64,000 nucleotides of DNA, taken from contig JFMR01000108.1 in assembly GCA_000635015.1 (NCBI GenBank), positions 1 through 64,000 of the forward strand. Reading direction: 5' to 3'. Below the pieces are notes generated by a model, which had not been told where the DNA came from, ran no database searches, and saw only the letters and a list, made by a program, of their open reading frames with translations. Shown in pieces: positions 1 to 64,000 of this stretch. Every line of letters begins with the position of its first letter. The first letter of the stretch is position 1. Both the position numbers and the translations under genes were made by a program. This DNA is from Prochlorococcus sp. scB243_498I20 (GTDB taxonomy: Bacteria; Cyanobacteriota; Cyanobacteriia; PCC-6307; Cyanobiaceae).

Positions 1-26
1 AGTTTTAAAAAAGAACTATTATTTAT

Positions 27-200
27 ATGAATTTCTCAGAAATTCCAGAAAACCCTTTTATTTTTTTATCTTGGGTGACTGCAATAGGGCTGTTTATAAG
101 TCTATCTGAAGCAACGATTAAGATAAAACTTGAGAAGAGAAACAGTTATCGAAAAAGGTTAGAACTAATAAATAGTCTCTATCCTAAAAAGTTAGCTTGA
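27..200 (+). CDS. small single-helix membrane protein (57 aa)
   Basis: A 57-codon frame from ATG to TGA. The N-terminal half holds one hydrophobic segment (about residues 11-27), followed by a very basic tail that ends in the residues LYPKKLA. The tail resembles the end of the 78-residue protein at 10720-10956 (ESLYPSNKK), so the two may be distant relatives. The last 9 bases overlap the 3' end of the convergent DoxX gene. No function is recognised. It could be spurious, but its layout (one helix, basic tail) matches many small cyanobacterial proteins. Confidence 0.5.
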   Translation: MNFSEIPENPFIFLSWVTAIGLFISLSEATIKIKLEKRNSYRKRLELINSLYPKKLA

Positions 201-743
201 AGTATCTGAGAGTATGTTCGCTTGTAGAAATTGAAATAAACCACCTTTGCTTGTTTCTTCTTTAACTTCAACTTGCTTGGAAGATTTTGCTTTTGTTGAG
301 GGTATAATTTCCTCTTCATCTTCTGATTTCAAAATTCTGATAATTACTTCATCTAACGAGAAATTACCAGGCCCTGTTAATGCAATTGAAGTTGCTGAAG
401 CAAAATACAAAAGTAAAAGCTCGAGTAAGAAAATATTAAAACCTGAAGTAACAAGTGCATGATATATAGCCACAGAAATTGTTCCAACAATTGCTAAAGC
501 TCCGAATCTTGTAGCTAAGCCGATAATTAGTAACCAACTACCACCTATTTCTGAGAATGCCGCTATGTAAGATAAAAATATTGGGAATGGAAGATGAAGT
601 GGTCTGACAAAAGCATCAGCGAAATTCTCTATATTTGCTAACTTCTCATAACCATGATGAATAAGAACAGTCCCAGTTATAACTCTAAGAATTAATAAAG
701 CAGTATCTTTGCTAAACGACTTGGTAAGAATTGTTGAAAGCAC
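192..743 (-). CDS. DoxX family membrane protein
   Basis: The 183-residue product has about four membrane segments in its first 130 residues and the DoxX-like opening with RVITGTVLIHHGYEKL near residues 20-35. DoxX proteins are small inner-membrane proteins often linked to redox or thiol stress; the substrate is not known. The last 45 residues are a charged tail (acidic run SEDEEEE-like, then Ser/Lys-rich) that the core family lacks. It stands alone, convergent with the small gene at 27-200. Family assignment is good, the exact role unknown. Confidence 0.82.
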   Translation of the reverse strand: MLSTILTKSFSKDTALLILRVITGTVLIHHGYEKLANIENFADAFVRPLHLPFPIFLSYIAAFSEIGGSWLLIIGLATRFGALAIVGTISVAIYHALVTSGFNIFLLELLLLYFASATSIALTGPGNFSLDEVIIRILKSEDEEEIIPSTKAKSSKQVEVKEETSKGGLFQFLQANILSDTSS

Positions 744-877
744 TATAAAAAAATTATCCTTAAGTAAAAATAACTAGTTACAGTATCCATCGTGGATTAA
801 AGAGCAAAAGTCGCACCTAAATAAGTATTTATACTTACTTATAAAAAGGTTATTTTCTGATTTGGAATTCAACAAAG

Positions 878-2032
878 TTAAAAATTATTTTTTGAATAAT
901 TTTCTAATATTCTCTGATTGATTTTCGGAATATTTTCTTTAAATTTAAAAAACCCTTTTTTTGCAAATTTCCAAGCAAATAAATCTTCATCCCTCACAAG
1001 ATTAAAAATTTTTTTATTGTGTAAATTTTTAAACGCAGTTATGAAATCATAATTTTCTCCTACTCCAGGATAAATAATGTCTATTTCGTTTGTATTTTTA
1101 AAAGTATTTTCCAGTGAATAAGGATCAATCTGTTCAAGATTATCAAAATGCTCTACAAATTCAGAGACCAAATCTTGTTTGAATTTCAATACAGATTCAG
1201 ACAATTTAATTTGTCTTTGTTCATTTTTCAAAAGGATAATAAATACTTTTTTATAGCTTGTAAGTAAATTTTTATGGGTTGCAAGGTGCAGATCATTTTC
1301 AAACATAATCAGATTATCTGATTTAGGATCCATATCATTTTTATAAATCTCATCTTCAAATGGTATTTGATTAGATTCTTCAAGAAAAATTTGTTGATTA
1401 CTTATTTTTTCTACATTAAATCTATTATTTGAAAACTTTTTGAGGTTTGATGATGAAAAAAGATATTGTTTTCCCTTCGTTTGCAATCCTCCGACCCATC
1501 TCCAGCTAAGGAGATTAGATGAAGCATCTCCATCAAAAAGATATTGAAAGAAAAACTTTGCTCCCAATTGCCATGGGAGGCCTAAATTAAATATCCAAGT
1601 ACTCGCAAACCACATTCTTGTATGGTTATGCAAATAGTTGTACTGCTTTAATTCATGGACCCAAGAATTAAAAAAATCTAATTCTGTATTGCCATTAATT
1701 GCACTTTCATAAAGCTCATAATCAAAATCGAGATTGTTTTCTGAAATAAAATTCCTCCAAACTTTAGGTCTATTTTCCATCCACCCTTTCCAGTAAATTC
1801 TCCAAAATATTTCTTCAACAAATTTAGTAGGATTTTTTATTTTGTACTTACTTTTAATATCATGGATCAGATCATATTCCGATAATATTCTATGAGTAAT
1901 GAAAGGCGATAATTTTGAAACTGAACTTTCGTTATTTGGCCCAAAATCAAAATTTCTTAATTTTGCATAATCACTGATTTTGTATTTCGCAAAATTTTCC
2001 CAGGTATTTTGAGCTTTTAATAAAAATGACAT
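878..2032 (-). CDS. photolyase/cryptochrome FAD-binding domain protein
   Basis: The 384-residue product matches only the C-terminal, FAD-binding half of the DNA photolyase/cryptochrome family. Visible family motifs are SKLSPFITHRILS (about 39-51), EEIFWRIYWKGW (about 73-84), HNHTRMWFAS (about 135-144), DGDASSN (167-173) and WRWVGG (177-182). The N-terminal alpha/beta antenna-binding domain is missing; the protein starts within a few residues of the FAD module. The region after residue 205 does not look like a typical photolyase end. It may be a light-sensing or repair flavoprotein; catalytic repair is not shown by the sequence. Confidence 0.85.
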   Translation of the reverse strand: MSFLLKAQNTWENFAKYKISDYAKLRNFDFGPNNESSVSKLSPFITHRILSEYDLIHDIKSKYKIKNPTKFVEEIFWRIYWKGWMENRPKVWRNFISENNLDFDYELYESAINGNTELDFFNSWVHELKQYNYLHNHTRMWFASTWIFNLGLPWQLGAKFFFQYLFDGDASSNLLSWRWVGGLQTKGKQYLFSSSNLKKFSNNRFNVEKISNQQIFLEESNQIPFEDEIYKNDMDPKSDNLIMFENDLHLATHKNLLTSYKKVFIILLKNEQRQIKLSESVLKFKQDLVSEFVEHFDNLEQIDPYSLENTFKNTNEIDIIYPGVGENYDFITAFKNLHNKKIFNLVRDEDLFAWKFAKKGFFKFKENIPKINQRILENYSKNNF

Positions 2033-2310
2033 TTTCTAATAACTTTAAAAAATTTTTTTTTGTATTGATAGAAATTTCAAAAATTTGCCTTTTAATTGAA
2101 CCTTAAAATTTACTATTTAACTTTTAAGTAAATATGTTTGATTGAAGTATTCAATTTAAACGTCTTATAAGTACATTTTATACTCTTAAATCGCTCTCTG
2201 CGTAGGGAGGATATTGAGTGGTCAATTACTTTTTAGATCTAATTTTAATTTTCAAATCTTTATTTAAATGATTTTTTCTAAAAGATTTTTAAATATTTAT
2301 CAAAATTATT

Positions 2311-3057
2311 ATGAATAATTTATTAGTGAGAGATGTTAAGTATCTAGATGAACAATACAGAATAGGTGAAGGCATAATTACGGATGATGCATTTAAGCAA
2401 CTTGAAAAGCTCTTTATTCCTGTTGATCGAGCGCCTGACTACTTTAATCAAAATAATAAACTTTTGCCAAAATTAGCCAAAGAAGACTATAAAGAATTTT
2501 TGGAAAGTTTATTAACAAAAACAAGATTAAGCATTCAACCAAAAATTGATGGCTGTGCTATTGCAATTAGATATCTAGATGGCAAGTTTAATAAAGCTAT
2601 TACAAAAAAAGGATTTGATGTCTCAAGCAAAATTAAACAAATTAAAAATGTCCCCGATTGTATACCTATCAAACGAGATTTTCAAATTAGAGGTGAACTA
2701 TACGCTACAAACCAAGTTACCGGCATTTCCCAAAGAATTACAAGAAAATACCTCAATGATAAGAAAGGGATTGGAGAAAGTCTCCGCTTTTGCTGTTTCC
2801 AAATACTTAATGGAAGACTTAATCAATACGAAACCCTTAACTATATTAAAAAATGTGGCTTCAGCACCCCTGAAAGTTACTTCACAAATTATACAAGCGA
2901 AATCCAAATATATAAAAAAAATTGGTTAGAGAAAAAAATATTTGCGAAATATCCAACTAATGGGATAGTTGTAAAAATAAATAGTAGGAAATTACAGTTA
3001 CTTAGAGAGAAAAGTTTATCTCAAAATAACGAATGGAAATATGCAATTGAAAAATAA
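2311..3057 (+). CDS. stand-alone NAD-dependent DNA ligase adenylation domain
   Basis: The 248 residues match the nucleotidyltransferase domain of bacterial NAD-dependent ligases. Motif I is PKIDGCAIAI with the adenylated lysine K78, motif III is IRGELY (126-131), motif IV is NGIVVKIN (217-224) and motif V is WKYAIEK ending in K248. The N-terminus keeps a short Ia-like segment (ITDDAFKQLEKLF, 23-35). The protein stops right after motif V, so the OB fold, zinc finger, helix-hairpin-helix and BRCT domains of LigA (about 670 residues) are absent. All catalytic motifs look intact, so it may self-adenylate; nick sealing without the DNA-binding domains is uncertain. There is no partner gene nearby. 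Confidence 0.82.
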   Translation: MNNLLVRDVKYLDEQYRIGEGIITDDAFKQLEKLFIPVDRAPDYFNQNNKLLPKLAKEDYKEFLESLLTKTRLSIQPKIDGCAIAIRYLDGKFNKAITKKGFDVSSKIKQIKNVPDCIPIKRDFQIRGELYATNQVTGISQRITRKYLNDKKGIGESLRFCCFQILNGRLNQYETLNYIKKCGFSTPESYFTNYTSEIQIYKKNWLEKKIFAKYPTNGIVVKINSRKLQLLREKSLSQNNEWKYAIEK

Positions 3058-3165
3058 TATTAAATAGTACCTTCAATAAGAGCTCACGATACTGACTTCC
3101 AGTATTTACAGTGGAAAAGTAATTAAATTTTGGTTAAATTCCAAAGCAATTTGCAGGATTACTAA

Positions 3166-4095
3166 ATGACTGCCACTATTTCAAGACCTAAAATCTCTAA
3201 CTGGGAAACATCTAATATTCCAATCCTTACAGGCAAAACAGCACTAATTACTGGTGCTAATAGTGGTCTTGGATACTACACTGCAAAGGCCTTAGCAGAA
3301 AAAAATGCTCATGTTGTTATAGCTTGTAGATCACTTGAAAAAGCTAATCAAACTATCAAAAAACTTAAAGGTCTTAATCCTGAAGGATTATTTACACCTT
3401 TAGAATTAGATTTGTCAGATTTAAAAAATATTGTTGAAGTTCAGTCCAAAATTTTTGATAATTTTGAAAATTTGGATTTACTAATCAATAATGCAGGCAT
3501 TATGCATCCGCCTAAAACTCTTAGTGCCCAAGGATATGAAATACAATTTGCAGTTAATCATCTAGCTCATATGCTTTTGACTCTAAAGCTACTTCCAATT
3601 ATTGAAAAAAAAGAAGAATCTAGAATAGTGACGGTGACTTCAGGAGCACAATTTTTTGGCAAAGTTGGTTGGAAAAATCTGAAAGCCGAGAATTACTACA
3701 ACAAATGGGAATCTTACTCCAATAGCAAATTGGCAAATGTAATGTTTGCTTTGGAACTAAATGATAACTTAAAGCAAAAAAATATACTTTCTTTAGCTGC
3801 TCACCCAGGAATTGCAAAAACAAATCTCTTTACTGCTCAAAAACCTAAGCCTGGTCCATTAGAAACATTCTCATTGGAATTATTTAGTCCTATTTTTCAA
3901 ACTGCTGAGATGGGTGCTTTACCTCAGCTTTTTGCAGCTACTTCACCAGACGCAAGGGGCGGTGATCATTATGGTCCTAGATTTAATTTCAGAGGTCATC
4001 CAAAACTATCCCCTACATCTCCTTTCGCCATGAATAAAAAAGAAAGAAAAAATTTATGGGAAAAAAGCCTCGAAATACTTAATAACTTCTTATAA
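3166..4095 (+). CDS. short-chain dehydrogenase/reductase (SDR), protochlorophyllide-reductase-like
   Basis: The 309 residues have the SDR signatures: TGANSGLG (29-36) for NAD(P) binding, NNAG (108-111), a serine in TVTSGAQ (about 159) and the catalytic YSNSK (Y184, K188). The arginine in ACRS after the second strand suggests NADPH. Length and layout resemble the retinol/protochlorophyllide-type 'extended classical' SDRs, but the substrate cannot be read from the sequence. The last 6 bases overlap the convergent gene at 4090-4356. Confidence 0.9.
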   Translation: MTATISRPKISNWETSNIPILTGKTALITGANSGLGYYTAKALAEKNAHVVIACRSLEKANQTIKKLKGLNPEGLFTPLELDLSDLKNIVEVQSKIFDNFENLDLLINNAGIMHPPKTLSAQGYEIQFAVNHLAHMLLTLKLLPIIEKKEESRIVTVTSGAQFFGKVGWKNLKAENYYNKWESYSNSKLANVMFALELNDNLKQKNILSLAAHPGIAKTNLFTAQKPKPGPLETFSLELFSPIFQTAEMGALPQLFAATSPDARGGDHYGPRFNFRGHPKLSPTSPFAMNKKERKNLWEKSLEILNNFL

Positions 4096-4356
4096 ATTTT
4101 TCATTTTTACTAACTTTAGAAAATACTTCAAGATATGTAATTCACTCTCTGAGAGTTTCATAAATTCTGTTAAGGCATCATAATTTTTTTCATCAATTTT
4201 TTTTGACAATTGAATAAAACTATCATGGTTTTCATTAACAAAGCGCTCAGCAATCTGAGACGGAGTTAAACCCTGTTCAATTAATTCGCCTGGAGCATTT
4301 TTCTCCCACTTTTCATAAAACCAAGAGAACCAATATTTTGCAGTATTATCTTCCAT
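4090..4356 (-). CDS. conserved hypothetical protein, WFxW family, copy 1
   Basis: 88 residues, no membrane segment, acidic and helical. It starts near a WFSWFYEKW segment and ends with FMKLSESELHILKYF. The 108-residue protein at 14792-15118 shares this plan: WFKWL near the start, a central P..(I/V)AE.F....N block, and FLKLTECEMYVFRM near the end. The two are therefore probably paralogues. Both overlap the stop of a convergent gene by 4-6 bases. The function is not recognised. Confidence 0.7.
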   Translation of the reverse strand: MEDNTAKYWFSWFYEKWEKNAPGELIEQGLTPSQIAERFVNENHDSFIQLSKKIDEKNYDALTEFMKLSESELHILKYFLKLVKMKNL

Positions 4357-4456
4357 TAATCAACTTTTCTTGGGCGAATACTTTTAATACTGAAGAAAAA
4401 TTTCATGATTGAATTACCCTTTAAACACAATTAATATAAATGCAATTATAAATTTA

Positions 4457-5860
4457 ATGATAGATAATCATTCAAGTAAAAGAAATATTAATCTTGTAAT
4501 TGGATTAGGTAAATCTGGATTTTGGGCTGCAAAGTATTTGAGAAGCATCAATAAGAGAGTAATTGTTTGGGAAAGTAAAGATGGGATAGAATTCTTAGAA
4601 AGAAAAACAGCATTAGAAAAGCTTAATATCATAGTTTCTCTAAATAAAGAATTTGTATTTGAAGAAATTCAACCTTTTTTGAAAGAGATCGAATCTGTTG
4701 TTGTTAGTCCATCAATACCTTATGACCATGTAACTATTAATGAATTAAAAAAAAAGGGAATTAAAGTAATTGGAGAAATTAATGTTGCATGGGAAATTTT
4801 AAAAGACACAAATTGGATAGGTATTACTGGCACTAATGGCAAGACTACTGTTACTCATCTACTAAGCCATATACTCTGTGATACTGGATTATATGCTCCT
4901 TTTGCTGGAAATATTGGTACACCTTTATGTAAGTATGCTCACTCCAAAAAATGTGAAAAAATTGATTGGGTTGTAGCTGAATTAAGCAGTTATCAAATAG
5001 AAATATCTCCAGAAGTAAAACCTAATATTGGAATATGGACAACCTTCACAGAAGATCATCTTGAAAGACATAAAACACTTGAAAACTATTTCAACATAAA
5101 AAAAAGCTTGTTAGAAAAATCTGATTTTAGAATTTATAATTATGACGATAAAAACCTAAGAAATCACTACAGTTCGCTATCAAGAGGGGTTTGGATAACA
5201 ACTAGTTTCGATAAGTCAAATTTTATGTATTGCGATTATTGGATAGATGAACAAGCGTACATTGTTGAGAAAGGGAAGAAATTATTCAAAATTGAACATT
5301 TTTCTTTAAAAGGAATGCATAATCTTCAAAATCTTTTATTGGTAATTGCAGCAGCAAGAAAAGTTGGATTATCTGGCAAGAAGATTAAAGATTCTTTATC
5401 TAATTACAAACAATTACCCCATAGGATGGAAACAATTTATAAAAATAATAATCTGGAAATCATTAATGATAGTAAAGCTACAAATTTTGACTCATCTATT
5501 GCGGGAATAAGTTCAATTGAAGGTCAAATAATAATCATTGCTGGGGGTAGATTAAAAGGTAATGAATATAGTGAGTGGATAAAAGTTTTAAAGAAAAAAG
5601 TTAAATGTGTTTTCCTTTTTGGAGAAAGCTCAAAAGTCCTAAAAATGGCGCTTATTAATGAAGGATTTAAAAAAAATATTTTTGAATTTTCAGAACTAAA
5701 AGAGCTTTTAAATTTTGTTTTTCATTATTTACAAAATAATAGAGTAGGAACATTATTATTCTCACCTTCATGCTCTAGTTTTGATCAATTTAAAAATTAT
5801 GAAGAGCGTGGAGATTATTTCAAGAAACTAATAAGTGAAAAATTAAAGGTTAATAAATGA
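4457..5860 (+). CDS. murD: UDP-N-acetylmuramoylalanine--D-glutamate ligase
   Basis: This Mur ligase adds D-glutamate to UDP-MurNAc-L-Ala in the cytoplasm during peptidoglycan synthesis. The product (467 residues from this start) shows the N-terminal Rossmann motif [12 protein letters not shown], the ATP loop [15 protein letters not shown], and the Mur-type [11 protein letters not shown] segment near the C-terminal third. An in-frame ATG 48 bases upstream (4409) would add 16 hydrophobic, Asn/Ile-rich residues before the Rossmann strand; the shorter form fits MurD better and is chosen. It is transcribed alone. Confidence 0.93.
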
Positions 5861-5973
5861 ATTTTTTGTTCAAGTATCATTTCGTAATTTTCAGGTCGGT
5901 CATCACAACCGTTTACCCTCTGGCAAATATTCACTTAATTAGTTAGATTTTGACTATAAATTAACTACTAGCA

Positions 5974-6288
5974 ATGAGTGAATCTAACAATTTACCTCAA
6001 GCAATAAGTCATAAAAAATTAAGTTACTTGATGCTTAAAGCACAAAAAGATTCTCATTTTTCTGATGAATTAGCAGAAATAGAAAGCCCTGAAAAAAGAG
6101 AATTTGAAGAGTTAATCAATAATTGGGAAGCTTCAACTAAGAAGGTAGTTAATGAGTTATCAAAAAGAAAAGAGAATTTACTAAAAGATAAATCACCAAA
6201 TTCTCTAATTGCACTTGGTGCTATGGAAGTTCACCTTAATATGGCTTTGCAAGCCTTAAATGCATTTAATAAAGGAATTGATGGGTAA
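5974..6288 (+). CDS. conserved hypothetical protein (104 aa)
   Basis: A soluble, helical, charged protein with no membrane segment. The middle is rich in Lys and Glu (KRKENLLKDKSPNS), and the end (IALGAMEVHLNMALQALNAF) looks like an amphipathic helix, so a helical-bundle or dimer fold is likely. It is not recognised. The spacer before it (5861-5973) contains a small CGGT/ACCG hairpin (5897-5911) in an otherwise AT-rich stretch. The ATG is the first in frame. Confidence 0.65.
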   Translation: MSESNNLPQAISHKKLSYLMLKAQKDSHFSDELAEIESPEKREFEELINNWEASTKKVVNELSKRKENLLKDKSPNSLIALGAMEVHLNMALQALNAFNKGIDG

Positions 6289-6301
6289 AATAACAGATAA
6301 A

Positions 6302-7036
6302 TTATAAGGAAGGCATCGAAAATAAGAGAAAATCTAAGTTTTTTTCAGTATCTATAGAAACATCATCACAATAATTAACTTCAAAACCCAAGCCATCTCC
6401 AGATTTGAGAAATATATTTGAATTAGAGTCTTTACTTTTTAATAAAAGATTACCTTCTATTATTTGTATCCAATTATATTTATCGATTTCTAATGGCAAT
6501 TTTTTTTCTTTAATTGGCTTATATTTACAACGCCATAAAGAGATACTTTGATTTAGAAAAAGTTTATTATTTTTACCGTCTTTGTAATTAAAAATAAGAT
6601 TGTCCCACAACTTTTCAGTTAATGAAATTTGATCATATCGAGGTTTAATATTTTCTTTTTGAGGGTATATCCAAATCTGTAACAACTTACAGTTCTCATT
6701 TTCTTCATTCTTCTCGCTATGAGAGATTCCAGTACCTGCAGACATAACTTGTACTTCATCGTTGTGAATTTTTCCAAGATTGTTTAACGAGTCTCTATGA
6801 GTTATTGCTCCTTTTGTTACGACAGTAATAATTTCCATATTTGCATGAGAATGTGTATTAAATCCTGCATTAGGAGAAATAATATCTTCGTTTATAACTC
6901 TAATTTTCCCAAAATTATCCCATTTTGGATCTCTATGCTCTGCGAAAGAAAATGAATGCATTGAATGCAGCCAATCTCTTCTTGATAAAAATCTATCATC
7001 GGATTTTCTTATTTTAATAATATTAAAAACCATCAA
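6302..7036 (-). CDS. pirin family protein (YhhW-like bicupin)
   Basis: The 244 residues fit the pirin family, two cupin folds in one chain. The N-terminal cupin keeps the metal-binding set H62 and H64 (in FNTHSHANME), H106 and E108 (in SAGTGISHSE), as in bacterial YhhW-type quercetinases. The typical start with RRDWLHSMHSFSFA and the segment WDNFGKIRVINED are present. The natural substrate is unknown. The start has two Met codons in a row, so the true start may be one codon later. Confidence 0.9.
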   Translation of the reverse strand: MMVFNIIKIRKSDDRFLSRRDWLHSMHSFSFAEHRDPKWDNFGKIRVINEDIISPNAGFNTHSHANMEIITVVTKGAITHRDSLNNLGKIHNDEVQVMSAGTGISHSEKNEENENCKLLQIWIYPQKENIKPRYDQISLTEKLWDNLIFNYKDGKNNKLFLNQSISLWRCKYKPIKEKKLPLEIDKYNWIQIIEGNLLLKSKDSNSNIFLKSGDGLGFEVNYCDDVSIDTEKNLDFLLFSMPSL

Positions 7037-7127
7037 AATTAAATAGAATAAAAAAATTATAAATAATTAGAAAAATATTTGTAAAATTTTTTGATAAATT
7101 ATTCCTAAAAAAAAGCAAATATTAAAT

Positions 7128-7256
7128 TTAAAAATTTATTTTACTCTGAGCCTTATTAGCCTTTATCAATATTTTTTGTGCTTCGTCTCTTGTAAGGCAT
7201 TTTTCTGCTTTTACATTTAAGTTTTTAAGTTTTTGCAGTTGCTTTGTGTTACTCAT
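7128..7256 (-). CDS. small soluble protein (42 aa)
   Basis: An ATG-to-TAA frame of 42 codons in the gap between pirin and the DUF1643 gene. The product is basic and helical: an N-terminal KQLQKLKNLNVKAEKC part and a second helix LTRDEAQKILIKANKAQ. One cysteine (C20). No family is recognised. Codon use looks ordinary for the window and there is no competing frame. Confidence 0.55.
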   Translation of the reverse strand: MSNTKQLQKLKNLNVKAEKCLTRDEAQKILIKANKAQSKINF

Positions 7257-7321
7257 AATTTAACCTGTTCTTAACTGTATTTTAACATAAGTTTAAATTA
7301 ATCGCCTCTTAAACCTTGGCA

Positions 7322-7864
7322 TCAAATCGTTTTTACAGCTTTGAGAATGGAATTATCAGAACAGTATAGAGGATGTATTGGATTATCTTTGATTGTTTTC
7401 TTAATTAAAAGCGGTCCCAAAGGATTATCAAAATTATTTTTTCTGATTGAGTTATATTGCATTATTTTTTTTGATATTCTTTTATTTCTATTTTGAAATT
7501 TTCCTTTGTTACCCCAACCTAACCATAAATCACAATTTTTATTTTCAGACCAGTGTTTTAAGTTTTTATAAATATGATTGTTGTTTAGATAACCTACAGG
7601 GTTTTTGTGATTAAAAAGTTTCTCTGGTTTGCTTGAAATAAGAGCAAATAGATTTATTAATTTTACTTTGCCGTAATTATGATTTTTCGAAATTTTGATT
7701 ATCTTTTTTGTTGTGTTGTCCAAGAAAACTTCATCAGATAATGAGGGATTCAAACCAATAAAGATAATCTCTTTTTTAAATTTAGAAATCTTATAACTTA
7801 AACTCCATCTATATAGTTTGTTAGCACTTATTAAACAATTTCTTTCTAGAAATAAATTATTCAA
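7322..7864 (-). CDS. DUF1643 domain protein
   Basis: The 180 residues carry the DUF1643 pattern: RWSLSY near residue 19, IGLNPS (36-41), then a short acidic loop and LDNTTKKI (about 48-55), and later a WLGWGNKG segment. The family's function is not established; it is found in many bacteria and phages. The start codon overlaps the stop of the upstream DUF2214 gene by 4 bases, so the two are probably translated together. Confidence 0.75.
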   Translation of the reverse strand: MNNLFLERNCLISANKLYRWSLSYKISKFKKEIIFIGLNPSLSDEVFLDNTTKKIIKISKNHNYGKVKLINLFALISSKPEKLFNHKNPVGYLNNNHIYKNLKHWSENKNCDLWLGWGNKGKFQNRNKRISKKIMQYNSIRKNNFDNPLGPLLIKKTIKDNPIHPLYCSDNSILKAVKTI

Positions 7865-8346
7865 CCTAAACCTACACCTCTAGCCATGAGAGTGGCAAAC
7901 AAAGGTATTGTTGCAAAGCCCACTAATTCAGTAGTAATGATAAGTCTGAACCTTTTAACTAGATTTTCAGATATTTCAGGTAACTTATTCTTACTTAATG
8001 GAATGGCCCATAAGATATAGGTTGTTGTTGGATATAAAGAAAGTAATCCCACCAGGATATAAAGAGAAACTTTTATCCAAAAAACAGGATTACCTGTATA
8101 AAAATCACCTCCTTGACCAAAATACTTAACACGCAAAATCCCAGTAACCAATATTGCAACTCCTGCCAAACCGTATACCACGTCTGCAATTATCATTGAA
8201 ATCGTCTCATTTCTATTAAGACCTACTTTGAGAGTCAATCTTTCAAATAAAAGAGAACCGAAACATAATATAATTCCTAAATAATGAACATATGCTACTA
8301 ATGCACTTTTAGCAATTTCACCTGTTAATAAAGTTCCTAATAACAT
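7861..8346 (-). CDS. DUF2214 family integral membrane protein
   Basis: 161 residues with about four membrane segments. Recognisable features are the opening ALVAYVHYLGIILCFGSLL, a conserved FWIKVSLYILVGLLSLYPT segment, and the ending LMARGVGLG. DUF2214 proteins occur across cyanobacteria and the function is unknown. It lies first in a two-gene unit with the DUF1643 gene, overlapping it by 4 bases. Confidence 0.85.
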   Translation of the reverse strand: MLLGTLLTGEIAKSALVAYVHYLGIILCFGSLLFERLTLKVGLNRNETISMIIADVVYGLAGVAILVTGILRVKYFGQGGDFYTGNPVFWIKVSLYILVGLLSLYPTTTYILWAIPLSKNKLPEISENLVKRFRLIITTELVGFATIPLFATLMARGVGLG

Positions 8347-8433
8347 TTTCTAGTCAAAATTTATACAATACTAACCACCAAATAACGAATTTGTTTAGAA
8401 AATAGATTAAACAATAAAAGCAGGTTATTGATA

Positions 8434-9195
8434 CTAGGACTCTAAAAATCTTTTTTGACCATCTTCAAAAAAATCCTTTTTATTCCACACTTCGATTACA
8501 TCTGGGAAATGCTTTTCCATACAATTATCACAAACCCCATGACTGAATCTAATATCACTAACTTTTGAAAGATATTTTTCTAAATGCATCCAATCGCCCT
8601 CATTATTTTTCACTTCTCTGCAATATGAACATACAGATAAAATCCCTTCCTGTTTATGCAAATTAGATAAAGCATCTAGTAAATTTAATGACTTTTTTCT
8701 AAGCTCTAAAAATGAAACTATTTGCTTGGATAATAATTCCATAATATTAAATTGTTGTGTAGTTAGATTTCCTGGCTTTCTGTCTATTACACACAGAGTT
8801 CCAAGCTTATTACCCTCACTATTTCTAAGGGGAAAACCTGCATAAAAACGAATCTTTGGATCTCCAGTTACCAATGGATTATTTATAAATCTTTCATCTT
8901 GGAAAGCATCATGAATAATTAATGGACTATTTTCTTTTATTGCATGTGTACAAAAAGACCAATCTCTTCTAGTTTCTGATATTTGAAGTCCTATTTTGGA
9001 TTTAAACCATTGTTTATCTTTGTCTACCAAAGTCATTAAAGAAATAGGCACATTACAGGTTGTAGCAGCAATTTTTGTAATATCGTCATAACATGATTCT
9101 GGCTTAGTACCCAAAATCCTATATTCTGCTAAAGCTTTTAATCTTCTTTCCTCTTCTTCTTTTTTTGATACAAGATTCTGCATAATCTTCACCAA
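8434..9195 (-). CDS. GAF domain protein with C-terminal CxxC/CxxC module
   Basis: 253 residues. Residues about 38-165 form a GAF domain (CNVPISLMTLVDKDKQWF, FCTHAI, YAGFPL, LGTLCVID). A linker helix leads to a C-terminal module with C189-x2-C192 and C222-x2-C225, with SHGVC before the second pair. Such modules follow sensory domains in some signalling proteins and look metal-binding. There is no kinase, cyclase or DNA-binding domain, so it may act through a partner. The start could also be the Met four codons later (9183). Confidence 0.83.
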   Translation of the reverse strand: MVKIMQNLVSKKEEEERRLKALAEYRILGTKPESCYDDITKIAATTCNVPISLMTLVDKDKQWFKSKIGLQISETRRDWSFCTHAIKENSPLIIHDAFQDERFINNPLVTGDPKIRFYAGFPLRNSEGNKLGTLCVIDRKPGNLTTQQFNIMELLSKQIVSFLELRKKSLNLLDALSNLHKQEGILSVCSYCREVKNNEGDWMHLEKYLSKVSDIRFSHGVCDNCMEKHFPDVIEVWNKKDFFEDGQKRFLES

Positions 9196-9301
9196 TAATT
9201 AAAACTTTAAAATTAAAGTTTCTCCAAAAAACTTTTTCCGTCTAATACTTAATAAAAAAAAGATAAACTTATTGAATTGTTACTTACTGATTTATTACTT
9301 A

Positions 9302-10657
9302 TTAATTTATTATTGGTTGATTAAACTTTGAGACTGCCATCCCAGCGATCCATCCACTTGTCCAACAATGTTGAAAATTAAATCCACCAGTGATCCCATC
9401 AACATCCAAAACTTCTCCAGAGAAAAATAACCCTGGACAAATTAAGCTCTCCATACTTTTAAAATTAACCTCATTAATTTTTACGCCTCCGGAAGTAACA
9501 AATTCTTCTCCAAATGGACCTTTGCCCGAAATTATATATTTATCCCTCATTAGAATATTTATCATTTTCTCTCTTTCATCCGCTAGTAAATCAGACCACT
9601 TTTTCTCTTTATCAATACCTATTTTCTTTAATAAAAAAATCCATAATCTTTTTGTTAATAGTGGAACAGGTCTACTATTAATAAGATTCACCTTGCCTTT
9701 ATTTAATCTTAAATAATTAACTTTTTCTTTTAACTCCTTGTAACTCAAAGAAGACCATTTAATGATTAGATTAAACTTATATTTTTGGCTATAAAGTTCC
9801 CTTGCTGCAATTGATGAAAGTTTTAATACTACTGGCCCACTAAACCCCCAATGGGTTATTAGTAAATCGCCTCTATTTTGAAAATTTTTATTGTTTAATT
9901 TAATTTCTATATCTATTCCCTTTATCGATACCCCACTACATTCATCCAAATTTGGTTCTTTTGTAGAAAAAGTAAAGAGCGATGGTACAGGTTTAACAAT
10001 GGTGTGTCCAAGATTTTGAGCTAATTTATATCCGCTTGGATTACCTCCAGTTGAAAGAATAATATTTTTTGCAGTTACCTTTGCTTTTTTAAGACTAAAA
10101 ATATTGAATACATTATCTGGAGTTTTTGAAATTTCTTTTACAAAAAATTTTGTTAATATCTCTACGTTTTTTGATAAAGCACTTTTTCTCAAACAATCAA
10201 TAACATCTGAAGAAGAATTAGATACTGGGAAAACTCTTAGATCTTCCTCAATTTTTAATTTTAACCCTTTTTTCTCAAACCAATCATATACATCTCCAGT
10301 AGCAAAACGATTAAATGATTCCAAGAGTTGAATTCCACCTCTGGGGTAATTCTCAACTAGTTCATTCGGTATCCATGTCGCATTAGTGACGTTACATCTT
10401 CCCCCTCCACTAATCCTTACTTTCTCCATAAGTTTTGAAGTGCCTTCAAGAATTATTATTTTTTTTACTCCATTTTCAGCAGCAGTTATTGCCGTCATAA
10501 AACCAGCTGCACCGCCTCCTACAACTGCTAAATCAAAAGGTTCCAAAAACTTATCATTCAATATTCTTCTATCTGATAATAGCAAGGAGTTATAAAGAAA
10601 AATTGTTCCAAAAACATTAAAAAAAAAAAAACTTAACAATAAATAGTTGCAATTCAC
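9302..10657 (-). CDS. HI0933/YhiN-type flavoprotein oxidoreductase
   Basis: An FAD-dependent protein of the HI0933 (BaiN-like) family. It has the dinucleotide motif AVVGGGAAGFMTA (about 44-56), then MEKVRISGGGRCNVTNA, the late FVTSGGV segment and the C-terminal SGEVLDVDGITGGFNFQ typical of this family. The first 32 residues are a hydrophobic Phe-rich stretch encoded over a run of 13 A (10619-10631 on the + strand), which the family lacks. A TTG at 10561 (residue 33) is a more likely start. The reaction is not known. Confidence 0.85.
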   Translation of the reverse strand: MNCNYLLLSFFFFNVFGTIFLYNSLLLSDRRILNDKFLEPFDLAVVGGGAAGFMTAITAAENGVKKIIILEGTSKLMEKVRISGGGRCNVTNATWIPNELVENYPRGGIQLLESFNRFATGDVYDWFEKKGLKLKIEEDLRVFPVSNSSSDVIDCLRKSALSKNVEILTKFFVKEISKTPDNVFNIFSLKKAKVTAKNIILSTGGNPSGYKLAQNLGHTIVKPVPSLFTFSTKEPNLDECSGVSIKGIDIEIKLNNKNFQNRGDLLITHWGFSGPVVLKLSSIAARELYSQKYKFNLIIKWSSLSYKELKEKVNYLRLNKGKVNLINSRPVPLLTKRLWIFLLKKIGIDKEKKWSDLLADEREKMINILMRDKYIISGKGPFGEEFVTSGGVKINEVNFKSMESLICPGLFFSGEVLDVDGITGGFNFQHCWTSGWIAGMAVSKFNQPIIN

Positions 10658-10719
10658 TAATTTTTAAATATCAAAAAAAAATCAACGCAGTCGTTATTTT
10701 TATGCTTTAACTTAATTAA

Positions 10720-10956
10720 ATGAGTGTATTATTTTCTTACGTCAAATATTCTGAGGCCAGTTTTCCTATGACTGGTCAATATACGGCTCTTCTTTTAATA
10801 ACTTCTATTATTTGGGTTTTACTTTGGTTAGGCTACAGACAAAACAAGATAAATGATGAGATCAAGAAAAAAGAAAAAGAAGAAAGAATTAACGCGAAAG
10901 TTCAAAGAAGAAAGAAGTTAGAAAGTTTATATCCTAGTAATAAAAAAACTGTTTAG
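10720..10956 (+). CDS. small membrane protein with basic coiled tail (78 aa)
   Basis: One hydrophobic helix (about residues 21-38, LLLITSIIWVLLWLGY) is followed by a strongly charged Lys/Glu tail that may form a coiled coil and ends in RRKKLESLYPSNKK. A second Met (residue 17, position 10768) just before the helix is an alternative start. The LYP-plus-lysine ending recalls the protein at 27-200. Not recognised. Confidence 0.6.
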   Translation: MSVLFSYVKYSEASFPMTGQYTALLLITSIIWVLLWLGYRQNKINDEIKKKEKEERINAKVQRRKKLESLYPSNKKTV

Positions 10957-10982
10957 AATAAATAAAAATATTTTAAGTAAAT

Positions 10983-11081
10983 ATGAAAAAAAATAATTTC
11001 AAATCGCTTATTCAGTACTCACCAGGGATTTTGATTCTTATTTATGTATTCTTTTTAGCATTTACTCAATTTATAAAATAA
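10983..11081 (+). CDS. single-helix mini-protein (32 aa)
   Basis: A 32-codon frame, ATG to TAA, lying between the 78-residue protein and the DMT transporter. The product has a basic start (MKKNNFK) and one helix (GILILIYVFFLAFTQF). This resembles the many one-helix small subunits and stress peptides of cyanobacteria, but no named family is recognised. It ends 21 bases before the transporter start, so they could share a transcript. Confidence 0.5.
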   Translation: MKKNNFKSLIQYSPGILILIYVFFLAFTQFIK

Positions 11082-11102
11082 AATTTCTAAAAATTACTCG
11101 TT

Positions 11103-11975
11103 TTGATTGGAATCCTTTCTGCTTTTGGAGCTGCTGCATCTTGGACTTATGCATGCTTTATTTGGCGATCGCAAACTCAGAAATATAAAACAATAGATAT
11201 TAATTTAATAAAAAATATAATAGCTTTTTTAGTTTTTACACCTGCCTTTATCAATATTAGTTCTACAACTGAATTAAAAAACATATTTATCCTATTAGTT
11301 AGTGGAATAATAGGTATTGGTTTAGGTGATACTTTCTACCTAAAGTCATTACAAACAATCGGCACAAGAAAAACTTTATCTGTAGAAACTCTTTCTCCGT
11401 TAATAGCTGCTTTTTCAGGGGAAATTTTTATTAATGAAGATTTAACAATTAAATCATGGTTTGGGGTAACCATAGTATCGATTTCGCTATTCATAATTCT
11501 CAAAAAAGGGAATGAATTTAAAGATGAAAACTCACTTCTCTCAGAAAAAAATAATTTTAAGATCTTTGCTTTTCCTTTTTTATCAGTTTTATGTGCTGTT
11601 CTTGGAGGTCTTTTTTCAAGGATGGTTTTCCTACAAAGCAATTTATCACCTTTCATTACAACTGAGATAAGATTATTAGGTGCAATAATTTTTTTAATAA
11701 CTTTAAAAGGGTTTAAGATCAATTTTTTTTTAAAAAACATAGAAAGAAAGGAACAAAAAAGATTTTTGCTTTCAATACTTCTTGGAACTAATATTGGGAT
11801 TTTGCTACAACAAATTGTATTTAAAACTCTTCCCATAGGAATAGGTTGGGCCTTATTAAGCACATCTCCATTAATTTCTTTACTTTTCGCTAAGAAGGAG
11901 GAAAGAGAAATTACCAAAAAAATTATATTTTTTACTTGTTTTTTATTTTTTGGGTTAACATTAATAATTATTTAA
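11103..11975 (+). CDS. DMT (EamA) family transporter
   Basis: 290 residues with about ten membrane segments arranged as two EamA repeats. The start is a TTG; from it the first helix (IGILSAFGAAASWTYACF) follows the usual EamA opening. The segment LSVETLSPLIAAFSGEIF in the first repeat and LLSTSPLISLLFAKKE in the second are typical of this family. These transporters move small metabolites across the inner membrane; the substrate cannot be inferred. Confidence 0.85.
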   Translation: MIGILSAFGAAASWTYACFIWRSQTQKYKTIDINLIKNIIAFLVFTPAFINISSTTELKNIFILLVSGIIGIGLGDTFYLKSLQTIGTRKTLSVETLSPLIAAFSGEIFINEDLTIKSWFGVTIVSISLFIILKKGNEFKDENSLLSEKNNFKIFAFPFLSVLCAVLGGLFSRMVFLQSNLSPFITTEIRLLGAIIFLITLKGFKINFFLKNIERKEQKRFLLSILLGTNIGILLQQIVFKTLPIGIGWALLSTSPLISLLFAKKEEREITKKIIFFTCFLFFGLTLIII

Positions 11976-12051
11976 TCTAAGAGTTAATGTAATAAATACT
12001 CATGTTAATAGAAATCAGATTAAATAAAATTATCATTAAGAACTAAGAAAA

Positions 12052-12168
12052 ATGAAAATTTTAAAGAAAAAAAGACTTGGAACAATGGAGGTTTACTTTA
12101 TTTTTTTAAGCTGTATTTATGTAGGATTTATAGGTTATAAGTCTTTATTAAATATTTTATTTACTTGA
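12052..12168 (+). CDS. single-helix mini-protein (38 aa)
   Basis: ATG-to-TGA frame. The start is very basic (MKILKKKRLG), then one helix (VYFIFLSCIYVGFIGYKSLL). Convergent with the small gene at 12171-12305, with only two bases between the stops. Topology suggests a thylakoid or plasma-membrane peptide; no family is recognised. Confidence 0.5.
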   Translation: MKILKKKRLGTMEVYFIFLSCIYVGFIGYKSLLNILFT

Positions 12169-12170
12169 GA

Positions 12171-12305
12171 TTAATTAATTCTTTGGAATGATTTAATCAA
12201 CTTACCTCCATCTTGATCATCATCATCATTTGACGCGAAAAAAATAAAAAATATTCCGAGAGAAGCTAAAGATATTGAAATTGACAATACAGAAAGCTCG
12301 TCCAT
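12171..12305 (-). CDS. small membrane protein with DDDDQDGG motif (44 aa)
   Basis: One hydrophobic helix (about residues 6-24) is followed by the acidic sequence SNDDDDQDGG and a short basic end. The same helix-then-acidic plan occurs in the 59-residue protein at 13434-13613 (DDDNDDQDGG), on the other strand 1.1 kb away. This shared, unusual motif argues that both are real and related. The acidic patch could bind metal; that is only a guess. Confidence 0.62.
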   Translation of the reverse strand: MDELSVLSISISLASLGIFFIFFASNDDDDQDGGKLIKSFQRIN

Positions 12306-12422
12306 AAATTTTAATTTTTTTTATGATAAACCAAAAAAAATAAAAGACAGTAAACAAATACAAATTCTTGCAAATATAAATTTCCTTTATTTGTAAAATA
12401 AAAAAAATATCCGAACTATTTC

Positions 12423-12698
12423 GTGAAAGTTATAATCACTTCCCCTTGCAGTGCGAGCACAATAATTCAGTATGGAATAAAAAGTTGGCCTATTTGGGAA
12501 TGTGAGCCAAGTAAATTTCAATGGAATTACGATGATAAAGAAATTTGCTTAATTATTGAAGGCCAAGCGAAAATAAGTACGAAAAACGGCGACATTTATT
12601 TTATTAAAGCTGGAGATCTAGTAGAGTTTCCTGCAGGACTTTACTGCGAATGGGAAATAACCAAAAGTATCAAAAAACATTATCGATTGGGCAGTTAG
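12423..12698 (+). CDS. small cupin domain protein
   Basis: 91 residues forming a single cupin barrel of the DUF861 (cupin_3) type: SWPIWECEPSKFQW, then ICLIIEGQAKIS, then IYFIKAGDLVEFPAGL and YCEWEIT. The usual histidine metal ligands of cupin motif 1 are absent, as in this subfamily. The start is a GTG. It stands alone; no substrate can be named. Confidence 0.82.
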   Translation: MKVIITSPCSASTIIQYGIKSWPIWECEPSKFQWNYDDKEICLIIEGQAKISTKNGDIYFIKAGDLVEFPAGLYCEWEITKSIKKHYRLGS

Positions 12699-12789
12699 AT
12701 TTAAGAAAATAGATTTTTCTTTCTTTACTCTTAAGTCAATGCAGATAAAATATGGTTAATAAATAATTTTCAAAAGGGGAAATAATATT

Positions 12790-12960
12790 ATGCCTTTTAC
12801 TGATCAAGAATATTTTGAGGTTATCGAAAAAAACGAACTAGTAAAAAAAGCTTTTGAAAATATTAAGCAAATTTGCATTGATTTGCAAAAACAAACAAAT
12901 TGTCCTGAAGAGGACCTAAAAGATTTTCTTGAGTTTATTTCTAAACAATGGAATAAGTAA
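12790..12960 (+). CDS. small acidic protein (56 aa)
   Basis: An ATG-to-TAA frame with a strong ribosome-binding site (AAAAGGGGAAA, about 10 bases before the ATG). The product is helical and acidic, with two cysteines (C29 in KQICIDL and C38 in TNCPEED) and an end DFLEFISKQWNK. Not recognised. The clear ribosome-binding site, rare among core genes of this window, supports it. Confidence 0.62.
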   Translation: MPFTDQEYFEVIEKNELVKKAFENIKQICIDLQKQTNCPEEDLKDFLEFISKQWNK

Positions 12961-13025
12961 TAATTAACAAGCCTTTAAGTATACTAGATTTAAAATCTCA
13001 ATTTAGTTTTCTCACAGAATTAGTT

Positions 13026-13157
13026 CTAATCTAATTCCTTTTTTGGTTTTGTATTGATACTGGAAGTTCCCTTAGCAGCAGAAACAAAGAAAAAGAAGCC
13101 TACAATTCCTGATATACTAAATATCGCAGCCAAAGGATCAAAAGTGAAAGAAAACAT
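13026..13157 (-). CDS. small single-helix protein (43 aa)
   Basis: ATG-to-TAG frame: FSFTFDPLAAIFSISGIVGF, a Phe-rich helix, then a hydrophilic tail (KGTSSINTKPKKELD). The outline (helix about 8-26, basic or mixed tail) fits a small thylakoid-type membrane protein. No family recognised. Confidence 0.55.
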   Translation of the reverse strand: MFSFTFDPLAAIFSISGIVGFFFFVSAAKGTSSINTKPKKELD

Positions 13158-13433
13158 AGAATTTATAAAATCAAGATAATAGTTTTTGAATCAAAATTGT
13201 ACAATTATTGTTAAGTATAAAAATTAACAATAACGTGATTCATTATGTCATTATTAGTTTCTCATGAGGTTCAACAAAATTTTTATTCAAATTAATATCG
13301 AAGAATAAAAATATCAATAAATACTAAAGGTTCATTATTGCGACAGAGAAACGTTTAAAAATATTTATAGAAATATCGAATAACACTTCCCGGAGGATCC
13401 ACAATTGCTGTTTCTTTAGATTAATATCAACAA

Positions 13434-13613
13434 ATGACAGAATTTTACTCAGCTTCTTCCGCAGTAAGTCCTTTTACAGCAATTTTATGGTGTCTTTATC
13501 CAATAGCTGTACTTGTAATCATTGAGTTACTTCTAGGGGGTGGGTTTGATGATGATAACGATGACCAAGATGGTGGAATGCTTATACCTGCTTACTCTAG
13601 ATCTGACGTTTGA
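13434..13613 (+). CDS. small membrane protein with DDDNDDQDGG motif (59 aa)
   Basis: A 59-residue product with one helix (about 17-34, ILWCLYPIAVLVIIELLL), a glycine run, then FDDDNDDQDGG and a short polar end. It shares the acidic DDQDGG motif with the 44-residue protein at 12171-12305. A GGAGG sequence lies 38 bases upstream, too far to be its ribosome-binding site. Function unknown. Confidence 0.65.
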   Translation: MTEFYSASSAVSPFTAILWCLYPIAVLVIIELLLGGGFDDDNDDQDGGMLIPAYSRSDV

Positions 13614-13657
13614 AATTTTCTTAAATTTAAATTATAATCTCTGAAAATTCCAATAAA

Positions 13658-13798
13658 TTGACAGACAATATCGATATAACTCATATTTCCCTAATAACCC
13701 TTACCATTCTTATTATCTTTTCTCTTTCTTGGCTTGTTTTGAGAAACCTTAAAGAAGGTAGAAAAGCCTTAACAGAAATGAATAAGGATAGATTTTAA
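13658..13798 (+). CDS. small single-helix protein (46 aa)
   Basis: A TTG start gives a 46-residue product: TDNIDITHI, a helix (LITLTILIIFSLSWLVL) and a basic amphipathic tail (RNLKEGRKALTEMNKDRF). It follows the DDQDGG protein by 44 bases on the same strand and may be co-transcribed. The start codon is inferred because no ATG is available before the helix. Confidence 0.5.
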   Translation: MTDNIDITHISLITLTILIIFSLSWLVLRNLKEGRKALTEMNKDRF

Positions 13799-14044
13799 AT
13801 AACACAAAAGATATTTAAAAATAGAGAATATTCATTCGATTTATTAAATTCTTAGATTTATAAGATTTACTAACTAAAAGATATATTCGTAATATTTAAA
13901 ACTTTTTCATATGAAAGTTTGGGAAAATCATAAAAAACTTAAATAAATATTAGAATTTGTAGTATTAATCAATTAAAAATAACTATTCATTAATATCCCT
14001 TCTTTTGAAGGGACTTCTCTAAGTAATTACTTTTATAAATAAAC

Positions 14045-14140
14045 ATGCATCTAAATTCTTTACTTTATATTTGTTCCATATCTTTATTGATTTATATTAT
14101 GGCGCTATTTTGGAGAGACTTACCAAATCAAAAAAAATAA
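14045..14140 (+). CDS. single-helix mini-protein (31 aa)
   Basis: ATG-to-TAA frame with a helix (LLYICSISLLIYIMALF) and a short end (WRDLPNQKK). The size and topology match small photosynthetic membrane peptides, but no known subunit is recognised. Moderate support only. Confidence 0.42.
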   Translation: MHLNSLLYICSISLLIYIMALFWRDLPNQKK

Positions 14141-14220
14141 ATAAATAATTAATATTAAATTTATTGCTTATCAAAATAAATTGAGTTATTAATTTAATAT
14201 TGGATTTAATTTTTATTTAA

Positions 14221-14385
14221 ATGCTAAAAGAATCTTCAAATAACAATAACAAAAATATATTCGCGGAGACTACAAGTATTGCAAAAGAAAAGATGATTTG
14301 CAAAGACGGATTTTGTTCATTACCAAATCAAGATGAGATCCCAAAACAAGATTCAAATGATATGAATTTATTTGATCCTATTTAG
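14221..14385 (+). CDS. small hydrophilic protein with CKDGFC motif (54 aa)
   Basis: An Asn-rich start (SSNNNNKN) leads to MICKDGFCSLPNQDE, a C-x4-C pair that could bind metal or form a disulphide, then an acidic end. Not recognised. It sits 68 bases before the DUF805 gene on the same strand. Confidence 0.55.
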   Translation: MLKESSNNNNKNIFAETTSIAKEKMICKDGFCSLPNQDEIPKQDSNDMNLFDPI

Positions 14386-14453
14386 TAAATAAAAAAAATT
14401 TTGATAAATTGAAGATAAAATTGAAATTGTTAAATTCTTTGATTTTTTAATCC

Positions 14454-14795
14454 ATGCTTAATGACTTTTTAAATGCATATAAGGAGTTTTGGATTAAAGC
14501 TACAGAATTCAAAGGATTCACATCTCGATCGGACTGGTGGTTAGTTCAATTAGCGAATCTCATAATTTCTTTCCTAACTATCCCAATATTTTTAAAAACG
14601 TTTGGTTTTAATGCATATGGCATAGTTTGTATCGTTCCTCAAATAGCTATTGATATAAGAAGAATCAGAGACTTTGGAAAAGATTGGAAATGGATCTTTA
14701 TTAATTTAATACCTATCTTCGGATGGATCTTGTGGTTCGTTTGGTTAGGCTTTGGAAAGACATGTAATGGAAAAAAAAACTTATATAGAAATTAA
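14454..14795 (+). CDS. DUF805 family membrane protein
   Basis: 113 residues. The N-terminal segment with FTSRSDWWLVQLANLI is the DUF805 hallmark (F.GR..R..yW), followed by two or three membrane segments and the conserved RRIRDFGKDWKWIFINLIP. Function unknown; DUF805 proteins are common in bacteria and some phages. Its stop overlaps the convergent gene at 14792 by 4 bases. Confidence 0.85.
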   Translation: MLNDFLNAYKEFWIKATEFKGFTSRSDWWLVQLANLIISFLTIPIFLKTFGFNAYGIVCIVPQIAIDIRRIRDFGKDWKWIFINLIPIFGWILWFVWLGFGKTCNGKKNLYRN

Positions 14796-15118
14796 CTCTT
14801 TATTTTTTGTCTTTTTCTAAAATCTACAAATCTTATCTTGTTTCTTAACTCTATTTCTTTTTCAAGCATCCTAAACACGTACATCTCGCATTCGGTTAAT
14901 TTAAGAAACTGATCGAGTGTATCTTTATCTTCTTCATCAAAATCTTCAAAAACTTCTGAAATAGCAATCCTATTTCTAGAAATAAATTCCTCTGCAACAT
15001 CTCGTGGATTCTTTCCTGATTCGAAATCCTGAAAAGCTTCATAAGAATTAAGTTCTCTCGTTAACCATTTAAACCATGGTTCATTTTTATTATGTTTTTT
15101 ATTTATGATTTTCTTCAT
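14792..15118 (-). CDS. conserved hypothetical protein, WFxW family, copy 2
   Basis: 108 residues, charged, no membrane segment. Shares a plan with the 88-residue protein at 4090-4356: WFKWL, then PRDVAEEFISRN, then an acidic stretch (DEEDKDTLD) and FLKLTECEMYVF. It has a basic N-terminal extension and a basic C-terminal end not found in copy 1. As with copy 1, its stop overlaps a convergent gene. Unknown function. Confidence 0.7.
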   Translation of the reverse strand: MKKIINKKHNKNEPWFKWLTRELNSYEAFQDFESGKNPRDVAEEFISRNRIAISEVFEDFDEEDKDTLDQFLKLTECEMYVFRMLEKEIELRNKIRFVDFRKRQKIKS

Positions 15119-15322
15119 GAAAAATTTTTTACTAGTTTAATCATTATTAGTTTTTCATTCTTTGACAGCTGTACAATTACTTATTTTAAAAATTTAATTA
15201 AAAATAAACCTTATTTTTGCAAAATAACCAGAAAATTACCCATAAAGCTTCGAAAAGAATAAGTATTTATTACTCATTTTTTTGTTTATGAGATAGTTAG
15301 AATTAGTTTTTTATACAGTACT

Positions 15323-15541
15323 TTGTCAACTCCATTTTATGACTTTCCTTCTTCTCCAATTTTAATAATTGGTGCTCTTGGTATTGCAGTCGCAATAGCA
15401 GTTTTTTTTGTCTCTTTCCAAAAATATTTCAATTCTCCTTTGAATAAAGAGCGTGCAGAAAAGAAAAAATCCTTAATTAAGGAAAAGAAAGAATTAAACG
15501 AAAGATTAGAAAAAATAGAACAAGATTTAAAAAATTTATAA
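15323..15541 (+). CDS. small membrane protein with coiled-coil tail (72 aa)
   Basis: TTG start. One helix (about 13-29, LIIGALGIAVAIAVFFV), then a charged C-terminal half (KKKSLIKEKKELNERLEKIEQDLKNL) with heptad-like spacing of Leu/Ile, predicted as a coiled coil. Not recognised; likely anchored with the tail in the cytoplasm. Confidence 0.62.
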   Translation: MSTPFYDFPSSPILIIGALGIAVAIAVFFVSFQKYFNSPLNKERAEKKKSLIKEKKELNERLEKIEQDLKNL

Positions 15542-15626
15542 AAATTACTCTTAAATAGAGATGAGTTAATAATCTCGAATTCAAGACCTTAATTTTTTAA
15601 ACAGGAAATTTGGTCTATAAGAAGAT

Positions 15627-15782
15627 ATGGATAAAGATCATCTTATTGAGTTAATTTCTAATAGTCTTCTTCATGAGAGCAAAAATTCTGACTCTACTAA
15701 GAACCTTTGTGAATTTAAAAATTACTTAGAAAAATTAAATCTAGATCAATTGAGAACTATGTCTAAAGAATTTATTCTTTAG
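15627..15782 (+). CDS. small soluble protein (51 aa)
   Basis: ATG-to-TAG frame. Acidic start MDKDHLIELISNSLL, then a Ser/Asn/Lys linker and a helix YLEKLNLDQLRTMSKEFIL that resembles a SAP- or Rho-N-like 'LNLDQLRTMSKE' helix. The resemblance is short and not enough to assign DNA or RNA binding. It precedes the desaturase gene by 79 bases. Confidence 0.5.
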   Translation: MDKDHLIELISNSLLHESKNSDSTKNLCEFKNYLEKLNLDQLRTMSKEFIL

Positions 15783-15861
15783 TATGATTTTTTAAAATTT
15801 ATTGTTTATTAAATATTCAATACTTTTTAAAAATTGTTAGTATCAAAAATATAATGAAAAT

Positions 15862-16968
15862 ATGCTTAAAGCAAATAGAAGTGATTTTTTAATAAAGCCA
15901 TTTTTAAAAAGAAATAATATAAGAGCTTATTGTCAAATTATGTCTACCATCTTCCCAATAATTTCTATTTGGTTAATCGTCCACCAAATAATAAATCAAC
16001 CTTTTTCATTATTGATTAAAGGATTTCTTTTGGTCCCTTTTATAGTTCTTCTAACTCTGTTTTCTTCTCGAACATTCTCATTAATGCACGATTGCGGACA
16101 TAATTCTCTTTTTTCAAAACGGAAATTAAACCGCTTTTTTGGAATTTTTCTTGGCTTAGTTAATGGTATTCCCCAGCAGTCATGGTCAATTGATCATGCA
16201 TTTCATCATAGAAATAATGGAAATTGGGAAATTTACAAAGGACCTATAGATGTTTTAAGTCTTGAAGATTATAATTCCCTCTCAAAAAGAGAGCAAATAT
16301 TTTATAAGGTAAGTCGAAACTGGATTATGCTTTTCCCGGGCGGTTTTTTTTACTTAGTTTTAAAACCAAGATTAGGACTGGGAATTATTATTTTTAATTT
16401 CACTAAAGATATATTGGAAGAGACTTTTATTAAAATAAAAAACAGAGAAATTTCTCAACTTCTAGCTATCAATTCAAGAGTCAAACCACCTTTTTCTGAT
16501 TATGGAGATAATTTCAGTGAACTATGTGAATTAATAATCAATAACGTAGTAGTAATAATAGGTTGGATTTTTATGTGCAAATGGTTGGGGTTAATTTTCT
16601 TCTTATCATTTTATTCCTTGGTATTAACCTTATCAGCAGCAATTTTAATATGTGTCTTTTTCGTACAACATAACTATGAAAATGCATATGCTAAAAATAC
16701 AAAAAATTGGGATCTCTGCGATGGAGCGATTTTAGGTAGTAGCAATTTAGATATACCTAATTGGCTAAATTGGTTTTTAGCAGACATATCCTTCCACAGT
16801 ATTCATCATCTCTCTGAGAGAATCCCAAATTACAATTTAAGAGCTTGTCATAAAGCAAACATTCATTTACTTCAAAAATCCAAGTTCTTAAAATTAAGCG
16901 ATTTTTCAAACTGCTTTAAATATATTATTTGGGATAATGAAAATGAAAAATTAATTCCAATAAGTTAA
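15862..16968 (+). CDS. fatty acid desaturase family protein (1)
   Basis: A membrane di-iron desaturase of 368 residues. The three histidine boxes are HDCGH (76-80), HAFHH (112-116) and HSIHH (312-316), with hydrophobic segments between them. These residues bind the two irons that insert a double bond in acyl chains. The third box is followed by ERIPNYNL as in acyl-lipid desaturases. Which carbon is desaturated cannot be read from the sequence. A second desaturase lies 1.6 kb downstream. Confidence 0.87.
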   Translation: MLKANRSDFLIKPFLKRNNIRAYCQIMSTIFPIISIWLIVHQIINQPFSLLIKGFLLVPFIVLLTLFSSRTFSLMHDCGHNSLFSKRKLNRFFGIFLGLVNGIPQQSWSIDHAFHHRNNGNWEIYKGPIDVLSLEDYNSLSKREQIFYKVSRNWIMLFPGGFFYLVLKPRLGLGIIIFNFTKDILEETFIKIKNREISQLLAINSRVKPPFSDYGDNFSELCELIINNVVVIIGWIFMCKWLGLIFFLSFYSLVLTLSAAILICVFFVQHNYENAYAKNTKNWDLCDGAILGSSNLDIPNWLNWFLADISFHSIHHLSERIPNYNLRACHKANIHLLQKSKFLKLSDFSNCFKYIIWDNENEKLIPIS

Positions 16969-16971
16969 TAC

Positions 16972-17124
16972 TTAATTTAACCTTCTTCTCAATTTTCTTT
17001 TTAGAGGAATACTGCTATATGCATGGGTACCAATAGATGGTGGCAAGTCATTCTTTAAAGGATGCATAAAAGCATTTGCCATACTCTCTAACATTTTCGA
17101 AAGCCAATTAATTACTGATTTCAT
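16972..17124 (-). CDS. small basic amphipathic protein (50 aa)
   Basis: ATG-to-TAA frame convergent with the desaturase. The N-terminal half is an amphipathic helix (WLSKMLESMANAFMHPLK); the end is very basic (LKRKLRRRLN) after a conserved-looking PSIGTHAYSSIP. The three bases between stops show tight packing. Not recognised. Confidence 0.55.
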   Translation of the reverse strand: MKSVINWLSKMLESMANAFMHPLKNDLPPSIGTHAYSSIPLKRKLRRRLN

Positions 17125-17411
17125 TTGAAAATCTAAAAGTGTACTTTTTTATCATCTAATTAAATTACTGAAAAGTAAATCAGTCTTTATGCTGATTTTT
17201 TGGAAGATTTACTTGTAAAATAAACATTAAATAATCAAAAATATTGTTTCTTTTTTTTTTAAAAGAGCCATAGCCCTAACTTTCTTAAAGGTAAACCAGG
17301 AACAAAATAAATTTAGTAAGTAATACTTATTTTTTCTAATTTACTTAATAAATTAAATTATTGAAGGTAATTTCGTGCTATATCTCTATTCCAAATACAT
17401 CTAACAATGTT

Positions 17412-17570
17412 ATGAATGATTCATTTGTTTCCAATAACCAGAATACAGAGATAGATTCAATAAATTCATATTTTGAGTGTATTACTGAATGCAGTATTGT
17501 GGATGGTCATCAAGAATGTATTACTCGTTGTTTAGAAATTCACTTAAAGGGGGATCATCAAAATGAATAA
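17412..17570 (+). CDS. twin CX3C mini-protein (52 aa)
   Basis: From the ATG at 17412 the product has a Ser/Asn-rich start and a C-terminal part with C-x3-C-x8-C-x3-C (FECITEC, then QECITRC). This cysteine spacing is like twin-CX3C helical hairpins. Related spacing is seen in small proteins at 33842, 34197 and 36585. A TTG at 17361 would add 17 residues but has no support. The 3' end overlaps the next gene by 8 bases. Confidence 0.65.
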   Translation: MNDSFVSNNQNTEIDSINSYFECITECSIVDGHQECITRCLEIHLKGDHQNE

Positions 17571-17715
17571 AAAAAATTCACCTCAAAGGAAAACAACTTT
17601 AAAGTGGAACTCGAATGGAGAGCTTTCTGAAGTTGATATGTTAAGAATTTTAGAAAAAATATTATTTAATGATCTTAATAAATGTGAATTAACATGCGAT
17701 CCTGATCAAGTTTAA
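17563..17715 (+). CDS. small basic protein with C-terminal CX3C (50 aa)
   Basis: ATG lies inside the end of the upstream twin-CX3C gene; a strong ribosome-binding site AAAGGGGG sits about 10 bases before it, within that gene. The product begins basic (MNKKNSPQRKTTLKW) and ends KCELTCDPDQV (C-x3-C). The overlap implies that the two cysteine proteins are made from one message. Confidence 0.6.
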   Translation: MNKKNSPQRKTTLKWNSNGELSEVDMLRILEKILFNDLNKCELTCDPDQV

Positions 17716-17850
17716 AATTATTATTTAAATAACTTTTTAAATTTACAATTAAGGAAATAAATTAATATTAGTATTTAAATAAAATTTTTTAAGTAATTTC
17801 TTTAAAAATTAAAAATATATATTGAGCTTATTTTTACAATATTTTAGGGT

Positions 17851-18003
17851 TTATTTTAAAAAATCAATTTTGGAACTCCTACTTTTATTTAAAAATGTTT
17901 TACGAATTTCTTTTTTTGTTAGTTGAATCGGTTTTACTAAACCTGAATTTCCATGAGTTGGACAATAATAAGTCATAAGCATCCACTTTTTTTCTTCATC
18001 CAT
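17851..18003 (-). CDS. small protein with YYCPTHG motif (50 aa)
   Basis: ATG-to-TAA frame. WMLMTYYCPTHGNSGLVKP contains one Cys and one His in a CPTHG turn, then a basic helix (LTKKEIRKTFLNK). Might bind a metal with a partner, but one Cys and one His alone are not enough to claim it. Not recognised. Confidence 0.5.
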   Translation of the reverse strand: MDEEKKWMLMTYYCPTHGNSGLVKPIQLTKKEIRKTFLNKSRSSKIDFLK

Positions 18004-18192
18004 AATTAATCTTAATCCTAAATACTGGTTAATTATTTAGGACAAATTATGAAAGAATAGATGCATCTTAATATTTTTTTTTAATTTACTTAATAATTTA
18101 TAAAATTTTGAATCTATTCCCACTAAATAGATATAAATACGCATGACTTTTAAAAAAAATCCTGCTATTTATTAATAAATTCAAATTTATCA

Positions 18193-18324
18193 ATGTCTCT
18201 AGAATCTATATTTATGGTTGTCGCTCCAATCTGTCTTTTTACAGTAGGAGTTATCGTTTTACCTATTCTAGTAAAGCCACGTAAACAATCTGTTTTGCCT
18301 AAGAAGTATATACGCGGTCTTTAA
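18193..18324 (+). CDS. single-helix mini-protein (43 aa)
   Basis: ATG-to-TAA frame. A helix (FMVVAPICLFTVGVIVLPIL) is followed by a basic tail (VKPRKQSVLPKKYIRGL). The topology (short N-terminus, one helix, basic tail) is common for small thylakoid proteins. It ends 237 bases before the second desaturase. Confidence 0.52.
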   Translation: MSLESIFMVVAPICLFTVGVIVLPILVKPRKQSVLPKKYIRGL

Positions 18325-18560
18325 ATTAATTAAGTTTTAAAGAAAAGCAAAGACTTGTAGCAAAAAAGAATAAATTTATAAATAAAAAGGTTGCAATAAA
18401 AGAATAAAAAAATGTTCGGCACATATAATTTTTTTTAAAGATGAAATTAAAATCGTAGAAACTTTATCGAAAACAAAATTATCAATTTTTCCATTATGAG
18501 ATCCTGGGATAATAAAATATATAAATTCACTTTTATTCAAAAAATTATTAACCAAAAAAA

Positions 18561-19727
18561 TTGAGTAATATAAAATTTTCAGGACTTCAAGGCCAAGCCC
18601 TTTTAATAAGGGATAAAGATATTCCAAGCATAAAAGAATTTCGGGACATTATCCCAAATCACTACTTTAAGTGCAATACCAAAACTTCTTTGAGGTATCT
18701 TTTACAATCAGTTTTAATCCAATCATTAGTAGTTGCGATAGGATTTTCTATTCCATTTACCCCAAAAATGATCCCAATTTGGATTATTTACGCATTACTA
18801 TCAGGTACCACTGCAATGGGATTTTGGGTAATTGCCCATGAATGTGGGCATGGAGCATTCTCTAAAAACAAGACATTGGAATCTATAACTGGTTATTTAC
18901 TACACTCATTACTTCTCGTACCTTATTTTTCTTGGCAGCGTTCTCATGCGGTTCATCATCGATTCACAAATAACATAACCAATGGAGAAACTCATGTCCC
19001 TTTAGTCATTAAAGGGAATGGAATTACAGAAAAAGTTGGTGGAGAAAAAGAATTACATTTTTCAAATTCCTTAGGTAAGAAAAATTATGGAATTCTTCAA
19101 CTAGTTTTACATCTAATATTTGGCTGGCCTGCTTATTTGCTTACGGGAAGTACAGGAGGGGTCAAATATGGAACTTCAAATCATTTTTGGCCAACTAAAC
19201 CATTTTCTAAAGCATTATGGCCATCAATATGGGCCAAGAAAGTTTGGATATCAGATATTGGTGTAGGTTTGACATTATTGGGCATTATTTATTTAGTTTT
19301 CAAATGTGGATTATTTCCAGTAATTGCTATGTATTTCGGTCCTTTATTAGTGGTTAATTGTTGGCTAGTAGTTTATACGTGGCTTCATCATACAGATTCA
19401 GATGTACCTCATCTTTCAAATACGGAATTTTCCTTTATGAGAGGAGCATTTCTATCCATAGATAGGCCATATGGCAGAGTACTTAATTTTCTGCACCATA
19501 ATATAGGTTCTAGCCATGTCGTTCATCATGTATGTCCAACAATCCCTCATTATCATGCAAAAAAGGCAACTGTCTTAATTAAAAAAGCCTTTAAAAAAGC
19601 ATATCTTTTTAATCCTGATCCAATACACAAAGCTCTATGGAATGTTTCTTGCAATTGCGTTGCTGTTAAGTCAGACATTAAGAGAGGAAGATATATATGG
19701 AAATCTTCATACAAAATGGTGGATTAA
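18561..19727 (+). CDS. omega-6/delta-12-type fatty acid desaturase (2)
   Basis: 388 residues with three histidine boxes: HECGH (93-97), HAVHH (129-133) and HVVHH (319-323), the last followed by PTIPHYHA. This pattern fits the plant and cyanobacterial delta-12/omega-6 (DesA-like) branch, which uses ferredoxin and makes linoleoyl lipids from oleoyl lipids in the thylakoid and plasma membrane. The TTG start is chosen since it opens the frame just before a conserved-looking N-terminus. A reverse-strand frame across the 5' end is a shadow. Confidence 0.88.
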   Translation: MSNIKFSGLQGQALLIRDKDIPSIKEFRDIIPNHYFKCNTKTSLRYLLQSVLIQSLVVAIGFSIPFTPKMIPIWIIYALLSGTTAMGFWVIAHECGHGAFSKNKTLESITGYLLHSLLLVPYFSWQRSHAVHHRFTNNITNGETHVPLVIKGNGITEKVGGEKELHFSNSLGKKNYGILQLVLHLIFGWPAYLLTGSTGGVKYGTSNHFWPTKPFSKALWPSIWAKKVWISDIGVGLTLLGIIYLVFKCGLFPVIAMYFGPLLVVNCWLVVYTWLHHTDSDVPHLSNTEFSFMRGAFLSIDRPYGRVLNFLHHNIGSSHVVHHVCPTIPHYHAKKATVLIKKAFKKAYLFNPDPIHKALWNVSCNCVAVKSDIKRGRYIWKSSYKMVD

Positions 19728-19836
19728 AAACTCAATAAGTATCAATTCTTTATCACATTAATTTACGCAAATCTGAAAAGAATATAAAAGAATAAGCAAT
19801 CACAGAATATTCATCTTAGAAAATTATTCAATATAT

Positions 19837-20007
19837 ATGATTCTTATGAGTGGTGACAATTTGCATGGAAAGCAGCCTATTAAATTTTATTCAGAAAAAA
19901 TAACACTTACAAAAGTTGAATTATTAGAAAGACAATTGAGTTTAGGCGAAAAAATTTCTGATTTAGATCAAAAGCATAAAGAATGGAGCAAAAAACTGTC
20001 AGGTTGA
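19837..20007 (+). CDS. small helical protein (56 aa)
   Basis: Two in-frame ATGs (19837 and 19846). The product is charged and helical in its second half (LTKVELLERQLSLGEKISDL), likely an amphipathic or coiled-coil helix. Not recognised. It is the only frame in the spacer between the desaturase and the methyltransferase. Confidence 0.5.
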   Translation: MILMSGDNLHGKQPIKFYSEKITLTKVELLERQLSLGEKISDLDQKHKEWSKKLSG

Positions 20008-20058
20008 TAATCTAATATGATATATTTTCACAACTGATTGATGCTTGTATTTGACTTA

Positions 20059-20685
20059 TCAAGAAACTTTTCTGTAAATTATTGAAAAATTATTTGCAGG
20101 CATATCAATAATATCTTCTTGATAAAAACCGTTTTTCTTACTTTCATAACAAACTTCCTCAAGATTTTTAATGCCCCAAAGATCGTTTTGCATTTTCAAT
20201 GAATTATCGAAAAAATAATTACTCTCACTTGTATGCTTATTACAAATTTTAAATGGCCCATATAACATCAAAAATTGTCCCTTTTTAAGTAATTTTCCTG
20301 ACTCTCTAAAAAATGCTACAGTAGTAGACCATTTTGCTACATGAATCATATTTATAGAGACTATTCCTTGCAAAGAATGAGCTAATCTCAATGGAATTTT
20401 CCAAGGAATTTTTTCTACATCAATCTCAAGAGGCTGGGGCATTTTCTTAGTTAAGTCTTCATACTCAATCCAAGAACTTATACTTTTTCTATGCACTAAC
20501 TCTGGATCACTTGTTTGCCAAATTATTTCAGGAAAGCGTTTTTGAAAAACAACTCCATGTTCACCGCTGCCACTCCCGATTTCCAATACTGAACCTTTTT
20601 TTATAATTCTTGATAGCACATCACCAATGCAATCTCTATTTCTTTGAGTTGCCGAAAAAAAAAGTCTATTATCCAAAATTAACAA
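20059..20685 (-). CDS. DUF938 class I SAM-dependent methyltransferase
   Basis: 208 residues. The SAM-binding motif VLEIGSGSGEHGVVF (about 34-48) and the acidic end of strand 2 (WQTSDPE) are clear. The opening FFSATQRNRDCIGDVLSR and the segment GIVSINMIHVAKW fit the DUF938 family. Its substrate is unknown. The start ATG is followed by ILDNRLFFSA, which matches the family start. Confidence 0.88.
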   Translation of the reverse strand: MLILDNRLFFSATQRNRDCIGDVLSRIIKKGSVLEIGSGSGEHGVVFQKRFPEIIWQTSDPELVHRKSISSWIEYEDLTKKMPQPLEIDVEKIPWKIPLRLAHSLQGIVSINMIHVAKWSTTVAFFRESGKLLKKGQFLMLYGPFKICNKHTSESNYFFDNSLKMQNDLWGIKNLEEVCYESKKNGFYQEDIIDMPANNFSIIYRKVS

Positions 20686-20727
20686 AATTGGGCGCTTCGG
20701 TAAAAAGAATAGTTATATAATCCTAGA

Positions 20728-20892
20728 TTATTTAACCTTTCTCAATTTAGGAGTCTTGAAAAACATTATTTTAAGGCTAAAGAATAATATTGAAATTGTA
20801 AGAGCAGGCAAGATATAAAGTATTAAATCAGAACTAATTAGAGATGGGATTTTACCAAAAATTAAATGCATGTAATAAGTCGCTAATGACAT
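20728..20892 (-). CDS. small membrane protein (54 aa)
   Basis: ATG-to-TAA frame, helix at about 21-43 (SDLILYILPALTISILFFSL) with a basic end (KTPKLRKVK). It lies just upstream of the methyltransferase on the same strand (42-base gap) and may share its message. Not recognised. Confidence 0.52.
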   Translation of the reverse strand: MSLATYYMHLIFGKIPSLISSDLILYILPALTISILFFSLKIMFFKTPKLRKVK

Positions 20893-20978
20893 AATCTCAT
20901 ATATATCTATATTAATTTATAGCAATTATTTGAATTCTTAAAAATACTTTTATTTAAAAGAAAAAAATTCTGAAGAAA

Positions 20979-21010
20979 AGAGTCAGCCTGTATCCCTACT
21001 AGCTGACTCT
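20979..21010 (-). terminator. repeated hairpin AGTCAGCCT-N11-AGCTGACT, copy 1
   Basis: Read on the minus strand, arms AGAGTCAGCT and AGGCTGACTCT flank an 11-base loop and are followed by TTTTC, so it looks like a rho-independent terminator. The same arms and loop length recur at 35787-35816. No gene ends here on either strand, so it may close an unannotated RNA read leftwards from about 21130, where CCTC/GAGG and AAAAAGCTTTTT inverted repeats also lie. Confidence 0.55.
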
Positions 21011-21246
21011 AATTTATATTAATTTAAATTACCTCTAAATGAGGACATGCCCCTAAAAAAACAAGGTAAAAAGCTTTTTTCAAACTTTTAAAAATCAGGA
21101 CAAAAATAAAAGGGCCGATAAGGTATATTTCGACACATATATGTAGCATTATTTAGAATTCTTCGATCAATTAAGAAGTTAATTCATCTTTTTCTTTACA
21201 TTTATAAATAAATATGTTATATTTGTTAACAATTATATAAACAAAA

Positions 21247-21354
21247 ATGACTCCAGAAGCAGAACGTTTTAATGGTTGGGCAGCAATGTTAGGTTTCGTT
21301 GCAGCAGTTGGCGCCTATGTCACCACAGGTCAGATTATTCCAGGCTGGTTTTAA
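21247..21354 (+). CDS. hli: high-light-inducible protein, minimal (35 aa)
   Basis: A 35-residue protein consisting almost only of the chlorophyll-binding helix of the Hli/LHC family: AERFNGWAAMLGFVAAVGAY, then TTGQIIPGW. The ER.NG..A..GF pattern provides the chlorophyll-ligating Glu and Asn. Hli proteins protect the photosynthetic membrane under excess light. The stop overlaps the ATG of the next hli by one base (TAATG), so both are translated together. Confidence 0.93.
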   Translation: MTPEAERFNGWAAMLGFVAAVGAYVTTGQIIPGWF

Positions 21355-21494
21355 TGAAAAATAACGAGCCAAAAATAGTTGAAAAAGAAAAAATCATTGC
21401 TGAAAAACTTAACGGAAGATTCGCAATGATAGGTTTCATAGCTCTAGTTGGAGCATATTTAACTACAGGTCAAATCATTCCTGGTTTTATCTAA
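21354..21494 (+). CDS. hli: high-light-inducible protein (46 aa)
   Basis: 46 residues: a charged N-terminus (KNNEPKIVEKEKIIA), then the Hli helix EKLNGRFAMIGFIALVGAY and TTGQIIPGF. Key residues E and N of the chlorophyll-binding motif are present. It is coupled to the preceding hli through a one-base stop/start overlap, and the pair is closed by a strong terminator 19 bases later. Confidence 0.94.
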   Translation: MKNNEPKIVEKEKIIAEKLNGRFAMIGFIALVGAYLTTGQIIPGFI

Positions 21495-21512
21495 TATAAA
21501 TTTTACTTTTCT

Positions 21513-21550
21513 AATAACCTGACCTAAAAATTTAATTAGGTTATTTTTTT
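21513..21550 (+). terminator. rho-independent terminator of the hli pair
   Basis: Perfect 8-base arms AATAACCT (21513-21520) and AGGTTATT (21538-21545), followed by a run of T. It sits just after the second hli stop and reads in the correct direction. Confidence 0.85.
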
Positions 21551-21951
21551 CAAAATTTTTATTAAAAATAAATGTTCTTTATTAATTGAGGTTTGAATAA
21601 TACTATTTCGAACGAAATTTTGCTAATGATCAGTATAAAAAACCATCTCATTTCCAAAAATTAGATTGAAAGTTTTTTAGTTTTCAAGTTACAAATTTAA
21701 TGCTGAAATTTTACTTGGAGTTATTTTTTTAGTTTATTTTCAATCTATATAGGCGTGAAACGACTCAAGCTAAGAAAGTTTACAAGTAAAAAAATGAAAA
21801 TACGAATTTTTCTTTTAGAAAGCTGAAGAAACAAAGTAGTTAATGTTAGAAAAACATTTTGGAAAAATATCAATTTGATTATTTTTCTTGTTTAAAACTT
21901 AGATTTATTCGTTAACTGATGCTATCTTTATCGAGATAATTCGAGGATTTA
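21551..21951. other. gene-free spacer with a 14-bp palindrome
   Basis: No convincing frame was found on either strand. The only clear structure is the perfect palindrome ATTTCGAACGAAAT at 21605-21618, which could be an operator, but no second copy was seen. The rest is AT-rich sequence. Confidence 0.5.
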
Positions 21952-22080
21952 ATGAGAGTAAAGCTTGAACCGGAGACAGCATTTATTGGCAAAAAGTTTG
22001 CTTATATTTTTCTAGGAATAATATTTAGTTTAAATTCACTAACCTTTATTTGGTATTTCTTTTTTTCAAATTTAAAATAA
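21952..22080 (+). CDS. single-helix mini-protein (42 aa)
   Basis: ATG-to-TAA frame: a polar start (MRVKLEPETAFIGKK) and one long hydrophobic helix (FAYIFLGIIFSLNSLTFIWY). A weak GAGG-like sequence (GAGGATTTA) precedes the ATG. It is convergent with the third hli. Not recognised. Confidence 0.5.
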   Translation: MRVKLEPETAFIGKKFAYIFLGIIFSLNSLTFIWYFFFSNLK

Positions 22081-22148
22081 AATTTTGGTTTAATAAAATT
22101 AAGTAATTTAGTTTAAACAAAAAATTCACAAAAACAGTTATTTAGGCA

Positions 22149-22355
22149 TTAAAAAATTCCCGGAATGATCTGACCTGTTGTTACATAAGCACCTATTAGT
22201 GCAATGAATCCAACCATAGCCCATCTTCCATTAACTTTTTCTGCATTTTGAGGGTATCCATCGTAAGAAACAGTTTCATCAATATAAGGCCTAGTTTCTG
22301 ATGGGAACATATTCTGTCTGCCACCTGACTCTGTAGTAACTCCTGATTTTGTCAT
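22149..22355 (-). CDS. hli: high-light-inducible protein (68 aa)
   Basis: 68 residues. A 40-residue hydrophilic N-terminus (Gly/Ser/Thr-rich, with SYDGYPQNAE) precedes the Hli helix EKVNGRWAMVGFIALIGAYV, followed by TTGQIIPGIF. The Glu/Asn/Arg ligands of the chlorophyll-binding motif are intact. It is transcribed away from the other two hli genes and ends with the same TTGQIIPG block, indicating recent common origin. Confidence 0.94.
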   Translation of the reverse strand: MTKSGVTTESGGRQNMFPSETRPYIDETVSYDGYPQNAEKVNGRWAMVGFIALIGAYVTTGQIIPGIF

Positions 22356-22599
22356 TAAAAAGAAAATAATTGTTAACTAAAGTAACACAAATATTAACTT
22401 ATGTAAACCAAAAGCCTCCAATGATTCGCTTCTGAGTACTTAAAGGCCGAAATGTGACAAATTTGTTTAAAAATTTTTAAAGCGCACAAAAATTCTCATT
22501 AAAACAACTCATAATTATCAAATTTGCATATAATTCATGATGAATAAGCATTTATACTCACAGTAAGTAATTTTACTTAGTAAAGTATTATTAGCATTT

Positions 22600-22690
22600 A
22601 GGAAGTGCTTAGCTGGTTAAAGTCAGAAAATCTGAATTAACTAAGTCGTCATGAGCTTGCCGTTGGGATACTGCAAGCTCTTTCAATTTT
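22600..22690 (+). ncRNA. candidate small RNA ending in a rho-independent terminator
   Basis: Two adjacent structures on the + strand: an imperfect hairpin at about 22608-22645 (CTTA/TAAG, GTTAA/TTAAC and TCAG/CTGA segments around an AAAAT loop), then a perfect terminator stem GAGCTTGC (22653-22660) / GCAAGCTC (22673-22680) followed by TTTCAATTTT. No gene ends nearby on this strand, so the terminator most likely closes a short non-coding RNA. No named RNA is recognised. Confidence 0.6.
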
Positions 22691-22812
22691 AAAAAACATG
22701 TATTTAAAACAATCGACTAGAAAATAATTTTCTAACAGACTAATTTTTAATACTCGTAAAAATGCCAATAAATCAATTTATTGCTAAATAAAAAATAGAG
22801 ATTCCAAAATGT

Positions 22813-22914
22813 ATGTCTTTAGATTTTATTCTCATCCCCTCTTGCATTCTTATAATTCTTTTTCTATTCAATAGAGAAAATATTATCTACAAGAAAAATC
22901 AAAAGGCTAAGTAA
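22813..22914 (+). CDS. single-helix mini-protein (33 aa)
   Basis: ATG-to-TAA frame: helix LDFILIPSCILIILFLFN, then a basic tail (RENIIYKKNQKAK). Moderate support; no family recognised. It follows the candidate small RNA by about 120 bases. Confidence 0.42.
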   Translation: MSLDFILIPSCILIILFLFNRENIIYKKNQKAK

Positions 22915-23059
22915 TTGCATTAATTAAGATGAGAAGGAAAATTAAGGATCATAAACTTCTTTATTATCTATAAATAATATATTAAAAAAAAAGCTCGTTG
23001 CAAAATAGTATTAGATTGATGAGGTTTACAAGAAAATAGCCTAGCTATTTTTTTCAAAA

Positions 23060-23173
23060 TTAACCTTTAATTAATAAGATTTTTGACCAGTATTCTTTTG
23101 AACGATTTATTTGTTCTTGTTTCTCAATGCAATGAATGCAACTACATTTTTTTATTAATGATTTAGATTTCAT
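23060..23173 (-). CDS. small basic CxCxxC protein (37 aa)
   Basis: ATG-to-TAA frame of 37 codons: a basic start, then KKCSCIHCIEKQEQ with C-x-C-x2-C, a possible metal site, and a helical basic end. Short and unrecognised; kept because three closely spaced cysteines are rare in random AT-rich frames. Confidence 0.42.
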   Translation of the reverse strand: MKSKSLIKKCSCIHCIEKQEQINRSKEYWSKILLIKG

Positions 23174-23286
23174 AGATTAGTGACTTTTACCAAAAAAACA
23201 CAAATAGAGATGGATTTCAATAGTTAATTTTGTAATTAGATTTTTAAAATAACTTCTATATTATTAAATCTTTTTTAATCAAAGAT

Positions 23287-24483
23287 TTATATTTTACTTG
23301 CTCGTTTAACTAGCAATAATGCCAATGTAATAGATAGAAACACAGGGGCCCAAGCTGCTAAAAAGGGATTTAAAATCCCCTTTACCCCAAGGGAACTTGA
23401 GAAAAAAGATAAAACATAATAACCAAATATTAGTAAAACACTAACGCCAAACCCTTGACTCTTAGATGATCTTGAAATTGTTCTAACACCAAGTCCACTG
23501 CCAATTAACCCAAAGACTAAACAAGCTGCTGGAAGAGTAAATTTTTCTTGTATTCTTACTCTCATCTTTCTCGCTTCTTTTACATTCCCTGATTTTTGAT
23601 AAAGTGCTTCTGCCATTTTTGCTTGTTTTAATGTCATATCATTAGCATCAGAGGGTACTTTAGCCAACTCCCTTGGACCCTCTCCAAAAGGATATTTATA
23701 TGTCTCAAAATTAATAAAACTTACTCTTCCGTCATCTTGAGTAATCGTTAACCGACCGTCATAAAAGATCCACAAATTATTATTTTGATCAAATTCTCCT
23801 TTTTTTGCTTTAAGAGTTTGTTCAATACCTAGTCTTGAATAATCAATGAGAGTTACCTCTTCCATAAAATTATTACGAAAAAACTTTGCATAAAAAATAT
23901 GAGTTAAGTTTTCATTACTTTTTGAAATCTGATTAGAAGAATCAATTTGTGAACCGTATCTAGAAAACATTATGTGCTTTCCCTCTTCTGAACTTAAAGC
24001 TGTACCTAATGAAGATCTCATCGTATTTTCCGCAACTCTATTCGAAATAGGTACAAGACTATCATTAAAACTAAAGGTTATAAATGTCATTAATAATGAA
24101 AGAAAAACTGCAGGTGTAATAATTCTTATATTGGTAAATCCCAAACTCTTTAAAGCTGTCAATTCTGAATTAGAAGATAGTTTTCCATATGCAAGCAATG
24201 TAGCCAGAAGCATTGACATAGGAAAAGATAAGACAAGAAAACCAGGTAGTTTTAAAATTAGTATTTTTAATGCAATTTGAAATGGTAATCCAAATTCAAC
24301 AATTTTCCTAACTAAATCGAACATAATTCCGACACTTAAGCTCACCGTAGTAAATGCTCCGATCGCAAATAACATCGGAGGCAGCAATTGACTAATTAAC
24401 CAACGATCAACAAGTGGGGTTTTAATTATTAATTTACTCAACTCACTTTTTATCATTTTAAAAAAAATAAAGTTAGACGCCAT
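23287..24483 (-). CDS. LptF/LptG (YjgP/YjgQ) family permease
   Basis: An inner-membrane permease of the lipopolysaccharide-export family. N-terminal segments TPLVDRWLISQLLPPMLFAI and LKILILKLPGFLVLSFPMSM lead to LATLLAYGKLSSNSELTALK, the family hallmark; then a large periplasmic domain and three C-terminal helices (LPAACLVFGLIGSGLGVR). The frame is open up to 24552, but that would overlap the next gene by 58 bases, so the Met at 24483 is preferred. It likely works with LptB and another permease encoded elsewhere. Confidence 0.86.
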   Translation of the reverse strand: MASNFIFFKMIKSELSKLIIKTPLVDRWLISQLLPPMLFAIGAFTTVSLSVGIMFDLVRKIVEFGLPFQIALKILILKLPGFLVLSFPMSMLLATLLAYGKLSSNSELTALKSLGFTNIRIITPAVFLSLLMTFITFSFNDSLVPISNRVAENTMRSSLGTALSSEEGKHIMFSRYGSQIDSSNQISKSNENLTHIFYAKFFRNNFMEEVTLIDYSRLGIEQTLKAKKGEFDQNNNLWIFYDGRLTITQDDGRVSFINFETYKYPFGEGPRELAKVPSDANDMTLKQAKMAEALYQKSGNVKEARKMRVRIQEKFTLPAACLVFGLIGSGLGVRTISRSSKSQGFGVSVLLIFGYYVLSFFSSSLGVKGILNPFLAAWAPVFLSITLALLLVKRASKI

Positions 24484-24493
24484 ATTCAAATAT

Positions 24494-25585
24494 TTAAATT
24501 GATTTTTTCCATACGAATGAACTACTAGCCAAATAATTCCAAGCATAAACAATTGCTATACCAGCAATCTGTGCTAAGAAGGTATCAGCAGATATGTATT
24601 TATAGAAAGCTGTGGTTATGCCTATATTGGCAATTACAGGTAATGAGGCGACGATAAGAAATTTGAAAAGACCAATCAATAAAGCTGAATTCTTTAACCT
24701 CTCAGAGCGAAAAGTTACCTGATTATTAATAAAAAAATTAGATGTTGCTGCCGATACTATTGCAAAAGGTAGTGCACTATAAAAGTTAATAAGTAGAATT
24801 TCTACTAAAAGTGAAGAAATAAATAGTTGAACAAAAACACCAGAAATGCCAACTAGTCCAAAACTTATAGCCCTTCTTGGTAATAATCTTAAAGTCAGGT
24901 TATGAATAATTGAAACGAGAAAATCCCAAACTATAGCTATATCTAATTTTGAATCACCAAATTTTCTCTCCTTAAAAGTCAATGGAACCTCATTCACCTT
25001 TAAAGTGCCCTTACTTAAAGCAAGTAATTCATACAAAAATTTAAATCCATTAATTTCGATTTTTCTAATAAATTTCTTAGTCATTTCTCTATCTAAACAA
25101 AAACATCCACTTAAATAATCTGTTAATGTTGAGTAATTTCTATGCAAAGATATACGTGCTAGTTTATTAGAAATGCTTGATCCTAGAGTTCTTTTATTTG
25201 ATAATCCTTCTATTTTAGATTTGTTAAGAAATCTGCTTCCAATAACAACATCAGATTTTTTTTTATCAATTACATCTAACATATCTAAAACAAAAGAAGG
25301 ATGATGTTGACCATCACCATCAAGAACTAATATATAGTTCCCTTGCGCGAAAATTAAACCTTCTTTAATAGCACTAGATAGGCCAGACCTACCAATTCTT
25401 GTGATCAATTTAATTCTTTTATTCAAATTCATATATTTATTTACCTCTTCGGAAGTTCCATCTGGAGAATCATCATCAACAACTATAATTTCATATTCAA
25501 AATCACTTATTAAGACAATTAAATTTTTTATTAGAGGTATTATATTTTGTGATTCATTAAATGTTGGTATGACTATCGATATCAT
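24494..25585 (-). CDS. GT2 glycosyltransferase fused to GtrA-like membrane domain
   Basis: 363 residues. Residues 1 to about 230 are a GT2 domain of the dolichol-phosphate mannosyltransferase type: ISIVIPTFNESQNI, VVDDDSPDGT and DGDGQHHP with the metal-binding acidic residues. The C-terminal 125 residues have four helices like GtrA flippase-associated proteins. It probably loads a sugar on a polyprenyl phosphate at the membrane. It precedes the LptF/G-type gene with a 10-base gap, suggesting an envelope-glycan unit. Confidence 0.88.
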   Translation of the reverse strand: MISIVIPTFNESQNIIPLIKNLIVLISDFEYEIIVVDDDSPDGTSEEVNKYMNLNKRIKLITRIGRSGLSSAIKEGLIFAQGNYILVLDGDGQHHPSFVLDMLDVIDKKKSDVVIGSRFLNKSKIEGLSNKRTLGSSISNKLARISLHRNYSTLTDYLSGCFCLDREMTKKFIRKIEINGFKFLYELLALSKGTLKVNEVPLTFKERKFGDSKLDIAIVWDFLVSIIHNLTLRLLPRRAISFGLVGISGVFVQLFISSLLVEILLINFYSALPFAIVSAATSNFFINNQVTFRSERLKNSALLIGLFKFLIVASLPVIANIGITTAFYKYISADTFLAQIAGIAIVYAWNYLASSSFVWKKSI

Positions 25586-25654
25586 TACTTTAGACTATTT
25601 AACCTAATTTATTTTATAGTATCTTAATGTAATGCTAAAAGAAATAAAATAAGG

Positions 25655-26827
25655 ATGAATACTACAAAAAGGGAAATCGAATGGGATAAATATATTATTG
25701 CTCTTAGTCCTATTTTTCTTATTTTTTATATAAGTAATGAAACCTATGCTATTGACTATAGAGCTTTTTATTTAGCAGGAAAATCTGTACTAAATAACCT
25801 GAATCCCTACTTAAATCATATCTCTTTAAATAGTGATTTCTATGGGCCTATTAATTCTGAACTATCTAAATTTTCTGGGTGGAAATATCCACCACTAGCC
25901 TCATATATTTTTACGCCTCTCGCAACTTTACCTTATGAACTTTCGAAAAATATTTTTAATCTTTTTTCTCTCCTGAGTATTTCATTAGTAACTTTTTTTA
26001 TTATAAAAAAAAGGGTTTTTCATCTTAACCCTTATTCCTTAATTATTGTTGGAATCAGTTTCCCATTTCTGGCAACCATATCAAGAGGGCAAGTAGAGAT
26101 TTTAATAGTTTGCTTAGCATTGATATCTTTATACTTTTATAAAAAAGATAAAATCTTTTTAAGTGCTGCCCTAATCTCAATTATGGGATTTATTAAAGTA
26201 TTCCCTTTATTATTGTCCTTCGCCTTTATTAAAAGTTTTAGAAATAAGAAGTTTTTCATATATCTAATTTCTTCATTACTAATACTTTACATTTTAAATC
26301 TAACTTTATGTCCCCTTGAATGGAGGCAAACATTTATTGAGAGAATAATGATTCCATGGAATAAAATGCCATCAGGAGACTTAAAAGAACTTCCAAATAA
26401 TTTAGGTATCATTAAAGATTCTATGATGGTGAGAACATCCGATGCCAGAAATTTATTTCATTCTCATTTTTTTGTTTTTGGATTTGCTAATCCCTTATTG
26501 TCCAACAATTTATTTTTGAGCGGAACAATTGGGATTATTGGAGCACTTATTTGCCTCTTCAAATACACAAAATATTCAACATCATTATGCTTTTTTACAA
26601 TCATGAATTGGATCAACATAATTAACCCAATATCATGGATTATGGGTTTATTCTGGTATGTTCCTCTCTTTATTTTTAGTTATGAAAAAATAAAACCATC
26701 ATTAAAAATAATTATTGCTCTCCCCCTCATACTTCCACCATTTTTAAATATCTCTGGTTACTTAGCTGCAATTATCTCATTATTCATTTTGAGTTTTTTC
26801 TCTAAAGAAGGTTTAAATAGTCTTTAA
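25655..26827 (+). CDS. GT87/DUF2029-like polyprenol-sugar transferase, membrane
   Basis: 390 residues with about ten membrane segments. Motifs AIDYRAFYLAGKSVLNNLNP, YPPLASYIFTPLATLP and ATISRGQVEILIVCL are typical of GT87 mannosyltransferase-like (DUF2029) proteins, which use polyprenol-linked sugars on the outer face. The acidic residue in the first loop (D in IDYRAF) would be the catalytic one. It is divergent from the GT2 gene (69 bases between starts), which suggests a common pathway. Confidence 0.8.
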   Translation: MNTTKREIEWDKYIIALSPIFLIFYISNETYAIDYRAFYLAGKSVLNNLNPYLNHISLNSDFYGPINSELSKFSGWKYPPLASYIFTPLATLPYELSKNIFNLFSLLSISLVTFFIIKKRVFHLNPYSLIIVGISFPFLATISRGQVEILIVCLALISLYFYKKDKIFLSAALISIMGFIKVFPLLLSFAFIKSFRNKKFFIYLISSLLILYILNLTLCPLEWRQTFIERIMIPWNKMPSGDLKELPNNLGIIKDSMMVRTSDARNLFHSHFFVFGFANPLLSNNLFLSGTIGIIGALICLFKYTKYSTSLCFFTIMNWINIINPISWIMGLFWYVPLFIFSYEKIKPSLKIIIALPLILPPFLNISGYLAAIISLFILSFFSKEGLNSL

Positions 26828-27125
26828 AATCACCTTTCTGAAATTTAGAAAAATTGGCTTAATTTTTTTAAGATGGAGAGATTCTGAATAGTTTGTCTAC
26901 TATAGACTATTAAAAATAATAGCTCTTAAAGATAATAGTTATCCTCAAAATTTAGATAAATGAACACAGGATATCTTCAAATCAAAATTAGTTTTTATAG
27001 CTTTCAAAAAAAACCAAAAATTTTTAGAGTATTTTAATTATTAATATTTAAAGTTTACTAATTTTTAAAATTTAATTTTTAAGACTTACTTTACAAAAAA
27101 GTATTTAATTAGGGAGATCAATACT

Positions 27126-27269
27126 TTAATTAAACCAACCTTTTTTCTTTTCTTTAACTTTTGGTGAAGTCTGCGACTTAGGGGCTTCGTCTACTCTTCC
27201 TTTAATAATCATTAAGGGAACAATTGCCCATAAAGCTAAAAATAATATCCAAAAAAGGTAAATGTTCAT
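27126..27269 (-). CDS. small single-helix protein (47 aa)
   Basis: ATG-to-TAA frame. A helix (YLFWILFLALWAIVPLMII) is followed by a basic, Lys-rich tail that ends KEKKKGWFN. The arrangement is that of a small anchored protein. Not recognised. The spacer between it and the GT87-like gene (26828-27125) shows nothing convincing. Confidence 0.58.
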   Translation of the reverse strand: MNIYLFWILFLALWAIVPLMIIKGRVDEAPKSQTSPKVKEKKKGWFN

Positions 27270-27475
27270 ACTTCTAAAAATCAATAAACTAATACTAAAA
27301 TTAATTAAATATGATTCGTGAGTTTCTTTTTAAAGTTTTAGTTTAGATGTATAATCAAAATTTTTTTCAAATTAAAGTCAAATAAAATGCTTGATTAATT
27401 GACTATTAATGTTGATTCATTGAGTATTGAAAATACTGGAGATAAGAAAATTTTTATTAATCAATACAAAATATT

Positions 27476-27553
27476 TGCACTCAACAAAACCACTGCTTTG
27501 CCTAAGTATGTGTGGAGTGCATTCTTATAATGACACGATAAAAATTTTTTCGT
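27476..27553. ncRNA. candidate structured RNA or leader
   Basis: TGCACT (27476-27481) pairs with AGTGCA (27516-27521), and inside it CCAC (27490-27493) pairs with GTGG (27512-27515). A second hairpin follows, CACGA/TCGTG around an A/T-rich stem (27533-27553), then AT-rich sequence. It could be a small RNA, or the 5' leader of the zinc-ribbon gene that begins 59 bases later. No known family is recognised. Confidence 0.38.
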
Positions 27554-27611
27554 GATTATTTTCAATCAATTTTTTTTTTATCTAAAGTATATTTAGCGAA
27601 GATAAAAATGT

Positions 27612-27767
27612 TTGAAAAAATGTGATTCATGTCATAAGCCAGATAAAATTCATTACAGAGTTAAATCCATAATTCATAAAGACTGGATTTTTTGTTGTAA
27701 AGAATGTTGGAATATAATTTCTAAACATAATAATTATTCCTACGGTGGCACAAGAAAGTCAAAATAA
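27612..27767 (+). CDS. small zinc-ribbon protein (51 aa)
   Basis: TTG start gives MKKCDSCHKPDKIHYRV, then KDWIFCCKECW and a SYGGTRKSK end. Two pairs, C4-x2-C7 and C29-x2-C32 (with an extra C28), form a treble-clef or ribbon-type zinc site. Small proteins of this type occur in marine picocyanobacteria, but the role is unknown. It could bind nucleic acid or a protein partner. The ATG at 27608 is in another frame and ends at once. Confidence 0.68.
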   Translation: MKKCDSCHKPDKIHYRVKSIIHKDWIFCCKECWNIISKHNNYSYGGTRKSK

Positions 27768-27955
27768 TGACTTTCTTGCAAACTAATATAGAAAAACGAT
27801 CAAATAATAAGAAGCTTGGAAATCTATAAAATTACTTTTAATAAGAACTTGACAATTAATGATGATTTAAAAACATGATTTATGAAATTTACCTACAAAA
27901 ATAACTTTCTTTTTTTATTTGATTTATTTTTTAATATACTTTTTCTAATAGAATC

Positions 27956-28405
27956 TTGTCTTATTTTGCTAAACCAAACTTTATAGTTTATGACGAATGG
28001 TTTGATAACGACTTTAAAAAAACTAAACTTGATTTAAAAAATAAAAAAATAACAAAGAGTTCAAAAATACATGAATTTTTTTATGAGCAATCAAATTACA
28101 AAGTTGGTGCGTCTGAAAATAACTTGCAAATAGGCATTGATAAAAATAGGGAGGAACTATTTAATAATTATTATTTTGAAAATAATTCTGAAAAATATAA
28201 TTCATTATCAAATAAAAAATTTATGTTCTTTGAAAAATTAGCCCAAAACAAACTTAAATTAAATCTCAAAAAAAAATTTATTTATTCTTTATCTATTTTT
28301 GGCTTTGTATTATTTTTAGGATTTCTGTTGTTTTTTATCTCGCAATCTAAGACAAATAAATCAAAAATAACAATTAAACCAATTGTTTTAGAAAAAGGAT
28401 TTTAA
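27956..28405 (+). CDS. hypothetical protein with C-terminal membrane helix (149 aa)
   Basis: TTG start. The first 105 residues are polar, Asn/Lys-rich and without a known domain (FIVYDEWFDNDFKKT near the start). One helix (about 114-131, LSIFGFVLFLGFLLFFI) is near the C-terminus, followed by a short basic tail, so it is probably a tail-anchored membrane protein. Not recognised. Convergent with the next gene (4 bases between). Confidence 0.6.
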   Translation: MSYFAKPNFIVYDEWFDNDFKKTKLDLKNKKITKSSKIHEFFYEQSNYKVGASENNLQIGIDKNREELFNNYYFENNSEKYNSLSNKKFMFFEKLAQNKLKLNLKKKFIYSLSIFGFVLFLGFLLFFISQSKTNKSKITIKPIVLEKGF

Positions 28406-28409
28406 TTTC

Positions 28410-28886
28410 CTAAAAAAAATTGTTAATTTCTTTTTTTATAGATTTATATTCTAAATTAATTCCTTTTATAAATTCACCTACTTCTTTTTTAGTATTCTTA
28501 TATTCATTTAATTTCTGTTTGGTTTTCTCATAGAAAATCGATTCAAATTTTCCTGGACTTACCTCCTCTATCCAATATCCTGTTAAACAATAAATTTGGT
28601 TTGGAATAAAAGTAATAATAAATAATTTTTTGGAATTTTTATATTGATCAATTATCTTATTAGCTAAAGTGCCTTTAGTTTTTTTAGTACCAAATAGAGC
28701 AATATCTTTTGCTAAAGGCCTAAAATTCTTAGATAGATTCTTATTTTTTTCTACTGTATTTCTAGAAATTATTTTTTCTAAAGAATAACAATAATCCAAA
28801 AAATTAGTATTTTCTTTTTTAGAGGGATATATAGTTATGAGGGAACTTAAAATTAAAAAAGAAGTGAAAAGAAATTTTTTAAACAT
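28410..28886 (-). CDS. hypothetical exported protein (158 aa)
   Basis: A signal peptide is clear: MFKKFLFTSFLILSSLITIY. The mature part is Lys-rich, with two cysteines (in LDYCYSLEKII and NQIYCLTGYW) that may form a disulphide in the periplasm. The segment CLTGYWIEEVSPGKFESIF could be a small beta-rich unit. No family is recognised. Confidence 0.65.
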   Translation of the reverse strand: MFKKFLFTSFLILSSLITIYPSKKENTNFLDYCYSLEKIISRNTVEKNKNLSKNFRPLAKDIALFGTKKTKGTLANKIIDQYKNSKKLFIITFIPNQIYCLTGYWIEEVSPGKFESIFYEKTKQKLNEYKNTKKEVGEFIKGINLEYKSIKKEINNFF

Positions 28887-29081
28887 TTATTTTAATAGAT
28901 TTATTATTTCATAAATATAAAAAGACAATTTATAAATTACTATTAAATACTTTAATAAGATTCACATTAATTAAAAAGCTCTCTATTAATTTAGCTAAAA
29001 CCCTTTAACAAAAATTTAAAATTATTTCAGACTAATTAAGTATTTATCAAACGCATAAAACTTTTTTCTTATAATAAGATT

Positions 29082-29462
29082 ATGAAAAGTTCTTTTTTGA
29101 AAAATAAAAGGATCAAATCCTTTTTAGATTTTTTTTCAAGAGTATCAATTTCAGCAATATTTATCTCAGCTATTCCCGGCAAAATAAATAATTTTGAAAG
29201 AACAGTTGAATATATTTCTACAAAAGGCATTCCTGAACCAATTTCATCTATTCTTCTAGTGGGAGCTATTATATGTCTTATCTTTGGTTCTGGATTTTTT
29301 ATATTTGGTGAAAAGCAAAAAATCGGTTCAGTCTTTTTATTACTATTTATTATTCCAACAACAATAATTTTTCATGTATTCCCTTTTCATCAAAGAGCAG
29401 TATTTATGAATCTCGCATTGATAGGTGGATTAATTATTACTGCAATAAGGGAACCAAAATAA
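29082..29462 (+). CDS. DoxX-like membrane protein (126 aa)
   Basis: About four membrane segments. The opening FLDFFSRVSISAIFISAIPG and the loop NNFERTVEYISTKGIPEP, with the later FPFHQRAVFMNLALIGG, fit the DoxX family. It is much shorter than the other DoxX protein at 192-743, lacking the acidic tail. Function unknown. Confidence 0.78.
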   Translation: MKSSFLKNKRIKSFLDFFSRVSISAIFISAIPGKINNFERTVEYISTKGIPEPISSILLVGAIICLIFGSGFFIFGEKQKIGSVFLLLFIIPTTIIFHVFPFHQRAVFMNLALIGGLIITAIREPK

Positions 29463-29481
29463 ATTACTTAATTAAAGAAAC

Positions 29482-29640
29482 CTAAATATTTTCATTTTTC
29501 TCTCTTAATTCTGGGAAGCAATTTGCAATATGAATTAATTCATAAACCTCTTTGCTATCATATTTTTTATTCGGAATTCCACTTCCCACCTCTATGCCTC
29601 TCTCTTTCATCTTTTTTAATATTAGTTCTTGTCCTTGCAT
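29482..29640 (-). CDS. small soluble protein (52 aa)
   Basis: ATG-to-TAG frame: MQGQELILKKMKERGIEVGSG, then KKYDSKEVYELIHIANCFPE. Basic and helical with one cysteine. The frame stays open for 17 codons before the ATG without another start. Not recognised. Confidence 0.5.
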   Translation of the reverse strand: MQGQELILKKMKERGIEVGSGIPNKKYDSKEVYELIHIANCFPELREKNENI

Positions 29641-29728
29641 ACTTGAAATAGACTTAAATCTTTTAGTTCGTTCTTCTTTATTCTCTAGATTTTAATTTAG
29701 TTAAACTTTACTATTAAGTTTATATCAA

Positions 29729-29851
29729 TTAGCGATTCATTAAATAAGTAATAAAACCAGTAAATGTAAGTAATTTAAATCCAATAAAGAAGGGTAAATA
29801 TTTTTTGACCTTTTTGCCAACAGGCAAAAATTTGTTTAATAAATTGATCAT
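29729..29851 (-). CDS. small membrane protein (40 aa)
   Basis: ATG-to-TAA frame. A basic amphipathic start (NLLNKFLPVGKKVKKYL) leads into one helix (FFIGFKLLTFTGFITYLM). Not recognised; moderate support. Confidence 0.42.
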   Translation of the reverse strand: MINLLNKFLPVGKKVKKYLPFFIGFKLLTFTGFITYLMNR

Positions 29852-29970
29852 GATTTACATTAAAAATCTAATTATTTCGAACATCCTAACGAATTTTTTT
29901 AGAAATATTCCATTTTGATTTGTACATTTTAAATAGTAGATCTAAACTAAAAGGGTGACGTCACTTTTTT

Positions 29971-30357
29971 ATGAATGATAAAGAAACAATAATTTCATTA
30001 TTAAATGAATTTGCCAATCCAAAAAAAATGGCCTCATTTTTTGTTGACAATGCGACTCCAGATTTTTTATTCATAAGACCAAGTGGTAATCCTATAGATG
30101 CAAAAGGATTCGAACAAATGATTACTGGTGATATAGTTCAAGAAAAGGCAGAAATAACTAAAATTCACCGATTCGAATTTTTAAGCGAAAATATTGTAAT
30201 GTGCATTTTTACACTAGGTTCAAGATTTACTTATAAAGGGACACCTAATGATGACTTACCAACAGTTACGTCAATTTTTAGAAAAGTAAATAATGTTTGG
30301 AAAATTCACTGGATGCAAAGATCTACAGGAAATTCTGATTTATCTTTATGGGATTAG
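29971..30357 (+). CDS. NTF2-like (SnoaL-type, DUF3804-like) protein
   Basis: 128 residues with the cone-shaped NTF2 fold pattern: an N-terminal helix (KETIISLLNEFANPKKMASFF), a strand-loop with TPDFLFIRPSGNPI, a helix (KGFEQMI), and the last strands with FRKVNNVWKIHWMQRS. Such proteins are small-ligand binders or enzymes; the family resembles DUF3804 of cyanobacteria. The 3' end overlaps the mini-gene at 30348 by 10 bases. Confidence 0.72.
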   Translation: MNDKETIISLLNEFANPKKMASFFVDNATPDFLFIRPSGNPIDAKGFEQMITGDIVQEKAEITKIHRFEFLSENIVMCIFTLGSRFTYKGTPNDDLPTVTSIFRKVNNVWKIHWMQRSTGNSDLSLWD

Positions 30358-30437
30358 CAAAGTTAATATCTTTTTTAATGGTGCTACTTCTTTTAGGTAG
30401 TTCTTTTATTGGTTTAATTTTTTATTTTATAAAATAA
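30348..30437 (+). CDS. single-helix mini-protein (29 aa)
   Basis: ATG within the end of the NTF2-like gene. The whole product is one helix (LISFLMVLLLLGSSFIGLIF) with a Lys end. The overlap suggests translational coupling. Size and shape match tiny thylakoid membrane peptides; no subunit is recognised. Confidence 0.5.
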   Translation: MGLAKLISFLMVLLLLGSSFIGLIFYFIK

Positions 30438-30934
30438 ATACATTAAAAAAATATCCCGTTACTATTTCTTTTTTAGAAAACAATTCCTTTTTTTATTAAG
30501 TAATTTTGATTTTCAGGTGAAAATAAAAACTTTAGACAGACTAACCCCTATATCTAAAGCTAATAAAGCGATTAGTAACTTACTCATTTTTTAGAACTCT
30601 CAACTATTTTTTTGTAAAGTTCTTCAGAAATAGGCTGCATAACCTAGTAAAAATCTGATTACAAATTAGTTATTTTAAAATTAATTTCTCGTTACTAAAT
30701 ATACAAATATATGAATTTTTAAATAGGTAAATAATATCTTCACAATAAGTTTTTCTTATAACGTATTGATAAATACTGAGTTCAAAACTTTAACTAATGT
30801 CAAAACTTTTTTAAAAAAGAAATTAGAAATCTTATTTCAAGTAAATAGATCCTCTGTAAGTGAGCTTTATTATCTTTTCTTCTTGTTTTCTACAATATAC
30901 GAATGACTTTCCATTGAAATACATGTTTACCATG

Positions 30935-31035
30935 ATGCAGCTCCTGAACTTGCTCAAGTCCCCGTCCTATGGCTTGAGTCGTACTGCGGTCTATCAGTTG
31001 GTAGATCGGACGATTTTGTAGTATTCACTACAATC
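30935..31035. ncRNA. candidate structured RNA with tRNA-D-arm-like hairpin
   Basis: A locally GC-richer island in a 636-base gene-free gap (30438-31072). Three hairpins in a row: CTCAAG (30953-30958) with CTTGAG (30973-30978); GGTCTA (30988-30993) with TAGATC (31002-31007), whose loop reads TCAGTTGG as in tRNA D arms; and TTGTAGT/ACTACAA (31016-31033). It cannot fold as a whole tRNA. The strand is unclear. The rest of the gap shows only an 18-codon frame on the minus strand (30584-30640) that is too short to claim. Confidence 0.42.
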
Positions 31036-31072
31036 TACTTATACAGTATTTATACTTAGATGTCAACAATTA

Positions 31073-31216
31073 TTAGAAACTAAACTTCAATTTAAAAGTA
31101 GATTTGGATCTCATAAACTCCCGAACAAGAATACAGAACATATAACTACGAGTAACTCCCATAAAAACTGAAACAAATGCTAGAACCACACAAATAGGGC
31201 AATGTGGGAATCCCAT
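31073..31216 (-). CDS. small membrane protein with HCPIC motif (47 aa)
   Basis: The ATG shares one base with the stop of the upstream gene at 31216-31413. The product starts MGFPHCPICVVLAFVSVFMG: a C-x2-C pair at the head of a membrane helix, then a basic tail (VREFMRSKSTFKLKF). The CPxC at a helix end could be redox-active or metal-binding; not proven. The two genes likely form a coupled pair. Confidence 0.52.
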   Translation of the reverse strand: MGFPHCPICVVLAFVSVFMGVTRSYMFCILVREFMRSKSTFKLKFSF

Positions 31217-31413
31217 TATTTATTTTCCAATATAAATTTTAATTCAGCCTCTGCATTATAAATATCAATTCTTCTCTTAAGTAGTTTAAAAAATTTATTT
31301 ATTTTTTTCAAAATTAAACCTTCTTTAGGCATCAATAATAATATTATTATTAGAATGAATATATCAATGAGCAAAAATACTGAATCCATTGATATAACTA
31401 ATGTTTGTAACAA
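31216..31413 (-). CDS. small membrane protein (65 aa)
   Basis: A strongly hydrophobic N-terminal helix (about 9-28, SMDSVFLLIDIFILIIILLL) is followed by a basic amphipathic C-terminal half (KKINKFFKLLKRRIDIY). The stop overlaps the start of the HCPIC mini-protein by one base. Not recognised. Confidence 0.52.
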   Translation of the reverse strand: MLQTLVISMDSVFLLIDIFILIIILLLMPKEGLILKKINKFFKLLKRRIDIYNAEAELKFILENK

Positions 31414-31550
31414 AATTATACAATAAACAACACCGACATTTGCTCAGATACTCTTGATCAACCAACAAATAAAGGCTTATTCAAAATTAAATATAATAAT
31501 TGGAGATCTAGTTACCTTGCAGTGCTTTTTCCCTTTTGCTAAAAAAATAT

Positions 31551-31744
31551 AGCGGGCTTAAGTCCAATAAATAGTCCACGAGGATTTAGTCCGCTACCTA
31601 AAGCCTGAGATTACAAATTTATCCTAATTAATATGCCACTATGCTTTACAAGGCAAATATCTTGATTGCGCAATAAATTTATTTTGTAGATTGCTATTAC
31701 AAAAATGATAAGTTTATTTAAATTAGTTACTAAATCCTCGTGGA
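31551..31744 (+). promoter_or_regulatory. hairpin and 16-nt inverted repeat covering a GTG start
   Basis: AGCGGGCTTAAGTCC (31551-31565) can pair imperfectly with GGATTTAGTCCGCT (31582-31595). The stretch TCCACGAGGATTTAGT (31575-31590) is the exact reverse complement of ACTAAATCCTCGTGGA (31729-31744), which holds the GTG start codon (31740) of the next small gene. If both lie on one transcript, the start would be buried in a 16-bp helix. It may also be an antisense target. Confidence 0.5.
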
Positions 31745-31859
31745 GAAAGCTTTAGTAAATTTCTTTTACTGGTTACTGATAAGATCAGCTGAATCTCATT
31801 ATGGAGAATCATTTGTATCTGTAGAAGTTCCATCTAATTCAATCAAAAGTTTTTCTTGA
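31740..31859 (+). CDS. SAESxYG mini-protein, copy 1 (39 aa)
   Basis: GTG start; the upstream frame is closed by a stop 9 bases earlier, so no other start exists. The product MEKALVNFFYWLLIRSAESH continues with YGESFVSVEVPSN. The protein at 36175-36282 has the same plan: MEK, then NF.YW, then SAES, YG and an acidic residue plus Ser, ending in V-E/T-V-P. This conservation across a diverged pair is strong evidence that both are real. Function unknown; the N-terminal part may be a short amphipathic helix. Confidence 0.68.
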   Translation: MEKALVNFFYWLLIRSAESHYGESFVSVEVPSNSIKSFS

Positions 31860-32004
31860 TTTCTGAAAGTTTTTAATACTTAAATTCATAGCTTTCTGAA
31901 AAATGAATAACTAATTTGAATTAAGTTGGTTAATTATCTCTATTGCAAATAAAGATAATGTTGTTAATCTTGCACTTAAAGAAGAAACTTAATTTCTTAA
32001 ACTG

Positions 32005-32214
32005 ATGCAATTTGATCATTTAAATTTCAATGAAGATGATGGCCTCATGTCCATAGAAGATTTAAGGGCTTTACGTCTTCGAAAAAAGAAAATTGAAAGT
32101 GATAAGAAAGCTAGAAAGTATATCCTGGATATAAATCAAAGATATAGAAAAATGAGTACCCGCAAAAGTAATAACTTTTTAAGAAATATGAACCCTTTTA
32201 AAAAGGCCGCATAA
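32005..32214 (+). CDS. hypothetical basic protein (69 aa)
   Basis: An acidic start (FNEDDGLMSIEDLRALRLRK) leads into a long basic helix (KKKIESDKKARKYIL) and an end with FLRNMNPFKKAA. It may bind nucleic acid or the ribosome, but no family is recognised. A terminator-like hairpin follows at 32301-32329. Confidence 0.6.
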   Translation: MQFDHLNFNEDDGLMSIEDLRALRLRKKKIESDKKARKYILDINQRYRKMSTRKSNNFLRNMNPFKKAA

Positions 32215-32300
32215 ATTATTAATCTTGATTTTGTTAATTTGTTTAACTTTGCAACTTTCGGAGTAAGATTTTAATGGTGTTTCTTTGGAAGAGTTTCACC

Positions 32301-32329
32301 AAGAGGGGTCGATTTTTGGCCCCTTCTTT
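32301..32329. terminator. terminator-like hairpin
   Basis: AAGAGGGGTC and GGCCCCTTCTT pair around a GATTTTT loop, a GC-rich stem followed by TTCTTT on the + strand. It can end transcription from the 69-residue gene 87 bases upstream. A minus-strand frame running through it (32271-32465) is likely spurious. Confidence 0.65.
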
Positions 32330-32539
32330 GCGGAGATATTTTGTAATTGAAACTCGTTGTAAAATTAAAGTAATACTTTCCTAGAAGGCAAAAGTGATGT
32401 AAATCTTTTGTTAAAAGTTTTTTATTACCACTTAATGAAAACTTTATATCTTCAACTAAATCCACTAATTAAAAAAACAAAAGTTTAAGCTTATGGACCA
32501 TTTCCCATAATTTATTGAATTTTTTCATTTGCGTTTTTA

Positions 32540-32743
32540 ATGGCTTCACCTACAAGTTGGGAATTCTACAAAGAAATTGAAACTAAAACTCTATGGGTCA
32601 ATATTTGTACCCAAAATTTAGAAGGAGTAGCTATTTCGATCAATAAATGGTGGAAGACAAGATATCCAGCATACAAAATCAGAATAGTTTCTAAAAAAGA
32701 ATTTGAGCTAATAAAAATGCAAGCTACGAAAAGGGAGCAATAA
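32540..32743 (+). CDS. conserved hypothetical protein (67 aa)
   Basis: Soluble, with aromatic residues (SWEFYKEIETKTLWVNICTQ and SINKWWKTRYPAYKIRI) that suggest a compact alpha/beta fold. No signal peptide or membrane segment. Not recognised; the composition is protein-like and the ATG is clear. Confidence 0.62.
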   Translation: MASPTSWEFYKEIETKTLWVNICTQNLEGVAISINKWWKTRYPAYKIRIVSKKEFELIKMQATKREQ

Positions 32744-32820
32744 AATTATTCTTTGGTAAATATTGATGCTGAATATTTAATTTTTTGCAGCTATTATGAA
32801 ATCAATAAATTAAGGAATAA

Positions 32821-32976
32821 ATGAACTCTGCATTTGCAAAAGTCTCAAATTTGAAAGTTAACAGGGCTTCTAAAATAGCTATTACTCTCGCATCATCAAC
32901 TTTCTTTTTATATGCCTTGGGTCAAGCACCCATTTTTAAAAATATTCTTGCAGGTGCCTTCTCTTGCTCTGGCTAA
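32821..32976 (+). CDS. small protein with hydrophobic core (51 aa)
   Basis: ATG-to-TAA frame: a basic N-terminus (FAKVSNLKVNRASK), a hydrophobic segment (IAITLASSTFFLYALG), and an end NILAGAFSCSG. This could be a signal-like or membrane peptide. A repeated element with a terminator hairpin follows 47 bases after the stop. Confidence 0.52.
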   Translation: MNSAFAKVSNLKVNRASKIAITLASSTFFLYALGQAPIFKNILAGAFSCSG

Positions 32977-33022
32977 ATAAAATACTTTTTTTAGAGAAGC
33001 TAAAAAGCTAGAATAGACTGTG

Positions 33023-33066
33023 ATTGACAGTCGATCTAAACTTAGAGGGATTAAACCCTCTTTTTT
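33023..33066 (+). repeat. ATTGACAGTCGAT element, copy 1, with terminator hairpin
   Basis: Starts ATTGACAGTCGATCTAAAC and continues CTTAGAGG; nearly the same 26 bases occur at 37802-37827 with one change. In this copy GAGGG (33045-33049) pairs with CCCTC (33056-33060) and is followed by TTTTTT, a clear terminator on the + strand. GACTGT just upstream (33016-33021) can also pair with ACAGTC. It lies between the 51-residue gene and the four-gene mini cluster. Confidence 0.6.
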
Positions 33067-33126
33067 AATGATTAATAGATTTATTTTTGAAAAGATAATG
33101 ACTCATCTTATTTCTCTTTTCAGCTG

Positions 33127-33249
33127 ATGAATATTTCCCCTCACCTATTAATTGATGCCGTGATATTAAGCGCTGCCCTTACGATAACGTTGGTATTAAG
33201 AGCAAAAGGTAATGCTGCCAAAAAGAAAAAGAAAATAGATGATTACTAA
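33127..33249 (+). CDS. mini-cluster protein 1 (40 aa)
   Basis: First of four tightly packed mini-genes. One short helix (LLIDAVILSAALTITLVL) and a very basic tail (RAKGNAAKKKKKIDDY). The stop overlaps the second gene by 11 bases. No family recognised; translational coupling is likely. Confidence 0.57.
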   Translation: MNISPHLLIDAVILSAALTITLVLRAKGNAAKKKKKIDDY

Positions 33250-33379
33250 AGAAGAAGAAAAAGAATTTAAAAAACCTAAATTATATAGATTGTGGAACTT
33301 TCTAATTTATGGAAGTTCAATAGCTATTGGAGTTTTCTTAGTTTATTTATATTCTGCTTATGTCTTTATAAATAAATGA
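33239..33379 (+). CDS. mini-cluster protein 2 (46 aa)
   Basis: Charged start (MITKEEEKEFKKPKLYRLWN), then one helix (FLIYGSSIAIGVFLVYLYSA). The frame overlaps gene 1 by 11 bases and gene 3 by 4 bases (ATGA). A single-helix protein with a cytoplasmic N-terminus is the likely layout. Confidence 0.57.
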   Translation: MITKEEEKEFKKPKLYRLWNFLIYGSSIAIGVFLVYLYSAYVFINK

Positions 33380-33471
33380 CTTATATGTACGGCATAGCGA
33401 TTACTTATGGGGTTGTTAGTCTTTTATTGCTTGGTGGGTTTGCATACTTTACTTTTAAAATGAAACGCTAA
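33376..33471 (+). CDS. mini-cluster protein 3 (31 aa)
   Basis: Starts with ATGA overlapping the stop of gene 2. MTYMYGIAITYGVVSLLLLG continues to a short helix end and a KMKR tail. A 31-residue one-helix peptide, the size of small photosystem or cytochrome subunits, though no such subunit is recognised. Confidence 0.55.
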   Translation: MTYMYGIAITYGVVSLLLLGGFAYFTFKMKR

Positions 33472-33476
33472 TTTTT

Positions 33477-33602
33477 ATGTCATCTTCAATTAGAAATTTC
33501 TTAGATAAATTTTTTGATTTATGTAGAGAATATCAACAAGAAATCCCACCTCAAAAGATGGCTGATATTTTAAGAGAATATGCAGATAGATTAGATGAAT
33601 GA
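33477..33602 (+). CDS. mini-cluster protein 4 (41 aa)
   Basis: Begins 5 bases after gene 3. Soluble and helical: SIRNFLDKFFDLCREYQQEI, then PPQKMADILREYADRLDE. The only non-membrane member of the cluster; it could be the regulatory or soluble partner of the three one-helix proteins. Not recognised. Confidence 0.57.
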   Translation: MSSSIRNFLDKFFDLCREYQQEIPPQKMADILREYADRLDE

Positions 33603-33841
33603 TAGATACTGGGAGACCTGAGAAAGTATTAAGAGTATATAATCTCTAAGCAAAATTTAAACAAATTTTTTTTAATGTTAGGATAAATTTTTTGAAGATA
33701 TTTTCCTTGCAATCATTTATAATTTGAGATTTTTTTTTGATCCTTAATCCGTACAATTTTGTTCCTCTTACCGCACACATACAACTTGAAATTTACCATT
33801 CAAATGAATTAGAACATAGTTGTAGTAAAGGGGTAAGTCTT

Positions 33842-33994
33842 ATGGCACTAAACGACACATTTACTATCCAAGTAATTAATTTGGATAAAAAAAATCTTTC
33901 ACATGACAATAAGCTAAAAGAAATTGAAGCTTATTGGAATAACGAATGTGCAGAACATCCGAGTAACAACCATTGCAAGATTTTTTGTGATTGA
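33842..33994 (+). CDS. C-x8-C-x3-C mini-protein, copy 1 (50 aa)
   Basis: The ATG at 33842 has a good ribosome-binding site (AAAGGGG about 9 bases before). The frame is open from a TTG at 33737, but that start lacks support. The end reads NNECAEHPSNNHCKIFCD: C-x8-C-x3-C. The protein at 34197-34343 ends with the same spacing (KECIDYPNQEDCLVRCN) and also has an FT(I/V) near residue 7, so the two are paralogues. The cysteines suggest a metal site or disulphides. Confidence 0.68.
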   Translation: MALNDTFTIQVINLDKKNLSHDNKLKEIEAYWNNECAEHPSNNHCKIFCD

Positions 33995-34079
33995 AACTTT
34001 AACTTTTAGGTATTCTTACGCTTGATTTTTACCTAATACCCGTACTAGAGAATAATCAGATAGAAAGGAGGCCACGCAA

Positions 34080-34181
34080 ATGACTAATTTAGGTATAGAA
34101 ATTTTATTTTGGACAATTTTAATTTCTTATTTGGGATTAAGGTTTTCTCAAACTTGGAATGGATTCAAAAAACAGTATTAA
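34080..34181 (+). CDS. single-helix mini-protein (33 aa)
   Basis: Preceded by AAAGGAGG, a near-perfect anti-16S match about 8 bases from the ATG, very unusual in this window. The product is TNLGIEILFWTILISYLGLR with a short basic end. It lies between the two C-x8-C-x3-C genes, 15 bases before the second, so all three may form one unit. Confidence 0.62.
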   Translation: MTNLGIEILFWTILISYLGLRFSQTWNGFKKQY

Positions 34182-34196
34182 TTAGGAGAATAGAAA

Positions 34197-34343
34197 ATGA
34201 AACTACAAACTCAGTTCACGGTTCCAAACAAAGAATTAAAAGATCTTGATTATGTGAATAAAGTAGATTTCTTAAAAGAAACTTTGAATAAAGAATGTAT
34301 AGATTATCCAAATCAAGAAGATTGCTTGGTTCGTTGCAATTAA
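34197..34343 (+). CDS. C-x8-C-x3-C mini-protein, copy 2 (48 aa)
   Basis: ATG with AGGAGA about 8 bases before. The product begins MKLQTQFTVPNKELKDL and ends ECIDYPNQEDCLVRCN. The cysteine spacing and the Glu before the first Cys match the protein at 33842. A Pro lies in the loop in both. No known family is recognised, but the pair clearly share ancestry. Confidence 0.7.
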   Translation: MKLQTQFTVPNKELKDLDYVNKVDFLKETLNKECIDYPNQEDCLVRCN

Positions 34344-34423
34344 AAAAAATAAAATAGCTGTTTTTAAAAAGAAAATAAAATTTTTATTAGTATTTATAAA
34401 TTTTCTAAAAGGGAGTAAGCACT

Positions 34424-34942
34424 ATGGAATTAAGATTCTTCCCAATAAATGTTTTTAGAGAAACTCCAAAAGTAACATTCTTCGATGCAGGCATAGATAC
34501 TTCTAATGGTTCTGATATTGTGATACATTCTGGGGAAGCTATATCTCCTCCAGATGATTTAAAAGGAGAGCAATATTACGTTCACTTTCATCAAATTGAC
34601 CACAATTTAGTTATCACAGGAGAAAGGCAATTTGTTTTAATAAATCCTTTCTGGGATGAACCACACCATGTGATTTATTTAAATAGATCTATGGGAGCAT
34701 TAGAAATTCCTATAGGCACTTATCACAGATCTATCTCAGGGAAAGAAGGTAGTATTGTTTTAAACCAACCCAAAAGAGATAAATTTTTTGATCCTTCTAA
34801 AGAATTTATCCCTCAAAAATTAGACAAAATTAATTTAATTAAGGCAAGAAAAAGTCCACCTGTTTATTGGATTTTCGAAAATAATAAAATCAAAAAAATC
34901 TATTTTAATCCTCTAAAAAGAAAAATTAAAACTCTTGTTTGA
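34424..34942 (+). CDS. hypothetical protein, possible cupin-like fold (172 aa)
   Basis: Ribosome-binding site AAAGGGAG about 9 bases before the ATG. Beta-rich sequence with several histidines: YYVHFHQIDHNLVITGER, then PFWDEPHHVIYLNRS, then EIPIGTYHRSISGKEGS. The His and Glu spread is compatible with a one-domain cupin, which I infer only from the strand pattern. The C-terminal 40 residues are basic. It abuts the LOG-family gene (one base between stop and ATG). Confidence 0.62.
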   Translation: MELRFFPINVFRETPKVTFFDAGIDTSNGSDIVIHSGEAISPPDDLKGEQYYVHFHQIDHNLVITGERQFVLINPFWDEPHHVIYLNRSMGALEIPIGTYHRSISGKEGSIVLNQPKRDKFFDPSKEFIPQKLDKINLIKARKSPPVYWIFENNKIKKIYFNPLKRKIKTLV

Positions 34943-34943
34943 A

Positions 34944-35798
34944 ATGAAAAAACATCTATCCCCTAGTAATAATTTTAAAAACCTGAATTTAATTATTAAT
35001 TCTGATACTTATAAATTGGCTCACGAAGATATTGGCCTACTAAGCCGAAATGAAATGCGTGGAGTAAGAATGCTTCTTGAAATTACTAAACCAGATTTAA
35101 TACTTGAAGAAAATAAAATTCTTTCAACCATAATTATTTTTGGAGGCGCAAGTATTACAGAAGAATCAAATACAAAAAAGAGAATTGAAAATATAGAAGA
35201 GTTAATTAAAAAAAATCCTAAATCGATACTTCTAAAACGCAATTTAAATAGATTAGAAAATTTGATTCTGATGAGTCATTACTATGAATCCGCAAGGGAG
35301 TTTTCTAAACTTGCTTCAATTAATAATCAAAATAAAAACTGTAATTCTCATGTGATTGTTACAGGTGGGGGGCCAGGAATTATGGAAGCTGCTAATAGAG
35401 GTGCATTTGAAGCAAATTGTAAGTCTATAGGATTAAATATCAGTCTCCCTAATGAACAAATACCAAATTCTTTTATAACGCCCGGTCTTTGCTTTAAATT
35501 TAATTATTTTGCTTTAAGAAAGATCCATTTTGTTATGCGATCAGTTGCTGCAGTATTTTTTCCTGGAGGTTTTGGAACACTAGATGAATTATTTGAACTA
35601 TTGACACTTTGTCAAACAGGAATGAAAACTAATATCCCAATCATACTTTTTGGTAGAGAGTATTGGAATAAGATAATTAACTTTGAATATTTGGCTGATC
35701 TTGGATTAATTGAAGATGAGCATTTAAATCTTTTCCAATATGCAGACACTGCATCAGAAGCATGGAAAATTATCAAATCATCAAAAAAGTCAGCCTAG
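34944..35798 (+). CDS. LOG family protein (lysine decarboxylase-like)
   Basis: About 284 residues. The LOG signature is clear: VTGGGPGIMEAANRGAFEA and FPGGFGTLDELFELLTL (PGGxGTxxE motif). LOG enzymes hydrolyse nucleoside monophosphates to base and ribose 5-phosphate, releasing cytokinin-type bases in plants; in bacteria the in vivo role is less clear. The N-terminal 100 residues include a long Asn/Lys-rich helix. A TTG nine bases upstream is a weaker start. Followed by a two-way hairpin. Confidence 0.86.
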   Translation: MKKHLSPSNNFKNLNLIINSDTYKLAHEDIGLLSRNEMRGVRMLLEITKPDLILEENKILSTIIIFGGASITEESNTKKRIENIEELIKKNPKSILLKRNLNRLENLILMSHYYESAREFSKLASINNQNKNCNSHVIVTGGGPGIMEAANRGAFEANCKSIGLNISLPNEQIPNSFITPGLCFKFNYFALRKIHFVMRSVAAVFFPGGFGTLDELFELLTLCQTGMKTNIPIILFGREYWNKIINFEYLADLGLIEDEHLNLFQYADTASEAWKIIKSSKKSA

Positions 35799-35816
35799 AA
35801 AACTACAAGCTGACTT
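35787..35816 (-). terminator. repeated hairpin AGTCAGCCT-N11-AGCTGACT, copy 2
   Basis: AAGTCAGC and GCTGACTT arms with an 11-base loop, overlapping the LOG stop codon. On the minus strand it is followed by TTTTTT, which makes it a good terminator for the gene at 35836-35955. Arms and loop length match copy 1 at 20979-21010. Confidence 0.7.
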
Positions 35817-35835
35817 GATATAAAATGTAGAAAAA

Positions 35836-35955
35836 TTAATAATAAGTATTTGATATTTTGTTTTTCATGTTTTCAATCTTATTGATTAATTCATCTAACC
35901 ATTCTGTATTATTTTGCTCTTGTCTTTTATGGCTTTGGCTTTTTTGAGTACTCAT
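35836..35955 (-). CDS. NNTxWLDxLIN mini-protein, copy 1 (39 aa)
   Basis: ATG-to-TAA frame. MSTQKSQSHKRQEQNNTEWL continues DELINKIENMKNKIS. The protein at 36752-36859 shares MST, NNT, WLD, LIN and a Lys-rich end, so they are paralogues. The helix after WLD is amphipathic. Unlike copy 2 it has no clear ribosome-binding site. Confidence 0.62.
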   Translation of the reverse strand: MSTQKSQSHKRQEQNNTEWLDELINKIENMKNKISNTYY

Positions 35956-36174
35956 AAATTCTTATTTTTATAGTTTATTTAATATATCTTCAGAAATTAA
36001 AGGAATCAATAAGCAATATTACCAAATCGATTGTTAAAACAAGCTTTAGTAGCATTTCATACAAACCTAACCATCACAAATTAATCAAGAAAACTAAATC
36101 TCTTCAGTTAAGTATTTTCTACGATGTTTTTATTTGAAATTCTGATTTGAATTAGTAAAGGTATAGATGTTCCT

Positions 36175-36282
36175 ATGGAAAAATCATTTCTAAATTTTAT
36201 TTATTGGATCCTATTAAAGTCAGCTGAAAGTTACTACGGAGATTCATTAAAAACAGAAGTACCATATACACCTTATTTTTAG
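36175..36282 (+). CDS. SAESxYG mini-protein, copy 2 (35 aa)
   Basis: ATG start. MEKSFLNFIYWILLKSAESY continues YGDSLKTEVPYTPYF. Matches the protein at 31740-31859 at MEK, L.NF.YW..L, K/R-SAES, YG(E/D)S and EVP. The YGDS/YGES turn and SAES block are the most conserved. Nothing known is recognised. Confidence 0.68.
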   Translation: MEKSFLNFIYWILLKSAESYYGDSLKTEVPYTPYF

Positions 36283-36330
36283 TTTTGGTGGACCTTAACT
36301 TTTAATATTAGATCTCTATTTTGAGAGTTA

Positions 36331-36507
36331 TTAGTTTGGAATTAATTTATTAAAAAACACAATATGGGTACTTATAGATTCACTACAAAATAATCTCTTA
36401 GGTTGAATTTCTTTTACTGATTGTGAATAAATTTTAGCGGTAAGGATCGTTCCAAAATTAACAAAAACTATAGTTAGAAGAAGTAGCTTTATTGCAAGGT
36501 TGGTCAT
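36331..36507 (-). CDS. small exported or membrane protein (58 aa)
   Basis: The ATG at 36507 has AAGGAGGG about 9 bases before it, deciding this start over one at 36540. The product opens with a hydrophobic signal-like segment (LAIKLLLLTIVFVNFGTILT) and continues with a short polar part with one Cys (RLFCSES). It could be a secreted or anchored small protein. Confidence 0.6.
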   Translation of the reverse strand: MTNLAIKLLLLTIVFVNFGTILTAKIYSQSVKEIQPKRLFCSESISTHIVFFNKLIPN

Positions 36508-36584
36508 AAGATTACCCTCCTTAAATTTATATAAAAACATTATGAGGGCAGAATAGGTATTGAATAGAGTTTAAATTCCTATTT

Positions 36585-36749
36585 TTAGCCATCGAGATTC
36601 TTTGGTACTGGACTAGGCTTACAATTTTCGATGCATCCTTCTAAATACTTTTCAGAATTACTCTTAATTTTGCAACTACGAAGACAATCATAGAAGGCAT
36701 ACTTGGGATCTAATTCATTTTTGAATAGTTTATTTCTAAATGTATTCAT
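36585..36749 (-). CDS. twin CX3C mini-protein (54 aa)
   Basis: Ribosome-binding site AAAGGGAG ends about 9 bases before the ATG. The sequence YAFYDCLRSCKIKSNS and then YLEGCIENCKPSP gives C-x3-C-x12-C-x3-C, a twin CX3C pattern as in helical hairpins held by two disulphides. It is similar in plan to the protein at 17412-17570. It follows the gene at 36752 by two bases, so the two are coupled. Confidence 0.65.
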   Translation of the reverse strand: MNTFRNKLFKNELDPKYAFYDCLRSCKIKSNSEKYLEGCIENCKPSPVPKNLDG

Positions 36750-36751
36750 GA

Positions 36752-36859
36752 TCAAACTCCCTTTGATTTTTTTTCAAGTTGATTAATTAATTTATCCAAC
36801 CAAAGAGTGTTATTGATCTTTTTTGTGTTTTTAAAGTATTTTATTTTGTAAGTACTCAT
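36752..36859 (-). CDS. NNTxWLDxLIN mini-protein, copy 2 (35 aa)
   Basis: GGAGG lies about 10 bases before the ATG. MSTYKIKYFKNTKKINNTLW continues LDKLINQLEKKSKGV. It shares MST, NNT.WLD.LIN and a Lys end with the protein at 35836-35955. It leads a two-gene unit with the twin CX3C protein. Confidence 0.65.
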   Translation of the reverse strand: MSTYKIKYFKNTKKINNTLWLDKLINQLEKKSKGV

Positions 36860-37049
36860 GAAGTGAAACCTCCAATCAGTGGATCTAATTTAAAGGTAAT
36901 GATTCAAATTTCCTAGAGCAAAAATACTGATTATAAATTTAGTGAAATATTTTAAAAACGATTAATTTATAGTTTGTATTTTAGGTATTAAAACTCTTGA
37001 TTCTTGTATATAACTAATACTATATAACTTCTAAAAAAGGGGGTTAATT

Positions 37050-37220
37050 ATGACTTACGTAAATCTAATTAAAAATAAAATTCAACATGCATTTGGTGGT
37101 TTGTTTGATACGTTTTCAATTGAGAAAAAACTAACTGATGCTCAAATGGAATGTATGGAATTCGGTATTTGTGATTATGCTCCAAGACAAGTGGAGGAGG
37201 TTCCCTTTTTTCATTATTAA
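37050..37220 (+). CDS. small soluble protein (56 aa)
   Basis: Ribosome-binding site AAAAAGGGGG about 8 bases before the ATG. The product contains IQHAFGGLFDTFSIEKKLTD and MECMEFGICDYAPRQ (C-x5-C), with an aromatic end PFFHY. Not recognised. The strong site suggests high expression. Confidence 0.62.
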   Translation: MTYVNLIKNKIQHAFGGLFDTFSIEKKLTDAQMECMEFGICDYAPRQVEEVPFFHY

Positions 37221-37246
37221 TTTCAATTGTTTTAAACGGAGGTCAA

Positions 37247-37555
37247 TTAGCTCCTCCTCACCCAATCAGGAGATCCACTAAACCAATCAGCAAGATCATC
37301 ATTTTTGGGATCGAAATGATTTTCAGTCTCTAAACCATCAAGGCCAAGATTTTGGATAAGTCCATTTATTCCATCTGATTTTTGCTTGCCATATCTCCTC
37401 AAGCTATTAGCTTTCTTAAGCCATGTCCATATAGTTGAATTATGTTTTGCAAACTTTTCTACAAAAATTCTTTCTTCCAATGCGACAGGTTCATCTAGTG
37501 AAATCCTTTTTACAATATCCTTAATTTTTAAACGAGTCTTGTTGGTTAGAAACAT
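37247..37555 (-). CDS. conserved hypothetical protein (102 aa)
   Basis: Soluble and charged: KDIVKRISLDEPVALEERIF, then an aromatic segment STIWTWLKKANSLRRYGKQK, and an acidic end with DDLADWFSGSPDWVRR. It looks like a compact helical protein found across marine picocyanobacteria (from memory, not checked). Function unknown. Confidence 0.68.
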   Translation of the reverse strand: MFLTNKTRLKIKDIVKRISLDEPVALEERIFVEKFAKHNSTIWTWLKKANSLRRYGKQKSDGINGLIQNLGLDGLETENHFDPKNDDLADWFSGSPDWVRRS

Positions 37556-37801
37556 ATTAATAAAAGAAGTTAATGTTTTATAAAAGTTTTTTTTATGAAT
37601 GTCTTGTCAATCTTTATTTCAAGAAAAATTGACTTTTAAAAGCTTTTTAAGGAAAAATATATGTATTTAGCAACAGTTACATTTATTTGGTAAAAAAGAC
37701 TACTTAATTTGATTTATATAACTTATACATAAACAACTCCTATATAAGTTTCTCTACTTAATTTAAGATTTAATTTATAAAATTGAATAAGCGAAATTTA
37801 C

Positions 37802-37844
37802 ATTGACAGTCGATTTAAACTTAGAGGAATAAAACTTATTTTTC
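37802..37844 (+). repeat. ATTGACAGTCGAT element, copy 2 (decayed)
   Basis: Begins ATTGACAGTCGATTTAAAC and continues CTTAGAGG, with one change from the first 26 bases of copy 1 at 33023. The terminator half is decayed (AGAGGAATAAAACTTATTTTT no longer pairs well). It lies 26 bases before the remnant dienelactone hydrolase gene, in a 315-base gap that holds nothing else convincing. Confidence 0.55.
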
Positions 37845-37869
37845 GACAAAAATTTTTACTTAAAACAAA

Positions 37870-38359
37870 TGGAAGGAAAATGGACAAACGTTTATAGTGG
37901 TAATTTACCTCTTAGATCTTGGTGAGTAGATTCAGGTAGTAACTGTGAATATATATATTTATAGTTTTACCTGAGGTGTTTGGGATAAATCACTGGATAA
38001 GAAGTTTTTCTGAAAAATTAGCTTCACAAAACGTACCTGTATTAGCATTATCTCTTTACGGAAGGACAGCACCAAAATTAGATTTGGGATATAGCGAACA
38101 AGAATTGAAATTAGGAAGGCATCATAAAAATTTAACCACTTTAAAAAATATTATTGAAGATGTTTCTGCAGCCATAAATTGGGTTCAAAAAGAATATCCA
38201 AAAAAGAAAATCTCAATAATTGGATTTTGTTTTGGGGGTCATGCAGCACTTATTTCTGCTTCATTAAAAGGAATAGAATGTACATTTTGTTTTTATGGAG
38301 CTGGGGTCACAGCACTGTACAAGCAGCCTTATTACCCACAAACTATAGTCTATGAATGA
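37870..38359 (+). pseudogene. dienelactone hydrolase remnant
   Basis: An 18-codon ATG frame (ending NLPLRSW, stop) is followed, in another frame after a stop, by IYIFIVLPEVFGINHWIRSF and a coding stretch with GFCFGGH (the nucleophile Cys motif), ending FCFYGAGVT and then ALYKQPYYPQTIVYE. Normal enzymes have about 240 residues; here the N-terminal third is broken and the region with the catalytic Asp and His after FYGAGVT is missing. The longest open piece is 37976-38359 (GTG start). It is probably not functional. Confidence 0.72.
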
Positions 38360-38396
38360 ACGTAAGTACTGGCTAATGAAGAGCGAACTGGATGCT
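38310..38396 (+). repeat. junction direct repeat, copy A (left)
   Basis: 87 bases, ungapped, matching 43835-43921 at about 70 positions by eye. It spans the end of the hydrolase remnant (codons for ALYKQPYYPQ) and the first codons of an EVE-like gene (MNERKYWLMKSELDA), which then meets a stop after 19 codons. Copy B precedes and starts the intact EVE gene. Confidence 0.8.
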
Positions 38397-38575
38397 AAAA
38401 AGTATTCTTAAATCTGAATCAAACCTCAAGATCTTTATTAGAGTCTTTAGTTATTCAATTTATAGTTCGTCTTAATAGTTTTTATTATTGAATCTTGTGG
38501 CTCTTCACTTGGAAAACAATTAATAATTCTATATTTTCCGCCTTTCTTATCAGTCTCTACAACTGTAAATTCCAC

Positions 38576-38764
38576 TTACTTACCTATTCCATCTATTAAG
38601 TCCTTGACTTCTGTATTGATTATCTCTTCATTTTCATTTTCGATAATACGAGATTTCCCACCGCAACTAATTAATGCATTTTCTTTGGTAACAAAAAAAT
38701 CTTTATCATTACTGCATGAGAACAGAAAAGATAAAGAAAATACTATTAAAAGAAGTTTTTTCAT
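38576..38764 (-). CDS. small lipoprotein, possibly interrupted
   Basis: MKKLLLIVFSLSFLFSCSND has a lipobox (LFSC) with the lipidated Cys at 17, so the product is an outer- or inner-membrane lipoprotein of 62 residues. Directly after the TAA stop the same frame continues with GTG and 41 more codons (to 38447), containing VVETDKKGGKYRIINCFPS, which looks protein-coding. Either a stop codon has split a gene of about 105 residues, or two short proteins exist. Start at Met 3 of the open frame. Confidence 0.62.
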   Translation of the reverse strand: MKKLLLIVFSLSFLFSCSNDKDFFVTKENALISCGGKSRIIENENEEIINTEVKDLIDGIGK

Positions 38765-38985
38765 AGTCAAAAGTTTTTATACATAATTAACTTATAAGGC
38801 AATTTTATTAAGTAGAAATTAAACTTTTTTTGATCAAAATAATTAAAAAAATTTGAATGTCAATTAATTATTAAAAAAAATTTTAGCTACGTATCTTTAT
38901 TTACTAATACTAATCAAAATTTATACATTACTTATATTCAATTTAACCCTAGAGAACAATTTTTTAAATTAGTTATAACTTTTTT

Positions 38986-40794
38986 GTGGCTGATTTTAAT
39001 GATGTTGTTTCAAGAAGAAAATTCTTGCAAGGTTCATTTGCTTTAGGCTCTGGAGCATTTATAGCTGCGACAATTGGTCCTGCGAAAGCAACTAGTTTCT
39101 TAAGTGGATTTAATGGTATAAGTTTTAATCCTGTGCCAGCTAATGGTAAAGATACAATTACTCTTCCAAAAGGATTTAGTTGGCATAAAGTTGCATCATG
39201 GGGTGATCCATTATGGAGCGGAGTTGATGATTTTGATCAAATAACAAGAGGAACAGGAGAATCTCAGGAAGGGTCTTTTGGGGATAATAATGATGGCATG
39301 AGCCTCTTTGATATTGAGGGGAAATCAATTCTTGCAGTCAATAATGAATATTGCAATAGGAAAATAATTTATGGAAATAGAGCTAGCGGATTACCAGAAA
39401 CATCTGATGACGTACGCAAAGGAATTGCTTCGCATGGAGTTTCTATTTTTGAAATAGAAAAGAAATTAGGAAAATGGAAAATAAAAAAAGATTCACTTTA
39501 CAACAGAAAAATTACAGGTGATACCAAAATAGCTTTAGATGGACCAGCAGCTGGGTTCTATTTAATGAAAACTGATGAGGATCTAACCGGAAAAGTTGCA
39601 AAAGGTACTTTCAATAATTGTGGGAACGGCAGAACTCCATGGGGAACTTATCTAGCTTGCGAGGAAAATTTTCATGGTTACTTTTCTTCACCTTCCAATC
39701 CATCCGCCTCTATTCCCCCAGAACAAGCAAGATATGGTCTAAAGACAAAAGACAAAGGTTACAACTGGGTTATGAATCAAGATAGATTTGATTTAGTTAA
39801 GAATCCAAACGAAGTTAATAGGCACGGATACATAACTGAAATTGACCCTTCAAAGCCACAATCAATGCCAAGGAAACATACTGCAATGGGTAGGTTTAAG
39901 CATGAGAATTGTGAAGTATCTATTTCTAAAAATGGACAAGTTGTTGCTTATATGGGAGATGATGAACGAGGTGAGCATCTATATAAGTTCGTATCCAAAG
40001 GAAAATATAAAAAAGGTGCTTCTTCTAACTACGATTTATTAACTGAGGGAGAGTTATTTGTTGCTGTTTTTAATGATGATGGAACAGGTAAATGGATAAA
40101 TTTAAAAGAATCTGGAATGAGTGAGCCTGAAATCGCAATTTTCACACGACTCGCAGCTACTAAAGTTGGAGCTACAACTATGGATAGACCTGAGTGGGTC
40201 GCTGTTAATCCCAAAAAAGTAGAAGCATACTGTGCCTTAACCAATAACAAAAATAGAGGAGTTAAAGATAATCAACCAATTAACGCAGTAAATCCAAGAG
40301 AAAATAATCCTTACGGACAGATAGTTAGATGGACACCTAGCAATTCAGATCATGCATCAGTAGATTTCAAATGGGATCTTTTTGTAATGGCTGGAAATCC
40401 TGAAACAGCAGAAGGATTATACAAAGGTTCAGAAAATATAAACAAAGATAATATGTTTAATTCGCCTGATGGGATCGCCTTTGACTCTAAAGGCAATTTG
40501 TGGATTCAGACAGATGGCAAATATAGTAATTCTGGAAAATTTGCAGGAATGGGAAATAATCAAATGCTTTGTGCAAATCCAAGGACAGGAGAAATTAGTA
40601 GATTTCTTGTTGGTCCTAAGGAATGTGAAATTACTGGCATAACTTGGAGTTCTGATAAGAAGACAATGTTTGTAGGTGTACAACATCCTGGAGAAAAAAA
40701 TCCAGATAGTTGTCATTTCCCTGATGGAGGTAATAGCGTTCCAAGGTCTACAGTTATTGCCATCACAAGAAATAATGGAAGAGCAATTGGATAA
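38986..40794 (+). CDS. phoX: PhoX-type alkaline phosphatase (DUF839), Tat-exported
   Basis: 602 residues from a GTG start. The N-terminus has a twin-arginine signal, SRRKFLQGS (R10, R11), with a hydrophobic stretch and an Ala-rich cleavage region. The mature part shows the family blocks TPWGTYLACEEN, ITEIDPSKP, GRFKHENCEV, YMGDDERGEHLYKFVS, and SPDGIAFDSKGNLWIQTDG. PhoX uses Ca and Fe and hydrolyses phosphomonoesters outside the cytoplasm. A TatA gene follows at once. A single TTTAACC lies 38 bases upstream, too little to call a Pho box. Confidence 0.9.
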   Translation: MADFNDVVSRRKFLQGSFALGSGAFIAATIGPAKATSFLSGFNGISFNPVPANGKDTITLPKGFSWHKVASWGDPLWSGVDDFDQITRGTGESQEGSFGDNNDGMSLFDIEGKSILAVNNEYCNRKIIYGNRASGLPETSDDVRKGIASHGVSIFEIEKKLGKWKIKKDSLYNRKITGDTKIALDGPAAGFYLMKTDEDLTGKVAKGTFNNCGNGRTPWGTYLACEENFHGYFSSPSNPSASIPPEQARYGLKTKDKGYNWVMNQDRFDLVKNPNEVNRHGYITEIDPSKPQSMPRKHTAMGRFKHENCEVSISKNGQVVAYMGDDERGEHLYKFVSKGKYKKGASSNYDLLTEGELFVAVFNDDGTGKWINLKESGMSEPEIAIFTRLAATKVGATTMDRPEWVAVNPKKVEAYCALTNNKNRGVKDNQPINAVNPRENNPYGQIVRWTPSNSDHASVDFKWDLFVMAGNPETAEGLYKGSENINKDNMFNSPDGIAFDSKGNLWIQTDGKYSNSGKFAGMGNNQMLCANPRTGEISRFLVGPKECEITGITWSSDKKTMFVGVQHPGEKNPDSCHFPDGGNSVPRSTVIAITRNNGRAIG

Positions 40795-40825
40795 TGTATA
40801 AAAACAAAAAAATCAGGCTGAAAAC

Positions 40826-41095
40826 ATGAATATATTTGGTGTTGGAATTCCAGAAATTGCTGTAATTTTTGTTTTAGCTCTTTTAATATTTGGACCTAAA
40901 AAGCTACCAGAACTAGGGCGTTCAATTGGAAAAACATTGAAAAGCTTCCAACAAGCTTCTGGAGAGTTTCAAAAAGAAATTGAGAAGGCAGTTAAAGAAA
41001 CTGATGAAGAAGTAATAAATGATGGTTCTGAAGTTTTTTCAGACAATAGTTTAATAACTGCCAATATTGATGAGGATGAAGATGATGACGATTAA
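40826..41095 (+). CDS. tatA: Sec-independent translocase subunit TatA/E
   Basis: 89 residues. A short periplasmic N-terminus (FGVGIPEIAVIF), one helix, the FGPKKLPELGRSIGKTLKSF hinge and amphipathic helix hallmark, then a charged tail ending in an acidic run (EDEDDDD). It forms the pore of the twin-arginine system. Its position 31 bases after a Tat-dependent phosphatase suggests co-transcription; whether this is the genome's only TatA cannot be told from the window. Confidence 0.93.
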   Translation: MNIFGVGIPEIAVIFVLALLIFGPKKLPELGRSIGKTLKSFQQASGEFQKEIEKAVKETDEEVINDGSEVFSDNSLITANIDEDEDDDD

Positions 41096-41132
41096 AGTCA
41101 ATTAAATCGTTTTTTTAAGATATATTAGCCAT

Positions 41133-41288
41133 CTAAACAAAATAGTTTGCATCATTTTCCTCAATACTTGTTTCGACCCATTCAGGCGGATAGTCGCCAA
41201 GTTTGACATATTGATAAAGCTTATCTAGATCTGGATCGTAATAAGTGTCATTGATTTTTGGATCTTTGATTACTTTACTTGGATGCAT
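41133..41288 (-). CDS. small acidic protein (51 aa)
   Basis: ATG-to-TAG frame: MHPSKVIKDPKINDTYYDPD, then LDKLYQYVKLGDYPPEWVE. Acidic, Tyr-rich, soluble. Convergent with tatA. The composition is protein-like; not recognised. Confidence 0.58.
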   Translation of the reverse strand: MHPSKVIKDPKINDTYYDPDLDKLYQYVKLGDYPPEWVETSIEENDANYFV

Positions 41289-41476
41289 AAATAAAATCTG
41301 ATTTATAAAAGTGAATTTTTAAAATTATTTATTGCTTTAAATGGTTTGTCTTCAATATTTAAGGCGTGAAAATAAAGAAGACTTTTAAAAGTTAAGTTGC
41401 CAAGATTAAGGAAAAATTAATTAAAAAATATATTTGTTTAAAACAATTTCACTCATAATTGTTTAGCAAGTAATCC

Positions 41477-41731
41477 CTAAAAAGAAATTTTATCTAAAGA
41501 CAAAATATCTTGTACTTTAACCGTATTTAGCTGATCATTATTTTCTAGATTTTTATACAATCTTCTTGATTGGGGTGATTTAAGTGCGTTATTGTAATTT
41601 TCAATAAATTCCGAATCATCCAAAATAGATTTATCTTTACTTTTGAATCTTTCTTTCTGGATATTTTTTAAATTTCCAATCTCTTTTGTTTGAGCATCAC
41701 GATTGCGTGGAGGAAAATTTTCTAATTTCAT
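41477..41731 (-). CDS. hypothetical charged protein (84 aa)
   Basis: Mostly polar, with many Lys, Asp and Asn (KERFKSKDKSILDDSEFIE) and a Leu-rich end (VQDILSLDKISF). Possibly intrinsically disordered. A 7-bp inverted repeat ACCTTAA-AGTG-TTAAGGT (41760-41777) sits 29 bases before its start and might be an operator. Not recognised. Confidence 0.5.
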   Translation of the reverse strand: MKLENFPPRNRDAQTKEIGNLKNIQKERFKSKDKSILDDSEFIENYNNALKSPQSRRLYKNLENNDQLNTVKVQDILSLDKISF

Positions 41732-41954
41732 TATTAAATTTTGTTTTTTATATCTCCAAACCTTAAAGTGTTAAGGTAATGCAGATTCCTGAATGTTAAT
41801 TTCCACTGTTTAAGAGAGATTTAAGTTGGCAATAAATTTTTTTTAAACAACTTTAATTGATCAAAACTGTTTTAACCCCCCTTATCCATTATCACTTTCA
41901 TAAAAAGGAAATTTGATGGATAATGAACCTAGAATTGAGCATTTTCAGTATTCT

Positions 41955-42097
41955 GTTCACACACCGTTCACACATTGTAATTTTCTTATAACTAATTGAT
42001 ATGACTGAAATTAATTACTGGCTAATGAACTATGTACCAGTAGTCATAGCAAGGATTTCAAAAACCGTTAAAAAAATGTTCACGATATGTTCACGAT
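41955..42097 (+). repeat. two pairs of GTTCAC motifs, 11-bp spacing
   Basis: GTTCACAC at 41955 and 41966, and GTTCACGAT at 42078 and 42089. In each pair the copies start 11 bases apart, one helical turn. The pairs flank the partial EVE copy C. Such spacing suggests a protein-binding site (recombinase arm, iteron-like or regulator). No protein is known here. Confidence 0.55.
42001..42029 (+). repeat. partial EVE gene start, copy C
   Basis: ATGACTGAAATTAATTACTG followed by GCTAATGAA, identical to the start of the intact EVE gene (43877) at 27 of 29 positions. The frame runs on for 36 codons (MTEINYWLMNY, then unrelated residues) and stops at 42111. A third, short remnant of the same junction. 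Confidence 0.7.
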
Positions 42098-42120
42098 TTT
42101 TACAGTTTTAAAAGCATTAA

Positions 42121-42146
42121 AAAAGCAGCTTTAAAGCTGCTTTTTA
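42121..42146 (-). terminator. terminator of the porin gene
   Basis: AAAAGCAGC and GCTGCTTTT arms around TTTAAA, flanked by A and T runs on both sides. It lies about 20 bases after the porin stop on the minus strand and may work in both directions. Confidence 0.85.
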
Positions 42147-42166
42147 TCTTCTTAGTATTCTATGAA

Positions 42167-43468
42167 TTAGAACCTAAAAATAGTTTCAAAAGCATAAGCG
42201 GTTTCATTATACAAAAGCCAATCATCGCCAGTTCCGCCATTTTTTATAGATGTTCCGTTCCCTTTTTCATAATCTGAATCAACTAAATATATTCCTGCTT
42301 TTAAACTAACTGCATCATTAACATTATGAGTGTAATAAAATTCAAAAGCTTCGCCCAAATAATCTATTGTTCCATCAGTATTTAAGAAATTCATACTTTT
42401 CCAAGCACCACTTATTTTATTATTTTCGTTTACTTCATAATCCATCGATAATGTAGAAAAAGTGAAATTAGGAGCTGTTACTCCTATATCTGCATCAATA
42501 AATTCTACTCCAAAATTTGTAGTGAGTTTATCTTTAAGTGTCCAATATCCTCCATATTGCCAAGTAGTGAGTTGAAGTTTAGATACTCCATAATAATCAA
42601 GATAATATTGTGCAGTTCTATTGTCATGTCCCCAAATCGTGTCATATTTTGTATATATAATTCCGCCACCAAAATTTTCGGCATCATAACCTACCATTAA
42701 TGTACCCATATCAGTACTTTGTTCAGTAAAAATGCCAGCGGAATTTCCATTTATTGATATTAAATTTGCACCCATATTCAATCCGTTATCATAAATTCTA
42801 GCTATCGCGATACCTGTTCCTTTTAGTCCTGGTAAGGTCCATATATTATTTCCAGCTCCATTACCTGATAAATAAAAAGCATCTGAATATTTACTTGTTG
42901 TTGTTGCTACTAGATCATCTTGTGCGAGTAATGGACCAACAGCAAAATCCCAACCTACTAATGGAAAAGAATAATAAATCGAAGAAACTGATAATTGATC
43001 GGCATTTGTAACAATATTAGTACTATCTAGTAATACTGTTGAACCCGTCCCAGCATTGCCTGTTTCAATTCCAACAAATAAATTATCTTCTCCGTTAAAG
43101 CTTGTATTTACACCAACATTATATGAATAGTGAGAAATCATTGCTTCTGAAGTATCAGTATAATTTTCGCGATCATGATTACTAATTCCCCCAACTACAA
43201 ATGCAACTGATCCACTCATAGTTGTTGTTTCTGAGAAAGAACCGGCTTCAGTTGCATTAATTGGTGCTTTTATACTTTTAAAAGAATTTTTTGTTGTTGC
43301 TAATCCTTTATTAGAAAAAGTTTTGCTATTAAATCTTTTTTTAGAAAATGACTGCTTTCGGGCATAATTTTCTATCTCGTTAAGATTTACCTCAGACGCT
43401 CCCGCAGTCATTGGTGCTAAACAAGCCAATAAAGCTTGAGTGAAAAGTAAAACTCTAAAAAGTTTCAT
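42167..43468 (-). CDS. outer-membrane porin-like beta-barrel protein
   Basis: 433 residues from the ATG at 43468, which has GAGG about 10 bases before. The signal peptide is MKLFRVLLFTQALLACLAPM with an AGA cleavage site. A basic linker precedes about 16 alternating beta strands, and the chain ends FETIFRF, with the terminal Phe typical of outer-membrane barrels. There is no SLH domain, unlike many cyanobacterial porins. It may admit phosphate esters for PhoX, an inference from position. Confidence 0.75.
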   Translation of the reverse strand: MKLFRVLLFTQALLACLAPMTAGASEVNLNEIENYARKQSFSKKRFNSKTFSNKGLATTKNSFKSIKAPINATEAGSFSETTTMSGSVAFVVGGISNHDRENYTDTSEAMISHYSYNVGVNTSFNGEDNLFVGIETGNAGTGSTVLLDSTNIVTNADQLSVSSIYYSFPLVGWDFAVGPLLAQDDLVATTTSKYSDAFYLSGNGAGNNIWTLPGLKGTGIAIARIYDNGLNMGANLISINGNSAGIFTEQSTDMGTLMVGYDAENFGGGIIYTKYDTIWGHDNRTAQYYLDYYGVSKLQLTTWQYGGYWTLKDKLTTNFGVEFIDADIGVTAPNFTFSTLSMDYEVNENNKISGAWKSMNFLNTDGTIDYLGEAFEFYYTHNVNDAVSLKAGIYLVDSDYEKGNGTSIKNGGTGDDWLLYNETAYAFETIFRF

Positions 43469-43679
43469 AAATTTCCTCACACGAAATTTAATACTCAAAG
43501 TAACATTTTATACATTGATATCTAGTGATTAATTTGATTTACAAATAACAGCACCTTTCCTTAGAGAAAGCATTCAAACTTATCTATGACTGGTTTTTAC
43601 ATACCTGGCTGGTATAGATTTCCAAATCTGCTGGTATAAAAGACTCTCTCATTCCCTAAAAAGCATTGCAAATATTAGG

Positions 43680-43707
43680 TTTATTATTTTCAGCCCGAAA
43701 TAATAAA
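43680..43707. terminator. AT-rich hairpin in the porin-EVE spacer
   Basis: TTTATTATTT (43680-43689) pairs with AAATAATAAA (43698-43707) across TCAGCCCG. Followed by AAAAAG on the + strand and preceded by TTAGG, it may act as a weak two-way terminator or as an operator for the porin. The rest of this spacer (43469-43834) shows a small AGATTT/AAATCT repeat and no gene. Confidence 0.4.
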
Positions 43708-43834
43708 AAAGTCTGTCTCTAGCGATCTGTTTCTATATTTTTTCTAAACTTTATTCGACTAACTATCTTCGATAAACTAAACAAAACGCTTTGGATTTAG
43801 CTGACTTTCGAAAAAAGTTAACAAAATGCCATAC

Positions 43835-43921
43835 CAGCACTATACCAGCAGCCCTATTTCCCGCAACCTATAGACCATGACTGAATCTAATTACTGGCTA
43901 ATGAAAAGTGAGCCTGATGCT
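43835..43921 (+). repeat. junction direct repeat, copy B (right)
   Basis: The 87 bases match copy A (38310-38396), about 80% identity by eye with no gaps. Its first half reads in frame as ALYQQPYFPQPIDHD then stop, like the end of the hydrolase remnant; its second half is the start of the EVE gene, whose ATG overlaps that stop. This suggests that the hydrolase and EVE genes were once adjacent. Confidence 0.8.
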
Positions 43922-44335
43922 TACAGCATAGATACTTTAAAAAATGATGGTGTAACTTTATGGGATGGAATAAGAAATTATCAGGCTCGAAATTTTATGA
44001 GAAAAATGAATAAAGGAGATAAAGTTTTTTTCTATCATTCGAATTGTAAACCCCCAGGTATTGTGGGACTTATGGAAGTAATAGATCTAAATATTGTTGA
44101 CCCTACTCAATTTGATCAAGATTCAAAATATTTTGATCCAAAATCGAAACCTGATAATCCTAGATGGGATTGCGTAAAAGTAAAATACATTTCTAAATCA
44201 AAAAAGATTTTAAGTTTACCTGAATTAAAAATTTTATTTAATGAAGATGAGTTATTAGTCGTAAAAAAAGGTAATAGGTTATCTATATTACCTGTCAGAA
44301 ATGATATTGCAAAAATACTACTAGAAAAAATATAA
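43877..44335 (+). CDS. EVE domain protein
   Basis: 152 residues. MTESNYWLMKSEPDAYSIDT is the classic EVE start, followed by WDGIRNYQARNFMRKMNKGD, FFYHSNCKPPGIVGLMEV and DPKSKPDNPRWDCVKV. EVE domains share the PUA-like fold and bind modified bases in nucleic acids. It is a complete gene, unlike the partial copies at 38352 and 42001. Confidence 0.93.
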   Translation: MTESNYWLMKSEPDAYSIDTLKNDGVTLWDGIRNYQARNFMRKMNKGDKVFFYHSNCKPPGIVGLMEVIDLNIVDPTQFDQDSKYFDPKSKPDNPRWDCVKVKYISKSKKILSLPELKILFNEDELLVVKKGNRLSILPVRNDIAKILLEKI

Positions 44336-44341
44336 TTATCT

Positions 44342-44593
44342 TTAATCCTTAAAATTCATTGAAAACATATTGCCAATATAAAGTCTCGTTAAATCCCTAT
44401 TTTGAAATCCTTTTTGCATCAAAAATCCCGCAATAGCTGCTTGTAGTATCCTGTATTGATCCCAGTTAGGATGATCCTCAACGAATTCTTTCATAGCCTT
44501 TTGAAGATTTTCTTGAAGTTCACATTTGAAACTTATTACTTCATCTTTATGATTAGATACTTTTGGATTTTCGTCGTAATTTAACTCTTGCAT
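44342..44593 (-). CDS. DUF2811 protein (cyanobacterial)
   Basis: 83 residues: FKCELQENLQKAMKEFVEDH, then NWDQYRILQAAIAGFLMQKG and TRLYIGNMF. The pattern matches DUF2811 proteins found in cyanobacteria; the function is unknown. Its upstream region (44594-44906) has DnaA-box-like sites. Convergent with the EVE gene (6 bases apart). Confidence 0.78.
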   Translation of the reverse strand: MQELNYDENPKVSNHKDEVISFKCELQENLQKAMKEFVEDHPNWDQYRILQAAIAGFLMQKGFQNRDLTRLYIGNMFSMNFKD

Positions 44594-44789
44594 ATTGAAA
44601 AACTTTATTGGAATTTAAATCTACAAAATATAGTTTTCTCCAAAATCACTGAATCGTCAACAAGCATTATTAAGATACAGTCTCAGGTTATAGAATAATG
44701 AGAATTCAGTCATAAATAGAGGGTTCAGGGACATCAAATTTATAAATTTAAATCTTACTTAAATATAAAGATTTATATAAAATCAGAAG

Positions 44790-44854
44790 TTTTCCACATG
44801 CTTAAGATCATCAGATATTTTTTTAAAAAAATACTGTGGAAAAGTTGTGAAAAA
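44790..44854. promoter_or_regulatory. cluster of DnaA-box-like sites
   Basis: TTTTCCACA (44790-44798) and its reverse complement TGTGGAAAA (44835-44843), plus TGTGAAAAA (44846-44854) with one change, lie in a 313-base gene-free gap. TTTTCCACA is the box reported for cyanobacterial DnaA. Two exact boxes within 54 bases are unlikely by chance but not impossible in AT-rich DNA. It could be a DnaA-titration or regulatory site rather than an origin, as dnaA and dnaN are not near. Confidence 0.5.
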
Positions 44855-44906
44855 TTTTTTTTGGGAAGGGGAAATTTTTTCTAAAATTTCCAATTTTATT
44901 TATCTT

Positions 44907-45278
44907 TTAATCCATTGATTCCCACATGTTTTTTATTTCATAAAATAAATTTTGTGCAATTGGTATCGGCCAATACATTTCGAAAGATCTAGTTTGCTCT
45001 TGACTTTCAAAAACAAACCTTAAACTCCATTCATTTTTTTTTCCCTCTAAGTAAATATACCAAGGTAGTTGTTCTAATTCTAAAGAAATAGATTCTTCAT
45101 CCATTAGTTCATCCTTGATAACTAATAGTTGTTCATTAATTCTTAAGAGTAGAAGATACAGTGAATTGAATTCACTTTTTTGTAACTCGATTGACCAATT
45201 GTCTACACCAATCAAAAAGCAAAATTTGCCTTTTTTTAAATCTTTAAGTAATCTCCATCTTTTTTGGTCTTTTACCAA
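44907..45278 (-). CDS. DUF1818 protein (cyanobacterial)
   Basis: 123 residues: KRWRLLKDLKKGKFCFLIGV, then WSIELQKSEFNSLYLLL, LEQLPWYIYLEG and WSLRFVFES...FEMYWPIPIAQNL. This fits DUF1818, a small beta-rich protein of cyanobacteria and plastid-bearing algae. Two bases separate it from the rpoZ stop, so the two are co-transcribed. Unknown function. Confidence 0.85.
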   Translation of the reverse strand: MVKDQKRWRLLKDLKKGKFCFLIGVDNWSIELQKSEFNSLYLLLLRINEQLLVIKDELMDEESISLELEQLPWYIYLEGKKNEWSLRFVFESQEQTRSFEMYWPIPIAQNLFYEIKNMWESMD

Positions 45279-45280
45279 AA

Positions 45281-45517
45281 TTAGCCTGGAAGTAAATCTG
45301 GTTGATCTTGCTCATCACTTAGTTCAATAATTGACCTTTGAACGGGTTTAATAGTTGATTCTTCTAATAATCCATCAAAATCATCAAAACGTCTTTGTTT
45401 AGCTCTGAAAGCAATTTTCACTGTAGTTAAATATCTATTAGTTGATTTTCTTATCAAGCTTTCTCCTCTCTTAGCAAGATCGTTAGAATCAATTCCCGCA
45501 TTATTTGATATTTTCAT
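45281..45517 (-). CDS. rpoZ: RNA polymerase omega subunit
   Basis: 78 residues. The omega family core is visible as [17 protein letters not shown] preceded by [12 protein letters not shown], and the acidic C-terminal part ends PDLLPG as in cyanobacterial omega. Omega helps assemble beta-prime. It leads a unit with the DUF1818 gene. Confidence 0.9.
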
Positions 45518-45615
45518 TAAAAAAAATTTTTTACTATAGGATATATCTTACAGTTTATTCGACCATTTCAAAAAATAAATTACAAAAACAACTTAATTGA
45601 TTTAAATAATTTCAT

Positions 45616-47184
45616 ATGGAAGAAAATTTATCTGGAACACTTGCTATTGATTTAGGGAACACTAATTCTGTCATAGCTTTTCAAGATCAAAAAGATATAA
45701 ATTCTGTTTTAGTTGAGATACCGAATATTACATCATCTCCAGGAGTTATCCCTACAGCAGTTTGGTTCGAAGAACCTTCAAAGACTCCTAAAATTGGCAT
45801 TAGTGCTCTAAAGATGAGGTATAACTCAAATTCTGATTTATTTTTTCATTCAAACTTTAAAAGATTAATTGGAAATTCTAATGAAAAAATTCACCAAACA
45901 AATATCTTAAAACCTAATGAATGTGGCGAAAAATTTTTTCAAATTTTATGGGCAAACATCCCGCACAAGTATGAGATCAAAAGACTTGTTTTAACTGCTC
46001 CAATAGATACATATAAGGGTTACAGAGAATGGTTAGTTAACCTCTGCGAGGCAATATCTGTAGATGAAATAGCCCTTGTTGATGAGCCTACTGCGGCAAG
46101 TTTAGGTGTAAATTTACCATTTGGCTCAAAAATTATGACATTAGATATTGGAGGAAGTACAGTCGATATGAATATAGTCAGAATAGAAGGAGGAGAAGGA
46201 AAGTCTGGTCCAATAGCTGAACTTTTAAAATTTAAAGGTAATGACGTAAGCTCAATTTCAAAACAAAAGATAAGGTGTGCAGAAATAATTGGAAAAACAG
46301 GCTCAAAAATTGGCGGAAAAGATTTTGATCAATGGATAGTTAATTATTTTATTCCTGGTAATAATTATGTTTCTAATCTTTTAAAGGCAGAAGAATTAAA
46401 ATGTAAGCTGAGTTCATCTGCAATCAAATATGAAAATAAATATCCAATAAAATTATTTACTGAACAAAATCAAGAAAAAGAATTTTACCTAAGTAAAGAA
46501 ATATTTGAGAAAATACTCATTGAAAATAATCTTCTGAATCACCTTAATTCTTTACTCAAAGATTTATTAAATCAAGCAAGAGGTAAATTTTGCACAGTTG
46601 ACGACTTAAATTCAATTGTTTTGGTTGGTGGAGGAACTCAAATACCATTGATTAAAGAATGGATAACAAAAAAAATTTCAAAGATTCAAATAAAGTCGCC
46701 GCCTCCTATCGAATCAATAGCTTTGGGAGCTTTAGCAATGACCCCTGGGGTAAAAATTAAAGACATATTAAACAAAGGATTATCTATAAGATTATTTAAT
46801 AAAAGAGAACAAAAACACTTTTGGCATCCTATTTTTTGTAGAGGGCAAACATGGCCGACTGAAAACCCATTTAAACTAATCCTTCAAGCCAGTAATGAGA
46901 AACAGAAAATATTCGAAATAATAATTGGAGAGACACAAAAAGAAAGATCATATGATGTTATTTTTGAAAATGGATTACCAAAGTTATCAGAGGTTCAAAA
47001 TGAAGAAGAAATTATAAAATGGAAAAAAAAACCACTCAAAATAGTATTAGAAAATGAATCAAATATTGGAGAAGACAACTTAAAACTTTTTTTTAAAATT
47101 ACGAAAAGTGCTGATTTATTAGTTAAGTGTTTTGATATTAAAGATGAATTCTTAGGAGAGTATAATTTAGGAAATATTTTCTGA
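45616..47184 (+). CDS. Hsp70-family protein (DnaK-like, short)
   Basis: 522 residues. The ATPase motifs of Hsp70 are present: AIDLGNTNSVIAF (phosphate 1), DEPTAASLGVNLPF, MTLDIGGSTVDMNIV (phosphate 2) and IVLVGGGTQIP (adenosine). After residue 380 there is a beta-rich part like a substrate domain, but the helical lid and the EEVD-like end of DnaK (about 630 residues) are missing. Possibly a specialised chaperone of marine cyanobacteria. It is divergent from rpoZ. Confidence 0.85.
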   Translation: MEENLSGTLAIDLGNTNSVIAFQDQKDINSVLVEIPNITSSPGVIPTAVWFEEPSKTPKIGISALKMRYNSNSDLFFHSNFKRLIGNSNEKIHQTNILKPNECGEKFFQILWANIPHKYEIKRLVLTAPIDTYKGYREWLVNLCEAISVDEIALVDEPTAASLGVNLPFGSKIMTLDIGGSTVDMNIVRIEGGEGKSGPIAELLKFKGNDVSSISKQKIRCAEIIGKTGSKIGGKDFDQWIVNYFIPGNNYVSNLLKAEELKCKLSSSAIKYENKYPIKLFTEQNQEKEFYLSKEIFEKILIENNLLNHLNSLLKDLLNQARGKFCTVDDLNSIVLVGGGTQIPLIKEWITKKISKIQIKSPPPIESIALGALAMTPGVKIKDILNKGLSIRLFNKREQKHFWHPIFCRGQTWPTENPFKLILQASNEKQKIFEIIIGETQKERSYDVIFENGLPKLSEVQNEEEIIKWKKKPLKIVLENESNIGEDNLKLFFKITKSADLLVKCFDIKDEFLGEYNLGNIF

Positions 47185-47191
47185 AAGCAAA

Positions 47192-47728
47192 CTATTCAAG
47201 AAAAACTCCTTCCTCATTATCAACATTCTTTAAACGTAAACTAATACTTTCAATTTTACTAGTTGGCACTTTTTTACCACAAAAATCTGGTTGAATAGGC
47301 AATTCTCTATGACCTCTATCTACCATTACTAACAACATCACTCTTTGGGGTCTGCCCCATGAATATAAAGCATCCATTGCAGCTCTAATTGTTCTACCTG
47401 TATAAATTACATCATCTATTAAAAGAATTTCTTGTTTCTCAATTGGAGTTGGAATATCTGCAGCTTGTATTAGGCGAGTTCCAACTCTATTTTGATCATC
47501 TCTATAAAAAGTTGGATCAATTGTTCCTTTTTTAACTCTTAAACCTGTCCTACAGAATAATTCCTCTTCTAGAACTTCAGTCAGCTCAATTCCTCTAGTC
47601 GGAATACCAACCAATAAAAGGTTATCCAGTTTTTTGACTTTTTCAATAATTTCGGAAGTTAAACGTGAAATAGTTTTTCTAAGCTCAAATTCATTAAGTA
47701 TTACAATCTTTTTTGTTTTCTTGGACAT
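47192..47728 (-). CDS. pyrR: PyrR, pyrimidine attenuator / uracil phosphoribosyltransferase
   Basis: 178 residues of the PRT fold: LVGIPTRGIELTEVL, the PRPP loop ILLIDDVIYTGRTIRAAMDA and VMLLVMVDRGHRELPIQPDF, all PyrR hallmarks. In other bacteria it binds pyr mRNA to control pyrimidine genes and has weak UPRT activity. No PyrR-binding leader is seen beside it. Confidence 0.92.
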   Translation of the reverse strand: MSKKTKKIVILNEFELRKTISRLTSEIIEKVKKLDNLLLVGIPTRGIELTEVLEEELFCRTGLRVKKGTIDPTFYRDDQNRVGTRLIQAADIPTPIEKQEILLIDDVIYTGRTIRAAMDALYSWGRPQRVMLLVMVDRGHRELPIQPDFCGKKVPTSKIESISLRLKNVDNEEGVFLE

Positions 47729-47865
47729 GATTTATCAATAAATAAAAGTCGTCTACTATTTTCTTAAATTAGCAAAAGCTAACTATGTTAAATATAAATT
47801 GTTAAAGAGTAACGTTTAAAGCTAAATTTAGGGTTGGATCAGTTAAAAATGAATTTGATCTAAAT

Positions 47866-49488
47866 ATGTCAAAGATTAGCAGCAAAAATATAAAAAGGTT
47901 AAATGTTCCTCAGAGCCCTGTAGTTTTAGCAATACTAGACGGGTGGGGATATCGAGAAGAAAAATCAGATAATGCTATAAATAGTGCCCACACTCCAATT
48001 ATGGATTCATTGTGGCATGCTTATCCCCACACCCTGATAAGTGCAAGTGGATCTGATGTAGGCCTCCCGGATGGTCAGATGGGCAATTCAGAGGTAGGGC
48101 ACCTTACCATTGGTTCGGGAAGAATAATACAACAAGAACTTGTAAGGATTTCAAATATTGTAAAAAATAATCAATTAGGCTTGGTTAATGAGTTAAAAGA
48201 GATGGCTGATTCATTGAAGAAAAATAATTCTACTTTGCATATCACGGGATTATGTTCGGATGGAGGAGTTCATAGCCATATTGATCATTTATTAGGTCTA
48301 ATAAAATGGGCATCTGAAAATGAAATCAAAAAAGTTGCAATTCATATTATTACTGATGGTAGAGATACTCCTGCAAAAAGTGCCTCTAAATATCTCGATC
48401 AAATAGAGTCATGCATAAAAAAATTCAATACTGGAGAAATAGCTTCCATATGCGGAAGATACTGGATAATGGATAGAAATCTTTTATGGGATAGAACAGA
48501 AAAAGCATATTCTAATTTGACTGATCCGAATATTCGAATAACAAATATTTCTCCTAAGGATTACATAGAAAAAAGTTATAGTAATAACATAACTGATGAA
48601 TTTATAGAGCCCATACGAATTTCTGAAAATTATCTTAAGGATGGGGATAGTTTGATTTGCTTTAACTTTCGTCCCGACAGAGCAAGACAAATAGTCAAAT
48701 CCCTTTCACTTAAGGAATTCTCAGACTTTAAAAGAAAAAATTATCTTAATCTAGATTTTGTCACTTTTACTCAATATGATCCAAGCTTTCCCGTTAAAGT
48801 TGCATTTCCTCCTGAGCCACTCAATAATTTTATTGGCCAAATAGTGTCAGAAAATGGACTTAAACAATACAGAACCGCGGAAACTGAAAAATATCCTCAC
48901 GTAACATATTTTTTCAATGGAGGCGTTGAAATTCCTTTACCTGGAGAAGAGAGACATTTAATTCCATCTCCCAGAGTCGCAACTTATGATATGGAACCCG
49001 AAATGTCTGCGGAGGAATTAACTATTAGCTGCTCTAAAGCCATTAAAAGTGGGAATTATGCATTTATAGTCATTAATTTTGCCAATCCTGATATGGTTGG
49101 ACATACAGGCAACATGGATGCGACAGTTAAAGCGATAGAAAAAGTAGATAAATGTGTGGGTCAAATAGTCAATGCTACTGGAGAAATGGGAGGAAGCATT
49201 CTTATTACAGCCGATCATGGTAACGCGGAGGTAATGAAAGGATCTCAAGGAGAGCCATGGACAGCACATACAATCAATAAAGTGCCATTAATTTTGATAG
49301 AAGGTGAAAAAAGAAAAATACCAAATATGGGAAATGCAATTAATTTAAGAGATAATGCCGGCTTAGCAGATATTGCGCCCACTTTATTACAATTATTAAA
49401 TCTTCCAATACCAAAAGAAATGACAGGCAAATCTCTTATTCAAGAAATTGAATTAAAAGGTTATAATAAAGTTGTTCAACACGTTTAA
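47866..49488 (+). CDS. gpmI: cofactor-independent phosphoglycerate mutase
   Basis: 540 residues. N-terminal [10 protein letters not shown] with the metal-binding Asp, then [17 protein letters not shown] with the catalytic Ser, [21 protein letters not shown], and the C-terminal metal sites [12 protein letters not shown] and ITADHGNAE. Converts 3-phosphoglycerate to 2-phosphoglycerate in glycolysis, Mn-dependent. Followed 23 bases later by secG. Confidence 0.96.
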
Positions 49489-49511
49489 AATTAATAAAAG
49501 TTTTTTAAGCA

Positions 49512-49739
49512 ATGATTCAAATAATAAGTTGGGTATGGGTATTTTCTGGGGTTCTTCTTATTCTCTTAGTTTTACTTCATAGTCCCAAAGGTGATGGAAT
49601 GGGAGGAATAGCAGCTAGTGGAAGCTCTATGTTTAACAGCGCAAGTAGTGCAGAAGCCTCGCTTAACAAAATAACTTGGACTTTTCTAGTAATATTTTTG
49701 TCTCTCGCAATTATCCTCAGCGCTGGTTGGATTTCATAA
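49512..49739 (+). CDS. secG: preprotein translocase subunit SecG
   Basis: 75 residues with two helices. Family pattern: VLLILLVLLHSPKGDGMGGI, a Ser/Gly-rich loop (ASGSSMFNSASSAEASLNK), then the second helix. SecG assists SecYE. The gene order gpmI-secG followed by convergent groEL is typical of picocyanobacteria (from memory). Confidence 0.93.
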   Translation: MIQIISWVWVFSGVLLILLVLLHSPKGDGMGGIAASGSSMFNSASSAEASLNKITWTFLVIFLSLAIILSAGWIS

Positions 49740-49752
49740 AATTTGAATAAAA

Positions 49753-49779
49753 AAGGGACCATTTTGAATGATCCCTTCT
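49753..49779. terminator. two-way terminator between secG and groEL
   Basis: AAGGGACCATT and AATGATCCCTT pair across TTG. A-rich before and T-rich after, so it may stop both secG (+) and groEL (-) transcripts, which converge here. Confidence 0.8.
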
Positions 49780-49806
49780 AAAAGATTAATTAAAACTATT
49801 GATCAG

Positions 49807-51471
<1,665 letters not shown>

Positions 51472-51495
51472 TTAATAATTTTTGAAACAAATATT

Positions 51496-51807
51496 TTAGC
51501 TTACTACAGCTAAAATATCCTTTTCAGAGAGCAAGACATATTCATCTCCTCCCAATTTAATGTCTGTTCCAGCATATTTGCTGTACAAAACTTTATCGCC
51601 AATACTCACTTCTGGAGTTTGTCGAGAACCATCGTCATTAAGTTTGCCAGGGCCCACCTGAGCAACTTCTCCAACCTGTGGTTTTTCTTTAGCTGAATCA
51701 GGCAAAAGAATGCCTCCAGCAGTTTTTTCCTCAGATGCGGAAACTTTAATAAATATTCTATCTCCCAGTGGTTTTACTGTAGAGACTGTAAGTGAAACAG
51801 CTGCCAT
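51496..51807 (-). CDS. groES: 10 kDa co-chaperonin GroES
   Basis: 103 residues. [20 protein letters not shown], the mobile loop [14 protein letters not shown] and [20 protein letters not shown] are typical. GroES caps GroEL. Upstream (51808-52025) lies the divergent atpD promoter; no CIRCE-like inverted repeat was found there. Confidence 0.96.
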
Positions 51808-52022
51808 AGATTAATGGAGGATCATGAGTGAAACGCTTTGCGTCATAAAAATGGAAAGAGAAATTCTCTATCCGTATCATCAACAACATAATCTGCAAAG
51901 CGGCAATTAAACCATACTTAAACTGTGCGGGTGGCCGAACCCATTTAACGAATCTACCCATTAGGTGGTAGTATTTTCGGATTAAAAGCTATTTAAATCA
52001 GCTAATCATCACCAATCAATAA

Positions 52023-53486
<1,464 letters not shown>

Positions 53487-53528
53487 ATATCTGAATATAT
53501 ATATTTAACCTTCAATAAATCTAAATTA

Positions 53529-53933
53529 ATGTCAATTTCTCTAAAAGTTTTAGCTCCTAATAAAAATGTTTATCAAGGCGAAGCTGAAGAAGTAATCCTT
53601 CCTAGTACTACTGGTCAACTTGGTGTATTACCTGGACATATCTCTTTAGTTACTGCTATAGATATTGGCGTTTTAAGGCTAAGAATGAATTCCCAGTGGA
53701 AATCAATAGCCCTAATGGGAGGCTTCGCTGAAATTGAATCAGATGAAGTCATAGTTTTAGTAAATAATGCTGAAATTGGTTCTGAAATTAACGTTCAAGA
53801 TGCTGAACAAGATCTTAAAGAAGCAAAATTAGCAATGAGCAAATTTTCTGAAAATGAAAAGAATCCAGAAAAAATTAAAGCCTTGAAAGAAGTTTCGAAG
53901 GCTGAGGCTAGAATTCAAGCTGCGAAGAACTAA
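53529..53933 (+). CDS. atpC: ATP synthase F1 subunit epsilon
   Basis: 134 residues: [40 protein letters not shown], and a C-terminal helical hairpin with [15 protein letters not shown]. Epsilon regulates ATPase activity. Convergent with the PSRP-3 gene, 3 bases between stops. Confidence 0.96.
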
Positions 53934-53936
53934 TAT

Positions 53937-54413
53937 TTAAGCAGTCCCACAAAAAGTTACTTCGGGAAACTTTAATTTTGCTTCTTCTAATTTTTTTGTT
54001 TTGCCTTCTTCTTGCCAATAATTTATTACTTCAGTAGCTTTATTCAATATCTCTACTCTTTCGTTATCTGTAATCCAGCCTTTATTCTCTAACTCACTTT
54101 TTAATTTTTCCCAAGCATCATCTCTTGGCCAAAAATAATAAGCAGTTAGAGGACTTGATCCTCCACCAACTATCTGATCCACTGCTAAAGCCACATTATC
54201 AGGTAACCACAATACTTTAATTATGAATCTTCCTTCATCAGGCTTAGGGGTATAACCAGTAGGCACTCCATCTTCATCAATTGTAGCAGCCGCTAATACA
54301 GCTGAAGCACCCATCATTCCTGAATTAGGAGAAGAATTTTTAGAATTTTGTGAATCACTGTTTTTTCCCTTTTTTTCTGTTGAAATTTGATTTAACTTAT
54401 CTGATGAGGTCAT
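53937..54413 (-). CDS. PSRP-3/Ycf65 ribosomal protein (cS23)
   Basis: 158 residues. The C-terminal 100 match Ycf65/PSRP-3: [20 protein letters not shown], then [39 protein letters not shown] and YWQ. This protein is found in the small ribosomal subunit of plastids and cyanobacteria. The N-terminal 55 residues are a Ser/Asn/Lys-rich, probably disordered extension, longer than usual. Not part of the atp operon (opposite strand). Confidence 0.9.
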
Positions 54414-54519
54414 TCATTTATTTGTGTTTAATAAATAATTTATCAGTTTATGGTCACATTTTGATTGATTTATTCAAAATTTCTTGATTTTAATCACTGA
54501 TACCTTCTAAACAGAATTT

Positions 54520-54678
54520 TTATCTATCATGAGATACTTCATAAAAGTCATAAATAGTAGCTTCTAATGAATCCCAAAGGTCTTTGGGGATATCGTTTTC
54601 TTCTGCGAACATACCAAGCTGACTAGCTATGCTTCTTGCTTGAGAGAGTTTCGAATCATATGAATCGGACTTATTCAT
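54520..54678 (-). CDS. small acidic protein (52 aa)
   Basis: ATG-to-TAA frame: SKLSQARSIASQLGMFAEEN, then DIPKDLWDSLEATIYDFYEV. A soluble helical protein with a clear acidic C-terminal half. Not recognised. It sits between pepP and the PSRP-3 gene on the same strand. Confidence 0.62.
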   Translation of the reverse strand: MNKSDSYDSKLSQARSIASQLGMFAEENDIPKDLWDSLEATIYDFYEVSHDR

Positions 54679-54731
54679 TATTTGAGCTTTAAACTTAATA
54701 AAAAAAATCTATTAATTAGATAAGTCAAATT

Positions 54732-56057
54732 TTAAAATTCTAAATCAGAAATTTCTTTTTTTGCAGCAATACTTAAAACTTCTGGGTTTGCATCTTTGAC
54801 CAAAACATCATCTTCAATTCTTATCCCTATACCTTTCCATTTATCTTGTATGAGTGGTTGTCCCTTGGGGACTGGAATCCTATCACTTATATAAATCCCA
54901 GGTTCTACGGTAAGGATCATTCCATTCTGTAATGGCACTTCATAGTCTCCCATTCTGTATGCTCCAACATCATGAACATCTAAGCCAAGCCAATGTCCAG
55001 TTCTATGCATGTAAAGATGTTTATAAGATTGATTCTCAATTATCTCCTCAGTACTGCCCGACAATAAACCAATTTCTTTTAATCCTTCTATCAGAATTTT
55101 TAATGCAACATTATGGACAGCACTAGAATTTGATCCCTTTACAGCACTTTTAATTGCATTTTTCTGCGCACTCAATACTATCTCATAGATAATTTTTTGC
55201 TCATTAGAAAATTTTCCACCTATTGGAATAGTTCTTGTTATGTCTCCATTGTAATAATCATTTAGTGAGCAGCCAGCATCCACCAACAATAAATCTTCCT
55301 TCTTCAAGGGTGAGTTGTTTAAAGTGTAATGCAAAATACATGCATTATCTCCTGCAGCAACAATAGAGTTATAAGCTGGCCCTCTCGCCCCTTTTTCCAA
55401 AAAGAATCCCTCTAGAAGCCCCTGAATTTGTCTTTCATTATTCTTTGATGAGATAGATTTTCTAACTAATTCATGGGCTTCGGCTGAAATCTGTATAGCC
55501 TCTCTCATTCTTTTAATTTCAAATTCACTTTTAATTAATCTCATCTCATTTAAATAAATTTCTGGAGATTTTATAGAATTTCCACCAGTGCCTAATCTTG
55601 AGCGATTTTCAAGTTGTTGTGAAAAAATTTCCAGTATTATTTTCTCAACTGATGGATGCTTACCAATAGAAAAAACAAGTTCGTCAGAACCATTTATATA
55701 GGCTGGGAGTAAATCTTTTAATTCGTTTATTGAGTGAGCCTTATCAGCATTAAACTCTTTTTCAGCACCTTCTAAACCCCATCTAAAGCCATGCCAGACT
55801 TCGCTTATAACATCTTTAGGAGCAACAAACATAATAAATCTCTCTCCCTTTGGCTTATGCGATAAGAAAAGAGCGATTGCATCTGGCTCATCGAAACCGG
55901 TTAAATACCAAAAATTACTATCTTGTCTAAAAGGATATTCACAATCAGCATGATGCTTTACCAGACTAGCACCAGGGATAATAGCAGCTTTTCCATTTAA
56001 TTTATTGAGGAAGATTTCTCTTCTTTCTTCAAAAACTTTATTTTCAGGTTTAAACAT
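54732..56057 (-). CDS. pepP: Xaa-Pro aminopeptidase (aminopeptidase P)
   Basis: 441 residues. An N-terminal creatinase-like domain (ADCEYPFRQDSNFWYLTGFD) is followed by the pita-bread domain with the five metal ligands: LLVDAGCSLNDYYNGDITRT (two Asp), HRTGHWLGLDVHD (His), ILTVEPGIY (Glu) and GIRIEDDVLV (Glu). It removes N-terminal residues before proline with two Mn ions. Full length and intact. Confidence 0.95.
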   Translation of the reverse strand: MFKPENKVFEERREIFLNKLNGKAAIIPGASLVKHHADCEYPFRQDSNFWYLTGFDEPDAIALFLSHKPKGERFIMFVAPKDVISEVWHGFRWGLEGAEKEFNADKAHSINELKDLLPAYINGSDELVFSIGKHPSVEKIILEIFSQQLENRSRLGTGGNSIKSPEIYLNEMRLIKSEFEIKRMREAIQISAEAHELVRKSISSKNNERQIQGLLEGFFLEKGARGPAYNSIVAAGDNACILHYTLNNSPLKKEDLLLVDAGCSLNDYYNGDITRTIPIGGKFSNEQKIIYEIVLSAQKNAIKSAVKGSNSSAVHNVALKILIEGLKEIGLLSGSTEEIIENQSYKHLYMHRTGHWLGLDVHDVGAYRMGDYEVPLQNGMILTVEPGIYISDRIPVPKGQPLIQDKWKGIGIRIEDDVLVKDANPEVLSIAAKKEISDLEF

Positions 56058-56131
56058 AGATTGTGTATTGGCGTGTTTAAAAAAAAAATGGAAGAATGAA
56101 TTAATACAGATTTAGTAACTAATCTATTTTA

Positions 56132-57109
56132 ATGGAACCAAGTGTTTACGGTTTAATTGTTCTTATAGTAATTATCTTAATTGGGTCAGCATGTTGTTCG
56201 GGAGTAGAAGCGGCTTTTTTAGCTGTAAATTCTATTCGAATTCTAGAGATAGCCTCTAAACAAAAACCAAAGAGTTCTGCAAATCAACTTCTTAAACTTA
56301 GAAAACATCTTGGAAGAACATTAACTGTAATTACTATTACTAATAATGGATTTAACATAATTGGAAGTCTTATTTTAGGTGTATATGGAGCATTGGTTAT
56401 TAATAGTAGTTATGGCCTAACCCTGTTTTCAATTTCTTTTTACATACTAGTCGTATTGGTAGGAGAAGTACTTCCTAAGGCCCTTGGTACAAGATTCTCA
56501 GTTCAAATAGCATTATTATCAGTTCCTATCTTGAGAATATTGCATACTTTAATGAAGCCATTTTTAGTATTAATAGAACAAATATTTCCAGTTATTACGG
56601 CAGAAAATGAAATTTCAACAGATGAAGAAGAAATTAGACAAATGGCAAAAATTGGAAGCCAAAAAGGTTTGATAGAAGCTGATGAAGCAGCAATGATATT
56701 TAAGGTTTTTCAATTAAATGATTTAAAAGCTAAAGATTTAATGATCCCTAGAGTATCAGCACCTTGTCTTGATGGGTCTTCGAATCTTAAAGAAATTTCA
56801 AAACTTATAATGGGCGATAACTCTCCATGGTGGGTTATTTTGGGAGATAAAGTTGACAAAATACAGGGTGTAGTTCCCCGTGAGAGAATGCTAGCAGAAT
56901 TAATTAATGGAGAAAATAAAAAATTATTGTCAGAAATTTGCGAACCTGTGGACTACATTCCCGAAATGATTAAGGCAGATCAATTATTAACAAGATTTGA
57001 CAAGAATCATAAAGGAGTGAAAGTAGTAGTAGATGAATTTGGAGGATTCGTGGGCATTATTGGTGCAGAAGCTGTGTTATCAGTTTTAGCTGGCTGGTGG
57101 AAAAAATAA
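56132..57109 (+). CDS. CNNM/DUF21 hemolysin-like membrane protein
   Basis: 325 residues. The N-terminal DUF21 domain has three to four helices (SACCSGVEAAFLAVNSIR; VVLVGEVLPKALGTRFS), followed by a linker EEEIRQMAKIGSQKGLIEAD and two CBS-type repeats (DLMIPRVSAPCLDG; VVVDEFGGFVGIIGAEAVL). CNNM/CorB-like proteins relate to Mg or other divalent ion export; the C-terminal CorC domain is absent. It precedes the GTPase gene by 3 bases. Confidence 0.88.
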   Translation: MEPSVYGLIVLIVIILIGSACCSGVEAAFLAVNSIRILEIASKQKPKSSANQLLKLRKHLGRTLTVITITNNGFNIIGSLILGVYGALVINSSYGLTLFSISFYILVVLVGEVLPKALGTRFSVQIALLSVPILRILHTLMKPFLVLIEQIFPVITAENEISTDEEEIRQMAKIGSQKGLIEADEAAMIFKVFQLNDLKAKDLMIPRVSAPCLDGSSNLKEISKLIMGDNSPWWVILGDKVDKIQGVVPRERMLAELINGENKKLLSEICEPVDYIPEMIKADQLLTRFDKNHKGVKVVVDEFGGFVGIIGAEAVLSVLAGWWKK

Positions 57110-57112
57110 ATC

Positions 57113-58354
57113 ATGAAACAATTTAAAATTAAAAAAAATTATTTACTTTTAAAAAATTGGTGGGAGACTATTGATCTTACCAACTATGAAAAAAGTTATT
57201 TTAATAGGGACATAATTTCTTTTAATCAACAACTTTTTAGGCTCAAAGAAGAAAAAATAAGAATTGGCGCATATGGTAAATCAGGCGTAGGGAAATCTTC
57301 TGTTTTAAATTCTTTATTAGAAAAAGATATATTTAAAACAGATATTATCAACGGGACCACAAGAGAAATTAAGGCTGAAGAATGGAAATTTAAAGATCAA
57401 TCACTCAACAGTATAGAGTTACTAGATTCTCCAGGATTTGATTTCTGCGATATTAAATTCCCAGATAAAGTTTATTGCTCTATAAATCACTCAGATCTTA
57501 TTTTATTTATAGTTTCGGGAGATTTAAATAGAAATGAGTTAAACGAAATCAGCTCTTTTATAAAAGATGGAAAAAAAATTATTTTAATAATAAACAAAAT
57601 CGATCTATTTAATAAAAATGAATTAAAAGAAATAATTGAAAATATAAAGTTTAAGCTTCCAAAAGATTTAAATATTCCAATAATCATTAATAATGAAAAC
57701 AATCTTAAAAATTACATAGCAAAATTAATCAATCAATATGGTGAGATACTATTAACAATAAATTCTATTCAATTGGCTGACAAATTGTTTCTGAAAATAA
57801 AAGAGCAAAGATTGAAAAGAAGGCAGAAATTAGCTCAATCAACTATTGGTAAATTTTCGACTATAAAGGCATCCGCAGTAGCTCTTAATCCTTTTATTTT
57901 ATTTGATGTTGCTGGTAGTTTTGCACTAGATACTGCACTGATTAACGAATTAAGTAAGATTTACGGCTTAAAGTTGAAAGGTGAATCTACAAGAAAAATA
58001 TTTAAAAATATATCCATTAATAATTTATTTTTGGGAATCACTCAAGTCGGCGTTAATACCTCTTTCAACCTTATTAAGAAACTAATTCTTATAACAGCAC
58101 CTTTTACTAACGGGCTTTCATTATTACCCTATGGACCCGTAGCAATTATTCAAGCTGCAATCGCGATATACTCTACAAAAATTCTAGGGAAATTAGCAGC
58201 AAAAGAGATATTTGTAAGAAGCAAAGCTTCTTTTATAGAACCTGCTATTTTGATCCAAAATATGAATTTTAATGACCCAGAGATTTTTAACTACATAAAT
58301 ATTTATTTTTCAAGTAGAAATTTAAATAATAATTTTGTTAGTTTTCTACCTTAA
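57113..58354 (+). CDS. GTPase with C-terminal DUF697-like membrane domain
   Basis: 413 residues. G1 is GAYGKSGVGKSSVLNSLL (about 53-70), G3 is LLDSPGFD, G4 is NKID. The second half has long hydrophobic helices (SAVALNPFILFDVAGSFALD, LPYGPVAIIQAAIAIYSTK) as in DUF697/YcjF-type proteins. Likely a membrane-associated GTPase of the Era/TrmE-like group. Co-directional with the CNNM gene upstream and nadD downstream, so it may be in one unit with them. Confidence 0.85.
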   Translation: MKQFKIKKNYLLLKNWWETIDLTNYEKSYFNRDIISFNQQLFRLKEEKIRIGAYGKSGVGKSSVLNSLLEKDIFKTDIINGTTREIKAEEWKFKDQSLNSIELLDSPGFDFCDIKFPDKVYCSINHSDLILFIVSGDLNRNELNEISSFIKDGKKIILIINKIDLFNKNELKEIIENIKFKLPKDLNIPIIINNENNLKNYIAKLINQYGEILLTINSIQLADKLFLKIKEQRLKRRQKLAQSTIGKFSTIKASAVALNPFILFDVAGSFALDTALINELSKIYGLKLKGESTRKIFKNISINNLFLGITQVGVNTSFNLIKKLILITAPFTNGLSLLPYGPVAIIQAAIAIYSTKILGKLAAKEIFVRSKASFIEPAILIQNMNFNDPEIFNYINIYFSSRNLNNNFVSFLP

Positions 58355-58362
58355 AACTTAAA

Positions 58363-58941
58363 ATGGAAGGAAGCATTGCTTTATTTGGTACAAGTGCTGA
58401 TCCACCTACAATTGGACACAAAAAAATTCTTGAAGAATTATCCAAAATTTATGCTTTTACCATTAGCTATGTGAGCAACAACCCCCAAAAAAAGCACATA
58501 GAGGATATCTCAATTCGTAGCTATTTATTAAAAACTCTTATTGATGATTTAGATAATCCGAAAATTTTATTTAATCAAAAAATAAGTAGCCAATGGGCAA
58601 TAGAGTCAATCAAAAAATGTAAAGAAATTTATAAATTTAATAATTTAGATTTTGTAATTGGGAGTGATTTAATTAAGGATATTTTCTACTGGAAAAATTT
58701 CGACAAAATTATTTTGGAGGTAAGTTTTTTTATAATCTTAAGAGAGGGATATCCTCTTGAATCAAATACTCTTAAAATGTTAGAAACTTATAGAGTGAAG
58801 TTTAATATTTCAACCATCAAAACCCCAAATATTTCAAGTTCCAAGTTTAGATTAAATTTTAATTGTTCTAATTTACCTTCGTCGTTAATAGATATAGTTA
58901 AGAGGAATAATTTATATAAATCCATCAAATTAGTTGAATGA
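58363..58941 (+). CDS. nadD: nicotinate-nucleotide adenylyltransferase
   Basis: 192 residues. IALFGTSADPPTIGHKKIL contains the nucleotidyltransferase loop; the usual HxGH is T16-I-G-H19, a form I recall for cyanobacterial NadD. FVIGSDLIKDIFYWKNF and the late NISSSKFR (ISSTxIR-like) motif are present. It makes deamido-NAD from nicotinate mononucleotide. The stop overlaps the nadE start by 4 bases. Confidence 0.88.
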   Translation: MEGSIALFGTSADPPTIGHKKILEELSKIYAFTISYVSNNPQKKHIEDISIRSYLLKTLIDDLDNPKILFNQKISSQWAIESIKKCKEIYKFNNLDFVIGSDLIKDIFYWKNFDKIILEVSFFIILREGYPLESNTLKMLETYRVKFNISTIKTPNISSSKFRLNFNCSNLPSSLIDIVKRNNLYKSIKLVE

Positions 58942-60635
58942 AATTTTTACTTGCCCAAATAAATCCAGTTGTTGGAGATTTAGAGGGCAATGCAAAAAAA
59001 ATACTTAATATTGCTTCGAAAGCTAGCTCAATTTCTGCTGATTTTGTTCTTACACCAGAATTATCATTATGGGGATATCCTGCAAATGACTTACTTTTTA
59101 AAAAAAATTTAATCAAAAATCAATACCAAATTCTTGATCAATTAGCTTTAGATATTAATAAAAAATATGGCAACTTAAGCATCTCAATCGGAATAGCTGA
59201 GAAGGTAAATGATTCTTTTTTTCCTAATCTTTATAATTCTATTGCGTTGGTTGAGGGCGGTGAATGGAAAATAATTGCTCGGAAAATTATTCTTCCCACT
59301 TATGAAGTATTTGATGAGAAAAGATACTTTAGATCAGAAGAAAAAGTTTCCGTATTGATTAAACAAATTAAAAATAAAACTTGGCGACTTGGCTTTACTA
59401 TATGTGAGGATTTATGGGTCAACAAAGATATAGAAGGTAGAGGAATCCATAGAAAAAATCCCATTATTGATTTAAAGAAAAAAAAAGTTGATCTTTTAGT
59501 AAATTTATCAGCCTCCCCATATACTCTGAAAAAGTTAGAGCTAAGATCCAAGGTTTCCAGTTTTGCTGCACAATATCTTCATGTACCGCTGATTTATGTC
59601 AACCAGATTGGAGCAAATGATAATTTAATTTTTGATGGAAATAGTTTTATTCTTGATAAGAATGGATCTAAAATTAAGCAATTAAAATCTTTTTCGGAAG
59701 ATCTCTCCAGCTGGGAAATTGAGCAAACAAAACCTGAAAAAAATGAATTTAAAAACTCCGAAATGTCATCAATTTTTGATGCATTAGTCCTTGGTGTTAA
59801 AGATTATGCAAAAAAATGTGGATTTAAAACAGCTTTAGTTGGATTAAGTGGTGGTATTGATTCAGCACTTGTCTCAGCAATTGCTTCAGCGGCTCTAGGA
59901 AGTGAAAATGTTTATTGCGTTTCAATGCCCTCTAAGTGGAGCTCATCTCATTCAAAGAGTGATGCAAAAGATTTAGCAAGAAGGTTAAAGATAAGTTTCA
60001 AGAGCATTCCAATTGAAAACTTGATGACCTCTTTTGAAGAATCATTCATAAGAACCATATCTTTCGAGATGGCGGAAATAACAAATCAAAATATACAGTC
60101 AAGGATAAGAGGCACACTTCTTATGGCTTTAGCAAATCAAGAAAAGCATTTGTTACTCTCAACAGGCAATAAATCAGAACTAGCCGTAGGATATTGCACA
60201 CTTTATGGTGATATGAATGGAGGATTATCTGTAATTGGGGATTTATATAAAACTAATGTTTTTAAATTATGCAATTGGCTTGATAGTGAAGATTCAATTA
60301 ATAGTAGAAAGTCATATATGTTAGATACTAGTGTAGATATAATTGGAGAAAATATACGTAAAAAAGCTCCAAGTGCTGAATTAGGGCCTAATCAATTAGA
60401 TACTGATTCTCTTCCACCTTACTCTATTTTAGATAAAATTCTTAAAGGAATTATTGAAGAGAAAAAAGATTTACAACAACTAGAAGAAGATGGTTATAAA
60501 AAAGATTTAATTTTAAAAATTATCTCACTCATAAAAAAAGCGGAATTTAAAAGAAAGCAGGCTCCTCCAATCCTAAAATTAAGCAGTCAATCATTAGGAA
60601 GTGACTGGAGAATTCCCATAGCAATATCTTATTAA
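58938..60635 (+). CDS. nadE: glutamine-dependent NAD+ synthase
   Basis: 565 residues. The N-terminal nitrilase-type glutaminase has Glu in LTPELSLWGYPANDLL, a Lys further on, and the nucleophile Cys in GFTICEDLWV. The C-terminal synthetase has the loop VGLSGGIDSALVSAIA, STGNKSELAVGYCTLYGDM and KAPSAELGPNQLDTDSLPPY. It converts deamido-NAD to NAD, using ammonia from glutamine, the step after NadD, with which it overlaps. Confidence 0.96.
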   Translation: MKFLLAQINPVVGDLEGNAKKILNIASKASSISADFVLTPELSLWGYPANDLLFKKNLIKNQYQILDQLALDINKKYGNLSISIGIAEKVNDSFFPNLYNSIALVEGGEWKIIARKIILPTYEVFDEKRYFRSEEKVSVLIKQIKNKTWRLGFTICEDLWVNKDIEGRGIHRKNPIIDLKKKKVDLLVNLSASPYTLKKLELRSKVSSFAAQYLHVPLIYVNQIGANDNLIFDGNSFILDKNGSKIKQLKSFSEDLSSWEIEQTKPEKNEFKNSEMSSIFDALVLGVKDYAKKCGFKTALVGLSGGIDSALVSAIASAALGSENVYCVSMPSKWSSSHSKSDAKDLARRLKISFKSIPIENLMTSFEESFIRTISFEMAEITNQNIQSRIRGTLLMALANQEKHLLLSTGNKSELAVGYCTLYGDMNGGLSVIGDLYKTNVFKLCNWLDSEDSINSRKSYMLDTSVDIIGENIRKKAPSAELGPNQLDTDSLPPYSILDKILKGIIEEKKDLQQLEEDGYKKDLILKIISLIKKAEFKRKQAPPILKLSSQSLGSDWRIPIAISY

Positions 60636-61690
60636 TCACCATAAGAACATTCTTGGATTTTTTTTAAAGGCCTTTTAACTGAATCAAGGTTGATTCCTTT
60701 TTTGATAGCGAGAATTATGCCTGCAGCTTCTAAATAATTATCAACTTCAAAAAGATTGGGATATTTATAAAACTCATTTGTCACTTTTAATGTATTTTGA
60801 TTTTTTACAGAAATAATATTTAAACCTTTTTCAATCCCCGCTAGTACTGCTTCTCCACCTAGTGCTCCATTAGGAACAACAATAGATTCAATCTGATCAG
60901 GGTGTAGTGAGATTGATTCATTTTTAGCGGGCAATTCAACGATGTCTGGTGCATTGCTTAACCCAATCAGTACTGAAGGTAAAAAGGTGAATCCTATTTC
61001 TTCTGCAGCTGCACGAGGATCTAGATTTTCATTCAATTCAATTGGATTTAAAGCAGGTGCGTGAGCACAGGGAACTTTTAAAAATTTGCTAATTAAATGA
61101 CTTATAACTGCTTCGACTCCAGAAATAGGATCAACCCCTTTCCCCTCTCGATAGATATTTGTCTCTAAAGAATCTGAATCATCTGGAAATTTTGCCACAA
61201 TTGCTATTGCCGTAACTCCTTTTTCTATTAAACATTTTCCAGCCTCAATTAGAGCATCAGGATTTTCAATTGTGCCACCACTGATTTTTGTAGAATCAGG
61301 ATCAATAACTATGTTTAATGGCTTTTTTGTAATCACATAAGAATGAATATTAATACCTAAAGTAGAAACACATGCATCAGCAACTTGTAAATGTCTCACT
61401 AATATTTCTTTTTCAATGGCTGAATCAAAAATTATTCCAATTTTCTGTTGCTTTACCCTTTTTAAACCGATTTCTCCTTTAGCAAGTCGGTCTAAACTAT
61501 AACCCTCAACATAAAAAATATTTTTATCTTTTTCAGAAAGAGTGCCGCCATTCATAACATTTGGATGAGTAATTAAACATCCACTTGCCGATGCTAATAA
61601 TTTAGCGGTTGGAAGTGCATCCCCAGCAAAACCACCTACTTCACAACCAATACCAGTTGGAACAATAAAAATTGTTGGTGAATTTTCCAT
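60632..61690 (-). CDS. DUF3326 family protein
   Basis: 352 residues. IFIVPTGIGCEVGGFAGDAL, KPLNIVIDPDSTKISGGTIE, ATAIAIVAKFPDDSDS-like (here TAIAIVAKFPDDSDSLE) and SIVVPNGALGGEAVLAGIEK are recognisable DUF3326 blocks, a family of cyanobacteria and plants with unknown function. Several Asp and Gly loops suggest an enzyme. Convergent with nadE, overlapping it by 4 bases. Confidence 0.86.
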   Translation of the reverse strand: MENSPTIFIVPTGIGCEVGGFAGDALPTAKLLASASGCLITHPNVMNGGTLSEKDKNIFYVEGYSLDRLAKGEIGLKRVKQQKIGIIFDSAIEKEILVRHLQVADACVSTLGINIHSYVITKKPLNIVIDPDSTKISGGTIENPDALIEAGKCLIEKGVTAIAIVAKFPDDSDSLETNIYREGKGVDPISGVEAVISHLISKFLKVPCAHAPALNPIELNENLDPRAAAEEIGFTFLPSVLIGLSNAPDIVELPAKNESISLHPDQIESIVVPNGALGGEAVLAGIEKGLNIISVKNQNTLKVTNEFYKYPNLFEVDNYLEAAGIILAIKKGINLDSVKRPLKKIQECSYGD

Positions 61691-61717
61691 TATTAAAAAT
61701 AATTCAATTTATATTTT

Positions 61718-61909
61718 TTAATTAACTATGACAGCTTTAATTTTAAGTTTTTTTGTTCCAAAAGAGTCAATAGAATTTTGAATATCAACAATTGACCATC
61801 GAATTAAATCACCTTTTTTTTGTAAATTTGCAATGATAAATTTCCTTAAATTTTTTAATTTTATTGAAACTGGCCAATCTAAATAATAATCAACTGAACT
61901 TAATTTCAT
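61718..61909 (-). CDS. small conserved protein next to ferredoxin (63 aa)
   Basis: 63 residues, basic: KLSSVDYYLDWPVSIKLKNL, then KFIIANLQKKGDLIRWSIVD. The start overlaps the ferredoxin stop by 4 bases (ATGA), so they are co-translated. Alternating hydrophobic residues suggest an alpha/beta mini-domain. Its tie to the ferredoxin hints at a helper role; not established. Confidence 0.72.
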   Translation of the reverse strand: MKLSSVDYYLDWPVSIKLKNLRKFIIANLQKKGDLIRWSIVDIQNSIDSFGTKKLKIKAVIVN

Positions 61910-62232
61910 TTTTGATATTTACCAAATTGATCATTATATAAATCATCTTCGACATCTTTACCAATAACAATATTCAAATCTGATTTAGGATAAGCTACAC
62001 ATAAGAGTGCAAAGCCCTTTTCCCTTAAATCATCATTTAATCCCATCGCATCCTCTTGATCTACAGACCCTTCCAATATCATAGATGCACAATCTGTACA
62101 AACTCCTGAACAACAACTACTTGGTAAATCTATTCCATTCTTTTTTGCCGCTGAAATAATATCTTGATCATCAGAACATAAAAAACTAAAAGTCTTTTCC
62201 TCAAATTGAACTTTGATATTGTATTCAGGCAT
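61906..62232 (-). CDS. [2Fe-2S] plant-type ferredoxin
   Basis: 108 residues with cysteines C40-x4-C45-x2-C48 and C78 (SCCSGVCTDCA, then FALLCVA), the plant-type cluster ligands. An extra Cys (C41) lies in the loop. Compared with PetF (about 97 residues) the C-terminus is longer and charged (VEDDLYNDQFGKYQK). It is likely a specialised electron carrier rather than the main photosynthetic ferredoxin. Confidence 0.92.
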   Translation of the reverse strand: MPEYNIKVQFEEKTFSFLCSDDQDIISAAKKNGIDLPSSCCSGVCTDCASMILEGSVDQEDAMGLNDDLREKGFALLCVAYPKSDLNIVIGKDVEDDLYNDQFGKYQK

Positions 62233-62248
62233 ATCCTAAATCTAATTA

Positions 62249-63199
62249 CTAAACTGCTGAACCTCCTACAACTTCTAATATTTCTTGAGTAATAGCTGCT
62301 TGTCTAGCTTTGTTATAGGTTAGATTCAAAGTACTTGCTAATTCTTTAGCATTATCACTCGCATTATTCATCGCGGTCATCCTGCAAGCGAGTTCTGAAG
62401 CTGCTGACTCTTGAAGAGCTCTTAGTACCTGATTCTGTAAATATAATGGTAATAATGAATCTAATAGTTGATCAGGACTTTGTTCAAAAACAATATCTGA
62501 TGGTAATTTCTCTGAATCACTTTTTTCAATATTTGATTTTTCAACAAGTAACTTACTATCTTTTGTAGTCAACCTAAAAATTTCATCATTTTCCTCAGCA
62601 ATTCCTTGAGGGTCAAGTGGCAATAATGTTTGAACGACAGGCGCGCAGCTTACTAGAGTAATGAATTTCGTGTAAATAATTTCCACCCTATCAGAATTTT
62701 CTGAAAGGAATTCAGCTAAAATCTCATTTGTAACTCCTTCGGAGTCCTTGACTGTGGGTACCTGTTCTAGTTCTTTGAAAGTATTTTTAATTACATATCT
62801 ATCCTTTCTATTTTGAAAATATCCAATAGCTTTCTTCCCTACCAAAATTAAACTTGGCTGGTAACCTTGTTTGACTAATTCTGCGTATCTCATTTCTACC
62901 TTTTTTATAATATTTGTGTTGTAACCACCGCATAAACCTCTATCCGCAGTTATACAAACCAAGGAGATACTCTTTACTTCTCTCTTGGATAATAGAGGAG
63001 AATCCACAGCCTCAAATTGTACTCTAGATTGAATATTTTCTAAGACTCGTGCAAGTTTATCTGCAAAAGGTCTACTCTTAAGTACTTGATCTTGAGCTCT
63101 CCTAACTTTTGCGGCTGCAACAAGTCTCATAGCCTCCGTTATTTTTCTTGTATTTTTAACGGAAACGATTCGATCTCTAATCTCTTTAAGATTTGCCAT
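62249..63199 (-). CDS. atpG: ATP synthase F1 subunit gamma
   Basis: 316 residues. [20 protein letters not shown] and the C-terminal [20 protein letters not shown] helix (rotor shaft) are present, with the cyanobacterial insertion region (about 195-250) and [16 protein letters not shown]. Gamma rotates in the alpha-beta ring. The regulatory Cys pair of plant gamma is not seen. It is 18 bases downstream of atpA. Confidence 0.96.
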
Positions 63200-63217
63200 T
63201 GTATCTCCTAAATAAAT

Positions 63218-64000
63218 TTAAACTGTGGCAAGCATTGATGATTTAACTTCATTTATCACCTCTTTTAATGTCGCTTCTAATCCATCATTTAATTTCTTTT
63301 CTTTAAGAATCTCTTCTATAAATTCCGCTTTATTTAACTTCAGGTATTCCCTAAGTTCAGTTGCAAATTTAGTAACATCTTCAACTGGAACCTCATCAAT
63401 AAGGCCTTTAACTCCTGCATAAACAACTGCAACTTGTTCTGCAAGGTTCAGTGGAGAGAATTGAGGTTGCTTTAATAGCTCTCTAAGTCTTTTGCCTCGT
63501 TCAAGTTGTTGCTGAGTTGCTTCATCAAGATCAGATGCAAATTGGGAAAAAGCAGCTAGTTCATCAAACTGTGCGAGTTCTAATTTTAAAGTTCCAGCAA
63601 TTTTTTTAATTGCTTTTGTCTGAGCGGCTCCTCCAACACGGCTAACAGAAATACCAACATTAATAGCTGGTCTTAATCCTGAGTTAAATAAATCTGCACT
63701 CAAGAAAATTTGTCCATCTGTAATTGAAATAACATTAGTTGGGATGTAAGCCGAAACGTCCCCTGCCTGAGTTTCAATAATTGGAAGAGCTGTCATAGAA
63801 CCCCCTCCCATAGCATCAGAAAGTTTTGCTGCTCTTTCTAACAATCTACTGTGTAAGTAGAAAACATCTCCTGGGTAAGCCTCTCTTCCTGGTGGTCTTT
63901 TTAAAAGAAGAGACATTTGTCTATAAGCTTGAGCTTGTTTTGTTAGATCATCATAAATAACAAGTGTTGCTTTACCTTGGTACATAAAATGTTCAGCAAT
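63218..64000 (-). CDS. atpA: ATP synthase F1 subunit alpha (5' end outside window)
   Basis: Only the C-terminal part of about 260 residues is inside the window; the frame is open to the right edge and reads through [60 protein letters not shown] and [17 protein letters not shown] are alpha-subunit hallmarks. The full gene should be about 500 residues. Upstream atp genes are expected beyond the edge. Confidence 0.97.

Follow-up and report, generated by a model that had tools for sequence, protein, structure and literature searches.

The window, a 64,000-nt stretch of DNA from a genome of the same genus as Prochlorococcus MED4, contains the genes of two paralogous mini-proteins, SAES-1 (31740–31859, forward strand; 39 aa, GTG start) and SAES-2 (36175–36282, forward strand; 35 aa), which lie 4.3 kb apart. 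Upstream of SAES-1, the 16 nucleotides at 31575–31590, TCCACGAGGATTTAGT, are the exact reverse complement of 31729–31744, as the original prediction had reported, and the downstream arm does include the GTG of the 39-aa open reading frame at 31740. Also in agreement with that prediction, SAES-2 has no 16-nt partner and no leader of this kind; no second exact inverted pair of 16 nt within 200 nt exists in the window. When the window was shuffled with its dinucleotides preserved, 2 of 30 shuffles contained such a pair. Judged from its sequence alone, the repeat is only mildly unusual and is weak evidence; its weight comes from genus-wide conservation.

SAES-1 was compared across 66 aligned loci, after 9 of 75 leader places had been dropped. 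The start codon is GTG in 62 loci, ATG in three and TTG in one, and 200 of 376 codon changes (53%) are synonymous, versus 22% for random single changes. Mean variation is 0.029 over the 11 bases before the start codon and 0.118 over the preceding 29 bases (gaps excluded). The low leader variation, the exchange of start codons and the synonymous excess together argue that the open reading frame is a real gene with a constrained leader. We found no suppression of third-position variation in codons 2–6 (0.127 versus 0.135). Type I toxins are small proteins, below about 60 aa and usually hydrophobic; the 39-aa SAES-1 is only moderately so, with a mean Kyte-Doolittle value of 0.53 in its best 18-residue window; searches of Pfam, NCBIfam and PHROGs matched neither SAES-1 nor SAES-2, and a PDB search with SAES-1 gave no match. 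Among 300 genomes of the family, SAES was found in one of 59 genera.

In MED4, to which we assigned genome G033 because Yfr20 lies at its published position (1336435–1336523), SAES-1 and SAES-2 are tandem neighbours at 775504–775796 (locus L249, 9505–9797, reverse strand), some 1.7 kb away from clustered hli-like frames that were called by eye and by mutual BLAST. The window has Yfr20 at 22592–22679 on the forward strand (RF02367, 85.2 bits) and hli-like frames at 21.3–22.3 kb, namely 21256–21488 (forward) and 22152–22268 (reverse). An hli-like frame occurs in just 6 of the 80 loci, each about 3 kb long and centred on SAES, so the neighbourhood of SAES is a loose one. Near the SAES-1 locus, at 30953–31015 on the reverse strand, lies a glutamine-II (Downstream-peptide) riboswitch (RF01704, 57.7 bits).

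The upstream arm of the repeat belongs to a conserved unit of about 80 nt, in which a promoter-like stretch is followed by a hairpin that begins at the predicted +1 (31551). A search with 31540–31760 identified a second, unlinked place in the window's own genome with 21 identical bases. Full tallies over 266 genomes of the genus gave 218 with the 16-mer at one mismatch or fewer and 216 with a SAES protein, counting either paralogue. Collection by motif yielded at least 191 places from 246 loci, of which 178 were kept as units and 43 representatives were aligned; the 13 dropped from 191 comprised eight SAES leaders on the other strand, four chance matches and one broken copy. A covariance model built from the motif-collected set then found 100 units, spread over 47 of 50 genomes (the window's own, at 94.7% completeness, and 49 others with 97% or more); one of 101 matches was dropped as the reverse-strand reading of another. 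Since every unit type was initially gathered by means of the pairing-site motif, conservation of the 3′ arm partly reflects how the motif-collected set was built. Under stricter filters, the unit was found in none of the 58 other genera of the family (151 genomes).

We named four types of unit by their flanks. Type a, to which the window copy belongs, is for the most part found some 155 nt upstream of SAES-1, and type b is unlinked; types c and d occupy other places, type d partly beside SAES-1. The pairing site is intact in 33 of 40 b copies, in 25 of 47 linked a copies and in 6 of 13 c and d copies, and 39 of the 40 b copies have at most one change in it. A chance match, or a decaying duplicate without function, could draw on the 2 of 30 shuffles that held such a pair and on the many damaged linked copies, but it is already contradicted by unlinked sites that stay nearly unchanged across the genus, and we regard it as extremely improbable. 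Five type d units (L194, L181, L183, L186 and L209) have the promoter and hairpin seen elsewhere and no SAES leader within 400 nt; the L194 unit ends at 4818 and an hli-like frame starts at 4967, leaving 148 nt between hairpin and frame; some units may therefore stand at the 5′ end of other messages.

The predicted promoter of the small RNA in the linked (type a) copy of the window spans 31517–31545 on the forward strand, with a −35 element TTGCAG (31517–31522), a 17-nt spacer and an extended −10 element TTGC-TAAAAA (hexamer 31540–31545). The pattern TTGnnn-N17-TAnnnn precedes 77 of the 100 units, compared to 9.4% in mononucleotide shuffles of those upstream stretches. In the 43-copy alignment (A1), the −35 element varies among TTGCAG, TTGCCA and TTGTAT, the spacer is 17 nt in most copies, the extended −10 element is TATAAT in a few, and the hairpin starts about five bases later. 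A generic sigma-70 scan of 31000–32400 did not have this site among its predictions.

The imperfect hairpin at 31551–31595 claimed by the original prediction exists, with a predicted +1 near 31551, and folds on the forward strand at −17.4 kcal/mol (z −4.27; none of 200 shuffles as good). Covariance model R2, which replaced R1 and its only 8 pairs, matches 31504–31603 with 89.9 bits, and the aligned sequence of the 43 representatives reads (A)GCGGRCTAARGTYY...CTCCACGAGGATTTAGTCCGCT. The upstream arm of the repeat had been placed in the loop region; it does cover the loop end, but also takes in most of the 3′ stem arm. The pairing site itself (31574–31590, forward strand) has the consensus CTCCACGAGGATTTAGT; the copy in the window carries G at 31574, leaving 16 of 17 positions paired. 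Conservation drops at the 3′ foot of the hairpin in types c and d, while type b is conserved beyond it because the entire b neighbourhood is conserved. No conserved terminator was seen 3′ of the hairpin among the aligned units.

Changes within the hairpin bear on which strand is the RNA. Read on the forward strand, the 48 distinct stems of the 100 units contain 516 Watson-Crick pairs, 89 G·U, 18 A·C and 42 other combinations; the paired share is 91.0% on this strand versus 80.3% on the reverse strand, where the 89 G·U pairs become mismatches. Counted as distinct kinds per position, G·U against A·C is 12 versus 7, a modest contrast. The earlier motif-collected set of 49 stems gave 556 Watson-Crick, 80 G·U, 15 A·C and 35 other. 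The hairpin of the window has z −1.26 on the reverse strand, with 22 of 200 shuffles as good, compared to the forward value of −4.27; the unlinked copy shows a smaller contrast (z −3.27 forward, −2.22 reverse). Neither the two-sided changes of stem pairs (2 pairs, reached by 220 of 500 shuffles) nor the within-stem covariation score (reached by 179 of 500) exceeded shuffled controls. With two-sided changes rare and not above shuffles, support for the fold comes from wobble pairs and not from full covariation. Because the changes mostly keep pairs on the forward strand (G·U over A·C), this strand is probably the RNA, and the wobble asymmetry together with the forward-strand promoter pattern points to a predicted RNA start near 31551 on that strand.

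Two alternatives bear directly on these observations. The reverse strand might be the functional one, as a terminator or as a small RNA from 31600 to 31541 that would carry the SAES-1 start sequence and act as a decoy titrating its binder. On the reverse strand a T run does follow type a copies, and that strand also folds (z −1.77 for 31540–31600, and the value given above for the unlinked copy), but the frequent changes would leave A·C mismatches there, b copies have an A run in place of the T run, and the promoter pattern is on the forward strand; we consider this quite unlikely. The second alternative is an element acting at the DNA level, a protein-bound operator or repeat at the promoter start whose match to SAES-1 is a by-product of inverted duplication. 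We rate this as very unlikely: the dyad sits right on the predicted start and both arms are possible protein half-sites, but the wobble-type strand asymmetry, the conserved loop and the association of intact sites with SAES-1 described next would be unexpected for an operator.

Across the 50 genomes, the SAES-1 leader is present in 41 and the unit in all 41 of these, versus 6 of the 9 others (p 0.004); none of the three unit-less genomes has the leader. Of the 41 leader-bearing genomes, 38 have an intact 17-nt site, versus 1 of the 9 others (Fisher p 2.6e-6). The association is also seen for unlinked copies alone (36 of 41 versus 1 of 9, p 1.9e-5) and among genomes having an unlinked copy (36 of 40 versus 1 of 6, p 5.1e-4), although these Fisher p values are too small by an unspecified amount because the genomes are related. 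A type I toxin gene should never occur without its antitoxin, and here the unit accompanies the leader in 41 of 41 genomes, yet three of them (G006, G017 and G117) lack a fully intact site; the one exception in the other direction, G037, has an intact site and no leader. Genome G089 was scored without the leader since its leader is too changed for detection, even though a broken SAES-1 with a stop in the frame is present, and both of its sites are damaged.

The original prediction had offered two explanations of the repeat, a leader acting in cis and a small RNA. The second is supported by the promoter-like stretch directly 5′ of the hairpin, by wobble pairs that fit the forward strand, by unlinked copies with an identical site, and by a site that is damaged or missing in 8 of the 9 genomes without the target leader; the first is weak as a main function. 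On the cis-leader view, the SAES-1 mRNA would begin with the hairpin, whose 3′ arm would pair with the start region 138 nt downstream in that molecule. Consistent with this, both arms lie on one strand with a spacing near 155 nt in most linked pairs, and the fold of 31540–31760 that had been suggested as a check gave a minimum-energy structure (−46.6 kcal/mol, z −3.04; 1 of 200 shuffles as good) that contains the long-range 16-bp helix. Between the arms, however, lies a conserved promoter-like block (31662–31700, forward strand; TTGATT ... TAGATT/TATATT, TTGCTATTAC), a candidate SAES-1 promoter with a putative start. In the 66 aligned loci, most columns of this block are at least 90% identical and some only 50–80%, and the stretch just 5′ of it has mostly 50–80% identical columns; the generic scan of 31000–32400 gave no promoter call here.

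A cis leader should also keep its two arms as a pair, but full complementarity across the 17 nt was seen in only 18 of 46 linked pairs (one of 47 was left out for a gap in the site). Among the 28 imperfect pairs, a matching two-sided change was found in only four, at one site each and with 3 to 6 mismatches left. This is the lack of covariation between the arms that the original prediction had named as speaking against it, for the pair in cis; the comparison says little on a pair in trans, because the site is nearly invariant in unlinked b copies. Furthermore, the 400 nt downstream of the 79 collected b copies contained no SAES leader in any case, and SAES-1 of MED4 is about 5.4 kb from its better unit. 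We therefore hold a cis leader to be unlikely. The frequent damage to linked copies, set against the intact state of unlinked ones, favours action of the predicted small RNA in trans, which we rate as its main mode, with the linked copy as an additional source.

The translation-start region of SAES-1 (31729–31756, forward strand), ACTAAATCCTCGTGGAGAAAGCTTTAGT, includes the target site at 31729–31745 and can form a weak hairpin, ACTAAA...TTTAGT (−6.7 kcal/mol, z −1.60; 20 of 200 shuffles as good), that nearly mirrors the inner hairpin of the small RNA. Seventeen nucleotides of the hairpin loop and 3′ arm of the small RNA (16 for the linked copy of the window) complement the SAES-1 start, ACTAAATCCTCGTGGAG; as expected of a type I pair, a separate, predicted RNA is complementary to the putative toxin mRNA, here over the start codon. 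The duplex of the unlinked-copy RNA with the SAES-1 start was computed at −43.0 kcal/mol, lower than any of 1000 shuffles (lowest −34.8, mean −19.4), and the same RNA with SAES-2 gave −22.3 kcal/mol. For the window copy, taken from 31553, the values were −33.0 with SAES-1 and −28.8 with SAES-2, so energy alone tells the two targets apart only for the unlinked copy.

In the window's own genome, matches at 17 of 17 positions occur only at SAES-1 and at the unlinked small RNA gene itself; allowing up to three mismatches, there were 11 matches versus 9 for the reversed pattern. Among the matches listed, ACTAAATCCTGGTGGA, one mismatch from the target site, is found in many genomes (e.g. G000:C36:114627-114642). 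It may be a second target or simply conserved coding sequence; we treated it as the latter, because a related site in locus L020 appears inside a coding frame, which we take, by eye, to resemble glutamine amidotransferase.

We read the repeat as the pairing site of a small RNA and not as a leader hairpin, with putative antisense control of the SAES-1 start, and give this reading a probability of roughly two in three. It draws on the computed repeated unit with its promoter-like stretch and hairpin, on the strand preference, on the complementarity and on the co-occurrence of an intact site with SAES-1. The RNA probably keeps the mini-protein switched off, like an antidote RNA acting on a toxin; repression is the expected sign of the effect because the duplex would cover the start codon. 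From these comparisons of sequence we infer expression of the RNA, its pairing in the cell, its repressive effect and the following order of steps. The upstream arm would be part of a small RNA gene on the forward strand with its own promoter, and the first 41–45 nt of the transcript would fold as a hairpin whose loop and 3′ arm, CUCCACGAGGAUUUAGU, could pair at every base with the translation start of SAES-1 mRNA, ACUAAAUCCUCGUGGAG. Since the SAES-1 start can fold as a weak near-mirror hairpin, the first contact could be between the two loops (CUCCACGA with UCGUGGAG), growing from there into a duplex over the start codon that would block initiation, with RNA decay as a possible consequence. 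The unlinked copy with its identical site would act in trans, and the copy beside SAES-1, often decaying, would be a second source.

A broader proposal, which we put forward tentatively and think rather doubtful, is a type I toxin-antitoxin-like system native to the MED4-type genus, in which the mini-protein gene, lying in a variable hli/Yfr20 region, would be guarded by a family of hairpin RNAs; the linked copy would be gained and lost along with the gene, and the unlinked chromosomal copy would preserve the antidote where the linked one decays. On this proposal the antidote may have arisen from its own target, as the small RNA gene resembles an inverted duplicate of the mRNA start. If free SAES-1 does harm the cell, this would be a guarded toxin in very abundant ocean phototrophs. 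The genomes also provide a natural experiment, as most of those without the target have lost or damaged the site.

A phage origin of the unit was considered and rejected. Fifteen IMG/VR contigs hold the 16-mer, three of them within 4 mismatches of the 22-nt element pattern and all three without its 5′ arm, and we judged all 15 to be chance matches by an estimate from the size of the collection; in annotated phages there was no match for 31500–31600 and only matches at E 3–6 for the SAES-1 protein. No Rfam family matches the unit, a permissive threshold having given only matches far below the families' cut-offs, and titles and abstract openings in the literature held no description of a small RNA/SAES-1 pair. 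The two MED4 units (within complement 770245–770340, with a predicted start near complement 770293 and the hairpin reaching down to 770253, and the weaker one within complement 1350532–1350631) are absent from the RNA lists of the 2005 and 2008 surveys as excerpted (Table 2 of PMC1242208, Table 1 of PMC2518516). They may yet be among the MED4 RNAs described later, which include Yfr22–27.

Short RNAs are already described from Prochlorococcus, a genus mostly without Hfq, including Yfr1, Yfr28 and the multi-copy family Yfr2–5. The unit has no Rfam match to set it beside Yfr1, Yfr2–5 or other small RNAs of the genus, and Yfr28 is set apart by its described location between ftsQ and ftsZ. Hfq was reported absent in 10 of 12 strains examined in 2008 (PMC2518516), and with few protein regulators and so many strains lacking Hfq, how Prochlorococcus small RNAs find their targets is an open question, for which the unit provides a testable pair, its site long and exact and a single target standing out as best. 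Closest in genus are Yfr6/Yfr14 and Yfr8/Yfr9 of MED4, proposed as toxin-antitoxin candidates (PMC2518516); each is described as a small open reading frame with an antisense RNA, but those pairs overlap on opposite strands. The 5′ UTR of Yfr6 is described as the Downstream-peptide (glutamine-II) motif (PMC2864571). We rejected SAES-1 as Yfr6 on the ground of that leader: within the window RF01704 is found only at the riboswitch described above, and it gave no match up to E 5 in 31400–31900.

Among known type I pairs, msoT1/msoA1 of Microcystis, proposed by its authors as the first in cyanobacteria (PMC12390103), also joins a cyanobacterial small protein with an antisense RNA, in another organism and likened here by its description. 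The nearest parallel in arrangement is zorO/OrzO, an unconventional type I locus of Escherichia coli that is named alongside TisAB-IstR and ShoB-OhsC (PMC3919570). As described there, a separate nearby small RNA has 18–21 nt of complementarity, of which 15 continuous nucleotides suffice for OrzO (PMC3919570), compared to 16–17 nt here, and the protein is very small in both cases. Unlike zorO/OrzO, the linked small RNA at SAES-1 would be in tandem and not divergent, its pairing would cover the start codon, and the second, unlinked copy is the better preserved one. We do not claim membership, but in its predicted way of working the small RNA/SAES-1 pair resembles unconventional type I loci of the zorO/OrzO kind.
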